Source: a virus. From it: DNA of 45,105 bases. Numbering within the stretch: position 1 is the first letter of the stretch; each line of letters starts with the position of its first letter. The notes below the pieces were generated by a model, which saw nothing but the letters and a program-made list of their open reading frames with translations, was not told the origin of the DNA and made no database searches. The DNA lies in IMG/VR virus record IMGVR_UViG_3300020020_000072, positions 1 through 45,105 of that record, one strand, 5' to 3'. Positions 1 to 45,105 of the stretch are shown here, one piece after another. A program made the translations under genes and the position numbers.

Positions 1-109
1 GATTCCCATTCCTACCCTTGAACCTGTCCACTACCTCATGGACAATGTCAAGCTGGCTCTCCATCCGGGTACTGTCCACCCATGGGGGGAGCGGTTCATG
101 GTCAACCAT
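1..109 (-). CDS. Unknown protein, 3' part cut by window edge
   Basis: An open frame starts with ATG at 107-109 on the - strand and runs off the left edge without a stop (36 codons visible, beginning MVDHEPLPPW). The ATG overlaps the last 8 bases of the preceding gene, and an AGGAG ribosome site lies about 9 nt upstream, inside that gene. The coupled overlap matches the style of the rest of the left block. The visible part is charged and shows no recognisable domain, so function is unknown. Confidence 0.6.
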   Translation of the reverse strand, partial: MVDHEPLPPWVDSTRMESQLDIVHEVVDRFKGRNGN

Positions 110-668
110 TAAGCAGCACTCCTAGCCTCTGCACCAAGCTGTCGACCCATGTAGCGTATCCCTCAGTGTCCTTATCTGCCCAAGTGTCAAGCAGCTTGTT
201 AACCTCTTCTAGCTTGTACCGGGGCGGGGAAGGGAGAGACGGAAGAGGGACATCAAGAAGAAGGTCATTAATGGTCCCTGTATCCTCTCCCACCTTAACG
301 ATAGGAGTGTTGTACTGAGGCTCATGTCCGCTAAGCACTACGTCATCCTTGAACTTGAACATGGTCAGGGCATCCCGGCTGCCACCCGCCTTGGACTCTG
401 CCCATCCTTCCACTACCAGTCGGTCAATGACGTTGCGGTAGTGATTGAGCAGGGCCCGCTCATCATTGAACACTGGCAGGGAAACGTTGTGGTCCCTAAG
501 ATACTTAATGATCTTAGTGGTCACATTCAGAGGGTCGGTCCATGTGATGCGACCTCGGCGGTTGGTAGCCCAAGCCAAAGCATCAATGGTTTCCCGGGTT
601 CTTGTGAACACCTTGCCGTTTAGCTCTAGTTCTCGCACGTCACTGTTCCCTTCATCTTCCGTCACCAT
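102..668 (-). CDS. Unknown phage protein (188 aa)
   Basis: A soluble 188-aa protein that I do not recognise. It has a mixed charged N-terminal half (TRETIDALAWATNRRGRITW near residues 23-42), then a Pro-rich stretch near residues 141-148 (VPLPSLPSPP) and a helical, acidic C-terminus. The start is unusual: no Shine-Dalgarno sequence is visible before the ATG at 668. Instead a 13-bp hairpin (679-741) ends about 10 nt upstream, and the whole 669-1210 hairpin array would be its leader. The true start or translation mode is therefore uncertain. The next gene downstream overlaps its end by 8 nt. Confidence 0.75.
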   Translation of the reverse strand: MVTEDEGNSDVRELELNGKVFTRTRETIDALAWATNRRGRITWTDPLNVTTKIIKYLRDHNVSLPVFNDERALLNHYRNVIDRLVVEGWAESKAGGSRDALTMFKFKDDVVLSGHEPQYNTPIVKVGEDTGTINDLLLDVPLPSLPSPPRYKLEEVNKLLDTWADKDTEGYATWVDSLVQRLGVLLNG

Positions 669-678
669 AATGGTCGAA

Positions 679-741
679 AGGGAGCATCTAGGAATCAGGT
701 ACCGGGGGGTCCGTATACCCGACTACAACTAGATGCTCCCT
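679..741 (-). other. Hairpin 1, 13-bp perfect arms
   Basis: AGGGAGCATCTAG (679-691) pairs perfectly with CTAGATGCTCCCT (729-741). The 37-nt loop carries a small inner stem (GGGT 707-710 with ACCC 717-720). Its downstream edge on the - strand lies 10 nt before the ATG of the 188-aa gene, so it may control that start. Confidence 0.75.
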
Positions 742-787
742 CTCGTGATGCGGTATGAGCCGGCCGTGGTAGACCAACCATCCGCAA

Positions 788-851
788 CTAGCTGTGTGTT
801 GATGTTGCCTGCCAGAACAACACTCCCTGGGAAAGGATGATACACAGCTAG
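788..851 (-). other. Hairpin 2, 10-bp arms, carries a leader-like motif
   Basis: CTAGCTGTGT (788-797) pairs with ACACAGCTAG (842-851). An inner stem TGTTG (803-807) / CAACA (818-822) lies in the loop. The loop also contains GGGAAAGGATGA at 829-840 on the + strand, the same 12-mer that precedes start codons in the - strand leaders at 6433-7674, but with no usable gene after it. Confidence 0.65.
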
Positions 852-884
852 ACCTTAGCACTAACCTTTAGACCTTTCAGCATG

Positions 885-965
885 CCGGTAGCCGTCCTGC
901 CTTATGCTCACACATTACTAGATCAGCCTTTACATAAGGGTCATAGCGGACTTCATGGCTACCGG
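885..965 (-). other. Hairpin 3, stepped stem
   Basis: CCGGTAGCC (885-893) pairs with GGCTACCGG (957-965). It continues after a one-sided bulge with GTCC (894-897) / GGAC (948-951), then CCTTATG (900-906) / CATAAGG (933-939). Three helices stacked in register are hard to explain by chance. Confidence 0.7.
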
Positions 966-1025
966 GGCTGAACCACGTTAGCGATTTTACGCCTCTGCCT
1001 ATGACTACGCATCGCTGCGAATTAG

Positions 1026-1118
1026 GTGGAGAGAGAAACTGTCTTCCCCTAGCCATGCTACCACAGGGTTAGGCGGTTCCCTTGTGACATGGTCCCGTGT
1101 AACAGTCTCTCTCTCCAC
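1026..1118 (-). other. Hairpin 4, 17-bp arms
   Basis: A 17-nt arm at 1026-1042 (GTGGAGAGAGAAACTGT) pairs with 1102-1118. The only imperfect pair, 1037/1107, is a G-U wobble in - strand RNA. Inner stems CCATG (1053-1057) / CATGG (1088-1092) and CACAGGG (1062-1068) / CCC-TTGTG (1079-1086, one bulge) extend it. This is the longest stem of the array. Confidence 0.75.
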
Positions 1119-1140
1119 GATCTTACACTTACCCCGAGGA

Positions 1141-1199
1141 TAGCTACGATAACCTAGTGTTGGGGATGAAGAGTGGGCTTTACTTCATCTGTGTAGCTA
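1141..1199 (-). other. Hairpin 5, nested
   Basis: TAGCTAC (1141-1147) pairs with GTAGCTA (1193-1199), enclosing GATGAAG (1165-1171) / CTTCATC (1183-1189). The flanks carry a direct repeat CCCCGAGG (1132-1139 and 1201-1208). Weaker than the other four. Confidence 0.45.
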
Positions 1200-1263
1200 C
1201 CCCCGAGGCACCGACACCCATGTTACACACTTCTCCAACACGCCGCAACCTGGACCCTTGTAT

Positions 1264-1584
1264 TTACGGGTTCTCGTTCCTTAGTAGTGAATCCATAGCC
1301 TCAAACTGGACCGCCAACCATCGTGCAGCTAACAACCTCCGCTCGGGCTTACTGATATCCCAGTCGGCCCACATGTTCATAGGCTGTCTACTAAGGTAAA
1401 GGAATGCTGCTCTGACTAGCAGCGGTTCGATTGTCAGGTCGATGTCTATGGATACAGCAGTCAAGTCCACAGACACATCCAAGTCTTCCGTACCTGTATG
1501 CCGATACTGCGGCGAATAGGATGGTGGCCCGTATATTGGCCTTGAATCTTGATCCTGCATCTCGGAACCTATCCCATCGTTCAT
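1264..1584 (-). CDS. Unknown protein (106 aa)
   Basis: I chose the ATG at 1584 because GGAAAGGAATCAAGT sits directly before it. An upstream ATG at 1620 has a poorer site. The product has a disordered Gln/Ser/Tyr-rich N-terminus, then an alternating strand-like stretch (DLDVSVDLTAVSIDIDL) and a helical C-terminal half ending in LLRNENP. No family recognised. It shares 194 nt with the 1391-1654 frame, which also looks coding in its first half, so either two genes overlap or one gene is split by a frameshift. Confidence 0.6.
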   Translation of the reverse strand: MNDGIGSEMQDQDSRPIYGPPSYSPQYRHTGTEDLDVSVDLTAVSIDIDLTIEPLLVRAAFLYLSRQPMNMWADWDISKPERRLLAARWLAVQFEAMDSLLRNENP

Positions 1585-1654
1585 ACTTGATTCCTTTCCA
1601 GAAGTCTTCATTACCTTCACCGTTGATGCGAACCTTTGACGTCACAATCTTCAT
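1391..1654 (-). CDS. Possible overlapping unknown protein (87 aa)
   Basis: The ATG at 1654 follows the stop of the upstream gene by 13 nt and has GGAAG before it. The N-terminal half (beginning MKIVTSKVRINGEGNEDFW) looks like a normal soluble protein. The C-terminal half (Cys/Arg-rich, GCVCGLDCC) looks like the wrong-frame reading of the 1264-1584 gene. Possibilities are a true overlapping gene, a ribosomal frameshift joining both frames, or a sequencing or mutational frameshift in a single gene. Function unknown. Confidence 0.4.
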   Translation of the reverse strand: MKIVTSKVRINGEGNEDFWKGIKYERWDRFRDAGSRFKANIRATILFAAVSAYRYGRLGCVCGLDCCIHRHRPDNRTAASQSSIPLP

Positions 1655-1667
1655 TCCAGTGCTTCCG

Positions 1668-1910
1668 TTACCCATCTTCATTGGTGGGCGTATCCTCATA
1701 TCCATGTTGGACTGGACCTCGTCTCGGTAGTCCGGTAATGGTTAGCTCATCCCAAGTACGGTGCCTAGGGTTCAAGCACCATATATTAGTACAGTGTAAT
1801 GATCCGGCCCTATAACGACACCAAGGCTCCCCATCAGGTGCAAATAATGCACTAGACGGGGAGCCTTGCTCCGTGTCGTCAGGGTTAAAGGACGGCACGC
1901 TTCCGGTCAT
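1668..1910 (-). CDS. Small Cys-containing protein (80 aa), unknown
   Basis: Starts at ATG 1910, beginning MTGSVPSFNP. A GTG at 1943 would add 11 residues and is a real alternative, since neither start has a strong ribosome site. A Cys cluster at about residues 31-46 (WCRYRAG, LHCTNIWCLNP) with nearby His could bind a metal. The N-terminus overlaps the end of the 1885-2079 gene by 26 nt. No domain recognised. Confidence 0.55.
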   Translation of the reverse strand: MTGSVPSFNPDDTEQGSPSSALFAPDGEPWCRYRAGSLHCTNIWCLNPRHRTWDELTITGLPRRGPVQHGYEDTPTNEDG

Positions 1911-2079
1911 ACTTGGAGCGTTGCCATATCCACTGACTCTCACCTATCCGCTTAAGGATGAAGGTGGTATCCATGTCCGGTCGGGAAGCAGTGTTTAGAT
2001 CAACACTGAACCCGGCATTACGAGCGTAGATGATAGCTGTATCCGCACTCGGGTATGAAATGGTTGAGTTGTAGTCCAT
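1885..2079 (-). CDS. Unknown small protein (64 aa)
   Basis: Starts with ATG at 2079 in a TAATG overlap with the stop of the upstream gene, indicating translational coupling. The 64-aa product (MDYNSTISYPSADTAIIYAR at the start) mixes strand- and helix-forming residues and ends basic (SKYDRKRAVL). No family recognised. Confidence 0.65.
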   Translation of the reverse strand: MDYNSTISYPSADTAIIYARNAGFSVDLNTASRPDMDTTFILKRIGESQWIWQRSKYDRKRAVL

Positions 2080-2237
2080 TACACCTTCTCCCGTTCTTCA
2101 TGTTCCTTAACCACATCCAAGAGGTCAGTCAGTGCATAGACCTGACCATCTCGGAAGATGTCACTATAGGAACCGAAGGAATGTACCTCTTCCTTTAGCT
2201 CAGCGATTCTAGCTCTCATCTCATCACTAAGCAGCAT
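2079..2237 (-). CDS. Unknown small helical protein (52 aa)
   Basis: I use ATG 2237 (MLLSDEMRARIAELKEEV) because GGAG lies about 10 nt upstream and the start overlaps the end of the DUF932 gene by 11 nt. A longer in-frame reading would be a shadow of that gene. The protein is charged and mostly helical, with no known domain. It is coupled to the 1885-2079 gene by TAATG. Confidence 0.65.
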   Translation of the reverse strand: MLLSDEMRARIAELKEEVHSFGSYSDIFRDGQVYALTDLLDVVKEHEEREKV

Positions 2238-3288
2238 TGGCCATCTCCAATATGATCTTGCTAGCTGTGATCTTGTTGTCCACAGTCTTACCGGGGAGCA
2301 AAGCCCGTTGTGCTCTCTGTCCACTGGCTTTGGCTGTGTTCTTGCCAACCTTCACGCCGCTAGCGTGATCCAGGTACTCAATGTAGGCGTTGTATGCGGC
2401 CCATCCGTTGCGGCCAACTAAGTCAATGTTGGTGTTGCCTTGGCCCTGATACATGAGGCGGATGTCTCCACGCTCCCGAGCCCTTCTTGTCTTAGCAACG
2501 TCACTTAGCTGCTCACTGATCGGATAGAAGTGATCAAGCAAGCTATCTAACGCCTTGTCACCATCAACTGCCAGCATCCGCTCAGCGTTAGCAACTGTCT
2601 CCTTCTCAACAGCACCGAGGTACCCCTGAGCAACAGCCATTTGCTCCATACGCTCATCAGCATTCCGAGTGTGCTTAGCCCTGATGATCTGAGTAGCACT
2701 CTTCATTGCCATCTTCACAGCGTTAGAACACGCAACACGAATCCCAACATACGAGATGAAGTTTGGCAATGTGCCATCAAAGGAAGTAGCGACTAGCAGC
2801 CCTCGCTCGATCGTGTCGGCAATCCCTCTCTCGTCAATGACAAGATCAGGGACTCGCACGTAAGCAAAGAATGCCGAGTTACCACTTCCCGCTCCGTATC
2901 CTCTAACCCCGTTCTCGACCACTCCATGAGCACCAAAGTTGCCAATGGTGTCGATATGTGAGTCGTCAGGGTTAAGGCCCACGAATTCGTAAGCCATTTC
3001 GAGAATCTCCCGGCGTTGCTTGATATTGAAACCGGGGGAGTGAACCCCTAGTGTGCCGTACTTATCTGACTTCACTGCCTGCCAGTCTGTAACCTCTTCA
3101 TACGTACCATCACTGTTACGTGTGTAGAGGACAGCAGGCTCAACTGTGTCGTCAGCACCGGCAAACTTAAGGGCAGCGTCCAAGCTAAGGTCCGGGATTT
3201 GAGTACCGAACCTATGAATGGGATGGCCTCGGGTGATGTTGGCAGCCATTAACACGTTACCCTCGTCAACAGAAAGAAGATCAGGCAT
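2227..3288 (-). CDS. DUF932 / TIGR03299 phage-plasmid protein (353 aa)
   Basis: The protein matches the DUF932 family (phage/plasmid-like protein TIGR03299) by its ordered motifs: an N-terminal GHPIHRFGTQIPDLSLDAAL segment, a central PDLVIDERGIADTIERGLL, and the family signature LVATSFDGTLPNF with IRVACSNAVKMA. The family occurs widely on phages and conjugative plasmids; its biochemical role is not established. Length of about 350 aa is usual for the family. The start ATG 3288 has GAAAGG about 9 nt upstream. Upstream is a 407-nt gene-free control region, so this is probably the first gene of a - strand unit continuing into 2079-2237 and 1885-2079. Confidence 0.88.
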   Translation of the reverse strand: MPDLLSVDEGNVLMAANITRGHPIHRFGTQIPDLSLDAALKFAGADDTVEPAVLYTRNSDGTYEEVTDWQAVKSDKYGTLGVHSPGFNIKQRREILEMAYEFVGLNPDDSHIDTIGNFGAHGVVENGVRGYGAGSGNSAFFAYVRVPDLVIDERGIADTIERGLLVATSFDGTLPNFISYVGIRVACSNAVKMAMKSATQIIRAKHTRNADERMEQMAVAQGYLGAVEKETVANAERMLAVDGDKALDSLLDHFYPISEQLSDVAKTRRARERGDIRLMYQGQGNTNIDLVGRNGWAAYNAYIEYLDHASGVKVGKNTAKASGQRAQRALLPGKTVDNKITASKIILEMANAA

Positions 3289-3695
3289 CAGCCTGCCTTT
3301 CAGTAAAGGGTTCCGATGGGTGCCCTTGACCCTTATTAAGTTGTCAACGGGACCCCTGCCAGGATGGTCCTGGCTGTGAACCCACTGACCACTCTACCCC
3401 GTACAGTTTGATTCTACAACCTAACCCAAGAATGTCCTGGTCAGAGGGTTGTGGCAGGCTGGTAGTGAAGTGAGGGAAGGAACGTGAGCGTCACGAGAGG
3501 TCACGATCACAGCCACACAGGGGGGACTCAGAACGTCACGAGTAGCTGATTCTCGGGCACATGAGGGGAGTGAAAGTCACAGCAGAAATAGGGGGCATAT
3601 TGTATTTCATGCTTTGGGCCTATAGGCCTGTGACCAGGGAAGATGGTTAAACAGGTGATTGGCTAGAGGGTACATAGCTCATCTCGGAACCATCT
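3289..3695. promoter_or_regulatory. Gene-free control region with GTCACGA/GTCACAG motifs
   Basis: 407 nt without a credible gene, between the DUF932 gene and the 3696-4373 gene. It holds GTCACGA three times (3490-3496, 3500-3506, 3535-3541), GTCACAG at 3576-3582 and its complement CTGTGAC at 3628-3634. It also has an inverted repeat CGTGA-GCG-TCACG (3483-3495), a 12-bp perfect palindrome GGCCTATAGGCC (3617-3628) and a 7-bp hairpin GCCAGGA/TCCTGGC (3358-3374). These look like protein-binding sites: an operator set, or iterons of a replication origin. No clear sigma-70 promoter was identified. Confidence 0.45.
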
Positions 3696-4373
3696 CTAAC
3701 TGTAAATAACACTACCCTCAACACCATCACTAACGTCACTCTCACCGCCATTGTTAGCAGGCTGTGGATTCTTTAGCTCGTCGAGCACTAACCTCATCCG
3801 ACGTTCATACGTCTCTACATCTTGTGGTACGTCACCAGGCTTATAACCATATCGATCGTTGAGTGTGTTCCATAGCTCATTAGCACGTGCTTCACTAAGG
3901 ACTGAGAATCCAGTGTATTCGGACTTAACGTTTATCTCCCAGTCAGAGGTAGTGCGCTTAGGTCGATAGGTAAGTGCCCAGCGATAATAGATGTCTAGAC
4001 CCTCTTCTAATGGTACTTCCCTCAGCACGTCACGATTAGGAAGCATGTTGCAGAGAGCGAGCATCCCAGCTTTGTTACTTAATTCATAGGTGGTAAGCAT
4101 GTTCATCAACAGCTTACCATCAGGCTTATCTTTGTTCCTTGTCTTGAACTGTCGGGCAGCCGCTCTCTCAGTGTTATCGACCATCCCTACCCAAACATGA
4201 GTAACGCCCAGCTTCTTTAGAGCTAGGCGTGTTCCCCAAATTCTGCTTCTATTCAGTTTCACCCAGCACCTTTCACACGATGGTTTCATACATTGGTAAG
4301 GGATATCACAGTAAGTTCCATTACTACTAGACACTATGACTCTGGAACCGTAGACATCACATCTCAATGTCAC
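3696..4373 (-). CDS. Cys-motif protein, possible DNA-binding (225 aa)
   Basis: A GTG at 4373 preceded by GGGAG at about 7 nt. The N-terminal region carries Cys residues spaced like a zinc finger (CDIPYQCMKPSCERCW, about residues 22-37) followed by a basic segment. The remainder is charged and helical with a disordered acidic tail (GGESDVSDGVEGS). I do not recognise a family. A regulator or a replication initiator is conceivable because the gene is isolated between two gene-free regions that both contain GTCACAG/CTGTGAC motifs, but that is inference from context only. Confidence 0.7.
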   Translation of the reverse strand: MTLRCDVYGSRVIVSSSNGTYCDIPYQCMKPSCERCWVKLNRSRIWGTRLALKKLGVTHVWVGMVDNTERAAARQFKTRNKDKPDGKLLMNMLTTYELSNKAGMLALCNMLPNRDVLREVPLEEGLDIYYRWALTYRPKRTTSDWEINVKSEYTGFSVLSEARANELWNTLNDRYGYKPGDVPQDVETYERRMRLVLDELKNPQPANNGGESDVSDGVEGSVIYS

Positions 4374-4531
4374 TAACGTCTCCCGACGTCGGCAGGCGGC
4401 TGAGGGTCACAGATACCGGGAGTGGAAGAGATAAATACCACTACCCCTTTCTGTGACGTTCCCCGGAGCATACACCCTAGCTGTGACACTGGCAAGCATG
4501 GGCTACCGTAATTACACCTCGGCTACCATGA
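4374..4531. promoter_or_regulatory. Upstream control region of the Cys-motif gene
   Basis: Contains a 10-bp palindrome CCGACGTCGG (4383-4392) next to the ribosome site. An inverted repeat GTCACAGA (4406-4413) / TCTGTGAC (4450-4457) encloses a second stem AGTGG (4421-4425) / CCACT (4438-4442), and another CTGTGAC lies at 4481-4487. An operator is likely; the palindrome lies where a repressor would block initiation. Confidence 0.45.
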
Positions 4532-4603
4532 AGTAAGGCCCAGTGATCGAGTGCTCGGAGTGCCACGTCACCACTCCTAGAAGCACCATCACTGGGCCTT
4601 ACT
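4532..4603 (-). terminator. 16-bp hairpin, probable terminator
   Basis: The arm at 4532-4547 pairs perfectly over 16 bp with 4588-4603. Inside, GTGC (4551-4554) / GCAC (4583-4586) and GGAGTG (4557-4562) / CACTCC (4572-4577) extend it. It starts three bases after the stop of the small membrane-protein gene (4606-4713), so terminating that - strand unit is its simplest role. It lacks a clean U-run, and its nested shape resembles the hairpins at 679-1199. Confidence 0.65.
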
Positions 4604-4605
4604 AT

Positions 4606-4713
4606 TTACCGGAACCACTTATGGTAGTAGGCGTAACTGTATTCAGCTACCCGGATGGACAGCCACAACACAATCAACACCTGCCACAAGAACCATAGTA
4701 ACTGGTCCATCAT
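4606..4713 (-). CDS. Small membrane peptide (35 aa)
   Basis: ATG at 4713 (a second ATG follows at once), one base after the stop of the 4715-4957 gene. AAAGGG stands about 6-8 nt upstream. The product starts MMDQLLWFLWQVLIVLWL, a single strongly hydrophobic segment (about residues 4-20), then an aromatic/basic tail (YYHKWFR). It is too short for routine gene calling. A single-pass inner-membrane peptide is predicted; function unknown. A 16-bp hairpin follows directly. Confidence 0.6.
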   Translation of the reverse strand: MMDQLLWFLWQVLIVLWLSIRVAEYSYAYYHKWFR

Positions 4714-4714
4714 G

Positions 4715-4957
4715 TCAACCCTTTCTTACGGCCTTGTTGCCGATTCCAGTTCCCTTCTTCCAGCTAACCTTCCCGGCCTTCCTGACGTGCTTACCGTTAC
4801 CCTGGCTTTGATTGGCCACACCTTTGTAAGTATGACCACCGGGACGGTATTTCTTCCTCAACACTATCCCTTCTTGCTTCCTGTCTTCGTAGTAGAGGCT
4901 CTCCCTGTTGCGAGCGCCGTCTCTTGCTGTCACATCAAGGTTCTTGACTAGGAACAT
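4715..4957 (-). CDS. Basic small protein (80 aa), unknown
   Basis: The ATG at 4957 is preceded by an excellent AAAGGAGAG site and overlaps the end of the HNH gene by 23 nt, so I prefer it to upstream ATGs at 4975 and 4996. The protein is very basic (a Lys/Arg/Gly-rich C-terminal half, ending KKGTGIGNKAVRKG), which suggests nucleic-acid binding. No domain recognised. Confidence 0.65.
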   Translation of the reverse strand: MFLVKNLDVTARDGARNRESLYYEDRKQEGIVLRKKYRPGGHTYKGVANQSQGNGKHVRKAGKVSWKKGTGIGNKAVRKG

Positions 4958-5363
4958 TCGTCTCTCCTTTGTCATCTTTGTTGGGCCATGACTCACCGAG
5001 AGCGTGTGTCAGGCCTGCCTTCTTTCTTATCTCTGACCTGATGACGTGTCTTACCTTCTTGCTACCTACTATCCCTCTGGCGGGTCTTAGGCTCACAAAC
5101 TCTTTGTATTCCTCTTCTGTCATGTCTGCTTTCTCTGTGTCACACTCTTCACATGCCAGTCCGAGGTTAGTTAGGTTATCGGTACCCCCTCGGCTCCTGG
5201 GTAGCTTGTGCTCTACCCTTAACTCTTTTAAGGGGTACCTTTCACCACATAGGTAACAGACTTGGTACCAAATCCCAAAGTCCTTACTATCTCTTAATCC
5301 ATCTCTCTGTGCTAACTGCCTCTTCTTTCTGGTCAAGTGGCTGGTGTTAGGCCATTTGGACAC
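4935..5363 (-). CDS. HNH endonuclease (142 aa)
   Basis: HNH nuclease fold: zinc pair CYLC at residues 36-39, catalytic VEHKLPRSRGGTDNLTNL at about 50-67 (His52, Asn63/Asn66) and a second zinc pair CEEC at 71-74. The basic N-terminus (TRKKRQLAQRDGLR) fits DNA binding. Phage HNH proteins may be homing endonucleases or take part in DNA packaging; this one is far from the terminase, so a free-standing nuclease is more likely. GTG start at 5363 with GGAGG 7 nt upstream. Confidence 0.85.
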   Translation of the reverse strand: MSKWPNTSHLTRKKRQLAQRDGLRDSKDFGIWYQVCYLCGERYPLKELRVEHKLPRSRGGTDNLTNLGLACEECDTEKADMTEEEYKEFVSLRPARGIVGSKKVRHVIRSEIRKKAGLTHALGESWPNKDDKGETNVPSQEP

Positions 5364-5378
5364 CCTTTAACCTCCCTT

Positions 5379-5636
5379 CTACTCTTCTCTATAGATCAAC
5401 GCCTTTACTCTCCTACAGCTTATCCTCTCGCATTCAGTCCAGGGAAGGGGCTTTAGGGACCCCTCTGGCATGTGTGATTCGGAGTGCCGTAGCTCAATCA
5501 GATGGATTAGCTCACCCGTTAACTCTGACACTCTCACAACACATTCACCTAGACATCTAACCACATTGTCTTCAACTACTGATGGGACTATGAATTCACC
5601 AGTATCTAGCCCAGGACCAGCAGGGTCGTGGTTCAT
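5379..5636 (-). CDS. Unknown small protein (85 aa)
   Basis: Starts at ATG 5636 in an ATGA overlap with the stop of the HTH gene, with purine-rich GGAGGGAAGAGGGA before it. Residues 20-50 are helical (VVEDNVVRCLGECVVRVSEL); four Cys are present but not in a recognised zinc pattern. Function unknown. It is probably co-translated with the HTH protein. Confidence 0.6.
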   Translation of the reverse strand: MNHDPAGPGLDTGEFIVPSVVEDNVVRCLGECVVRVSELTGELIHLIELRHSESHMPEGSLKPLPWTECERISCRRVKALIYREE

Positions 5637-5887
5637 TCCCTCTTCCCTCCCTCCCGCCGCTTAATAGGGTAGCGGGATTGGCTATAGATAGTGGATAGGG
5701 GGACGCCCGTTAACCGATGTATCTCTCGGGGCCCACATCCCAGTTCCCTTAATGAGTTGATGAGTGAGAAGCGTTGAGCCGTAAGCTTGTTGGTCCTAGC
5801 TAACAATGGCTGGAGTTTCCTCTGTAAATTAGCTAAGTCCATCAGTAGCCTTAGCCGGTCCACGTCCTCGTTGGGAGCGTCTGGCAT
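5633..5887 (-). CDS. Helix-turn-helix protein (84 aa)
   Basis: Residues about 45-73 (RELGCGPREIHRLTGVPLST) form a typical helix-turn-helix of the sigma-region-4/resolvase type, preceded by a helical, coiled-coil-like N-terminus. A small DNA-binding regulator is likely. I use ATG 5887 because the upstream in-frame extension to 6019 runs into the terminator at 6004-6037 and does not look coding. The site before 5887 is weak (GGGTAGCT). It is coupled by ATGA to the 5379-5636 gene. Confidence 0.7.
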   Translation of the reverse strand: MPDAPNEDVDRLRLLMDLANLQRKLQPLLARTNKLTAQRFSLINSLRELGCGPREIHRLTGVPLSTIYSQSRYPIKRREGGKRE

Positions 5888-6003
5888 AGCTACCCAGTGT
5901 ACAGGACTGCCCGGAATTTCGGCGGCTGGCGAGCTATGACCCCCCGCCGCAATGCCGGTGTCGGAATGGGTCTGCCGGGCGCCTGTCGAAATGAATAGAT
6001 AAA

Positions 6004-6037
6004 GAAACCCCCGAACCAAATGTGGTCCGGGGGTTTC
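6004..6037 (-). terminator. Rho-independent terminator
   Basis: GAAACCCCCG (6004-6013) pairs with CGGGGGTTTC (6028-6037), with a small ACC/GGT inner stem. On the - strand the stem is followed by TTTCTTTATCTATT. It lies just after the stop of the 6050-6247 gene and so ends the 8143-6050 transcription unit. Confidence 0.85.
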
Positions 6038-6049
6038 CTTACGGTTTGG

Positions 6050-6247
6050 CTACTGGGAGTCTTTGTACTGTGGCTTATCCCTCACTCTGTCATACCAACG
6101 TTTCCATTCAGGAGTGAGTCTGTCGTCATCAACTAGCCGCGACTGGGCCTGTTGGTCTAGGTACTGACTCAGCTGTATAGGTAGCGTTGATGTTCTTGGG
6201 TGAAGATGTCCCCACGCTGCTAGACCCCGTATGGAATGGCCTAGCAA
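6050..6247 (-). CDS. Unknown small protein (about 65 aa)
   Basis: The open frame begins with TTG at 6247, overlapping the stop of the preceding gene, and contains no ATG. The C-terminal part (DDDRLTPEWKRWYDRVRDKP) looks like a genuine charged helical protein. The exact start is uncertain, and translation probably depends on coupling. No family recognised. A strong terminator follows. Confidence 0.45.
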   Translation of the reverse strand: MLGHSIRGLAAWGHLHPRTSTLPIQLSQYLDQQAQSRLVDDDRLTPEWKRWYDRVRDKPQYKDSQ

Positions 6248-6432
6248 GGCTCCTGACGTTCCGGAGCAGGAACTACCCCCGGCTCATCATCGGGAATGAA
6301 TCCCGGCTCCGAAATCTCGTCAGGGTACTCAGGGACTCCGAGGTCTGGCCAGACAGGCCAAGCCTCAAAGTCAGGGACCGTCTGAGGAATCTCAACCTCA
6401 TAGGAGTCCACTGTGGCTGTAGTAGTAGCCAT
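6241..6432 (-). CDS. Acidic Pro-rich protein (63 aa), unknown
   Basis: Begins MATTTATVDSYEVEIPQTVP and is rich in Pro, Glu and Asp, with repeated Trp/Pro (EAWPVWPDLGVPEYP); probably extended or disordered. The 18 bases directly before ATG (6433-6450, GGGAAAGGATGACAAACC on the - strand) are identical to those of the 6520-7017 gene, and a nested hairpin lies just upstream. Function unknown. Confidence 0.65.
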   Translation of the reverse strand: MATTTATVDSYEVEIPQTVPDFEAWPVWPDLGVPEYPDEISEPGFIPDDEPGVVPAPERQEPC

Positions 6433-6525
6433 GGTTTGTCATCCTTTCCCTTTGATAGCTAGTTGCTATCGGGAGACGCTCCCAACCTTTCGACTGGGAG
6501 CATCCCGAATGCCAGCTAACTATGT
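6433..6525 (-). promoter_or_regulatory. Hairpin leader with start-adjacent conserved element
   Basis: On the - strand a stepped hairpin precedes the element GGGAAAGGATGACAAACC (6433-6450), which touches the ATG at 6432. Its helices are GCTCCCA (6478-6484) / TGGGAGC (6495-6501), TCGGGA (6469-6474) / TCCCGA (6503-6508), and an outer arm pairing around 6454-6465 with 6515-6525 using a wobble possible only on the - strand. GGGAAAGG supplies the ribosome site. The leader resembles three others up to position 8277. Confidence 0.7.
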
Positions 6526-7017
6526 GGTGATCGTCTCTCCCATGGGTCCGGCCTCAGGAAGCGTCCGTGTCTCGCTCAACTGACGGAATGATGTCTCTCG
6601 CCAGTTCTCAACGCCGTTATACCCCTGAAGTAGTGAGTCCTCATCCTGACCGATGTGATGATGAGGATGGAACGGAGCCGCCCACGACATGTCAGGCTTG
6701 ACCCTAAAGAATTCCCGAGCCTCGTGAACTAGTTGGTCTAGCTCAAACTTGATGCAATGTTCCAAGATGGACCGCATCACATCAACCTCTGATGTGTAGA
6801 GGCTGCACTGAATGAGAGCAGTGTGTTCCATGGTGGTAGCCCGATCTTCGTAGCCAGGTGCGTTGTACGGGTTGGTTTCCCGTTGCGCCCAATGGATCGT
6901 GAGCCGCACTGTGTCACTCTCTTCATACCGTTGGTTGGTCGTAAACGACCAGTCCGGCTTATAGGTGAGCCGTTCCACCAGGTTGATAACGTGAGCGGCA
7001 GTCATCTGTGTAGCCAT
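6520..7017 (-). CDS. Unknown protein (165 aa)
   Basis: A soluble protein beginning MATQMTAAHVINLVERLTY, with a mid region of alternating strands (DTVRLTIHWAQRE, TALIQCSLYTSEV) and a helical His-rich part (FHPHHHIGQDEDS). No family recognised. It has its own leader with two hairpins and the same 18-base start-adjacent element as the 6241-6432 gene; the first three codons are also identical, so the leader and start look duplicated. Confidence 0.7.
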   Translation of the reverse strand: MATQMTAAHVINLVERLTYKPDWSFTTNQRYEESDTVRLTIHWAQRETNPYNAPGYEDRATTMEHTALIQCSLYTSEVDVMRSILEHCIKFELDQLVHEAREFFRVKPDMSWAAPFHPHHHIGQDEDSLLQGYNGVENWRETSFRQLSETRTLPEAGPMGETITT

Positions 7018-7102
7018 GGTTTGTCATCCTTTCCCAAAGTGATTGCTAACCGTTAGCAATCACTAGGAAAGGCATCACCCAAGTTGTATGAGTGATGCCC
7101 TT
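7018..7102 (-). promoter_or_regulatory. Double-hairpin leader with start-adjacent element
   Basis: GGGAAAGGATGACAAACC (7018-7035) abuts ATG 7017. Upstream is a near-perfect palindrome AGTGATTGCTAAC (7038-7050) / GTTAGCAATCACT (7052-7064) with a single central base. A second hairpin pairs 7068-7078 with 7092-7102; its only imperfect pair is G-U on the - strand. The hairpins may terminate upstream transcripts, stabilise the mRNA or be bound by a regulator. Confidence 0.7.
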
Positions 7103-7113
7103 CTAACTGACTG

Positions 7114-7200
7114 CTAGCTATGACTGTTGAGGTATCGCCCTAAGCCGATGATGGCTGTGATGCTGGCAAGTCCCCATGTGATGGCCAGGAGGACGCTCAC
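7114..7200 (-). CDS. Membrane peptide (28 aa)
   Basis: GTG at 7200 overlaps the stop of the preceding gene as GTGA, with TGAGG just upstream. The 28-residue product (start MSVLLAITWGLASITAII) is one hydrophobic segment followed by a short polar tail (GRYLNSHS). It sits directly before the next hairpin leader, the same position as the 31-aa membrane peptide at 7746-7841. Function unknown. Confidence 0.5.
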   Translation of the reverse strand: MSVLLAITWGLASITAIIGLGRYLNSHS

Positions 7201-7658
7201 GGGGCCTCAGGGGGGTCCGTGGCCACCAGGACCACGGACGCCAGGGGGGCACTGGCAGCTAGCTGGCGCACAGTGACTTCCTCACGCCAGAGCGCCCCGA
7301 GATAGGCATAGGCATCATCTCGCCACAGCCTGTCTACCTCTTGGTAGCCCTTAGACTGTCCGGTCCAGTAGTCCTTGACCCAATGCTGACGGTCCCTGAC
7401 AAGGAACCCTCGCTGTTGCGCCCAGCGGTCAAGCTTGTCAGATGACCAGTTGATGAAGTCATCAACGCTGACTAGATCGGAGTAGCTGCCCAACGTCTGT
7501 CCGATGATGCAATAGTCACCATTGGCCATGTTGAGGTAGTTAACCTCCACACGATTGAACCACTGCTCAAACCTGGGTTCCATGTCGGGGTTGGCGTCGA
7601 GGTACTCGACTCCCCTACGGACGGCCTTTGCGAGCATCTCTTTGTCACGCTTCCTCAT
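7197..7658 (-). CDS. Unknown protein (153 aa)
   Basis: Starts at ATG 7658 (MRKRDKEMLAKAVRRGVEYL), which has GGGAAAGGATGAGAAC directly before it; the longer frame to 7745 would run through the leader hairpin. A charged, Trp-rich protein with helical N-terminus and an Ala-rich end. No domain recognised. It is coupled to the 28-aa membrane peptide. Confidence 0.7.
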   Translation of the reverse strand: MRKRDKEMLAKAVRRGVEYLDANPDMEPRFEQWFNRVEVNYLNMANGDYCIIGQTLGSYSDLVSVDDFINWSSDKLDRWAQQRGFLVRDRQHWVKDYWTGQSKGYQEVDRLWRDDAYAYLGALWREEVTVRQLAASAPLASVVLVATDPPEAP

Positions 7659-7751
7659 GTTCTCATCCTTTCCCAATTGCCTAACTTGTCTAGCTAGGCA
7701 TGGCGCCCACCCAACACCATCAGCATTGGGTGGGCGATGGCCCATCTAGCT
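7659..7751 (-). promoter_or_regulatory. Hairpin leader with start-adjacent element
   Basis: GGGAAAGGATGAGAAC (7659-7674) abuts ATG 7658; it is the shared element shortened by two bases. Upstream GCCCACCCAA (7705-7714) pairs with TTGGGTGGGC (7726-7735), enclosed by AGCTAG (7692-7697) / CTAGCT (7746-7751), which reaches the stop codon of the membrane peptide gene. Confidence 0.7.
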
Positions 7752-7841
7752 CTTACGTCGGAGAGTGTAGATGAAAGCCAGTGCGACGTTAGATGCCGCA
7801 CCTACTAGCACCATGAGCATCGCTGCCTGGTTCACGTCCAT
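7746..7841 (-). CDS. Membrane peptide (31 aa)
   Basis: ATG 7841 overlaps the preceding stop as TAATG. The product (MDVNQAAMLMVLVGAASNVA at its start) has one transmembrane segment at about residues 5-25 and a basic end (LRRKS), giving an N-out/C-in orientation. It is too short for routine gene calling, but the coupled start and charge pattern support it. Function unknown. Confidence 0.55.
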   Translation of the reverse strand: MDVNQAAMLMVLVGAASNVALAFIYTLRRKS

Positions 7842-8143
7842 TAGGCATCGACCTTCAGGTGCTTACGGAGCCGCTCTGTCTGCTTTGTCACTTCCTCGAC
7901 CAGACGGGCGAACTGCCCATCGGTCACGAGGTGACGGTCGTTGTACTGGTGGCTCATGTCGGGCTGCCAGTACATGTCGCTGTTCCCATGGGGAGCGAAC
8001 TGATCGTTCGCCAGGACCACACTGACGATCCCCTTCGCATGATCGTGAAGATCGGTCAGTGCGTTCTCCCACACGATGATGCGGGCGATGCGACGAACGT
8101 CCTTGCTTGTCATCTTGTGCTCTTCCACCTTGAATTCACACAT
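7841..8143 (-). CDS. Unknown protein (100 aa)
   Basis: First gene of the left - strand unit. ATG 8143 (MCEFKVEEHKMTSKDVRRIA) has GGGAAAGGTAAGAGAACC immediately before it. A charged, His-containing protein with helical ends (ARLVEEVTKQTERLRKHLKV). No family recognised. Its stop is coupled by TAATG to the 31-aa membrane peptide. Confidence 0.7.
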   Translation of the reverse strand: MCEFKVEEHKMTSKDVRRIARIIVWENALTDLHDHAKGIVSVVLANDQFAPHGNSDMYWQPDMSHQYNDRHLVTDGQFARLVEEVTKQTERLRKHLKVDA

Positions 8144-8277
8144 GGTTCTCTTACCTTTCCCATGAGCCAGGATCATCAGAGTGTTGGTGGCTCGTTCCAA
8201 CACTTACAGCACCCCGACCTACATGTTTCGGGGCAGGCTCATGCCCACCCATCAACACATAGGTTGTGGGGTGCTGT
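8144..8277 (-). promoter_or_regulatory. Large structured leader of the left operon
   Basis: GGGAAAGGTAAGAGAACC (8144-8161) precedes ATG 8143. Upstream are hairpins AGTGTTGG (8180-8187) / CCAACACT (8197-8204) and ACAGCACCCC (8206-8215) / GGGGTGCTGT (8268-8277), the second enclosing about 50 nt. Same architecture as the leaders further left; the promoter itself must lie further right. Confidence 0.6.
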
Positions 8278-8665
8278 TTCACCTTCGGGAAAGGAAGGAT
8301 GATAATGGCGCCCTGCATTCCGATGCTTCGCAGCATTGGTTGAGCGGTTATCGCCATCGATTGTCAAGGAACGTTCCGGGGGGTGATTGACTTATTCCCC
8401 CGTTCTAACTCCATATGTCTAACTACTCCATACTACCAACGATCCTACATATATGCAACACGGGCGCAAACACAACATGAGTCGCAGGGGTGAGAATACG
8501 TGAGACCCTCTCATGGTTCGCCACAGGACTAACAACCCTAGTTCATCTATATTCTTCACCAATAGCGTGCCTAACGCTGCATTTACCCGCCCATACCACA
8601 TACCTCATCTTATATCTATGAATAACACAGACACATACATGATAAGCGGCAGCACACGCAGCATG

Positions 8666-8702
8666 ATTCATTGATTGTGTTGGTCTCATACATTCATTGA
8701 TT
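8666..8702. repeat. Direct repeat ATTCATTGATT x2
   Basis: ATTCATTGATT occurs at 8666-8676 and 8692-8702, exactly 26 bp apart, followed by further ATTCAT units. They lie about 120-150 bp before the first structural gene and partly overlap the candidate -35. They could be operator or terminase-recognition sites. Confidence 0.5.
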
Positions 8703-8726
8703 CATTCATACACAGTCACATATACA
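8697..8726 (+). promoter_or_regulatory. Candidate promoter of the structural operon
   Basis: TTGATT (8697-8702), an 18-bp spacer and TATACA (8721-8726) resemble a sigma-70/SigA promoter directed at the 8819 gene. It is the best candidate I found in the divergent region but rests on pattern alone. Confidence 0.35.
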
Positions 8727-8818
8727 TGTTTGACCGGGGGTCTGCCCCAGGCAGGGGGGGTAGGGGATAGTGTTATGGCCAGCTAGAAATCTGTACGAAA
8801 GGGACATAGGGTGTTCTT

Positions 8819-9094
8819 ATGCCTGAGCCTCTCCGACTCTTTCTCGATTCGTCTTTAGCTGCTGATCCCACAGATTTAGACGAAGGTGAGATTATTAGTG
8901 ACGCCATGGTCATATACAGGATCAGCAAAGTGGCCGATGACGAAGATGGAAGCCTCAACGGGATAAGCGAAAGATACAACTACACCGTTACGCCCGGCAT
9001 GAACCTCGCCATGGCCTACGGGATGATGCAAATCACCCTCGAAACCCTCGGCAACTACTACTGGGCCTGCCTCAACCAAGAAGAAGACGACTAA
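8819..9094 (+). CDS. Unknown small protein preceding terminase (91 aa)
   Basis: First gene of the structural block. Acidic, with a helical Met-rich segment (MNLAMAYGMMQITLETLGNY) near the C-terminus. A small terminase subunit would be expected at this place, but no DNA-binding motif is visible, so I do not assign that role. The stop overlaps the terminase start as TAATG. The ribosome site is loose (AAAGGG and AGGG upstream). Confidence 0.7.
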   Translation: MPEPLRLFLDSSLAADPTDLDEGEIISDAMVIYRISKVADDEDGSLNGISERYNYTVTPGMNLAMAYGMMQITLETLGNYYWACLNQEEDD

Positions 9095-11091
9095 TGCCAG
9101 GCCACAAGACAGCCACACCCCAAGAACGAGACAAGTACAAGCTGCTCAGACTCGGGGGTATGACCCAAACCGAAGCCTCAAAGCAAGTAGACAAGAGTCC
9201 ATCATGGGGCAAGAAGATGGACAGGGAGATGGGGCTACGAGACGCCGTCAAACAAGCCCGCTACTACAACCCCGAAGGGGAAATCAGGCCCCTTAAGCCC
9301 TACGAGCTATCCCCAGTAGCCAAAGACTGCCTCGAAGACTTCGGGCGGTTCAGGGCACGGATGTTCGGGCGCATCTCCTCACCCTGGCAGGAGGAAGCCG
9401 CAAACATTGTTAGGACCAAACTGGCAACCCCTTACAAGGAGTTTGGGGTAGTCAACGCCCCGCCTGGTGGCGGCAAGTCGACCCTCTTCACACACGACAT
9501 CCCGGCGTGGCTGACAGCCCGATCCAGAACTTTGAGAGGGTTCATTGGGTCATCGACACAGAACATGGCTGGGAACTATACGTTCCGACTCCGTAACACT
9601 CTTGCCCGTACAGTCCCCCCGGAAGCTAAGAGTGAAGACTTAGCACTTGGCCTAGCACTCGACGCTGAGTCCACGATGACAAGGGACTACGGCATCTTCC
9701 GTCCTGATCCCACTCTTGGTGCCCCGTGGACAAGGTTCTTCTTCACGGTCGCACAGTATGGTGAGATATCGATTGATGAGAAGGAATCCACCTGGGCAGC
9801 GTTCGGTAAGGACACCGGGTTCCTGGGTTACCGTGTCCATATCATCGTGTGGGATGACCTGTTCCGGCGTGACGACATGCTCGGGCAGAATAAGGCTGAG
9901 AAGCTAGAGAAGTTCTACAACTGGTACGACGATGAAGCGGAGACTCGTCTAGAGCCTGGTGGCCTCTTACTTCTACAGGGGCAGCGGTTGGGTGCCGATG
10001 ACATCTACGGCTACAACTTGGCGAAGCGCACGTACGCTGATGATGAAGAGGATGTGGAACTGTTCGAGTTGGGAGAGGAACAAGAACCCACTGAGCGCAA
10101 GTATTTCCATGTGGTGTTCAAGGCCCACTATGAGGAACTGTGCGATGCCGCTATGGACCCGCACGTTCACTCCCGCAAGGCCAAGCCATACGACCCCGCT
10201 AACCCTCTTAACGAACGTGGTCATGCTCCTTGTCTGCTGGACCCTTCTCGTCTCCCGTATCGAGAACTACGGGCGCTGATGAACCGGCCGACATCTAATT
10301 TCAAGGTCGTGTACCAGCAGGAAGATGTTGACCCGGCAGACGCTTTGGTCCCTAAATTCTATATCGATGGTGGCAGCTATGAGGGTCACGAATACGATGG
10401 CTGTTGGGATGATGACCGGGGGCCTAATGAACTTCCTACTATCCTAACTAAGCCCCTTAAGAACACGGTCATCAAGTCGATCATTACAGCGGACCCTTCC
10501 CCGTCCAAGTTCTGGGCTGTCCAATGGTGGGTGTATGTGCAACTACCAACCCAGGAACGTCTGATGGGGACCCGGTACCTAATCAACCAAGTGTTCACGC
10601 CTATGGGTGCTAATGACCTTCTTGACTTCGACACGGACACGATGGAGTGGGAAGGTCTACTGGTCCAGTGGAAGAATGCTGCGGAACATCTCGGTATCCC
10701 GATCGACTACTTTATCCTGGAAGTCAATGCTGCTCAGAAGTTCATTCAGCAGTACAAGTTCTTCAAGAAGTGGATGAAGGATAGTAACATCAAGATAAAG
10801 TCACACCATACTCATATCAACAAGCTTGACTCCAAGATGGGTGTTACAACTATCCGTAGCCAGTACGAGTATGGCCGTGTTAGTCTCCCTGGCAATCGGG
10901 AAGGTCGTCACGTTTCCGAACCTCTTTACAAGCAGGTCACCACTTATCCGGACGCCATGTACGATGACTGTGTGATGGCACATTGGTTCCTTGAATACCA
11001 GCTACAGTACATCGTGAAGCGCAAGAAGGTTAAGAACAGCCTTGGCAAGGACATGCCAGCTTGGCTTAACAGGGAGCCATCGTACGCATGA
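9094..11091 (+). CDS. terL: Terminase large subunit (665 aa)
   Basis: The DNA-packaging motor: the ATPase drives DNA into the procapsid and the nuclease cuts concatemers. Walker A is NAPPGGGKST (121-130), Walker B VHIIVWDDL (248-256). An RNase-H-like nuclease follows, with a likely first acidic residue in IITADPSPS (about 459-467) and a last one in PDAMYDDCVMAH near the C-terminus. The N-terminal 60 residues hold a helix-turn-helix-like segment (MTQTEASKQVDKSPSWGKKM), which could give DNA recognition normally supplied by the small subunit. Its end overlaps the portal start as ATGA. Confidence 0.92.
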   Translation: MPGHKTATPQERDKYKLLRLGGMTQTEASKQVDKSPSWGKKMDREMGLRDAVKQARYYNPEGEIRPLKPYELSPVAKDCLEDFGRFRARMFGRISSPWQEEAANIVRTKLATPYKEFGVVNAPPGGGKSTLFTHDIPAWLTARSRTLRGFIGSSTQNMAGNYTFRLRNTLARTVPPEAKSEDLALGLALDAESTMTRDYGIFRPDPTLGAPWTRFFFTVAQYGEISIDEKESTWAAFGKDTGFLGYRVHIIVWDDLFRRDDMLGQNKAEKLEKFYNWYDDEAETRLEPGGLLLLQGQRLGADDIYGYNLAKRTYADDEEDVELFELGEEQEPTERKYFHVVFKAHYEELCDAAMDPHVHSRKAKPYDPANPLNERGHAPCLLDPSRLPYRELRALMNRPTSNFKVVYQQEDVDPADALVPKFYIDGGSYEGHEYDGCWDDDRGPNELPTILTKPLKNTVIKSIITADPSPSKFWAVQWWVYVQLPTQERLMGTRYLINQVFTPMGANDLLDFDTDTMEWEGLLVQWKNAAEHLGIPIDYFILEVNAAQKFIQQYKFFKKWMKDSNIKIKSHHTHINKLDSKMGVTTIRSQYEYGRVSLPGNREGRHVSEPLYKQVTTYPDAMYDDCVMAHWFLEYQLQYIVKRKKVKNSLGKDMPAWLNREPSYA

Positions 11092-12947
11092 TGTACAGAA
11101 TGAAAGACCCGGCAGAGATTCATGCTCTCTACGAGCAGCGTCAGTTATATTACGGTAAGGACATTGCCCGTATGAGGCAGATGCAGCGCCTCATGAACAA
11201 TGAGATGGATGTCCCCCTGCCTGAACTTCAAGAGAACGAGCAGTCTCTCGTAGCTAATATCGCCCTTCGTGCCCAAGACAACCTTGCCCAAAGAATCGCT
11301 AGTGTTGAGCCAATGATGCACTGGCCGAGCACTAACCCTGGGCAGGCTTTAGCTGACAAGTCAGCCACTAATCGGCGGCGTGTCATGCAGGGGTGGCATG
11401 AAGAGAACGACATGTATACGATCCGGTCCAAGCGTGCCCGGCACTTTCTCTCATGGGCTACGTCACCAGTGATCATCAAGCCGAACCGTGACACTCGTCT
11501 CCCACAATGGGACGTTCGTCGGCCCCTTGAAACGTTCCTGCCCCCAGGCACCTATGATGACTTGCTCCCTAAGGACATCATCACCTGTAACGTCTACTCG
11601 TACCAGTCTCTCATCTCTATGTTCGATAAGGAGCTTGTCGGCAGCGTCCGTAAGCCCCCGAACTGGGACTGGAATGACGACGTAAAGAACTATGGTATCG
11701 AGTTTGAGGTCTTGGAGTACATAGACGAGCACGAGATGTCCATGATTCTATTAGGTGCTAGCCCTAATCAGAACTTCCGCTCCCGACATCAGCCCAACAT
11801 GCGGTCAGCGGAACGGATCATGTACGCCCCTAACCTCGTAGGTCGTCCCCTCGTCGTCTGTCCGGGCCGTATCTGTCTTGATGAGCAGCTTGGACACTTT
11901 GATGGTGTAGTCGGCATGTACCAGGCCCGTGCCGCTATGACTGTCCTTATGGTGATCGGGCAGCGTAAGGCTGTATGGCCTACCACTTGGTTTGAGGGAC
12001 TACCTAACTCTCCCGAAGAGCCGGAAGTCATACAGGACCCGGACCCTTACCGGGGCATCCCTGGCATCGTCGCTAATGGTCGCTTGTCCCAAGCGAACCT
12101 GGACCCCTCTTTCAAGACGCTAGAGGTTATTGACCGGATGACTGAGGAAGAGAGACGGGATGCCGGTATCCCAGCAGAGATGTTAGGGTCTAACCGTACC
12201 CACATCTCAGGTTCTCGTGGCGCCCAGGTCATGTCAGCAACAATCGACTTCTCTATCGCTGAGGCTCACCAACGGTTTGCTCGTAGCCTTAAGGAAGAGA
12301 ACAAGTTGGCTGCTGAGATTGACAAGGCTTTCTTCAACCATCCCAAGTCCTACTTCATTGAGACTAGGGGTTATGTTGGTGATGTCGAGTACACGCCTTC
12401 TAAACTGTGGGAGACAACCGGCCACATAGTCGATTATCCTCTTGCTGGTACTGATCTACAGAACCTCCCTATCGAAGGTGGTCAGCGAGTCCAGATGGAG
12501 ACAATGTCTCTAGAGGACTTCATGGACTTGGACCCCATGATCAAGGACAAGGAAACCACCATTCAGCGGCTTGATCGTGAGGCCATTAAGCGGGCATTCA
12601 AGAGTATGGTGCAGCAGCTATCTGCTTCCCCTGACCCGAATGCTGGTATCCAGCCGATCCATCTAGCCATACTTGATCAGAAACTTGAGTCCGGTACGGA
12701 ACTGCTTAAAGCCTTCATTGAAGTGGACAATGAGATCAAGAAGCAGCAACAGCAAATGGCGGAAGCACAGGCCGCCCAGCAACCGCCCACTTCCGAACAA
12801 CAGCCTGGCACGTCTACACCGGGTGCGGCTGGGACACCGGATGTGGGATCACCTATCCCGGAGCCGCCGGACTCCATGAACAGGTTCACTCAACTCTTAG
12901 GTTCTCTCGGCACCCAGCAACTAGCTAGCAAGTCCCGTCCAGGATAA
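11088..12947 (+). CDS. Portal protein (619 aa)
   Basis: Follows the terminase with a 4-nt overlap. Length and pattern fit a phage portal: a helical N-terminus, a central mixed region with a conserved-looking LLGSNRTHISGSRGAQVMSA-type loop around residues 367-386, then a long helical segment (IAEAHQRFARSLKEENKLAAEIDKAF) and a disordered Gln/Pro tail. The portal forms the dodecameric DNA entry ring. Assignment rests on position plus composition rather than a single diagnostic motif. Confidence 0.8.
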   Translation: MMYRMKDPAEIHALYEQRQLYYGKDIARMRQMQRLMNNEMDVPLPELQENEQSLVANIALRAQDNLAQRIASVEPMMHWPSTNPGQALADKSATNRRRVMQGWHEENDMYTIRSKRARHFLSWATSPVIIKPNRDTRLPQWDVRRPLETFLPPGTYDDLLPKDIITCNVYSYQSLISMFDKELVGSVRKPPNWDWNDDVKNYGIEFEVLEYIDEHEMSMILLGASPNQNFRSRHQPNMRSAERIMYAPNLVGRPLVVCPGRICLDEQLGHFDGVVGMYQARAAMTVLMVIGQRKAVWPTTWFEGLPNSPEEPEVIQDPDPYRGIPGIVANGRLSQANLDPSFKTLEVIDRMTEEERRDAGIPAEMLGSNRTHISGSRGAQVMSATIDFSIAEAHQRFARSLKEENKLAAEIDKAFFNHPKSYFIETRGYVGDVEYTPSKLWETTGHIVDYPLAGTDLQNLPIEGGQRVQMETMSLEDFMDLDPMIKDKETTIQRLDREAIKRAFKSMVQQLSASPDPNAGIQPIHLAILDQKLESGTELLKAFIEVDNEIKKQQQQMAEAQAAQQPPTSEQQPGTSTPGAAGTPDVGSPIPEPPDSMNRFTQLLGSLGTQQLASKSRPG

Positions 12948-12958
12948 GGAGCTAAACA

Positions 12959-13213
12959 ATGGCTAAGATTCCCCGGTCCAAGTCCACTCCCTCGGGCACT
13001 ACGGACCCTTACGGTGGTACGGATCAGGGTGGGACCAGTAACACGAAGACCCCTACTGGTTCCCGCCCGATGCCGGTAGTCCCTGCAAGTTATCCCCCGG
13101 CCGCTACGGTCCCGGGTCCCGTGAAGCGTCCGATCAAGCATACGCCCATGTCTACCCCTAACAAGGACCGCACTACTGGTGCCCCTAAGTCGGAGGGTGG
13201 CGGAGGCTACTAG
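12959..13213 (+). CDS. Pro/Thr/Gly-rich small protein (84 aa)
   Basis: Has a perfect AAGGAG site before ATG 12959. The product is low-complexity (Pro, Thr, Gly, Lys; ends SEGGGGY) and probably disordered. Its position between portal and internal proteins suggests a minor virion component or assembly factor, but nothing in the sequence gives a function. Confidence 0.65.
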   Translation: MAKIPRSKSTPSGTTDPYGGTDQGGTSNTKTPTGSRPMPVVPASYPPAATVPGPVKRPIKHTPMSTPNKDRTTGAPKSEGGGGY

Positions 13214-13215
13214 TC

Positions 13216-13377
13216 ATGCTTGAACTCGGCTATTGGGCCATATCTGGTGAATCACTTATGTCCATGCTTTACCGTGTGGCTAACGGTGAAGATCCAGATA
13301 TGGTCTATGCCGAGGAATACGCTAATTCAGAGCATGAGGATGTCACTGCAACTGATGAGGTAGATGACGATGGGTGA
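13216..13377 (+). CDS. Small acidic protein (53 aa)
   Basis: ATG 13216, with GGAGG about 8 nt upstream, directly after the previous stop. Product starts MLELGYWAISGESLMSMLYR and ends in an acidic tail (TDEVDDDG). It is too short for routine gene calling, but the ribosome site and the overlap with the next gene support it. Function unknown. Confidence 0.6.
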   Translation: MLELGYWAISGESLMSMLYRVANGEDPDMVYAEEYANSEHEDVTATDEVDDDG

Positions 13378-13825
13378 TAACCGTGGTGGTCCTAGGGAAG
13401 GATCAGTTGGTGGTCAGTACCCGAATAGATCAGACATGCGTATCCCCGGACAGGGCATATCACCGTCTAATCTCCCTAAGGGTCAGGGCTACGGAAAGGG
13501 TGTGCAACAGGCTCGTGCCCTCCGTGTGGCCCCTGCATCCGGTACACCATCACCCAACCCTTCCGTCGGAGGAACTGAACAAGGCGCTAGACCGGTTCTG
13601 TTGGGTCCCGGGGATGTGCCCAGCCTTAGCGATCCAACAGCTAACCCAAATGAGCCTGTCACGGCCGGTCTATCTGTCGGTCCCGGTGTCGGTCCCGAAG
13701 GATTGGGTGGAATCATGTCCCAAGATTCCCCTGAGCTTGGTATAGCTAAGCGCCTCTTCTTAGAATTCCCTAACCCCGACTTACGCCGTTACATCGCTTA
13801 CCTAGAAGATACTCTCCAGTTCTGA
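13370..13825 (+). CDS. Gly/Pro-rich protein (151 aa), unknown
   Basis: ATG 13370 (MGDNRGGPREG) is 9 nt after GAGG; an ATG at 13364 is also in frame. Mostly disordered Gly/Pro/Ser sequence, ending in a folded helical segment (LRRYIAYLEDTLQF). Probably a virion-associated or assembly protein by position. The stop overlaps the start of the giant gene as TGATG. Confidence 0.65.
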   Translation: MGDNRGGPREGSVGGQYPNRSDMRIPGQGISPSNLPKGQGYGKGVQQARALRVAPASGTPSPNPSVGGTEQGARPVLLGPGDVPSLSDPTANPNEPVTAGLSVGPGVGPEGLGGIMSQDSPELGIAKRLFLEFPNPDLRRYIAYLEDTLQF

Positions 13826-16800
13826 TGCCTGCTGATCCCCGTTACACTAACCCTTTCGATGAGGTCCGGAATATCGAGGCTTTCATGCTTCGTAACCGGG
13901 CCGCTTCTGCAATCGTCCAGCGGTTCACTCCCACATCGGCAGCCCTTTACGCTAACTATGCCCGTGACTATCCGTGGATGCAGCCGGGTGTGATCCGGGC
14001 GGCATCACAGGCAGGGTACTACCCGAACAACCCGGACATGATTCGTCTAGCGACTACCTCTCTGGCTGAGGGTGTGGCTTCTGGACGTCTTAACAATGGG
14101 CAGCGTACCCGGGCTAACAACATGAACCCTGGCCCTAGTTCCACTCAAACTATCGCCTCGGATCGTCTGCCCGCTAACCGTCAGATGCCTGTTGGTCAAG
14201 AGGACCCGTTTGCGGAGTATGTTGCAGCGGGGATGATTGATGAGGAAGGCAACCTGGTGCGTCCGGCAGCACCTAAGTATAAGGGCCGGGAGAACGGTAA
14301 GCCGGTTTGGGACTACGATGACCCTGGTGATAAGGAAGCGGACCAGAAGTTCACTCGCCTTCTGCGCCTCATCTCGGAGCAGGAGGGTTCTCTTAAGCCT
14401 ATCCCTTATCAACTCAACAATGAGTGGCGTCAATGGCACCCAAGGACAGGTAACAGTGAGACTATCAATCGACCCCGATCTGACATCAATGCTGCTCTCG
14501 CTGCTGCTCCTATTAACCGGGCAGGTAGCGTACCTATTCTTGGTGAAGCAGTACGTGGAATACAGTCCGTTGTGGAGCCCGCTTATCAAGCCGCTCAGCC
14601 TGTCATTCGTACTGCCGGTGCTGTAGCTAACTACCCTATCCAGGAGTTTCAGCAGGTAGGCCGTAACATCAATCTTGCAGTCCAGCAAGTGCAACGTGAT
14701 GGGTTCGGTGCGCTGCTAGAGAAGCCTCCGGAAGAGATGCAGTTCGGTGGCGAGTCCACTGATATTGGCATCATGGGGGAACAGCTTCTAGGTGGTGAGA
14801 AGGTAGATGCTGGCAGTGGTTTCTTCGTGTCTCCCACATCTGAGGTTGCAAGAGAGAGAGTCCGTCGTGAAGCTGAAGCCGGAACTATTGGTGGTCATAA
14901 CATCACATGGGGTAGATGGGCAGCCTCAGCCCTCTCTGACCCTGACACTGTACCTTTCGATGTTATGTCCGGGTTTGTGGACTTCAGCATCCAGATTGCA
15001 GACCCAACTGCGGCAGGCTTGGGCCAGTCCGGAAGAGCTAGGCAAGCAGCACGTCTATTTGAGGCTGATGAGGTAGCTAATCCTAGCACTCCTCATCTAC
15101 TTGCTGGTATCCTTGGTACTAGAGGTCGCAAGCCTACAGTAGATTTCAACACTGCTCAGAAGTATTTCGACTCCGATATCGGCGTCCGGGCAGTTGATGA
15201 CCTGGCAGCCACATCTTCTGCCTACCAGGTTGGCAAGAAACTCAACAGTGGCAAGCTGGAATTCAAGCACGATCCTGCCCTCTACAAACTCCTAGCTGAT
15301 CATGATGATCCGGTGGCTGTCAGGTCCATCCTTAATGACGCCATCCGTACCGGTCAGGTGCGTGAGACAGCCGATCTAACTAAGTCTTGGGGTCATGGCC
15401 TAGGTACTATGGTCCGTAACCGGATGCCTAGGTCCCGGCTGATGGACAAGATGCCTGGCCATGGGGTCCATCTCTCTGACCCTGTGGAAGTTACTAACTC
15501 CATCATGCGGTCATACCGCAACGTTAACGCCCCCGAGCAGGCTATCGAAGAGGCAGTTAATAAGCTGGCCACTGCCACTACTCGTCACGGCCGACGTAAC
15601 GCTGTGATGCAGGTGTTCGGATCGGGTCCCAATTCCATCCTGGCGCATCATGGCGTGGACCCTGAGGTTGCTGATGAACTGACCCGTCTCTACCAGTCCT
15701 CTTTCAACGAGATGTGGCGTGGTATTGTAGACGAATTAGGCAGCGAGGTTCCTACCTGGGAGCACACCCTACTTAACGGCGAGAAGACACTTGTTGGTGG
15801 GCCGCATGCTTTGATCGAACTTATCGAAGATTACATGCCTCTTCCGGATGCTCGTGCGCTTAGAGAGTTGACCCGTAAGTTCCCGTCTCTTATCGGCAAG
15901 ATTCCCGAGGGTAACGCTCGGGTTATTGCTGAGATGCCTGGTGCTGCTATCGAGTACCTGTTGCAAGACATCTGGAAGCCTATGGCTCTGTTCCGTGGGG
16001 CTTGGCTTGTCCGTGTGCTTGGTGAAGGCCAGATGCGTATTGCCGCAGATGGTCTAGATTCACTCTTCTCCGGTCATCCTATTGAAGCACTAGGCTTCAT
16101 GATGTCTAAGAAGCGCATTCCTACTGGCAAGATTCCTGGCCTTAGTGATATTGAACCTCGTGTCCCAATCTCCTTCATGGACGACAAGTGGGATGAGGTA
16201 CACCAGTACGAGAACTCTATCTCGTCTATAGCTAACTGGGCTCATCGTCCTGGTGGCCAATCTACTACTACCAAGACCGACCTTATCCGCAAGGGTCAGC
16301 ACGCTGATAAGGAGTATCGGCACGCTTGGGCACGCCAGTTGATGAAGTTCAACTACGATCCTATCTACTCTAAGTGGATGGAGACTAACTCTATAGATGA
16401 GATGACAGAGTGGCTCACTAAGGGTAAGGGTCGTAAGCATCTCAGAGAGTACCAGGAAGCCTTCCCTGGCAACATGGAGACGCCAGAACAGGTTCGTAAG
16501 TTCCTTGATGACATTGAGCTTCGGTTCAACATCATGACCAAGGGCAACACCGACCTGTTTGATATCCTGCGTTCCGGAGAATGGACCGATGATGCAGGTA
16601 AGGTCCACTCCATCTATAAGCGGGGTAAGACATCTGGTTCGGCTGAACTGAATCCACAGTTCACGGCGCTTCTAAGGAACCACATGGACGACGGTCCAGA
16701 TGTGGTGGTGCGCCGAGGTATGTCTGCTACCCGTGGCAAATCGGACTACCCGACTCTCCGTAAGTACGCAGTCCAGAACTTCTTGTACGGTGCCATGTCC

Positions 16801-18561
16801 CGTTCCGAGAACCTCCTTGCTCGTGCTCCTGTGTTTAAGCAGGCGTATGGTAAGGAGATGGCGGAGATGGTCCAGTTCGGTACAGCTAAGGCTCGTACCC
16901 AGGTTATCGCTAAGGCCCGTACACTGAACGTCCCGAACCGTGTCATCAAGCAGATGGAACATTACGCTCGTACTAAGGTTGAGGGTTCCCTTACCATGGA
17001 CGAGATGGACTTGGTCGCTAAGGGTCGGGCCATGGACAGGGCGCAGAAGCTTCTGTACTCCTACTCTGAACGGCGTCAGGTGTTCGACATCACCCGTAAC
17101 TTCTTCCCGTTCGGTGATGCCTGGTTTGAGGTCATGTCCACCTGGTCTCGGATTATCAAGAACAGTCATGGTAAGCCGCTCCGCCGTGGACAGCAGATCA
17201 TAGAAGGCAGTATCAACAGCGGGTTCTTCGCTGAGAACCGCTTTGGGGAACTGGCCTTTACCTACCCGTTCATGGGAGCACTTACCTCAGCTATCACTGG
17301 TAACCCTGTGGAGATGGAAGGCCGGGTACAGGGTCTATCAATGTTCGGTGAGATCATGCCCGGCTTGGGTCCTGTAGCTCAAATCCCTGCCGCATGGTTC
17401 CTTAAGGACAAGCCTGAGCTTAAGGCCATGGAAGATTTCTTGCTTCCGTTCGGGGCACCGGAAGGTGAAGAGATTACCGACTGGAAGACTTATGCTCCAT
17501 CGTGGCTTAAGACTGGCCTCTCTATAGCTGGTATCAAGACAGCGGATGATAAGCGCCTGTACGAGAATACCGTCTCCCAGTATGCGGACTACCTAGATTC
17601 CACTGGCGAATACGGATCGTCGGCTGCTGAGCAAGATCGGCTTTGGCAGGATGCTAAGAGTCGGGCTAACAAGCTGTATCCGATTAGGATGGTCGCCCAG
17701 TTCTTTGCACCAGCAGCCCCATCTATGGACTTCTATGTAGAGGACAAGTCCGGTACTAGGCTATCCGCTATGGCTTTGTCTGAGGAATTCCACAAGAAGG
17801 ATGGCGACGACTTCGAGACATCTGTTAAGGAGTTCGTTGACGAGTACGGGGAAGATGCGCTTGGAGCACTTGTGGCATCGTCAGCTACATCTGTCCCTGG
17901 ATTCCCTGACTCTCGTGAAGGTCAGCAGTGGATTGACGACAACCCGGAAATCAAGGGTAACTACCCTCTGATCTATGCTCTGTTTGCACCTGAGGGTAAG
18001 TTTGATTTCGACACCTACTCCCGGCAGTTCCAGGGTGAGGATCGTCAGGCGCTCTCCGCTAAGCAGCACATTGCCATGCTGTCTGACTGGAAGAACCGGT
18101 ACTGGCGCTCTAACATCATGTCTAGGATGAAGGACGAGAATGGCGACCCGGTTACTTCCTATGCTGACATGAATCAGGCTCAGCGTAACGCCTGGGAAGA
18201 GATCACTGTCCTGATCGATGAAGAGTACGCACCCGCTCGTACTGGCATCTTCGAGAAGCCAGAGATTGATGACATGATCGATCAGCTAGAGGATGCAGGT
18301 ACGGATAAGGATGTTCTTGCCACACCGGCTGGCCCTGCTCTGGCCCGGTACCTAGAGCTACGTACGGAAGCACAGGCGCTAGTCGATCAGCTAAAGGAAG
18401 CTGGGGCGATCGATAGCCAGATCAAGGGGTATACCAAGGCCAAGGACTTGCGGCCGATCCGGGAAGCGTTAAGATCAGAAGCACAGGCGCTCATTGATGA
18501 GTACCCGGCTTTCGAGCCGCTGTGGGAATTCGTGTTTAGTAGGGAACTGATCAGGGACTAA
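13825..18561 (+). CDS. Giant presumed internal virion / DNA-ejection protein (1578 aa)
   Basis: The largest gene of the window. The N-terminus is Ala/Arg-rich and helical; several amphipathic helical stretches follow; a central block around residues 1075-1110 (LLYSYSERRQVFDITRNFFP then FGDAWFEVMSTW) precedes hydrophobic Gly/Pro segments (about 1145-1185) that could insert in a membrane; the C-terminus is acidic and coiled. I find no enzymatic motif. Its size, its place with the murein-hydrolase gene and the lack of a tape-measure gene elsewhere suggest an ejection protein like the large internal proteins of podoviruses. That is inference. Confidence 0.7.
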   Translation: MPADPRYTNPFDEVRNIEAFMLRNRAASAIVQRFTPTSAALYANYARDYPWMQPGVIRAASQAGYYPNNPDMIRLATTSLAEGVASGRLNNGQRTRANNMNPGPSSTQTIASDRLPANRQMPVGQEDPFAEYVAAGMIDEEGNLVRPAAPKYKGRENGKPVWDYDDPGDKEADQKFTRLLRLISEQEGSLKPIPYQLNNEWRQWHPRTGNSETINRPRSDINAALAAAPINRAGSVPILGEAVRGIQSVVEPAYQAAQPVIRTAGAVANYPIQEFQQVGRNINLAVQQVQRDGFGALLEKPPEEMQFGGESTDIGIMGEQLLGGEKVDAGSGFFVSPTSEVARERVRREAEAGTIGGHNITWGRWAASALSDPDTVPFDVMSGFVDFSIQIADPTAAGLGQSGRARQAARLFEADEVANPSTPHLLAGILGTRGRKPTVDFNTAQKYFDSDIGVRAVDDLAATSSAYQVGKKLNSGKLEFKHDPALYKLLADHDDPVAVRSILNDAIRTGQVRETADLTKSWGHGLGTMVRNRMPRSRLMDKMPGHGVHLSDPVEVTNSIMRSYRNVNAPEQAIEEAVNKLATATTRHGRRNAVMQVFGSGPNSILAHHGVDPEVADELTRLYQSSFNEMWRGIVDELGSEVPTWEHTLLNGEKTLVGGPHALIELIEDYMPLPDARALRELTRKFPSLIGKIPEGNARVIAEMPGAAIEYLLQDIWKPMALFRGAWLVRVLGEGQMRIAADGLDSLFSGHPIEALGFMMSKKRIPTGKIPGLSDIEPRVPISFMDDKWDEVHQYENSISSIANWAHRPGGQSTTTKTDLIRKGQHADKEYRHAWARQLMKFNYDPIYSKWMETNSIDEMTEWLTKGKGRKHLREYQEAFPGNMETPEQVRKFLDDIELRFNIMTKGNTDLFDILRSGEWTDDAGKVHSIYKRGKTSGSAELNPQFTALLRNHMDDGPDVVVRRGMSATRGKSDYPTLRKYAVQNFLYGAMSRSENLLARAPVFKQAYGKEMAEMVQFGTAKARTQVIAKARTLNVPNRVIKQMEHYARTKVEGSLTMDEMDLVAKGRAMDRAQKLLYSYSERRQVFDITRNFFPFGDAWFEVMSTWSRIIKNSHGKPLRRGQQIIEGSINSGFFAENRFGELAFTYPFMGALTSAITGNPVEMEGRVQGLSMFGEIMPGLGPVAQIPAAWFLKDKPELKAMEDFLLPFGAPEGEEITDWKTYAPSWLKTGLSIAGIKTADDKRLYENTVSQYADYLDSTGEYGSSAAEQDRLWQDAKSRANKLYPIRMVAQFFAPAAPSMDFYVEDKSGTRLSAMALSEEFHKKDGDDFETSVKEFVDEYGEDALGALVASSATSVPGFPDSREGQQWIDDNPEIKGNYPLIYALFAPEGKFDFDTYSRQFQGEDRQALSAKQHIAMLSDWKNRYWRSNIMSRMKDENGDPVTSYADMNQAQRNAWEEITVLIDEEYAPARTGIFEKPEIDDMIDQLEDAGTDKDVLATPAGPALARYLELRTEAQALVDQLKEAGAIDSQIKGYTKAKDLRPIREALRSEAQALIDEYPAFEPLWEFVFSRELIRD

Positions 18562-18563
18562 CG

Positions 18564-19523
18564 ATGCCTTTAACTCGGAGTGTTCGTGGAGCACAGCAAG
18601 AACCACCCACCACTACCACTGGCACTATCCCTAATGAGCCAGGGGGTGGTGGACTATCAGGTGCCGCAGATGAAATCCTTGGCAATCTTGGTGCAGGTTC
18701 CGGGGCACCACAGCCTCTAGGTGTAGGTGTAGGGTTCCGGGCTGCTGCCCCTCGTCAGTACGCAACTGGTTACTACCCGCACGGCTACTCGTATTCCCGA
18801 GGCTCATTTGCTCCGGGTTCTGCTCCGTCTGACCCGTACGTATCTCGTTCCGGGGCCTTAGGTATCCCGGCCCGTTACAAGGCAGATGACGAGTACGCAC
18901 CTGCCAACATGTCCCCAACCATCATCCGTGATCTACAGCAGCAGATGGCGTTCCTGGGGCTGTATGACTCTAACGCTCAGATCACTCCTGGTGACTGGGG
19001 GGAGGAAACGGCCTCAGCATTTAGACGCCTACTCTCCTACTCCAATCAGCACGGCATGACGTACCGGGTTGCGCTCTCCCACATGCGGAGTCAGGTGGAG
19101 GGTGGTCAGGGTATTGTTGGTAGAGGCATTCAGGGCAACAAGCGGATGCGGATTGATGAGTTTGGGAACCTGGTGGACGCCAGTACCCCTCCTACCCGTG
19201 AGCCGCTAGTGACCCGTACCACAGACCCTAAGACGCTAGAGATAATGTTCCGTGAGACTTCCATGAACCTGCTTGGCCAGGCCCTTGCCCCTGACCAAGT
19301 CCAGATGATGTCCCAAGCCTACAATCAGATGGAAGTCCAGCGGCAGCAGGAGGCGTACGATAAGCAGCTTGCGGGTGGCAGTGTTATAGATGTCCCGTCT
19401 CCTGAGGCTTTCGGACAGGCTCAGATAGAGGAACAGAATCCTCAGGGTGTTGCTGCGTACCGTGGTTTACAGTACATGAATGAGGCAATGAGCATGCTTG
19501 CCTCACCGGCTTGGGGGGTCTGA
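18564..19523 (+). CDS. Presumed internal virion protein with peptidoglycan-binding-like segment (319 aa)
   Basis: N-terminal 100 residues are low-complexity Gly/Pro/Ser/Tyr. Residues about 115-160 (IIRDLQQQMAFLGLYDSNAQ then GDWGEETASAFRRLLSY) resemble a PG_binding_1 fold (three helices with a G-x-x-G-x-x-T-x-x-A-type turn). The rest is Gln/Met-rich and helical. It might anchor the neighbouring lytic protein to the wall. Its stop overlaps the next start as TGATG. Confidence 0.6.
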   Translation: MPLTRSVRGAQQEPPTTTTGTIPNEPGGGGLSGAADEILGNLGAGSGAPQPLGVGVGFRAAAPRQYATGYYPHGYSYSRGSFAPGSAPSDPYVSRSGALGIPARYKADDEYAPANMSPTIIRDLQQQMAFLGLYDSNAQITPGDWGEETASAFRRLLSYSNQHGMTYRVALSHMRSQVEGGQGIVGRGIQGNKRMRIDEFGNLVDASTPPTREPLVTRTTDPKTLEIMFRETSMNLLGQALAPDQVQMMSQAYNQMEVQRQQEAYDKQLAGGSVIDVPSPEAFGQAQIEEQNPQGVAAYRGLQYMNEAMSMLASPAWGV

Positions 19524-20500
19524 TGTCTACACTAACTGCTCCCGGGATCACTAAGGGGATGGGTCCAGGTTCTCCTGGCTACGATAACCTGGACCCTGAC
19601 CTACAGTTCATCGCTAACCAAATCTTCATCGAGTCCGGTGGACGGGTGTGGATCGGTAGCGGCTGGCGTAGTAATCAGCAGCAGGCAGACCTATATAACA
19701 GGTGGAAGAACGGCACGTACGATGTGCCACGTGTTGCTAAGCCTGGTAGCTCCCAGCATAACCATGGTCGGGCTATTGATTTCTCGGGCGATCTTAAGTT
19801 GGCTCAACAGCTTGGAGCTAAGTACGGTCTTGTCTTCCCGATGGATGATGAGCCTTGGCATGGTCAGCTTGGTGGTAATGCTGGTAGTGGTCATACACCT
19901 GACGACGCTATGGGTATCCAGTATAACCTGAACAACACCACCGGTAAGCCTGTCTCCCCTGAGGAAGTCCTTGCTAACCGGATGAACGCCATCATGTCCA
20001 GTCTTGGTGCAGACGAATTCTCATCTGGTGCTATGCAGATGGTCGGGCCAACTGACCAGATGGCGGCTATGGAACAGCAAGGTGTTGACCCGGCATCCCA
20101 GTTCATGATGCCAGAGGTTACCGGTACCAACCTCTCGGATGCCAAAGTCAACTTCGCTCCTGCTGGAGATAAGAGTCAACTAGGAGCGTATGCCCAGTCC
20201 TTGTTCGGCCAGTTCGGGTTTGATCCTGCTGACTATCCGGCCTTGGTATGGCTGTGGAATAAGGAGTCTGGTGACCCTAAGGCTGGTTCTACCCAAGTAA
20301 CATGGGACCCAACAGCACAGAATCCTAACTCATCAGCGTACGGTATCGCCCAGTTCCTTAACGGTACTTGGAAGGGTACAGGGATAGCTAAGACTACTAA
20401 CCCTCAGCAGCAAATTATGGCAGGGTTACAGTACATCAAGGGACGGTACGGGTCACCACGTAACGCTCTCCAATTCCACATGCGGAACAACTGGTACTAG
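19523..20500 (+). CDS. Virion murein hydrolase: VanY-like peptidase plus lytic transglycosylase (325 aa)
   Basis: Two catalytic domains. Residues about 25-120 are a D-Ala-D-Ala carboxypeptidase-type M15B peptidase: GWRSNQQQADLYNRW, then the zinc motif SQHNHGRAID (77-86; His79 and Asp86) and EPWH (110-113; Glu110, His113). Residues about 230-325 resemble a soluble lytic transglycosylase, with catalytic Glu in WNKESG, then YGIAQFLNGTW and IMAGLQYIKGRYG. I start at ATG 19523 (TGATG overlap) instead of 19511. Lying among presumed internal proteins, it probably opens the cell wall locally during DNA entry. Confidence 0.85.
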   Translation: MSTLTAPGITKGMGPGSPGYDNLDPDLQFIANQIFIESGGRVWIGSGWRSNQQQADLYNRWKNGTYDVPRVAKPGSSQHNHGRAIDFSGDLKLAQQLGAKYGLVFPMDDEPWHGQLGGNAGSGHTPDDAMGIQYNLNNTTGKPVSPEEVLANRMNAIMSSLGADEFSSGAMQMVGPTDQMAAMEQQGVDPASQFMMPEVTGTNLSDAKVNFAPAGDKSQLGAYAQSLFGQFGFDPADYPALVWLWNKESGDPKAGSTQVTWDPTAQNPNSSAYGIAQFLNGTWKGTGIAKTTNPQQQIMAGLQYIKGRYGSPRNALQFHMRNNWY

Positions 20501-20508
20501 GAACCACA

Positions 20509-21396
20509 ATGGCTGGCTTCGATACCGCACAGAAGATCGCCGAGGACTACCCGTTCTTCTCGTTCCTGATGAATGATCCTGAGGTTGGGCCTCTGCTCAC
20601 ACGAGCGGTTAATCCATCCCAACCTTTCTCATCTACTAAGTTTAACTCTGAGCTAATGAAGACATCCTACTTCCGTACCCGTTCTGCGGCGTCTCGACAG
20701 TGGGAAATCCTCATTAACACTGATCCTGCTGAGGCTCAGGCACGGCGTAATGAATTCTACCACCAGGCTGCCGACATCACTAACAAGCTTGGATTCAACC
20801 TGACACAGCCTGAACTGGAATGGATCACTGAATGGAATCTTGGTCATGGTGTAGAGGCAGGGTCCCCGGAGTACAACTTCGCCCTTAAGCAGTTCATGCA
20901 GAGTCAGAATGGTAGTCGCCTAGTCCTTGGCTCCGTGCAAGGTGCCATGAACCAAATCCATGACATGTCCAAGGGTGAGTATTTCGTTGGTCTATCATCG
21001 GATGAATACTACAAGATGGGTGTTGATGTAGCACTCGGCTATCTCAACGATGAGGCTGTCCGATACTCGCTCCAAGAACGAGCCAGTTCTATGTATCCTC
21101 ACTTGCGTCCCCAGCTAGACCAAGGCGCAACTATGCGTGACCTGTTCGCCGGTCACATGCAGACTGTTGCTGACGAATGGGAAGTGGACCCGGGGAGCAT
21201 CACTTATGATTCCCCTACCATGCAGCAGATTATCGGTAGGCGGGACCCTCAGACAGGTCAGATGCGGTCCGCTAGTCTGTACGAATCCAAAGTCATGGCC
21301 CGGCAGGATGATCGGTTCTGGAGTACCTCTAGAGCTAGACAATTGGAATCAGGGGCAGGGTCGTATCTCCTTAAGACCTTTGGGAAGGTTGCATAA
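20509..21396 (+). CDS. Presumed internal virion protein (295 aa)
   Basis: Starts after GGAACC with MAGFDTAQKIAEDYPFFSFL. Helical and charged, with the pattern FFSFLMNDPEVGPLLTRAV seen in phage internal or tape-like proteins. No catalytic motif. It is coupled to the next gene by TAATG. Context, between the murein hydrolase and scaffold, suggests part of the ejection machinery. Confidence 0.6.
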   Translation: MAGFDTAQKIAEDYPFFSFLMNDPEVGPLLTRAVNPSQPFSSTKFNSELMKTSYFRTRSAASRQWEILINTDPAEAQARRNEFYHQAADITNKLGFNLTQPELEWITEWNLGHGVEAGSPEYNFALKQFMQSQNGSRLVLGSVQGAMNQIHDMSKGEYFVGLSSDEYYKMGVDVALGYLNDEAVRYSLQERASSMYPHLRPQLDQGATMRDLFAGHMQTVADEWEVDPGSITYDSPTMQQIIGRRDPQTGQMRSASLYESKVMARQDDRFWSTSRARQLESGAGSYLLKTFGKVA

Positions 21397-22208
21397 TGGC
21401 TGACACACAGGCCACCCAGGCAGCCTACTTAGCAGAGATTCTTAGAGGCTACGGCCTAGAGTCACTCAACGACTGGGCACGTAACGCCATCATCTTTGAC
21501 TGGTCCCAAGAACAGTTCGTGTTAGAGCTATACAAGCGGCCTGAATTCCGATCACGGTTTGCTGGTATGTTCGTTCTAGAAGCAGCAGGTAAGCCCCCTA
21601 TCTCTGTCGATGAGTACCTGGCTTACGAGAAGACAGCCCACTCTACAGCAGCCATGTGGGGGCTTACTCTTACTAAGGACGAGGTAGACAATCTCATCGG
21701 TAGTGAAGTGTCCACTATCGAACTGGGTGTTAGATTCGATCTAACTGCCGAAGCCTTGTTCTCCGACGATGAGACTGTCAGTGAACTGCTCCGCATGAAC
21801 CCTGCCGCTCAGGCCGGTGACCTGATGCGGTACTTCATGAATCCGAAGGAAGAGCTTGGTCGGCTACAGTCCACGTTCCGTCAGGCTCAGATTGCTGGTG
21901 CAGCACTACGTACCGGTTGGGGTCAGCTAACAGAGACACAAGCCGAACGGCTGCGTGAGGTCGGGCTTACCCGAGAGCAGGCACAGACAGGTTTCGGGGA
22001 GCTTGCACGTATGGATCAGGTAATGAACCCATTCTCCCTCTCCGAAGACATCATTACTGAGGAAGAGCAAGTCGCTTTCCTGTCAGGCGATCTAGAAGCG
22101 GCAGCGAGAATTGAAGGTAGACAAAGAGCACGTCTAGCGGAGTTTGCTGGCTCAGGTGGGTTCGCCCAAGGTGAGCAGGGATTCGCTGTGGGAGCCGCAG
22201 AGTCCTAG
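21396..22208 (+). CDS. Presumed internal virion protein (270 aa)
   Basis: Starts at 21396 in a TAATG overlap. Helical and acidic; the segment LYKRPEFRSRFAGMFVLE is of the sort repeated in phage internal proteins. The C-terminus is Gly/Gln-rich. No enzyme motif. Together with 18564-19523 and 20509-21396 it forms a group of helical proteins around the murein hydrolase. A 153-nt gap follows with a small stepped hairpin (CCTAG 22259-22263 / CTAGG 22287-22291; TACC / GGTA inside) that may mark a new transcription or processing boundary before the scaffold. Confidence 0.6.
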   Translation: MADTQATQAAYLAEILRGYGLESLNDWARNAIIFDWSQEQFVLELYKRPEFRSRFAGMFVLEAAGKPPISVDEYLAYEKTAHSTAAMWGLTLTKDEVDNLIGSEVSTIELGVRFDLTAEALFSDDETVSELLRMNPAAQAGDLMRYFMNPKEELGRLQSTFRQAQIAGAALRTGWGQLTETQAERLREVGLTREQAQTGFGELARMDQVMNPFSLSEDIITEEEQVAFLSGDLEAAARIEGRQRARLAEFAGSGGFAQGEQGFAVGAAES

Positions 22209-22361
22209 ACAAGCACCCACCTACCATGCATACTGTCGATCAAGCCAAGACCAGGCTACCTAGAGCCAGTACCCTCCGGTATCAAACTAGGCTTCATCAT
22301 CTAACCACCTCCACCCTGAGCCTCCGTAAAGGGTGAGTATGGAAACGGAGAGAAAGTCCTA

Positions 22362-22883
22362 ATGGGAGATACGAACGAGGAAACACCAGGCGATCTTCGT
22401 ACACAGCGGGATCAACTGGCTTCCACAAACAAGGAACTAGCTGCTAAGGTTGCTGCGTTTGAGCAGCGGGAGCAGCTTCGGGATGCAGGATTCGGTCATC
22501 TATCGGCACGTCAGCAGCGTTCTATCCTTAGAGAGCTAGCCGAGGATGGCAAGGATTTCTCAGCCGAGACTGCTAAGGAAATCGCTGAGGATTTGGGTTA
22601 CCCCATTTCCCCAACGACTCCGACTCCGACTCCTAACAGTGATGGCAACGGTGATGGCACTACAACCACCACTACAACCACCACCACGGAACCGGATGAC
22701 GCCGAGGATGCTCTTACGGCTATGGCCCTAATGGATAGGGCCAGGGCAATGGCAGCAGGTAACGCTGGTAACTCTGATTTCGAGACAGAGATGCGTAAGA
22801 CTGACACTAAGGAAGAGCTTACGAATCTCATCCGTACTAAGGGTGCTCGTCATCAGATCGTTCACGAGTGGGATGTTCCCTAA
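22362..22883 (+). CDS. Scaffold-like protein (173 aa)
   Basis: Directly before the major capsid gene. N-terminal coiled coil (TQRDQLASTNKELAAKVAAF), middle disordered Pro/Thr part with ten consecutive Thr encoded by 22659-22688 (ACTACAACCACC repeated twice), and a helical acidic C-terminus. Size, charge and place fit a capsid scaffolding protein. Start with GGAGAGAAAG upstream. Confidence 0.75.
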   Translation: MGDTNEETPGDLRTQRDQLASTNKELAAKVAAFEQREQLRDAGFGHLSARQQRSILRELAEDGKDFSAETAKEIAEDLGYPISPTTPTPTPNSDGNGDGTTTTTTTTTTEPDDAEDALTAMALMDRARAMAAGNAGNSDFETEMRKTDTKEELTNLIRTKGARHQIVHEWDVP

Positions 22884-22924
22884 GTCTCCCATACCTTTCT
22901 TAGCCTAACCCCGGAGGGTTCCAG

Positions 22925-23920
22925 GTGGCTGATGTCCCCACGACAGCAACCACGCTTGCTAACCAGGTAACCACTGCTTACGAGCAGTACGCCTACTTTG
23001 CATTGCGTGATGAACTTTACTTCGATGCCTGCGCCAGCATTAAGCCTGTTGCACAGTCGCATCGGGGTTCGACCGTCCAGTTCAACATCTACAACGAGCT
23101 TGCTCCTAAGGTTTCGGTTCTATCTGAAACTGTGGACGTTGATGCCGTTGCAGTGTCGGACTCGATCGTTACTGTTGCTCTTAACGAGTATGGTAACGCT
23201 GCTATTACCACCGCCCGTGTGCGTGGCCTGTCCTTCATGATGGTGAGCGAGGATGTCGCTAACATTGTCGGCTACAACGCTGGCATTAGCTTCGACTGCC
23301 TTGCCCGTAACGTCCTGGTGGCTGGCTCTAACGTGTACTTCGGTAACGGTGGCGCTGGTCCCCGAAACACCCTTGTCGCTGCCAACAGCCTTAAGGCTGC
23401 TGATGTGCGTCGGCGTGTAGCTAACCTCTCTATGGACAATGTCCAGCGGGTCATGAACGGCCTCTACAAGGGCTTCTTCTCCCCGGATGTTGAGGTTGAC
23501 CTTCGGGAAGAGACTGGCACTGCGGGTTGGCGTGATCCCCACGCTTACTCCCAGCCGGAGCAGATTTGGAATGGTGAGACGGGCGCCTTTGAGGGTGTCT
23601 CCTGGATCAGCACTCCACGCCTTACTGCTGCCAACCTTGAAACTGCTCAGGGTGGTGCTGGTGGTTTCGTTAACGGTGGTGCTGCCGGTGGCGCTTCGGG
23701 TAACTTCGACGTTGCCCCCGTGATCATCCTCGGCAACCAGGCTCTTGCTAAGACGTGGTCTACCCTCGTCTCCGGGCCTATGCCTAACACCATCCTCGGC
23801 GAGGTTGTTGACAAGCTGCGCCGGTTCGTCCCTGTCGGCTGGTACTGGCTGGGTGGCTTCGGCCGCTTCCGTGAGGCTGCTATCCGCCGCATCGAGGTTA
23901 CTTCCACAATGGTCAAGTAA
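22925..23920 (+). CDS. Major capsid protein, N4-gp56 family (331 aa)
   Basis: The sequence strongly matches the N4-gp56 family pattern: TTLANQVTTAYEQYAYFALR at the N-terminus, ETVDVDAVAVSDS, VTVALNEYGNAAITTARVRG, NIVGYNAGISFDCLARNVL, and a C-terminal DKLRRFVPVGWYWLGGFGRF. HK97-fold shell protein. GTG start at 22925 after GGAGGG. A strong hairpin terminator follows. Confidence 0.93.
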   Translation: MADVPTTATTLANQVTTAYEQYAYFALRDELYFDACASIKPVAQSHRGSTVQFNIYNELAPKVSVLSETVDVDAVAVSDSIVTVALNEYGNAAITTARVRGLSFMMVSEDVANIVGYNAGISFDCLARNVLVAGSNVYFGNGGAGPRNTLVAANSLKAADVRRRVANLSMDNVQRVMNGLYKGFFSPDVEVDLREETGTAGWRDPHAYSQPEQIWNGETGAFEGVSWISTPRLTAANLETAQGGAGGFVNGGAAGGASGNFDVAPVIILGNQALAKTWSTLVSGPMPNTILGEVVDKLRRFVPVGWYWLGGFGRFREAAIRRIEVTSTMVK

Positions 23921-23953
23921 TACTCCTTCCATATCGCAAGGGCTAGGCTTACC

Positions 23954-23984
23954 GGGCCAGGATCACACACCGTGGTCCTGGCCC
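23954..23984 (+). terminator. Hairpin terminator after capsid gene
   Basis: GGGCCAGGATCAC (23954-23966) pairs with GTGGTCCTGGCCC (23972-23984) over 13 bp with a 5-nt loop; its one wobble is U-G on the + strand, fitting a + strand transcript. The tail TTAATCTAT is moderately U-rich. It may attenuate read-through so that capsid protein is made in excess over tail proteins. Confidence 0.75.
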
Positions 23985-24004
23985 TTAATCTATAGGAGTT
24001 ACTT

Positions 24005-24826
24005 GTGTCAGATGATGTGAGCCTCGACAAGCTACAGGCAATGGCCCGGGCTAACTATAACCTTGACTACCCTGGTGCCTTGCGTGTTGCTTCTGGACTT
24101 AACAGCGACCCTAACGGTGTCTGCCGTGCTTTATGGGGCAAAGAATTAAACGCTTGTTATAATGAGCTAATTGGTAACGGCCTCATCTCTGGTGGCACCG
24201 GGTTTCTATCCTCCCATGCTCTCGTCCTAGACGGTACAGCAGGATGCTGGTGCTCAACCCCTGATGCTATCGCCTTAGACCTTCTTGCTGACATCGACAT
24301 GCGTATCGAGTTTCTTGGTATTGCTGGTGGAGGCGTTAATCAGACCCTCATCGGTAAGTGGGATAGCCGTACCAACCAACGGTCCTACAAGATACACACT
24401 GTCTTCGGTTTGGTGGCATCCCACTACTCCACTACTGGCATCAACGAAATCATTGATGAGAGCACCCCTGCCCCTCTAAATACCAGATACGTTAGAACAA
24501 CTCTGGACGCAGTTAATGGTGCCAACCATATCTCCGAGGCTTTCACTGGCTCGGAAGGTATGGGACTAGGTACCTTGCTTGCTACTGAGACTGTGGCTGG
24601 TAACCTCGCTATCTTTAACTCTACAGCAGCACTTGGTATTGGTGGTATGGACGGTGGTACTGATCAGAATTACTCTGGGCGTATCACGAGAGCACAGTTG
24701 AGAAGCAGTATTGATGGTGCGATCGTCGCTAACCCTGACTTCCGTAACCTCGCTCTAGGTACCACCAACTTTGTTGACTCTGCCGGTCTCACTTGGACTC
24801 TTCATGGCACGGCGAGGATTGGTTGA
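24005..24826 (+). CDS. Lectin-like (LamG/ConA-type) virion protein (273 aa)
   Basis: GTG at 24005 after TAGGAG. Residues about 60-250 follow the concanavalin-like/LamG pattern common in phage tail or head decoration proteins: HALVLDGTAGCWCSTPDAIA, LLADIDMRIEFLG, LIGKWDSRTNQRSYKI, YVRTTLDAVNG, and closing strands GRITRAQLRSSIDGAIVANP. Such domains bind carbohydrate or mediate attachment. It is coupled to the next gene by TGATG. Confidence 0.7.
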   Translation: MSDDVSLDKLQAMARANYNLDYPGALRVASGLNSDPNGVCRALWGKELNACYNELIGNGLISGGTGFLSSHALVLDGTAGCWCSTPDAIALDLLADIDMRIEFLGIAGGGVNQTLIGKWDSRTNQRSYKIHTVFGLVASHYSTTGINEIIDESTPAPLNTRYVRTTLDAVNGANHISEAFTGSEGMGLGTLLATETVAGNLAIFNSTAALGIGGMDGGTDQNYSGRITRAQLRSSIDGAIVANPDFRNLALGTTNFVDSAGLTWTLHGTARIG

Positions 24827-26256
24827 TGCCTACCTTCTCTCCACCGCTTGAACCTGGTCCTGCTCCTATCGGCGGCCGCTCCCATCCTCTGTGGCGTTAC
24901 TACGGTAACTTCGACGTTGGTAAGACCGTCTGGAAGGACGCTCTAGGCATCTGGCATGCTCGCCAAATGCCTTACCAGGGTGGCGGTCGCGATCGTTTCT
25001 TCCATGGTGACACCATGACTGAGACTATTGATACCGATGTTAACTCTCTGGCCAATGCTACTGAGGTCTACATGGGTGGCAGCGTCTATGACGTTACAGA
25101 TGCTAAGGCTACTGAGCTACGAAACGCTGGGTTCTTTGTAGGTGGTCACTGGGAGACTGAAGAGGACAAGTGGACCAACTACATCATCAACACTTCACCT
25201 CCCAATGAGGGATTTAAGGCTGGGGATGCTACAGCCTCTATCTTGCTCGTTGGTGGTAACTCCTTCTGGTCCCATGCGGACACGATCACTGGCACAGTGG
25301 ACGGTGAGGGGTACTCCATCGATGGGGTTCTAGTCAAGAATAGTCTGGTACATAGAGATACTGTTTCAGGTGCCCTAGTAACTCAAACCTATAGTGGTGC
25401 TCCCCCCTCTCCAGCTTGGGCACATCCTGGCGCTGCTGGTTTCACACCTATGGATATGGTTTATGATGGGACTGGTAGTTTCCTGGCAAGCAACATTGTT
25501 GTTGTGGGTTGGTCTGAGCCTACGACGTTCGGTGTGGACCTTCTTGACGGAATAGTGCTTATACTTAACGCCTTCACTGGGGCTGGTACCTTTATTCCGT
25601 ATTCCACAGCCAATGGTAAGTTCTTCGCATTGTCTGTCTACAACGATACCGCCTTCCACTACATCATTGGCAGGGAGCCAGACTTCTCCTTCCAATACTT
25701 TGATCCTACTAGCCCTGTGTTCAATAGTGGCAACATCCGTGAGCACATGAAGCTAGCTCGTGCGCCCCTTGGACAGCTAACTACCCCTGCTAACTGGCAG
25801 TTCTGGGATGGTGATGCATGGCTTACTGATCAGGCGGTTGCTGTTAACCGGACACAGTCCAGGCTTCGTGACACACAGAACGAGGAAGTAGAAGGACTGT
25901 GTGATCTAACTAAGGTTGGTAGCAACTACATTATTGCTGCCATGTCTAACCGTAGCCCAGCTATTCGGATGTATAAGTCCTCCAACATTGAGGGGCCATA
26001 CACTCACTATCATACAGCGGATAATTCAGATCAGGCTCCCGACAAGGGTCCTTCACCTCCGCTTAACTTTAAGTATTGGAATGGGTTCCCGAAGTTCCAT
26101 GAGTACCTGAACCCGGATGCACAGACCTTAGTCCTGTCGCATTCACACCAAGTATTTCAACCTAACTTCACGCTCTCTACTGGTCCAGTACATGCTAGTA
26201 TCCGACGCCCTAACTTCATCTTCCTTCCTACCCCCGAAGCAGTTGGTCAGGAGTGA
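24826..26256 (+). CDS. Large virion protein, beta-rich, glycosidase-like (476 aa)
   Basis: Start ATG 24826 (MPTFSPPLEPGPAPIGG) overlaps the previous stop. Beta-strand-rich with many aromatic residues: RYYGNFDVGKTVWKDALGIW, and, near the C-terminus, IRMYKSSNIEGPYTHYHTAD and LVLSHSHQVFQ, reminiscent of five-bladed propeller glycosidases. I cannot point to catalytic residues with certainty. Possibly surface-polysaccharide binding or cleaving, by its pairing with the lectin-like protein. Confidence 0.6.
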   Translation: MPTFSPPLEPGPAPIGGRSHPLWRYYGNFDVGKTVWKDALGIWHARQMPYQGGGRDRFFHGDTMTETIDTDVNSLANATEVYMGGSVYDVTDAKATELRNAGFFVGGHWETEEDKWTNYIINTSPPNEGFKAGDATASILLVGGNSFWSHADTITGTVDGEGYSIDGVLVKNSLVHRDTVSGALVTQTYSGAPPSPAWAHPGAAGFTPMDMVYDGTGSFLASNIVVVGWSEPTTFGVDLLDGIVLILNAFTGAGTFIPYSTANGKFFALSVYNDTAFHYIIGREPDFSFQYFDPTSPVFNSGNIREHMKLARAPLGQLTTPANWQFWDGDAWLTDQAVAVNRTQSRLRDTQNEEVEGLCDLTKVGSNYIIAAMSNRSPAIRMYKSSNIEGPYTHYHTADNSDQAPDKGPSPPLNFKYWNGFPKFHEYLNPDAQTLVLSHSHQVFQPNFTLSTGPVHASIRRPNFIFLPTPEAVGQE

Positions 26257-26259
26257 CGT

Positions 26260-26598
26260 ATGAGTCATCCGCAGTGTTGTAAGGACCCAGATACTTGTGC
26301 CCTTTCATACGTGGAGCACCTGAAAGGGTTCCACCTTTCCGCTACAGCTATCCCAACCCGGACAGTTACTAAGTACAAGTCCGAGAACCCGGAAATCGTC
26401 ACTCCTGATGAACCTACGACTCAGACTCTCATTCGTGAGAAGCGTTGGGAGCGGGATATCGCTGCTTATAAGCGTCTTCGTAAGGAGGGTTTGCAGCCCC
26501 GGGGACTCAACGGTGCGGCGGCTCGTGAACGGCGGGGTGAGACGAGGTACGATATCGAACACCAGCCGTACACAATTGATTACAACGATCCAACATAA
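26260..26598 (+). CDS. Unknown protein (112 aa)
   Basis: ATG 26260 has AGGAG just upstream. The N-terminus has a Cys cluster (CCKDPDTCALSYVEHLKGFH), the remainder is basic and charged (RLRKEGLQPRGLNGAAARER). No domain recognised. A minor head or connector component is possible by position. Confidence 0.6.
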   Translation: MSHPQCCKDPDTCALSYVEHLKGFHLSATAIPTRTVTKYKSENPEIVTPDEPTTQTLIREKRWERDIAAYKRLRKEGLQPRGLNGAAARERRGETRYDIEHQPYTIDYNDPT

Positions 26599-26608
26599 GG
26601 AGCTAGTT

Positions 26609-26821
26609 ATGTCTGGTAGTGATTCAGGAGCAGTTCCCAAGACAGGCCGAAAGGCACCGTCCCTTAAGTCCAATACCAACTCGGCTACTGGCTCTAAGAC
26701 TGGCCGTGTCCATCCTTCTATCCCCATCATGAGTGAGAAGGATGCCAACGTTCAGGAGCAGTCAACGGGCCGTAGGCGTGTTGTCCAGGAAATGAGTTCC
26801 ACTGTAGACAACAGTAGGTAA
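26609..26821 (+). CDS. Small Ser/Lys-rich protein (70 aa)
   Basis: AAGGAG precedes ATG 26609 (MSGSDSGAVPKTGRKAPSLK), so the much longer open frame upstream is not used. Basic and probably disordered. Function unknown; expressed with the connector gene that follows. Confidence 0.6.
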   Translation: MSGSDSGAVPKTGRKAPSLKSNTNSATGSKTGRVHPSIPIMSEKDANVQEQSTGRRRVVQEMSSTVDNSR

Positions 26822-26829
26822 GTCCCCTC

Positions 26830-27711
26830 ATGACGACATTCCAAGAACTCGTATCTGAAACCCGTAACCACCTGATGACTAATCAGAGTGAACGGGTGTC
26901 ACAACTATTGGCTGGTATCGATGGTATTGTGGAGACTCTTACTCTTAAGTTTGATGCTCCCCAAATCCAGGAGGGATACATTCTTGGAATAGACTTTGAG
27001 GAAGTGTACGTGGTGTCTAAGTCGGGCACTACTGTTACAGTGATCCGTGCGTTTAACGGTTCCACTGCTGCTGCCCATTCCATCAACGCACTCATCCGTA
27101 TCTCGGCTAAGTTCACGGACTTCAAGCTTAGCAATTACGTACAGGAAGCAATTGAAGACCTGTCAGGTGATGGGCTGTTCCAGTTGAAGCCGTACGAGTT
27201 TACATACTCTCCTGCTGTCTCTACCTATAACATCGACGCACCTGACATGATTGATATTTGGCGGGTACGTTACGATGAACCTGGGCCGTCACAGTATTGG
27301 CGTGACATCCGTAAGTGCGACTGGATGTTAGATCAGCATGCTAATCTCACTGATTTCCCTGATGGCAAGTCCTTGACTCTACAGGTGGGAGGGTCCCCTA
27401 GTCACCTTGTGCGTGTGTCTTACAAGGCACACTACGATCCCCTGGTCCTCCCAACGGATGATGTGGAAGCTGTCTCGGGTGTCCATCAGGAGGCCCATAA
27501 ACTGATCCATTACGGGGCTGCTATCAATGCCTTGGGTGGCAGAGAGGTCAAGCGAACCTTCACTGAACGGCAGCCTGAACCTCGCCGAGCAGAGGAAGTC
27601 CCACCAGGTGCGATGATGCAGTCCATTAATCCGTTCCTTAAGATGTATACCACTGCCCTCAGGCGGGAACGTCGTCGGCTGCGTAGACGCTATCCGGATC
27701 AGGTGTACTAA
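26830..27711 (+). CDS. Connector / tail adaptor-like protein (293 aa)
   Basis: N-terminal helices (TFQELVSETRNHLMT) and a beta region with the pattern found in phage stopper or adaptor proteins (EGYILGIDFEEVYVVSKSGT and TVIRAFNGSTAAAHSINALI, an FnIII/Phage_tail_NK-like loop). A helical middle (NYVQEAIEDLSGDGLF) follows, and the C-terminus is strongly basic (RRERRRLRRRY). It probably joins the portal to the tail. TAATG overlap with the next gene. Confidence 0.55.
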   Translation: MTTFQELVSETRNHLMTNQSERVSQLLAGIDGIVETLTLKFDAPQIQEGYILGIDFEEVYVVSKSGTTVTVIRAFNGSTAAAHSINALIRISAKFTDFKLSNYVQEAIEDLSGDGLFQLKPYEFTYSPAVSTYNIDAPDMIDIWRVRYDEPGPSQYWRDIRKCDWMLDQHANLTDFPDGKSLTLQVGGSPSHLVRVSYKAHYDPLVLPTDDVEAVSGVHQEAHKLIHYGAAINALGGREVKRTFTERQPEPRRAEEVPPGAMMQSINPFLKMYTTALRRERRRLRRRYPDQVY

Positions 27712-29600
27712 TGGCTGGGGCACTTAAGCGGACTATTGGTCAGGGCATTGGCCACATCCTTTTCGGGGGGGCATCTGCATCTGACTTGTCCCCACACACG
27801 TTCCCTGTTGGGCTAGGGCAATTCGCCTACCCAATTGACTACAGCTACGCTGATCAGTTCAACTTCTTGCCGCTAGAGAACATGCGTAATCAGCAGGACA
27901 CTCGGGATAATCCTGGTGAACATGCTCTTAACCCTGCTGGCCTGTGGCGACGGTCCGCCACGTCTTGGCATCTTGGTGCGGGACAGTCAGTGTATGACCG
28001 TAAGGATTCCAGTGAGTTTAGATTCGACACTAGTACAGGTATGGACATTTGGGAGAAGTACCATCTCGGTCTGTTAGAAGATACGGACTCGAAACTGGCA
28101 TCAGCTAACACCAATCTTCGGTTCGCTGTGGCTGGTACCCATCTCTACCTGACAGATGGTACGGCTCTTAAGTTTACAACCAACGTAGATGTCGATACCC
28201 CAACCTGGACTCCTCTATCTGGTGCTGCTCCTGGTACCGCTCCTTCATCTATTGTCTCTGATGGTTTCAACGTCTGGACTGCTCATGGTGCAGCAGGTAT
28301 ATTTAAGACAACTAGAAGTACCGCTGCGTGGGCTGGTGCTGCCCACATCACCGGTACCGCTACCTTACTCGGATTCGTACGTGGACGAGTTCTGGCAGCG
28401 AACGGACCTAGCGTATGGGATGTCACTGTGGCTGCCCAAGGCGCAGGCGGTGTCGCTCTCGGTGGTGCAGGCGCAACGCTCCTATACACACATCCGAACA
28501 CAGACTTTGTATGGAAGAGTTTCGCCGAGGGGCGTAACGCTGTCTACTTGGCGGGGTACTCTGGCGACAAATCGCTTATCTACAAAGCAGTCATCAAATC
28601 TGACGGTACAGGACTTGATGCCCCGGTGGTTGCCGGAGAGTTTGAGGGAGAGACGATCGAGTGTATCTACGGATACCTCGGACCGTTCATCCTTATCGGA
28701 GTCGGGATGCAACCCGGCTGGCGATTCGGACTCGTCAACAACAACGGCGACCTTAACATTGGTGCAAGGGTCCCAACGCCGCTCCCGGTTCGATGCTTTG
28801 AGGGGCAAGAGAACTTCGTATGGTTCGGGTACTCCAACTACTCGGCATCTCAGACTGGTCTTGGACGACTAAACATCCAGGAGTTTGGTGATCCTAACCT
28901 TCTAGTCCCTGCCTATGCCTCTGATCTAATGGCTACGACACAGAACGAAGTCCTGTCTGTCGTGACCTTCCAGGGGATCAGGGTCTACACAGTCTCAGGT
29001 GTAGGAGTGTACGCCACTCACCATCTCCGTAACCTCGTACCATCTGGCACTCTGGACACCGGCGAGATTATGTTCGACATGAACGAATCTAAGATCGGTA
29101 TGTTCGTTGATGTGGTCCAGATTGGTGAAGGTGGGACACACGGCTTCTATTTCTCCAGTGATGGTGGCCCATTCGTCTTCCTAGGTGAACACTCAGAACA
29201 CAGTGAGACGTTCCAGGTAGGCCAAGTTAACGCACGAACGTTTGAGCTTAGAGTAGAGCTAAAGCGTGATGCTGTTATCGCCACACTTGGTCAACGACTG
29301 GGAGCATGGTTGTTCCGTGGCCTGATCGTGCCGTCTGTTACGTTCGAGTTCACTATCCCACTCTACGTGTCACCGGTGATCACGGACCTAGATGGTAACG
29401 AGTTCCCGCTCAATACCTTGGACGCATTCGATGACTTACAGCGGATGCATAAGCTTAAGAATATCACCCAGCTAAACATCTGGAACCGTGCATATCCAGT
29501 TGTCATCAGTAACCTTAAGTGGCGGTTCTCTCAGATATGGCTAGAGGGATTTAACGGTACCTGCCTGGTCACAGTGCAGCTTATGACGGAGGAAATCTGA
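27711..29600 (+). CDS. Tail protein, beta-rich (629 aa)
   Basis: Long beta-rich protein with propeller-like repeated strands (FAVAGTHLYLTDGTALKF, SSIVSDGFNVWTAHGAAG, VYLAGYSGDKSLIYKAVI) and a C-terminal sandwich-like part (TFEFTIPLYVSPVITDLDG). Size, position after the adaptor and before the fibres suggest a tail tubular or distal tail component, like the large nozzle proteins of podoviruses. TGATG overlap with the next gene. Confidence 0.6.
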   Translation: MAGALKRTIGQGIGHILFGGASASDLSPHTFPVGLGQFAYPIDYSYADQFNFLPLENMRNQQDTRDNPGEHALNPAGLWRRSATSWHLGAGQSVYDRKDSSEFRFDTSTGMDIWEKYHLGLLEDTDSKLASANTNLRFAVAGTHLYLTDGTALKFTTNVDVDTPTWTPLSGAAPGTAPSSIVSDGFNVWTAHGAAGIFKTTRSTAAWAGAAHITGTATLLGFVRGRVLAANGPSVWDVTVAAQGAGGVALGGAGATLLYTHPNTDFVWKSFAEGRNAVYLAGYSGDKSLIYKAVIKSDGTGLDAPVVAGEFEGETIECIYGYLGPFILIGVGMQPGWRFGLVNNNGDLNIGARVPTPLPVRCFEGQENFVWFGYSNYSASQTGLGRLNIQEFGDPNLLVPAYASDLMATTQNEVLSVVTFQGIRVYTVSGVGVYATHHLRNLVPSGTLDTGEIMFDMNESKIGMFVDVVQIGEGGTHGFYFSSDGGPFVFLGEHSEHSETFQVGQVNARTFELRVELKRDAVIATLGQRLGAWLFRGLIVPSVTFEFTIPLYVSPVITDLDGNEFPLNTLDAFDDLQRMHKLKNITQLNIWNRAYPVVISNLKWRFSQIWLEGFNGTCLVTVQLMTEEI

Positions 29601-30889
29601 TGGCACGCAGGCAGTACAAGGGTAACGCAGTTCCCACCCGTCTTACCGCTCCTATGGGTCCAGGCGATACCTCGTTCGCTGTTAACTCTAGTTCGGGGTG
29701 GCCTACAGGTGGAGCTAACGGGCCATTCTCTGTCATCCTTAATCCTGACGAATCCGGGGTGGAGGAACATGTACTTGTCGCTAACCAAGCTGGCGGCAAC
29801 TGTACTGGTGTGACCCGTGGTATCGGTGATACTACTGCTGTAGCACACTCTATTGGTGCTGATGGTACTGTCATTCATGGTACGTGTAGGTTGGATTACG
29901 ATGAAGCCAACCGGCATCTCAATGTCACCACAGATGATGACCATACCCAGTACATGCTTACTGCTGGTGGTAGACACGATCTGATTGCACGACATACTGC
30001 TGGTACTGTGGTTCCGACCGCTGCCCCTGTCGCTATCGGTACCGCATTAGCTGAGGGTGGTGGTGGCCTACTCGCCCGTTCTACTCACGTTCACACTGTT
30101 GGTGCTGGTGCTCTGAACAATGCCAACATGTTCGTGGCTGGCACTATCCCGGCTGGCATCCTGGCTGCTGGTGCTATCTCATCGGCTGGTATGTTCGCTG
30201 CTGGCATCGTGAACGATACAGCACTTGGTGCAGATAGTGTTGGCAGCAGTGAGCTTAAGAACGCTGCTATTGACGACATTGCATTGTACGGTGGCAACCT
30301 ACGCCCGACTATTGTTGCAGCCGCTAACCCTGGTGCTGTCGGTGCAGGCATTATGTGGATCAACACCACTAAGCGTGCGACGTTGATCCGTAACGCTGCC
30401 AACACTGACTGGGAGGTTATGAATGCGTGGGGGCCATCTATTGCCTACACTCCCACCCTTTACAACTTCACCGTAGGTACTGTTGGTGCATTTAATCAGG
30501 CACGTTACCGGCGCCATGGTTCAACTATCATTGCTGATGGTCGGATTCGGATGGCTGGTGATGCAACTACTAGTGCTTCTTTCTTCGGTATCGGTCTACC
30601 TGTTCCTGCTGCTGATTACTCTGCTACCATGGATCAGTTCTATTTCCATGCTGCTGCTAGAGGTACAGACGCCTCAGGGGGTGTCAACTATGCTGCTGTT
30701 GGTCTAGTTCGTGGTGGTGATGCAGGTGCCCCCGAAGTGAACTTTGACCGTATGTCTCTGTTTGCTACTGCTGGCACTCCTGGATGGAACAACACTATTC
30801 CGTTCACCTGGAACGGTTCTGACGGGGACTCATTCACCTGGTTTGTAGAGTATGAGCCTGCTACTTACACGGATGCCAACTACGTCTAG
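29600..30889 (+). CDS. Tail fibre-like protein (429 aa)
   Basis: N-terminal domain (residues 1-115) has TRLTAPMGPGDTSFAVNSS and CTGVTRGIGDTTAVAHSIGA, an attachment domain common in actinophage fibres, then the DDDHTQYMLTAGGRHD motif. A Gly/Ala-rich repetitive shaft (about 170-230) follows, then a globular C-terminus that may bind a receptor. Confidence 0.75.
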   Translation: MARRQYKGNAVPTRLTAPMGPGDTSFAVNSSSGWPTGGANGPFSVILNPDESGVEEHVLVANQAGGNCTGVTRGIGDTTAVAHSIGADGTVIHGTCRLDYDEANRHLNVTTDDDHTQYMLTAGGRHDLIARHTAGTVVPTAAPVAIGTALAEGGGGLLARSTHVHTVGAGALNNANMFVAGTIPAGILAAGAISSAGMFAAGIVNDTALGADSVGSSELKNAAIDDIALYGGNLRPTIVAAANPGAVGAGIMWINTTKRATLIRNAANTDWEVMNAWGPSIAYTPTLYNFTVGTVGAFNQARYRRHGSTIIADGRIRMAGDATTSASFFGIGLPVPAADYSATMDQFYFHAAARGTDASGGVNYAAVGLVRGGDAGAPEVNFDRMSLFATAGTPGWNNTIPFTWNGSDGDSFTWFVEYEPATYTDANYV

Positions 30890-30898
30890 GAATCTCTG

Positions 30899-31606
30899 AT
30901 GTCCGTTCTTATCCTCCCTTCAACTATGGGTGATGGCGTACCTCTTAAAGGGGTGCGTAGTGAACACTTAGCGGACAAGCTCATCCTGCCAAACCATTTC
31001 AACCCATCAGCGTTTGGTGCAGCAGGAGCTATCAGCGTTATTGATCCTGATGATCCTGCTGCTGCTGGTGCAACAGGACTTCTAGCAGACGCAGGTCATC
31101 AGCATCCTTGGACTACTGCTGCTCCTGCTTCTCTCGCTCGTACCTCTTCTAATACTGAGGGTGTTGCCACTCAGGGTGCAAGGGCAGATCATAGCCACTC
31201 GACGGCTAATATGGCATGGGGTAGGATTGCTGACCAAGAGTTAGCTACTAACTCAACTGGCTTTACCGGTAACGCTACTACTGATTTCTCGCTAGCTGGT
31301 GTAGTAGTAGATGTCACACGATTCTATGTAGTCCACCTGTCTTCACTTATCAACCGGTCAGCTAATGGTGACTGGCAGATTAACGTGCATGTCGGTGGCA
31401 CACTGATGAATGAGATTGGGCGGGTTGGAGATAATGCTACTGGTACTAATAAATTCGAGATGGCTGTACCATGGAAGCCCGCCTCGGGTACCTTCACGGT
31501 TGACCTTCGTGTCGTGGAGGTAGGTGGTGCTGCTACGCTCACCTTCTTTGGAGGGGCTAATGCAACACGGTGGTTTTGGATCACAGATGAAGGGCCAAGA
31601 ACATGA
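30899..31606 (+). CDS. Minor tail / fibre-associated protein (235 aa)
   Basis: After AGGAATCTCTG, ATG 30899. Ala/Gly-rich shaft with HQHPWTT and ADHSHST motifs typical of fibre hinge regions, and a beta-sandwich C-terminal half (FYVVHLSSLINRSANGDWQI to WITDEGPRT). Probably a second fibre or host-binding module. Its stop overlaps the next start. Confidence 0.65.
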   Translation: MSVLILPSTMGDGVPLKGVRSEHLADKLILPNHFNPSAFGAAGAISVIDPDDPAAAGATGLLADAGHQHPWTTAAPASLARTSSNTEGVATQGARADHSHSTANMAWGRIADQELATNSTGFTGNATTDFSLAGVVVDVTRFYVVHLSSLINRSANGDWQINVHVGGTLMNEIGRVGDNATGTNKFEMAVPWKPASGTFTVDLRVVEVGGAATLTFFGGANATRWFWITDEGPRT

Positions 31607-31833
31607 GCATGAGTGACGTACCCGAAGTTAGTGACGATGCATTCGTTCCTCCTGACCTCGACTTTGATGACGAGGCAGCAGGAAAGGTAACGGAGTGGGA
31701 GAGACTACTAGCAGACGTGGGTGATGATGTTGGTGAGCCTGACCCTGTTCTTGGTCTGCTCTACGGTCGTAGTGCTCCTGCTACTACTGATACTGGTACT
31801 GGGCTAGCTACTCCGAATGAGGTTGTAGAATGA
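31603..31833 (+). CDS. Small acidic protein (76 aa)
   Basis: ATG 31603 overlaps the fibre stop (ATGA); an ATG at 31609 is also possible. Very acidic (PDLDFDDEAAGKVTEWERLL) with a Thr/Gly-rich end. Function unknown; it lies between fibre and endolysin and overlaps the endolysin start by 4 nt. Confidence 0.6.
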   Translation: MSMSDVPEVSDDAFVPPDLDFDDEAAGKVTEWERLLADVGDDVGEPDPVLGLLYGRSAPATTDTGTGLATPNEVVE

Positions 31834-32810
31834 GTGACTGGTATCCGCTAGCATTCATTGACCCAGGAAACAATGCTGGGCCTTACACCGATCAAGGGGA
31901 ACCTAAGGGCCTTCTTCATACTACAGAGGGTAAGAGTTTCCTAGGTGCCCGAGGCGCCTATGTTGCCAACAACTCTTGGCCTCATTTTACATGCAGCTAT
32001 GAGCGTGGGTTCTTCCAGTGTTGGCAGCATAACCCTCTTAGCTTGGCATCTCGAGCACTACGTAATACCTCTGCACCTGGTGAGGTAGGTAGAGATAACG
32101 TAGTGCAGATTGAACTGGTCGGTACTGCTAATACCGCTAACAAGCATTGGGGTGACCAGTACGTAGAGAACTTCCCTACCGGTTACAAGAATGGTATCAA
32201 GGAGTTGATGAAGTTCATTGAGCAGCAGAGAGGTGTGCCGCCTATCTGCAATGTGACGTTCTTGTCATACCCTGACTCCTATGGCAACAACGGTGTGCGC
32301 CTTAACGCTGCTCAGTGGGATTCTTACACTGGCTGGCTTGGTCATCAGCACGCTGTTGAGAATCTTCATGGTGACCCTGGCCTAATTGCTATTGACTACC
32401 TACTCGATCGAGGGGATTGGTTCGACATGGATAAGCAGGAATTCTTTAATGCACTGGATGAGTACAACCAGTTCCGTGCTATTGTAGATAACCTTGTCAC
32501 TCCTGGCGTGGGTGACAAGATGACACCGGCTGGTGCTTCTAGCTATATTCATGAGGCTACATACTGGCCATTCGTTAACGGGCTGATGAGGCCCATTATC
32601 TGTACCACAACCGAGAACCCTACCTTGTGGTACATGGTTGGCCCGGGACTCTGGAAGGCTGGCCCGTTCACTGCTATTGAATGTGAGGATTTGGTTGCAG
32701 CCGAAGTGGCATCGTTCCACCGGACTACCGATCCAACGTGGCGTCCATTCAGGATTGATGAGTGGGTCATGGATAAGTGCAAGCTCTACTATGAGCATCT
32801 CCCCGTGTAA
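31830..32810 (+). CDS. Endolysin: N-acetylmuramoyl-L-alanine amidase (326 aa)
   Basis: Amidase_2/PGRP-type zinc amidase: first zinc His in GLLHTTEG (His30), central VVQIELVG (Glu95 region), and the C-terminal zinc motif GHQHAVENLHGDPG (171-184; His180 and Asp182 region). It cleaves the bond between muramic acid and the stem peptide. Residues from about 200 on form a separate domain with Trp/aromatic content, probably cell-wall binding. No signal peptide, so release depends on the membrane proteins encoded just downstream. Confidence 0.88.
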   Translation: MSDWYPLAFIDPGNNAGPYTDQGEPKGLLHTTEGKSFLGARGAYVANNSWPHFTCSYERGFFQCWQHNPLSLASRALRNTSAPGEVGRDNVVQIELVGTANTANKHWGDQYVENFPTGYKNGIKELMKFIEQQRGVPPICNVTFLSYPDSYGNNGVRLNAAQWDSYTGWLGHQHAVENLHGDPGLIAIDYLLDRGDWFDMDKQEFFNALDEYNQFRAIVDNLVTPGVGDKMTPAGASSYIHEATYWPFVNGLMRPIICTTTENPTLWYMVGPGLWKAGPFTAIECEDLVAAEVASFHRTTDPTWRPFRIDEWVMDKCKLYYEHLPV

Positions 32811-32840
32811 ATCCATCTCCAACGTATAAAGGTGAGTGTA

Positions 32841-33359
32841 GTGGCGGACACAGAAAGAGACTTCCGACCTGTTCCTGATCCAACACTGCTCACGACAGAG
32901 CAACTACACCGTGAAATTGCTGCCCTTCGAGAGTTTGTGCTTGGAGAAATCCGACACGTAGGGGAGCTAAGTAATGAAAGATTTAAGGCTGTCGACGAGC
33001 AGTTCTATGCTGTATCCGAGAGGACAAAGGAGCAGAAGGAAGACGGTCGGCTCGCTCTGGACGCCGCCTTCCAATCGGCTAAGGATGCCGTTGCCTTGCA
33101 AACAGAAGCATCCGAGAAAGCCATCGCTAAGTCTGAAGCAGCGACCACCAAACAAATCGATGCCCTAGGAGTGGTCGTAGAGAAGTCTAGCCAAGCTAAA
33201 GACGAGAAGATTGACGACCTTAAGACTAGGTTGGATAAGCTGGAAGGTCGGCGGGAAGGTGTAAGTTCTAGTACCGCATTGCTGCTAGCCATCGTAGGTG
33301 CTCTAGCTGCTGTTGCAGTTATCGTATCTATTGTAGTTGCACTCTCACAAGGAGCTTAA
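32841..33359 (+). CDS. Coiled-coil membrane protein, lysis cassette (172 aa)
   Basis: GTG 32841 has AAAGGTGAG before it. A GTG at 32832 is alternative. Long helical coiled coil (about residues 20-135) ends in a single transmembrane segment (STALLLAIVGALAAVAVIVS) and a short tail. Tail-anchored topology with a large helical domain resembles some phage membrane proteins placed between endolysin and holin; spanin-like or holin-modulating roles are possible but unproven. Confidence 0.65.
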   Translation: MADTERDFRPVPDPTLLTTEQLHREIAALREFVLGEIRHVGELSNERFKAVDEQFYAVSERTKEQKEDGRLALDAAFQSAKDAVALQTEASEKAIAKSEAATTKQIDALGVVVEKSSQAKDEKIDDLKTRLDKLEGRREGVSSSTALLLAIVGALAAVAVIVSIVVALSQGA

Positions 33360-33361
33360 CA

Positions 33362-33526
33362 ATGCATGTGATCGTGTTGCTTCTGTGGATGGCATCTGTC
33401 ATCCTGCTAGCCATCGCCGCTCTACTACCAAGACCTGTCAAGTTGGAGTGGCTAGGCGTATGTCTGTTCGACCTGTGGCTCGGGTTGCAGTTCCTTATCG
33501 AGACCACTGATCCTATCACATTCTAA
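33362..33526 (+). CDS. Two-segment membrane protein, holin candidate (54 aa)
   Basis: ATG 33362 with AAGGAG 7 nt upstream. Two hydrophobic stretches, about 2-22 (HVIVLLLWMASVILLAIAAL) and 30-46 (WLGVCLFDLWLGLQFLI), separated by a basic turn (PRPVK). Size, topology and place right after the endolysin fit a small class II-type holin. It is too short for routine gene calling. Stop coupled by TAATG to the next gene. Confidence 0.65.
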   Translation: MHVIVLLLWMASVILLAIAALLPRPVKLEWLGVCLFDLWLGLQFLIETTDPITF

Positions 33527-33714
33527 TGCCGCTAGAAAAGGGTAAGAGCAAGAAGGTCGTCTCACGGAACATCAGTCGTGAAGTTCACGCTGGTAAGAGT
33601 CAGGAGCAAGCTGTGGCGATCGCAATGAACAAGGCAGGCAAGGGTAAGCCTAAGGCTAAGGCCAAGAAGAAGACTACTAAGAAGGCTGCCCCTAGGAGAA
33701 AGTCTGGTTACTAA
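33526..33714 (+). CDS. Basic DUF6496-like protein (62 aa)
   Basis: N-terminal MPLEKGKSKKVVSRNISREV followed by AGKSQEQAVAIAMNKAGK matches the short DUF6496 pattern seen in many phages. The C-terminus is a run of Lys/Ala repeats and KSGY. It probably binds nucleic acid; function unknown. Coupled by TAATG to both neighbours. Confidence 0.75.
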   Translation: MPLEKGKSKKVVSRNISREVHAGKSQEQAVAIAMNKAGKGKPKAKAKKKTTKKAAPRRKSGY

Positions 33715-34295
33715 TGTCCACTGTTGAGTACCGGTGCCCTGACTGTGGGCACCGCCTATTCGCTGAGCCTCACTCTCCTATCAAGTACCCATGCCCTAAC
33801 GTTGGTGTTGAGTACACTGATGGTGATGGGCGTATTCACCAGGAAGCTATCATGGTCCAGGTGGAAGAGTTCCAGGGGCCTAACTTCCTGTTCAAGGATA
33901 TTGGGGAAGCGGCTCCTGGTAAGACTGGGATCGTTACTCAGGGAGCTACAGGTGGCGACCTAGGTGCAACTAACGTGACGCCCGTTCTCGTGATGTCTAA
34001 GCCTGTCGAGATGACAGAAGAGGAAGAGCTAGAGTTCCTTAGGAAGCAGTTTGAGCGTATCACTCGTCAGCCTGCTGACCGGCGGTATAAGGCCCCACGT
34101 CTCCGACAGGAGATTGAGGACCTGGAACGGGCTGCTACTCCGGAACCTAGTGAAACTGTTAACGAGGACATGGAGGCGTTGCGAGCAGAGTTCAGAGAAG
34201 AGTTCAAGCAAGAGTTTAAGGCTAGTCTACTAGACGAACTGCGGGCAGAACTGCTTGCAGAACTTAAGGGAGAGAACGGCGATGCACGAGAATGA
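33714..34295 (+). CDS. Zinc-ribbon and coiled-coil protein (193 aa)
   Basis: N-terminal zinc-ribbon-like part YRCPDCGHRLF (Cys8, Cys11) with another Cys at PYPCPN-like position near 27, then a loop region, then a long acidic helix (about 140-190, repeated EFKEELRAELL-like units). Could be a regulator or virion-associated protein. Function unknown. Confidence 0.6.
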   Translation: MSTVEYRCPDCGHRLFAEPHSPIKYPCPNVGVEYTDGDGRIHQEAIMVQVEEFQGPNFLFKDIGEAAPGKTGIVTQGATGGDLGATNVTPVLVMSKPVEMTEEEELEFLRKQFERITRQPADRRYKAPRLRQEIEDLERAATPEPSETVNEDMEALRAEFREEFKQEFKASLLDELRAELLAELKGENGDARE

Positions 34296-34773
34296 GAACC
34301 TGCCCGAAGATCATCCGCATCACGTTACCGACTTTGGTGACATCCGTGATGAGGCTCACATGCCGCCCGGTAATCCTATTGGCGGTCCTGTTCCCACACA
34401 GGCAGAGCTTGAAGAGGCTAACCTGATTGTGGAAGAGAAGCGTGGTACTGCTGTGACAGAGAATGACCGTACTGACGAACAGGAAGAGGACCTGATCCAT
34501 AAGCATCATCAGGGTGCTAGCTCTTGGATTAGTGATCCTGAGGCAGTGTCATCTGACCCTACCCAGGCTGTCCAGCCTGGGTATGATGAAGAAGCACAGA
34601 CTGGTGCTGGTGCTGAGGCTACTACTGAGCCTTACGATCCCACCCAGTATACTATTGCCCAGGTGGAAGAGCACGCTCGGGCACATCCGGAAGAGGTTGG
34701 GGACCTGCTCCAACGGGAACGTGACAGTGCCGCTCCCCGTTCGTCTCTGATCACCAAGTTGGAGGGTATGTAA
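34282..34773 (+). CDS. Acidic protein (163 aa), unknown
   Basis: ATG 34282 (MHENENLPEDHPHHVTDFGD), with GGGAG upstream, overlaps the previous gene by 14 nt. Very acidic and His/Gln-rich, probably disordered, ending in a folded helical segment (YTIAQVEEHARAHPEEVGDL). Related endings occur in small phage proteins near head or tail genes. No function assigned. Confidence 0.6.
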   Translation: MHENENLPEDHPHHVTDFGDIRDEAHMPPGNPIGGPVPTQAELEEANLIVEEKRGTAVTENDRTDEQEEDLIHKHHQGASSWISDPEAVSSDPTQAVQPGYDEEAQTGAGAEATTEPYDPTQYTIAQVEEHARAHPEEVGDLLQRERDSAAPRSSLITKLEGM

Positions 34774-34779
34774 GCCCAT

Positions 34780-35001
34780 ATGTTGAACCGTATCATCGAG
34801 TACCTGCCACAGATGAAGAAGTCTATTGTGGCAGGTGTCGCTACGGGTTCTACTGCCTTTGGCGCCGTGCAACGTGATGGTGTTACTTGGCAGGAATGGG
34901 GCTACGTAGTGGCGACAGGTATCGGCGCCGGTTTCCTGGCCTGGGTGGCCAAGAACGCCGGTACCACTACTCAACCGACAGCCGCAGAGCCGCCCGTATA
35001 G
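34780..35001 (+). CDS. Holin-like membrane protein (73 aa)
   Basis: Contains one hydrophobic Gly/Ala-rich segment near residues 15-28 and a second around 41-58 (WGYVVATGIGAGFLAWVAKN) joined by DGVTWQEW, a pattern common in actinophage holins. It is the last gene of the structural block and precedes a strong terminator. With the 54-aa two-segment protein it gives two holin candidates. Confidence 0.65.
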   Translation: MLNRIIEYLPQMKKSIVAGVATGSTAFGAVQRDGVTWQEWGYVVATGIGAGFLAWVAKNAGTTTQPTAAEPPV

Positions 35002-35034
35002 TATGTTTATATAGGCGACCACTACAGCTAAGAA

Positions 35035-35075
35035 AGAGGCCCCCAGTCTGGCGTCACACCAGGCTGAGGGCCTCT
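35035..35075. terminator. Bidirectional terminator between converging blocks
   Basis: AGAGGCCC (35035-35042) pairs with GGGCCTCT (35068-35075), with further CAG/CTG and CTGG (35048-35051) / CCAG (35059-35062) inside. It lies between the last + strand gene and the last - strand gene, so it probably ends transcription from both sides. Confidence 0.8.
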
Positions 35076-35091
35076 TCATGTACTGCTTTAA

Positions 35092-35364
35092 TTATCCTCT
35101 ACCAATCAACCTCTTCAAGATGCTAGGCACACCAGGCTTGGCGGCATGAGGCTTGAACCCTGCCTCGATTAGCGTCTTACCGTCAACGATCATAGCCTGC
35201 CGACAGATATGGACAGCACGTTCAATGTGCTTTAGCTCCAACAGGGACGGGATGTAGGTGTTGTAAGCATGGACGTCCATGATGTGATTGTTAGCTATCC
35301 GGATAATCTTCCAGCGTGCGTCCAATCGCTTCTGCTTGTCCGTTGATGACAGCTTGTGCCGCAT
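35092..35364 (-). CDS. Unknown basic protein (90 aa)
   Basis: ATG 35364 (MRHKLSSTDKQKRLDARWKI) is preceded by GGAGG, while the longer in-frame reading is a shadow of the next gene. Overlaps that gene by 74 nt. Basic, helical protein ending in KLIGRG-like residues; no domain recognised. Confidence 0.6.
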   Translation of the reverse strand: MRHKLSSTDKQKRLDARWKIIRIANNHIMDVHAYNTYIPSLLELKHIERAVHICRQAMIVDGKTLIEAGFKPHAAKPGVPSILKRLIGRG

Positions 35365-35581
35365 CCCTGTCTGCCTCCAATACTTCCACATAGGCCAGCA
35401 AACTCTTGATGATCCTGAGGTTACTCTTAACCTGTATCCCTGCAAGGTCCAACATCTTAGCAACGTCGTCACGGGCTACGTCAGGCCCAGGCATAGAGAA
35501 CGGGTGGATTCCATAGTGAGCAACTAGAGCCTCGTTCAACTCGATGAACGTATCTAGCGCATATAGTGTTGCGGGCCTCAT
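35291..35581 (-). CDS. Unknown protein (96 aa)
   Basis: ATG 35581 overlaps the stop of the upstream 57-aa gene as TAATG. Helical acidic protein (MRPATLYALDTFIELNEALV at the start; a DRDAAQAVINGQAEAI-type helix at the end). No family recognised. Confidence 0.65.
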   Translation of the reverse strand: MRPATLYALDTFIELNEALVAHYGIHPFSMPGPDVARDDVAKMLDLAGIQVKSNLRIIKSLLAYVEVLEADRDAAQAVINGQAEAIGRTLEDYPDS

Positions 35582-35754
35582 TACTTCTTTCCTTCTGCCT
35601 TGTCGATCCGGGCCTGTGACCTAGCCACAGCCCGAGCATACGTTCGCCTGGCTGTCACACTGTCAGCCCTGGCTAGCTGCTTCTGCCAGTGTGCCTTATC
35701 GACCCTAGCAGCATTGGCCTCTTCACGTAGCTGTCTCTCGGGGCGCTTACTCAT
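35581..35754 (-). CDS. Small basic helical protein (57 aa)
   Basis: Product MSKRPERQLREEANAARVDK... is a continuous charged helix ending EGKK. Both ends are coupled: ATG 35754 overlaps the upstream stop as TAATG, and its own stop overlaps the downstream ATG the same way. Just under the usual size cut-off. Function unknown; nucleic-acid binding is plausible from charge. Confidence 0.65.
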   Translation of the reverse strand: MSKRPERQLREEANAARVDKAHWQKQLARADSVTARRTYARAVARSQARIDKAEGKK

Positions 35755-36020
35755 TAGAGACCCCTATTAATTTCCCTGTGTCGGAGGGTTTCAATCAACC
35801 CAAGGGTCTCATGGTACTCTTGTCCGTCATTTGCAAACGCCATGTAAACTGTCTTGCCATCAAGCTTCATGGTGGCAACGCCAACAAATGTATCAATGTT
35901 CATGTACTCGTACGTCGGCCTACCATCGGCAGTAGCACCAGCCTTAAGGTACTTCTTGATAGCATCCCTAAGCTCAGAGTCAGCTTCAAAGAGAGTAGAG
36001 TCAGTTGTCTTGGTCATCAT
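35754..36020 (-). CDS. Unknown protein (88 aa)
   Basis: Begins MMTKTTDSTLFEADSELRDA and contains a beta-rich middle (EYMNIDTFVGVATMKLDGKT) and helical end. Overlaps the glycosylase stop by 4 nt (ATGA) and couples to the 57-aa gene. No family recognised. Confidence 0.65.
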   Translation of the reverse strand: MMTKTTDSTLFEADSELRDAIKKYLKAGATADGRPTYEYMNIDTFVGVATMKLDGKTVYMAFANDGQEYHETLGLIETLRHREINRGL

Positions 36021-36853
36021 AAATCCAATCTAAGTTGGGGCGGAGGCATGTACCTCCACTTGCTGTCAATGTTCCACTTTCTCATGCACGCTTTGTCTGC
36101 ACACACCGGGGGCTGCACGGGTACTCCCCATTCGTTACAGTAGATACACCTACCCATCTCGAAGTGGTTACCTTCTAATAGTAGCAGCCTGAACATCCAC
36201 AGGTCAGTCTTCCACCGTTCATACACCTGTGTATCATTAGCTCTCAGGATGTAGCTAGGGTGATGCACGCAGTACACCCGCTTGCCGTGTATCTTAATCT
36301 CCTGTGATCGGGTGTACTTGGTGGCATGAGGGATCAGTGTCTCCATAGCTGTAGTCCCACACACCAGGACTCGTTCCGCATCAGCGTACTCTAACTGATC
36401 CTTTAAGTTCTTCCGACATGCATCTATGTGAGTGGACGTCACCTTGTTGTTAGGTGGAGCGCAGCACACCACGTTCATGTAGTAGGCAGTGGTAGGATTT
36501 ATACCAGTACGCCTTAGCTCGTTGCGTAACAGTGTACCAGCCGGGCCTACGAACGGGACGTTCTTAGCGTCCTCCACTCTGCCAGGTGCCATACCTAGCA
36601 CAATGAAGCTAGAGGTCTTAGTGGTTGTATCGCCAGCCTGGTCTGTTGGGGAAGATAGCCCGGGTGGCTCTTGCCCACGGTGCTTCGGGTGTGGGTCCTG
36701 GGTCGAGGTTGGGGACTGAGACTGTTCCGGTGAAGGTGTGTGTTCCCGGATCGTCGGCACGCTCATCGGGACCGGTTTCCGGCAGCACTCCCTCAGCGTG
36801 CATGCTTGGCAATTCAGGATTTGCGTCCTGATCTGGTTCAAGGACTTCGACAT
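36017..36853 (-). CDS. Family-4 uracil-DNA glycosylase (278 aa)
   Basis: Removes uracil from DNA. Family-4 features: iron-sulphur cysteines CQAC (Cys15, Cys18) and Cys131/Cys146 in VVCCAPPNNK...IDACRKNL; motif A GMAPGRVED (87-95) followed by PFVGPAGTLL; and catalytic-site motif HHPSYILR (197-204). Unusual additions are a Pro/Ser/Thr-rich linker at about 28-80 and a C-terminal zinc-finger-like segment (CIYCNEWG...VCADKACMRK). A perfect AAGGAGG precedes ATG 36853, which lies 236 nt inside the upstream gene. It probably repairs deaminated or misincorporated bases in phage DNA. Confidence 0.88.
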   Translation of the reverse strand: MSKSLNQIRTQILNCQACTLRECCRKPVPMSVPTIREHTPSPEQSQSPTSTQDPHPKHRGQEPPGLSSPTDQAGDTTTKTSSFIVLGMAPGRVEDAKNVPFVGPAGTLLRNELRRTGINPTTAYYMNVVCCAPPNNKVTSTHIDACRKNLKDQLEYADAERVLVCGTTAMETLIPHATKYTRSQEIKIHGKRVYCVHHPSYILRANDTQVYERWKTDLWMFRLLLLEGNHFEMGRCIYCNEWGVPVQPPVCADKACMRKWNIDSKWRYMPPPQLRLDL

Positions 36854-37292
36854 TAGGAACCTCCTTCGACTTAAAGCAGTGGAACCTCAGCTTGACGTCA
36901 CCCTTAGGCATGCCCGTTGTGTCGATAGTTGTATCAAGAGTCAGGGCCTCATCAGTGAACGTGACACCCTCATACTCCTGCTTCAACACCTTCTCCACTG
37001 CACCTTCGAGTGCCTGTTGGAATCCCTCTGTCTTCATCAGAGTATCCATCGGCATCTTCTCATCAACCATCTGCGCCAACATATTCCACATGCAAGCGTA
37101 GCAATACTGGTGATCGCCACCCTGCTTGTTGGACAGCGAGATATTAAGGACTAGCTGGTTTTCTTCATCAGGGAAGTATTCGTACGTCTTGCCTTTGAAC
37201 GTCCCGCCAGGTGATTCCACGTACACGCCAGGACCGAGAGCCTCAACAGTGTAGACTTCCTCGCCACAGTTATCACACTCGTACTTAATCAT
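36618..37292 (-). CDS. Zinc-ribbon protein (224 aa), unknown
   Basis: N-terminal CxxC (YECDNCGEEVY, residues 4-14) and a second CYAC around 63-66 form a likely zinc ribbon. Then a beta/alpha domain (EYEGVTFTDEALTLDTTIDT) and, in the last about 78 residues, a Pro/Thr-rich tail that shares its DNA with the glycosylase N-terminus in another frame. No family recognised. Its start overlaps the stop of the 42-aa gene by 8 nt. Confidence 0.65.
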   Translation of the reverse strand: MIKYECDNCGEEVYTVEALGPGVYVESPGGTFKGKTYEYFPDEENQLVLNISLSNKQGGDHQYCYACMWNMLAQMVDEKMPMDTLMKTEGFQQALEGAVEKVLKQEYEGVTFTDEALTLDTTIDTTGMPKGDVKLRFHCFKSKEVPNVEVLEPDQDANPELPSMHAEGVLPETGPDERADDPGTHTFTGTVSVPNLDPGPTPEAPWARATRAIFPNRPGWRYNH

Positions 37293-37413
37293 TAGTCTTC
37301 TCCAACGTCACTCGGATGAACGGTAGAGGGTAGATGTGATAGATGGGGTCATTACGATCGGCGTAGAAACCAATGACACCATATCTCCATGAGGACTGTA
37401 CAGAAATCTTCAT
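37285..37413 (-). CDS. Small protein (42 aa), unknown
   Basis: ATG 37413 with AGGAGACGAGTG before it, in a TGATG overlap with the zinc-motif gene. Product starts MKISVQSSWRYGVIGFYADR, beta-rich, with a length and composition of a real small protein. It overlaps the next start by 8 nt. Too short for routine calling. Confidence 0.6.
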   Translation of the reverse strand: MKISVQSSWRYGVIGFYADRNDPIYHIYPLPFIRVTLEKTND

Positions 37414-37574
37414 CACTCGTCTCCTAGGACAATGTTACTCGGGATCACTAGTGCTCCCCACCCAATGCACTTGGTACACAAGTTCCATTTAAACAACCAG
37501 TTATCTAAGTTGCTCGTGGGGTATGTGTACATCCCTCCCTTGCCATCACAGTATCCACACTTAATCCACTGCAT
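37413..37574 (-). CDS. DnaJ-type zinc-motif miniprotein (53 aa)
   Basis: ATG 37574 lies inside the end of the ERCC4 gene. Two knuckles CGYCDGKGG (residues 6-14) and CTKCIGWG (32-39), matching the CxxCxGxG pattern of the DnaJ zinc centre, make a single zinc-binding unit. Conserved glycines support a true fold. Role unknown; ribosome site weak, so translational coupling is likely. Confidence 0.65.
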   Translation of the reverse strand: MQWIKCGYCDGKGGMYTYPTSNLDNWLFKWNLCTKCIGWGALVIPSNIVLGDE

Positions 37575-38238
37575 CGAACACGTCCATGATCCCTTGTGCT
37601 AACTTAGGTCCTACACCTGGCACCATGATCAGGTCCTCGTACGTCACCTTTAACCCGAAGATCATCCCTAGATGTTTATAGATCATACCAGCTTGTTTTG
37701 GACCCACCCGGGGTAGGGATTGGTAGAGCCATCTGACATAGTCTGGGTTTCGTACTGTCCCGTAAAGCTCAGATGCGGCTGCTCCAACTGCTCTTCTATC
37801 GAGAGAACTATGGTCCCCTTTGTCAGACCACAGCCGCAGAGAACGGAGATAGTCAACTGTGTCGGTGATTGAATCAGATGTCTGAACCTGAATACCCCGC
37901 AACTGCACGGAGGTAAGGTAGTTTCGATGCTGTGTTCTAGACCATGTGTAACTACGTCCGGTGTTTCCGTAGGCTCCATACAATTCACCTTCTGTCGTCC
38001 ACTGTTGCCTCCCCTCTAACAGTAGGACCGCCACGTCCAACTGCTTCATCTGTATGTACTCTTTGTTAAGGCGATCATCCTTCATGGAGGACAGGAAGTC
38101 GTCAGGGAATGTCTTCCTCTGCACCCCGATAGTCCCGAGTTTACTGTTCCACATGATGTCCACACCATGATCCTCGGGGATCATAGAAATTACACCTAGA
38201 TCATGGAGGGCCTTAGGTTCAGTCGGCGAGATGAACAT
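37561..38238 (-). CDS. ERCC4/XPF-type nuclease with helix-hairpin-helix motifs (225 aa)
   Basis: The N-terminal domain has the ERCC4 nuclease signature in modified form: DIMWNSKLGTIGVQRKTFPDDFLSS (about residues 27-51 with GVQRKxxxDD replacing the usual ERKxxxD). The C-terminus has two helix-hairpin-helix DNA-binding motifs, LPRVGPKQAGMIYKHLG (about 175-191) and VPGVGPKLAQGIMDVF (206-221). It would cut branched or flap DNA during recombination or replication. ATG 38238 with AAGGTG upstream. The QRK variant, in place of ERK, deserves attention for activity. Confidence 0.82.
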   Translation of the reverse strand: MFISPTEPKALHDLGVISMIPEDHGVDIMWNSKLGTIGVQRKTFPDDFLSSMKDDRLNKEYIQMKQLDVAVLLLEGRQQWTTEGELYGAYGNTGRSYTWSRTQHRNYLTSVQLRGIQVQTSDSITDTVDYLRSLRLWSDKGDHSSLDRRAVGAAASELYGTVRNPDYVRWLYQSLPRVGPKQAGMIYKHLGMIFGLKVTYEDLIMVPGVGPKLAQGIMDVFDAVD

Positions 38239-38563
38239 CCGTCACCTTAGACATGTAGTAACCAAGGCTATTGTGATAAGGAACGAGAGTAGCGGTAAAG
38301 CTAATCTTCTTATTCTCCATGTCTTCATCCATAGCCTTAGGCAGTCGCCCAGACTTAAGTTTGATTTGCTTAGTCAACTTACGATGCTTAGAAGGTTCAT
38401 CTGTAGAGATATACCAGAATTCGTAGGGAGGTAAGGGGTTAGCCTGGTCCTTTAGATAGACAACTAGCCAATCCTTCCCGTTATGATGTCGTGGAGTACG
38501 TACACACCTAAGGGTTCCAGTTACGGTCCTACGCTCAGTGGTTTCTGTAGTGATCATCATCAC
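38219..38563 (-). CDS. Unknown protein, OB-fold-like (114 aa)
   Basis: Beta-rich protein (RRTVTGTLRCVRTPRHHNGK, then WLVVYLKDQANPL, KISFTATLVPYHN) ending in VTDVHLAD. The strand order and basic/aromatic residues would suit an OB-fold such as a single-strand-binding protein, and it sits among recombination genes, but I see no decisive motif. Overlaps the ERCC4 start by 20 nt. Confidence 0.6.
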   Translation of the reverse strand: MMMITTETTERRTVTGTLRCVRTPRHHNGKDWLVVYLKDQANPLPPYEFWYISTDEPSKHRKLTKQIKLKSGRLPKAMDEDMENKKISFTATLVPYHNSLGYYMSKVTDVHLAD

Positions 38564-38886
38564 ATCCCCGGGTAGAAGTCTTCATCCGTCAACCGGATGT
38601 ATGGCCCGATACGATTCTTGATACCTTCCTCCACCATAGCCATGAAGACAGGACCTTTCTCAGCATAGGCAGCGCCGCCAACCTTCATCCGCCACTCACT
38701 AATCTCCACAGCAGCATCAGCCATACGCTGACGGAGGACCAGTACCTCATTCAGTGCTTCCTCGGCAGCTTCCCTAGTCACCTTCCTGCTCCACCATCTG
38801 TTAGCTAGGTGGGTCAGCAGCGGGATGGTCCTGTTAGACTTGTACTTGATATCAACACCAGCAGCGGTGCTATGTAGCATGCTCAT
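38560..38886 (-). CDS. Unknown protein (108 aa)
   Basis: ATG 38886 (MSMLHSTAAGVDIKYKSNRT) has an excellent AGGAGAGG site, so the in-frame extension upstream is not used. Helical, charged protein with TREAAEEALNEVLVLRQRMA. No domain recognised; stop overlaps the next ATG. Confidence 0.65.
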   Translation of the reverse strand: MSMLHSTAAGVDIKYKSNRTIPLLTHLANRWWSRKVTREAAEEALNEVLVLRQRMADAAVEISEWRMKVGGAAYAEKGPVFMAMVEEGIKNRIGPYIRLTDEDFYPGM

Positions 38887-38897
38887 GATCACCTCTC

Positions 38898-39200
38898 CTA
38901 GTTCATGTTCAGGCCAGTGACAACATGACCTGTCCACACCATATCTCTTGGAACTTCCTTAGTCTCGTACAGCCTGTATACCTGCGAGAACAGCAACCAC
39001 CCGAAGTACGTAGCGCACTGTTCCAACATCATGTCGGGTAGTAGCCCCCACATCTGGAAGGACAATTGGACAACGACATGTTCCTCATCACTATCCTCTT
39101 CTCCTAGGGTACCTATGATATGGTATCCGACTGCTGACCCGGCCATGACGTTTAGCTCCGTGACTAGATCAAAGAGTGGTTTGCGTGTACGGCCAACCAT
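38898..39200 (-). CDS. Unknown protein (100 aa)
   Basis: ATG 39200 (MVGRTRKPLFDLVTELN) with GGAAG before it, overlapping the upstream gene by 32 nt. Contains an acidic loop (LGEEDSDEEHVVV) and hydrophobic Met/Leu-rich segments (FQMWGLLPDMMLEQC). No family recognised; soluble fold likely. Confidence 0.65.
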   Translation of the reverse strand: MVGRTRKPLFDLVTELNVMAGSAVGYHIIGTLGEEDSDEEHVVVQLSFQMWGLLPDMMLEQCATYFGWLLFSQVYRLYETKEVPRDMVWTGHVVTGLNMN

Positions 39201-39474
39201 CAAGCTTCCGTTCTCTGTAGCAGGGGCAGTAGCACACCACCCGCCAGCACATGTGGTGATCGTCCATCACACAGTGGTCACACTTCTTGCCGGTGTTCTT
39301 AGGGCGGGTACTACTTCCATTCCTCTTCTCCTTAAGCTCTTGTGTGTACTGTTCGTTACTCTTTCTCACCCATCCAGGTTGCTTGTTCATAACAAAGTCC
39401 GTCTCTGCCCAGTTAATAGGCTTTAGTGGTGGTGGCGGACGTTGGTCTAGACTCTTCCACTTGGCCTTAACCAT
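39169..39474 (-). CDS. Cys/His-rich zinc-finger-like protein (101 aa)
   Basis: Basic Pro-rich N-terminus (KSLDQRPPPPLKPINWAETD), then a dense Cys/His cluster at about 69-89 (CDHCVMDDHHMCWRVVCYCP) that would bind one or two zinc ions. DNA or RNA binding is plausible. It lies directly after the Sak4-like ATPase. No family recognised. Confidence 0.65.
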   Translation of the reverse strand: MVKAKWKSLDQRPPPPLKPINWAETDFVMNKQPGWVRKSNEQYTQELKEKRNGSSTRPKNTGKKCDHCVMDDHHMCWRVVCYCPCYRERKLDGWPYTQTTL

Positions 39475-39480
39475 TAGTCT

Positions 39481-40332
39481 CTACCCCATCCTCCATCCTG
39501 CGACACCCACGAGATAGTCAAGGAAGAAGTCCTTTAGCTCTTCCCCTCTAACCATGTCGTCGCTGCCAACGTGACCCATCCTACGTCTCGCACCCCAACG
39601 TTCCTTAGCTGTTGAGATAGCTTGCCAGTGGACACCTTCCTTACTAACACCCTTACTTGACAGGTGCAGGATGGTGTGCCAGCGGCTTGGGTCTTCCTTC
39701 TGTCCACCAGGCTTGACACCTACCGGCCCAAACATCTTCCTGTTCTGAGCACTTACTGCATCCTCTTTCATATTAGATGAGGGTTGCAGGATGTCAGCCT
39801 GCCGGTGGATAATGAACCGATGCCCTGGTCCTCTAAGGATGTAGTTGTTAGTCAAGGTCCGATACCTGGCGTTAGGTGTACCCCAGTCCCATCCCTCGAT
39901 CGGGTACTTCTTTGTCTCGCCACCTGAAATCCACAACTCGCTTAGGTCGTCAAGGTCTAAGCCACTCTCCCGAGCCTTGATCCTTGCGTACTCATCTTGC
40001 ACTAGACTCCACGCATCATCCTGTAGGTCAATACACAGCCAGTCTTGCGGCCGTAGCTGACCATTGTACCTCTTCGTTGCGTTATACATATCTTGGAAGT
40101 TAACACAGTCAGTCCACTGAACGTTAGGTAGCTCACAGAATTCTGGATTAGAGTACACTACCTCAAAGCTGGTGTCTGTGTTAACCGCATAGAACATGGC
40201 ATCGGACCCTAGGTCATGGTGCCACTTGGCAATGTTGAAGTATTGATGTGTCTTACCGATCCCTGCTAACCCGTACAGTCCGATACGTTCCTTGATGGAC
40301 TGGCCGTTAGGGAGTAGGGGTGCGGATACCAT
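39481..40332 (-). CDS. RecA-fold ATPase, Sak4-like recombinase (283 aa)
   Basis: Walker A GLAGIGKT at residues 21-28 and Walker B DWLCIDLQDDAW near 95-106. Size and architecture match phage AAA/RecA-fold ATPases of the Sak4 type that act in single-strand annealing recombination; neighbouring exonuclease and nuclease genes support this. I use ATG 40332 (TAATG overlap); a TTG two codons earlier is unlikely. Confidence 0.78.
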   Translation of the reverse strand: MVSAPLLPNGQSIKERIGLYGLAGIGKTHQYFNIAKWHHDLGSDAMFYAVNTDTSFEVVYSNPEFCELPNVQWTDCVNFQDMYNATKRYNGQLRPQDWLCIDLQDDAWSLVQDEYARIKARESGLDLDDLSELWISGGETKKYPIEGWDWGTPNARYRTLTNNYILRGPGHRFIIHRQADILQPSSNMKEDAVSAQNRKMFGPVGVKPGGQKEDPSRWHTILHLSSKGVSKEGVHWQAISTAKERWGARRRMGHVGSDDMVRGEELKDFFLDYLVGVAGWRMG

Positions 40333-40526
40333 TACCAAGTTTCCTTAGTGCTGTGGCGTCGCTCATCTTCTTCACGAACGACAAGAATACCGTTTAGCAT
40401 ACCGAGTAGAACGTCCTTAGATGTAGCTAGGTCTAACAAATCACGAACAGCGTGCAGTTCCCTGGTTGTTAGACCTAGGACAGTTTCTAGTGCCTCATCA
40501 TATGTTAGCCGTTGTTTGTGATCCAT
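40332..40526 (-). CDS. Unknown small helical protein (64 aa)
   Basis: Starts at ATG 40526 in a TGATG overlap with the nuclease and couples by TAATG to the ATPase. Acidic helical protein (TYDEALETVLGLTTRELHAV). No domain recognised; its place between nuclease and ATPase suggests an accessory factor. Confidence 0.6.
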   Translation of the reverse strand: MDHKQRLTYDEALETVLGLTTRELHAVRDLLDLATSKDVLLGMLNGILVVREEDERRHSTKETW

Positions 40527-41560
40527 CAGTCCAACCTCTTGATCGTCTTGCTAATTAGGTACCTGGTCTTCTTAGTACCTGGCTTCCGGTACGCCTCCAA
40601 AGCATTCTTTAGTTCCTGTGGTACCTCATCCCAGGCGATCCCTCCGCCGCTCACTCTTTCGTAGATCGGGATGTACCACCGGTCCGTCTGTACGTATCCA
40701 GATTTACCAGCCCCCGATGTAATGGCGTTTCTTGCTGCCTCGTATCGGGTCTTGGATTCATCGTACTGACCCTTGAACATGAGGTACTCACGGACCAGTC
40801 GGTCGAATTCCGCTTTACCCTCAGGATCAGGAATAAGGACTTCCCGCTTATGTTCTCGTCCCTCAGGTTCCGGACGGATAGCGAGATAACGGCAGGGCCA
40901 ATGGTCAGGTGAGTTGCACTGTCTGTCCGAACTAATGATAGGTTCACCCATGACTCCTTCCTTTATGAGTGATGCCTTAAGTTCTATCTCCAACATAGAG
41001 GAAGGTGGAATATTAATCTTCTGAATCAGTAGCTTACCCTGATCTTCACAGGGTTCTCTGTTACCGTTCTCATCAGGTGGGAGTCCCTTATTGTATGCCA
41101 CCCACAGACCGGGTAACCCTTCACCATGCATCATCACAGACAACTGCGAGTTGTACTCGTCCATGACATCACCGACGGTACCCTTGGCAGCCTTCTGCCA
41201 CAGTGCATCAGAGAGTGCCTTGGCTTCAACTACGTAGAGTAAGTTCTGGTATTCACCAATACCGTCAGAGTGGAATCGTACAGCTACATTGTCACCTACC
41301 CATAGTTCTCCCTCTGACTGATGGGAATGGAAAGATACCCCATACTCTCTCTCTAGCCTCTTGATGATGACAGGCTCTAGCAGATTCCCTTCATCAAACG
41401 CACGCTGTAGCACATTAGGTACAGGTGACATCTCTTCACCTTGGCCTGCCGCTATCAGTTCCCATAGACAAGGATGCCCGATGGCTGATGCCCGGATGAT
41501 GAGGTTGACAACCCCGTTGTCTGTCTCTTCCATGTATACGGGCGGTCTATTGTCACCCAC
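40526..41560 (-). CDS. PD-(D/E)XK nuclease, Cas4/YqaJ-like exonuclease (344 aa)
   Basis: Catalytic core: Glu57 region (FDEGNLLEPVIIKRL), then FHSDGIGEY with Asp99 and VVEAKALS with Glu112 and Lys114, the D-(x)n-ExK signature. Cys31, Cys171, Cys215 and Cys223 could make an iron-sulphur cluster as in Cas4 or AddB-type nucleases. It would resect DNA ends to feed single strands to the Sak4-like ATPase. GTG 41560 (TAGTG overlap), with AGAGGATTA before it. Confidence 0.82.
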   Translation of the reverse strand: MGDNRPPVYMEETDNGVVNLIIRASAIGHPCLWELIAAGQGEEMSPVPNVLQRAFDEGNLLEPVIIKRLEREYGVSFHSHQSEGELWVGDNVAVRFHSDGIGEYQNLLYVVEAKALSDALWQKAAKGTVGDVMDEYNSQLSVMMHGEGLPGLWVAYNKGLPPDENGNREPCEDQGKLLIQKINIPPSSMLEIELKASLIKEGVMGEPIISSDRQCNSPDHWPCRYLAIRPEPEGREHKREVLIPDPEGKAEFDRLVREYLMFKGQYDESKTRYEAARNAITSGAGKSGYVQTDRWYIPIYERVSGGGIAWDEVPQELKNALEAYRKPGTKKTRYLISKTIKRLD

Positions 41561-41949
41561 TAATCCTCTACTCCACCAGTAGGATGCATCTTTAGTCTCT
41601 CAGGCCAACCATACTCTTCACTAGCACGATTGAACTTATCCACGATGACAGGCCACAGATCAATACCTTCCTTGGCTGCTAGTAGATCACAGTAGATAAT
41701 AGTATCAGCTATCTCCATAGCCAGCTTAAGTACCAACTGCTCACGGTCATTCTCACTTGGTCTACCCGTAAGGTTGGTATCTACCCGCCTGATCTTCTTG
41801 ACAATGTTCCCTGCCTCGCCAGCTTCACCTTGCATAGCGTTAGCCCAGTCAGCGATAGTCCACTCTTCATCATAAGGGAACCCGGGATGCCATCTCTCTG
41901 CACGGCTTAGGTTGACGCTTCTAAGGTATTCAAGAATGTGCATGTTCAT
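41560..41949 (-). CDS. MazG-like nucleotide pyrophosphohydrolase (129 aa)
   Basis: All-alpha NTP pyrophosphatase fold: GEAGEAGNIVKKIRR with Glu42 and Glu45, then MEIADTIIYCDLLA with Glu79 and Asp82, giving the ExxE-(x)n-ExxD metal site. Hydrolyses (d)NTPs to monophosphates and pyrophosphate, for pool cleaning or to alter host ppGpp-linked stress. GGGAGCAGT before ATG 41949. Confidence 0.85.
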   Translation of the reverse strand: MNMHILEYLRSVNLSRAERWHPGFPYDEEWTIADWANAMQGEAGEAGNIVKKIRRVDTNLTGRPSENDREQLVLKLAMEIADTIIYCDLLAAKEGIDLWPVIVDKFNRASEEYGWPERLKMHPTGGVED

Positions 41950-42622
41950 ACTGCTCCCTGATGACGTCGTAAGTAGCGTCCTTCATTTCTTCCAGTCGCA
42001 TAGCCTCTGCTGCTAGCGTTTCTGCATCCTTCTTCACCAGGATAACGATGTGCTCATCTAGCCTGTCACTGTACCCGTTATACAGCAGCATCTCCTTGGC
42101 GTCTAACGTTCCCTTTAGCCGTCTAACTTCATTCATGGGCAGAGGGTTATCGGGGATCAGAGTCACAGCCAGGGCACCACTCGCTCCTACCATTCCCCAC
42201 ATCTTATACAACATGCTCCTAACAGCATCACTAGTCTGCCATGCAAACGTACCGATCCCTAGGGCAACACTAAAAGGGTCGATGTTCACCCAGTCCATGA
42301 AGTCTTCACATACCACAATGGCCTTAGGGTCCTTACTGATACCAGCCCGAGCCTCTTCTATAAACTCAGGCACAAGATCGACACCATGGTAGGTGCGTTC
42401 CTTGTATGCCAGTCCCCACAAGTTATGCACCAACCCAACCCCGCATCCCACATCAAGGATACGGTTCATAGGTACATCAAGAGATACAAGTAGGTGGTGA
42501 ATCCTCATCACCCGCTTGTAGTGGGTCTTTGTATCTCCCCATGCCATGCCTCTAGGGCTAGGTCCATGCTCAGCATACGTCTTACGGTAGAAGTCTCTAA
42601 CCTCTCCGGGTGTGTTAAGCAT
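41930..42622 (-). CDS. SAM-dependent methyltransferase (230 aa)
   Basis: Class I methyltransferase: motif I ILDVGCGVG (55-63), acidic ribose-binding residue in YHGVDLVPEF, and a hydrophobic strand VALGIGTFAWQT. The helical N-terminus (TPGEVRDFYRKTYAEHGPSP) and the absence of a DPPY/NPPY motif suggest a small molecule, lipid or protein substrate more than adenine or cytosine in DNA. GGAGATACT precedes ATG 42622. Confidence 0.82.
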   Translation of the reverse strand: MLNTPGEVRDFYRKTYAEHGPSPRGMAWGDTKTHYKRVMRIHHLLVSLDVPMNRILDVGCGVGLVHNLWGLAYKERTYHGVDLVPEFIEEARAGISKDPKAIVVCEDFMDWVNIDPFSVALGIGTFAWQTSDAVRSMLYKMWGMVGASGALAVTLIPDNPLPMNEVRRLKGTLDAKEMLLYNGYSDRLDEHIVILVKKDAETLAAEAMRLEEMKDATYDVIREQYEHAHS

Positions 42623-42959
42623 AGTATCTCCAACCGTTCCCGACAGCCCTACCGAATATCTCTAGAGGGATGTCCTCGGACTCATCGTATGGTTTACTGT
42701 TTAGTTCATAGAAGATGATGTCGGATATAACATCCCTAAGGCCAGTATCTATGAGCATTAGTCCCCACTTCACCCGGCACCATCCGAGACTGTAATCCCA
42801 GTGGTGAGGGTATGGCTCAAAGATAGCGTCACGTATCTCTACGCCAGCACAACCTCGCCAGTCATCATGACCGCCATCTCTTATACCAGCATCAGCAAGG
42901 GTACTCTCCATATCGTTACAGGCATCTAAGAGTGCGTATTCTTTCTCGTCCTGATCCAC
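42615..42959 (-). CDS. Unknown protein (114 aa)
   Basis: GTG 42959 with GGAGTAGGG upstream. Acidic, with CNDMESTLADAG and a Trp/Tyr-rich centre (HHWDYSLGWCRVKWGLML). It overlaps the methyltransferase start by 8 nt. No family recognised. Confidence 0.65.
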   Translation of the reverse strand: MDQDEKEYALLDACNDMESTLADAGIRDGGHDDWRGCAGVEIRDAIFEPYPHHWDYSLGWCRVKWGLMLIDTGLRDVISDIIFYELNSKPYDESEDIPLEIFGRAVGNGWRYYA

Positions 42960-43045
42960 AACCCTACTCCGATAGCCAGTGCAACCACTGGCGCAATGGC
43001 CAACGTGACAGCAACCATCTGAACGGTTTCAAGAATGTCATTCAT
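42926..43045 (-). CDS. Membrane peptide (39 aa)
   Basis: ATG 43045 inside the end of the upstream gene; product MNDILETVQMVAVTLAIAPV..., single transmembrane segment (about residues 10-30) and basic tail (WIRTRKNTHS). It overlaps the next start by 34 nt. The SD-like GGCGGAGG is very close to the start, so the exact start is uncertain. Another member of the short membrane peptides spread through both - strand blocks. Confidence 0.5.
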   Translation of the reverse strand: MNDILETVQMVAVTLAIAPVVALAIGVGLWIRTRKNTHS

Positions 43046-43214
43046 CATCCTCCGCCTTAACGATCACGATTTCCTTCCACTTAAACTCAATATCAATAGG
43101 CGTGTCGTCGTCCATGTCATAGATGTCAATCTTACCGTCCACGACATCGACCCTTTGGGTACAGTGACTAATCTCCCAAATGGTGTCATCCCACTCAGTA
43201 ATCTTTACGTACAC
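43038..43214 (-). CDS. Small acidic protein (58 aa)
   Basis: I use the GTG at 43214 (MYVKITEWDDTIWEISHC) with GAGG six nt upstream. The in-frame extension to 43334 overlaps the 57-aa basic gene in the other frame and looks non-coding. Beta-rich, acidic protein (KIDIYDMDDDTPIDIEFKWK). Function unknown. Confidence 0.55.
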   Translation of the reverse strand: MYVKITEWDDTIWEISHCTQRVDVVDGKIDIYDMDDDTPIDIEFKWKEIVIVKAEDDE

Positions 43215-43368
43215 CACGTTCCTCTTCCTCTTTGCGTCGCCGCCATTTGCGGAATGATTGCTTGTCTCGCCGCTCGAATTCTTGTGCGTGTTCCTTTCTC
43301 TTTGCGAGTCTTCGACCTCTACCGGGATAGCCATAGACTTGGAATCGAGAGTATTTGTCTCCTATCAT
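43195..43368 (-). CDS. Small basic protein (57 aa)
   Basis: ATG 43368 with AGAGGGGATC before it. Product MIGDKYSRFQVYGYPGRGRR..., Arg/Lys-rich helix at the end (FRKWRRRKEEEERGVRKDY). Just below usual size limits, and a longer competing frame hides it. DNA or RNA binding is plausible. Confidence 0.6.
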   Translation of the reverse strand: MIGDKYSRFQVYGYPGRGRRLAKRKEHAQEFERRDKQSFRKWRRRKEEEERGVRKDY

Positions 43369-43377
43369 GATCCCCTC

Positions 43378-43509
43378 TCAGTCTCTACATGGACAGTCAC
43401 ATAAACCCGGAGCATGCATCATGCCAGGATGGGTTGTCTTGTCCTTATTACACTGTTCGCACACCTTACAGATATAGAGTGTGAGTTTGTTCCTCTTCCT
43501 CTTCATCAT
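43378..43509 (-). CDS. Cys-rich miniprotein (43 aa)
   Basis: ATG 43509 with AAAGGAAC upstream, in an ATGA overlap with the zinc-ribbon gene. Six Cys in YICKVCEQCNKD and CDCPCRD-like clusters could bind one or two zinc ions. The N-terminus is basic (MMKRKRNKLTLYICKVCEQC). Function unknown. Confidence 0.6.
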   Translation of the reverse strand: MMKRKRNKLTLYICKVCEQCNKDKTTHPGMMHAPGLCDCPCRD

Positions 43510-43748
43510 GTTCCTTTCGGTCGTCCCCTCTTCCTACCCTCCACCTTCACTGGTGGCCAAGTACCTTCCGCCCGTCGCCTATCTCTATACTCTTTCTGAT
43601 ACACCCGCTTAGCTGCTTTGTACTCATCAGTCTTAGTATGTTCTAACGTACACTTCTTACACTCTACTCGACGCTTAGATGTCTCGCTGTAATCCTTATA
43701 GAAATCCTCAGGTGGCTTGTCTTCCTTGCATCTAGAACAAACAGGCAT
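43506..43748 (-). CDS. Zinc-ribbon protein (80 aa)
   Basis: ATG 43748 (MPVCSRCKEDKPPEDFYKDY) with AGGGAG upstream. CSRC (4-7) and CKKC (about 29-32) form a two-knuckle zinc ribbon, a pattern common at the N-termini of phage recombination endonuclease VII-like/HNH proteins; here the catalytic HNH part is missing. The rest is a basic coil (RVYQKEYRDRRRAEGT). It may be a stand-alone DNA-binding remnant. Confidence 0.7.
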   Translation of the reverse strand: MPVCSRCKEDKPPEDFYKDYSETSKRRVECKKCTLEHTKTDEYKAAKRVYQKEYRDRRRAEGTWPPVKVEGRKRGRPKGT

Positions 43749-43750
43749 GA

Positions 43751-43948
43751 CTATCTCCCTACTTGTTCTGCACACCCCTTACAAACGTTCTCCAACGTCC
43801 CGGCAACATCCCGGTTAAGCAGATGCACCTGGAACCGATCGAAACATACACAGCACATCACTAGACCATCAGGACACTGCACGCCTCGGTGTCGTTGGCC
43901 GCAACACAGTCGGACAGGAGCCGGGGGTGTTACATCTTCCACTACCAT
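43751..43948 (-). CDS. Cys-rich zinc-binding-like protein (65 aa)
   Basis: ATG 43948 (MVVEDVTPPAPVRLCCGQRH), 5 nt after GGAGG; an upstream ATG at 43960 lacks this spacing. Cys/His spread as CCGQRH, C at VQC, CCVC and CKGC: up to two zinc sites. First gene after a terminator with its own candidate promoter. Function unknown. Confidence 0.65.
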   Translation of the reverse strand: MVVEDVTPPAPVRLCCGQRHRGVQCPDGLVMCCVCFDRFQVHLLNRDVAGTLENVCKGCAEQVGR

Positions 43949-43967
43949 TATGGCCTCCACGAGTTTG

Positions 43968-43996
43968 ATTAGATAATCCTATACTCGGACAAACAA
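43968..43996 (-). promoter_or_regulatory. Candidate promoter for the Cys-rich gene cluster
   Basis: On the - strand TTGTTT (43991-43996), a 17-bp spacer and TCTAAT (43968-43973) face the 43948 gene. The -35 coincides with the U-rich tail of the adjacent terminator. Confidence 0.45.
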
Positions 43997-44035
43997 GTAG
44001 ACCCCCCCGATGTTCGTCCATCAGGGGGGTCTACT
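43996..44035 (-). terminator. Rho-independent terminator
   Basis: AGTAGACCCCCC (43996-44007) pairs with GGGGGGTCTACT (44024-44035), with GATG (44009-44012) / CATC (44019-44022) inside. On the - strand a TTGTTTGT tail follows. It ends the transcript of the 44097-44465 gene. Confidence 0.85.
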
Positions 44036-44096
44036 CTTGCCGGCCTGCCGTAGCCGAGCCTTGTGACTGTGAGATGTAGTTGCTTACCAGCTAGCC

Positions 44097-44465
44097 TTAC
44101 CGGCTGGACTTGGTAGCGTTCTTGGCCTTATTGGCCTGCATCGTAGCCTTGCGCTTGGCACCACGCTCGGCAACATCACGCATGATTTCCTCTGCCCGCT
44201 CAGGCACCCACTGCACGTACAGGGTCGTCTCACCGTTGACCGTGTTCGTAGTGGCGTTCAGGCCGTAGTCCTTCCGGAGGTTGCTAGCAGTGGAAGCACT
44301 AACGGAACCGAACTTGTAAACCTTACCCGGGTTGGGCTGGAAGGTGTTCTTGAACTGGTCCTTCCAGAAGCCGTCACGGGACTGCTTGGGAAGCTCGCCC
44401 TCGTGCTCACCGAGAGCGACCGGTGTGGTCCGCTTGGCCTTGGTGGGAGTAACAGTATCAGTCAT
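44097..44465 (-). CDS. Unknown basic protein (122 aa)
   Basis: ATG 44465 with AGGTAGACAAG before it. Lys/Ala-rich ends enclose a small domain (VYKFGSVSASTASNLRKDYG, then ETTLYVQWVPERAEEIMRDV). The segment resembles a short winged or AbrB-like DNA-binding unit, but I do not recognise the family. Alone between HTH gene and terminator, probably well expressed. Confidence 0.7.
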   Translation of the reverse strand: MTDTVTPTKAKRTTPVALGEHEGELPKQSRDGFWKDQFKNTFQPNPGKVYKFGSVSASTASNLRKDYGLNATTNTVNGETTLYVQWVPERAEEIMRDVAERGAKRKATMQANKAKNATKSSR

Positions 44466-44474
44466 CTTGTCTAC

Positions 44475-44900
44475 CTACCTCTTCGTTGGGGGGTCACCTA
44501 CATGAAACACCGAGACTGTCTCGGGTATTCCGATTGCCTCGCTAGCCAGGATTCTTGCGACTTCCTGGGTGGCTTGCTCAGCATCGTAGCAGGCGATTCC
44601 AACATCCGCAACCACTACTAAGAAAGGTTTCGGATCGGTGGGCAGAATCCGGAGCATCAACTCCCTGACCCGCTTGTCTGTTGTCAACTTCCAACCCCGT
44701 CCTACCAGGGTGTACTCGGTAGGGAGGTTGTATCCGGACCCTCGTGCCTTACCCCCTAGTTGACTGGGCGGGAGTGGGGAGAGGTCCAGCTTCCACTGCT
44801 TCACCCAGCGGGAGAGTGTCCCGTTCTGTACGTCTAGCTCCCGGGACATCTCCCACATGGTGAGGTACTCAGTGGGTGGAGAGTTAGTTCGTTCACCCAC
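44475..44900 (-). CDS. MerR-like helix-turn-helix protein (141 aa)
   Basis: N-terminal DNA-binding part (residues about 11-40): EYLTMWEMSRELDVQNGTLS followed by RWVKQWKLDL, the layout of an HTH of the MerR/excisionase or homeodomain-like type. The C-terminal half (KPFLVVVADVGIACYDAEQA) is a beta-alpha ligand- or dimerisation-like domain. GTG 44900 with AGGTAGAGAA upstream. A regulator of the right block is plausible. Confidence 0.6.
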   Translation of the reverse strand: MGERTNSPPTEYLTMWEMSRELDVQNGTLSRWVKQWKLDLSPLPPSQLGGKARGSGYNLPTEYTLVGRGWKLTTDKRVRELMLRILPTDPKPFLVVVADVGIACYDAEQATQEVARILASEAIGIPETVSVFHVGDPPTKR

Positions 44901-44912
44901 TTCTCTACCTGC

Positions 44913-45105
44913 TTACTGGCTGACAGCAGGGTCAGGGGTATCGATGATTGCCTTAGCAAGAGCCTCACTGGCCTTGACATCAGGGAGCATCCCTGCGTTG
45001 CCGATGAAGTGCTCAATGGTGGGGCTGCTATCCCACAGCCGGGTCAGGGTGGCGACGGTCGGCCCGGAGGCTCCTGCCGTGGTCCACTGCTCGACTGTCT
45101 CGGGG
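44913..45105 (-). CDS. Unknown protein, 5' part cut by window edge
   Basis: An open frame enters from the right edge and ends with TAA at 44913-44915, 63 codons visible (segments PETVEQWTTAGASGPTVATL and FIGNAGMLPDVKASEALAKA). The composition is that of a normal soluble protein; no domain is recognisable from the visible part. The next gene starts 12 nt after its stop. Confidence 0.65.
   Translation of the reverse strand, partial: PETVEQWTTAGASGPTVATLTRLWDSSPTIEHFIGNAGMLPDVKASEALAKAIIDTPDPAVSQ

Follow-up and report, generated by a model that had tools for sequence, protein, structure and literature searches.

Genomic context of the hairpin array

The window, that is, the whole stretch of DNA analyzed here, is a 45,105-base virus sequence from IMG/VR. 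Its rightward arm is structural, with the terminase at 9094 and the portal at 11088; the other arm runs leftward. A gene-free stretch filled by an array of large hairpins separates two genes of the leftward strand, a conserved one that ends at 1264 and one at 102 to 638. The first-pass annotation had taken the gene downstream of the array for a 188-aa gene that starts at ATG 668 and lacks a ribosome site. The proteins of relatives instead align with its product from GTG 638, which is preceded by a Shine-Dalgarno-like GAAGGGAA at 653 to 646; this is hence the likely start, and the length is 178 aa. No Pfam or PHROG match was found for the 178-aa protein. The next gene overlaps the end of the 178-aa gene, and its counterpart in one of the relatives described below (G002) is a DinG/XPD-like helicase (Helicase_C_2, E 3e-22; phrog_2488, E 1e-82).

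None of the small reading frames inside the array is conserved, and the conserved frames of the relatives end at the flanking genes. Two overlapping minus-strand frames at 1264 to 1620 and 1391 to 1705 are both conserved in G002 (56% and 49% identity) and are possibly overlapping genes. Further along the same strand, the DUF932 gene at 2227 to 3288 is about 70% identical in two relatives, a conservation far above that of its neighbors.

Folding and strand of the array

On the minus strand, positions 669 to 1212 fold with a predicted energy of -236 kcal/mol (z -6.9), which none of 100 shuffled sequences equaled; the plus strand reaches -190 kcal/mol with a weak z of -2.5, and coding controls from the minus strand of the same phage range from z +0.1 to -1.0. 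The departures of the stems from perfect pairing point to the same strand, for under strand-symmetric scoring with four related arrays pooled they amount on the minus strand to 12 G-U versus 3 A-C (p 0.035). A minus-strand RNA, earlier suggested from a single G-U pair in one stem, is thus supported. The five nested inverted repeats of the first-pass annotation are present, and a smaller one at 750 to 785 can be added to them. Taken as sequence predictions, these observations suggest that the minus strand encodes a structured RNA of about 540 nt with five to seven hairpins. A role at the DNA level, as a replication origin or cruciform, was set aside on account of the strand bias in folding and the G-U pairs. 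No tRNA or tmRNA was detected.

Read 5' to 3' on the minus strand, hairpin 1 (1132 to 1208) has arms of 16 nt at 1132 to 1147 and 1193 to 1208 (81% paired) and an inner GAUGAAG/CUUCAUC helix; it scores z -5.0 on the minus and -1.65 on the plus strand, and its stem holds three G-U pairs and no A-C. Hairpin 2 (1026 to 1118; z -6.0) is built on a stem of 17 to 18 bp, with 17-nt arms at 1026 to 1042 and 1102 to 1118 (94%) and an inner CCAUG/CAUGG helix. Hairpin 3 (885 to 965) has fully paired 9-nt arms at 885 to 893 and 957 to 965 and combines a CCGGUAGCC/GGCUACCGG stem with inner helices, the region 879 to 971 scoring z -2.3 on the minus strand. The hairpin at 788 to 851 (z -3.6), which is central to what follows, consists of a 10-bp outer stem (arms 788 to 797 and 842 to 851, 100%), an exposed stretch, and an inner hairpin on the 3' side. 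Between it and the last hairpin lies a small hairpin at 749 to 785 (GCGGAUGG...CCGC; z -3.3 on the minus and +0.2 on the plus strand). The last hairpin (675 to 745; z -8.2), with 17-nt arms at 675 to 691 and 729 to 745 (94%) and a GGGAG/CUCCC core, directly precedes the 178-aa gene. The first-pass annotation had offered two readings of the array, namely, an undescribed structured phage RNA or a leader of exceptional length for a gene lacking a ribosome site; the former is supported, as a minus-strand RNA with a probable regulatory role, and the latter is unsupported, since a Shine-Dalgarno site lies between the last hairpin and the 178-aa gene.

A composition-corrected scan of the window marks several further structured gaps, and the array is hence not the sole structured gap in this phage. 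One gene-free gap, at 4374 to 4934, folds well above shuffled sequences (z -6.0 on the minus strand) and holds, at 4532 to 4603, an inverted repeat of 16 perfectly matched bp that encloses an elaborate interior of 40 nt. A hairpin at 1822 to 1868 (AAGGCUCCCCGUCUAG...GAUGGGGAGCCUU) has a counterpart at the same position in L002 and L003.

Related arrays

Three relatives, defined as IMG/VR contigs that carry the pre-array gene, an array, and the 178-aa gene, were recovered: G001 (IMGVR_UViG_3300050500_000062; L013, L014), G002 (3300009147_000104; L015, L016), and G003 (3300037761_000177; L049). The identity of the 178-aa protein across them is 35 to 50%, and the array sits at the identical site, between the same two genes, in all three. 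The stem sequences are almost unrelated; most differ from phage to phage, and the number of hairpins varies as well. The gap folds with z -6.4 and an energy of -218 in G001, where the reverse strand is equally significant (z -7.2) but of weaker energy (-191); the corresponding z values are -4.6 in G002 (reverse strand, -1.6) and -3.1 in G003 (reverse strand, -1.7).

Two hairpins can be matched by position across the four phages, the last one and the next-to-last large one, and in both the stems covary. The last hairpin retains an invariant GGGAG/CUCCC core, while its apical pairs covary with up to four pair types per position. In the next-to-last large hairpin the outer stem is kept with a different sequence, each of ten positions showing two to four pair types; as the stems were picked for pairing, this count illustrates change with pairing retained and is not a blind test.

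In DNA and protein searches of named phages, neither the array nor the 178-aa protein nor the terminase had a relative. A pattern scan of genome contigs with a motif of the 178-aa protein gave 20 chance matches and no homologue, and wider viral scans with DUF932, 118-aa, terminase, and helicase alignments found no additional array.

A loop antisense to a shared ribosome-binding site

The most informative feature of the array is a loop that is antisense to a ribosome-binding site (RBS) common to genes 5 to 7 kb away. The element, UCAUCCUUUCCCA at 840 to 828 on the minus strand, occupies the internal loop of hairpin 788 to 851 and is antisense over 12 to 13 nt to GGGAAAGGAUGA, the RBS that serves three of the first four leftward genes (those starting at 7658, 7017, and 6432). 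The exact complement of the loop, GGGAAAGGAUGA, occurs at three other sites on the minus strand of the genome, each 4 to 7 nt 5' of an ATG. The longest matches, of 13 nt, are to UGGGAAAGGAUGA at 7663 to 7675, upstream of gene 7197 to 7658, and at 7024 to 7036, upstream of gene 6520 to 7017, with a predicted net pairing of -13.3 and -12.9 kcal/mol, respectively; the 12-nt match to GGGAAAGGAUGA at 6439 to 6450, upstream of gene 6241 to 6432, has a predicted net of -14.4. The first leftward gene (7841 to 8143) bears a variant, UGGGAAAGG at 8154 to 8162, with a 9-nt match. Separately from the loop, the array stretch AGCUAGUUGC at 793 to 784 is antisense over 10 nt to 6466 to 6457 in the leader of the gene starting at 6432, in the order that two-site pairing would take; this second match was not seen in the relatives.

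The relatives carry the same arrangement. In G001 the loop is identical to that of the window, and the motif lies 5' of four genes (8070, 7536, 6939, and 6382), including the orthologue of gene 7841 to 8143 (start 8070), which bears the full motif; hence, in two phages three to four genes have an RBS that the loop fits. In G002 loop and RBS are both altered relative to the window, in step: the loop reads ACCCUCCCAGGU, and the RBSs read ACCUGGGAGGGU (gene 8320) and CCUGGGAGGG (gene 9309). In G003 the loop UCAUCCUUCCC faces GGGAAGGAUGA (gene 17006) and GGAAGGAUGAAAG (gene 16281). Gene 6520 to 7017, a member of phrog_1540 (unknown function), is the target for which an orthologue was found in all four phages, the other three being genes 6939 (G001), 8320 (G002), and 17006 (G003), at 24 to 40% identity.

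Specificity of the match

Against positions -25 to -1 of this orthologous gene, the longest antisense run of the array is 13, 13, 12, and 11 nt in the window, G001, G002, and G003, respectively. Shuffled arrays give a mean run of about 6.3 and attain the observed value in 1, 0, 0, and 2 of 1,000 cases, in the same order; the four genomes represent three independent motif states, the motif being identical in the window and G001, and any CU-rich loop will match in part, as the motif includes the Shine-Dalgarno core. When arrays and targets are swapped among phages, each array finds its longest run on the RBS of its own phage, those of the window and G001 being interchangeable by virtue of their shared motif. 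The G002 array pairs over 12 nt with its own RBS versus 6 to 8 nt with foreign ones, and foreign arrays manage 6 to 7 nt on the G002 RBS. For pairing with the orthologous target, the predicted net energy is -12.9, -11.8, -12.0, and -10.8 kcal/mol (window, G001, G002, and G003); ranked by accessibility, the anti-RBS element falls within the top 10, 8, 19, and 3% of the respective arrays.

Among 1,348 candidate starts in the window ranked by duplex energy, the top three are the genes starting at 7658, 7017, and 6432. The motif is limited to the first four leftward genes of the window (with the 9-nt variant at 8143) and of G001; G002 has it at two of its first leftward genes, and the later leftward genes have different ribosome sites. 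The correspondence is less clear-cut in places. Duplex energy alone does not place the targets first in G003; in G002 the target 9309 is buried within its own leader (net -4.3), and an extra 12-nt match, which may be due to chance, lies 5' of the rightward gene 16633.

Just one of the roughly six hairpins is explained by these matches. Parts of the other hairpins show only chance-level antisense to early gene starts, an example being the 9-nt match of hairpin 3 to CAUGGCUAC, which occurs at two starts. They probably serve in the protection or processing of the RNA or present loops for further targets.

Leaders of the first leftward genes

Upstream of each gene with the common RBS lie two hairpins, one long and perfect and the other short (7052 to 7118, 6457 to 6510, and 7690 to 7750, minus strand). 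Since these recur together with the common RBS in the first gene block, we consider them a leader cassette held in common. For the gene starting at 7017, two mutually exclusive folds of the leader seem possible. The leader of the first leftward gene contains a second anti-RBS, UCAUCCUUCCUUUCCC at 8302 to 8287 on the minus strand, placed in cis and predicted to pair with the gene's own RBS across two hairpins, and G001 and G002 share this cis arrangement. Thus, antisense control of the first-block RBS seems to be used in cis too, and this leader (8130 to 8420, minus strand) might, as modeled, be a translational switch of its own.

A proposed antisense regulator of the early block

From the array, its strand, its structural conservation, the antisense match, and the joint change in four phages, all of which can be read from the sequences themselves, we propose that the array is probably a trans-acting antisense RNA, encoded on the same strand as its targets, that represses the earliest gene block. 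A minus-strand RNA with a row of long closed hairpins would be transcribed as part of the leftward unit, ahead of the 178-aa gene, and would persist as a stable molecule, perhaps after processing. Its next-to-last large hairpin would expose the antisense stretch in the internal loop, and this would pair in trans inside the cell, over 11 to 13 contiguous pairs, with the RBS common to the first leftward genes and so block their translation. Judging from gene order, expression probably begins with the leftward block. A transcript begun at the head of the leftward unit would cover the early genes and then the array; because the array follows the early genes on the same strand, at a distance of about 6 kb, its RNA would appear only once transcription has crossed the first block. 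Negative feedback of this kind would be delayed and would bring the immediate-early phase to an end. We consider it likely that the early RBS block is paired with, and repressed by, the loop.

It is unlikely, in our view, that the common 12-mer is an operator or another protein-binding site in DNA and that the correspondence between array and targets reflects co-evolution with one DNA-binding protein. A single protein would likewise account for the 12-mer at several sites and for the joint change in G002; however, in every target the 12-mer lies 4 to 7 nt before the start codon and includes the Shine-Dalgarno core, it is not palindromic, and its array copy sits in the loop of a conserved hairpin in an array whose stems favor RNA-type G-U pairs on one strand. 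The same pairing evidence would hold if control ran in reverse, with early mRNAs pairing with the loop and remodeling the leader, and the 178-aa gene and the helicase responding, the array thus acting as a sponge or sensor. As the leader of the 178-aa gene, whose end overlaps the start of the DinG-like helicase gene, the array is well placed for this, and the G001 anti-RBS is partly able to pair with CCCGUGGG, just 5' of the 178-aa gene. Yet the RBS of that gene lies beyond the last stable hairpin, its closure by the array is not predicted, and blocking of the early RBS is the simpler outcome, all of which make the reverse direction improbable. Very unlikely is a purely structural leader, with hairpins for stability or RNase III processing and an antisense match that is a by-product of CU-rich stems: long hairpins 5' of several early genes in these phages and the invariant GGGAG/CUCCC core of the last hairpin would fit it, but not the 11- to 13-nt runs to orthologous RBSs in four phages, which come from the matching hairpin's loop and show joint changes.

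Returning to repression by the antisense loop, a serious, if more tentative, possibility that falls a little short of probable is that these elements constitute an RNA-held regulon, in which a leader cassette marks the first leftward genes, one downstream loop on the same strand silences the block, and loop and cassette drift together. Were this so, each lineage would have its own RNA "code," insulated from its relatives, and the other hairpins would be further antisense loops. The timing of phage gene expression is usually explained via proteins and promoters; here, an RNA would silence the first-expressed block through one RBS. If true, this would offer, in phages that only metagenomes have revealed, a direct example of trans RNA-RNA co-evolution that is open to testing. 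A general search also suggests itself, for gene-free hairpin arrays with loops antisense to ribosome sites repeated in the same genome.

Comparison with known phage RNAs

A partial search of the literature returned no published phage RNA of the same design. As in trans-acting phage small RNAs, complementarity to the translation starts of the targets is present and, by the swap matrix, is kept by joint change. In extent the array recalls GOLLD and ROOL, which comprise several hundred nucleotides of dense structure in gene-free phage stretches; like them, it is several hundred nucleotides long, densely structured, and located in a gene-free phage stretch. Unlike in those RNAs, its stems diverge fast and its hairpin number differs between relatives. 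Rfam searches, both at gathering thresholds and in permissive mode, gave no credible hit: no match to GOLLD, ROOL, or other Rfam phage RNAs was obtained in the window, in the region 550 to 1350 (E up to 10, with chance matches to unrelated families only), or in the relatives.

The antisense RNAs sar and OOP pair with the mRNA of the gene that they overlap, ant in the case of sar and cII in that of OOP. The array RNA, unlike these, would be encoded in trans to its targets, which lie 5 to 7 kb away on the same strand. In purpose it would resemble P22 sar and lambda OOP, which are phage antisense RNAs that lower the expression of phage genes (review PMC12197685).

The nearest parallel is C4, an RNA of about 77 nt with three stem-loops that RNase P releases from a longer transcript of phages P1 and P7; its loops pair with phage mRNA and thereby cover an RBS (PMC5320573). 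The Rfam covariance model of C4 gives no match in the window, in the regions 550 to 1350 (E up to 10) and 6400 to 8450 (E up to 5), or in the relatives. As in C4, a loop is complementary to a phage RBS, here over 11 to 13 nt in four phages, and the action would be on the phage's own genes. For the second loop of C4, which pairs upstream of the RBS for specificity, the 10-nt match of 793 to 784 to the leader of the gene starting at 6432 is a possible counterpart, seen in the window and not in the relatives. The array differs in that the loop is carried by a 540-nt array of five to seven hairpins, in that there are several targets with a common cassette, and in that these targets lie upstream in the same direction.
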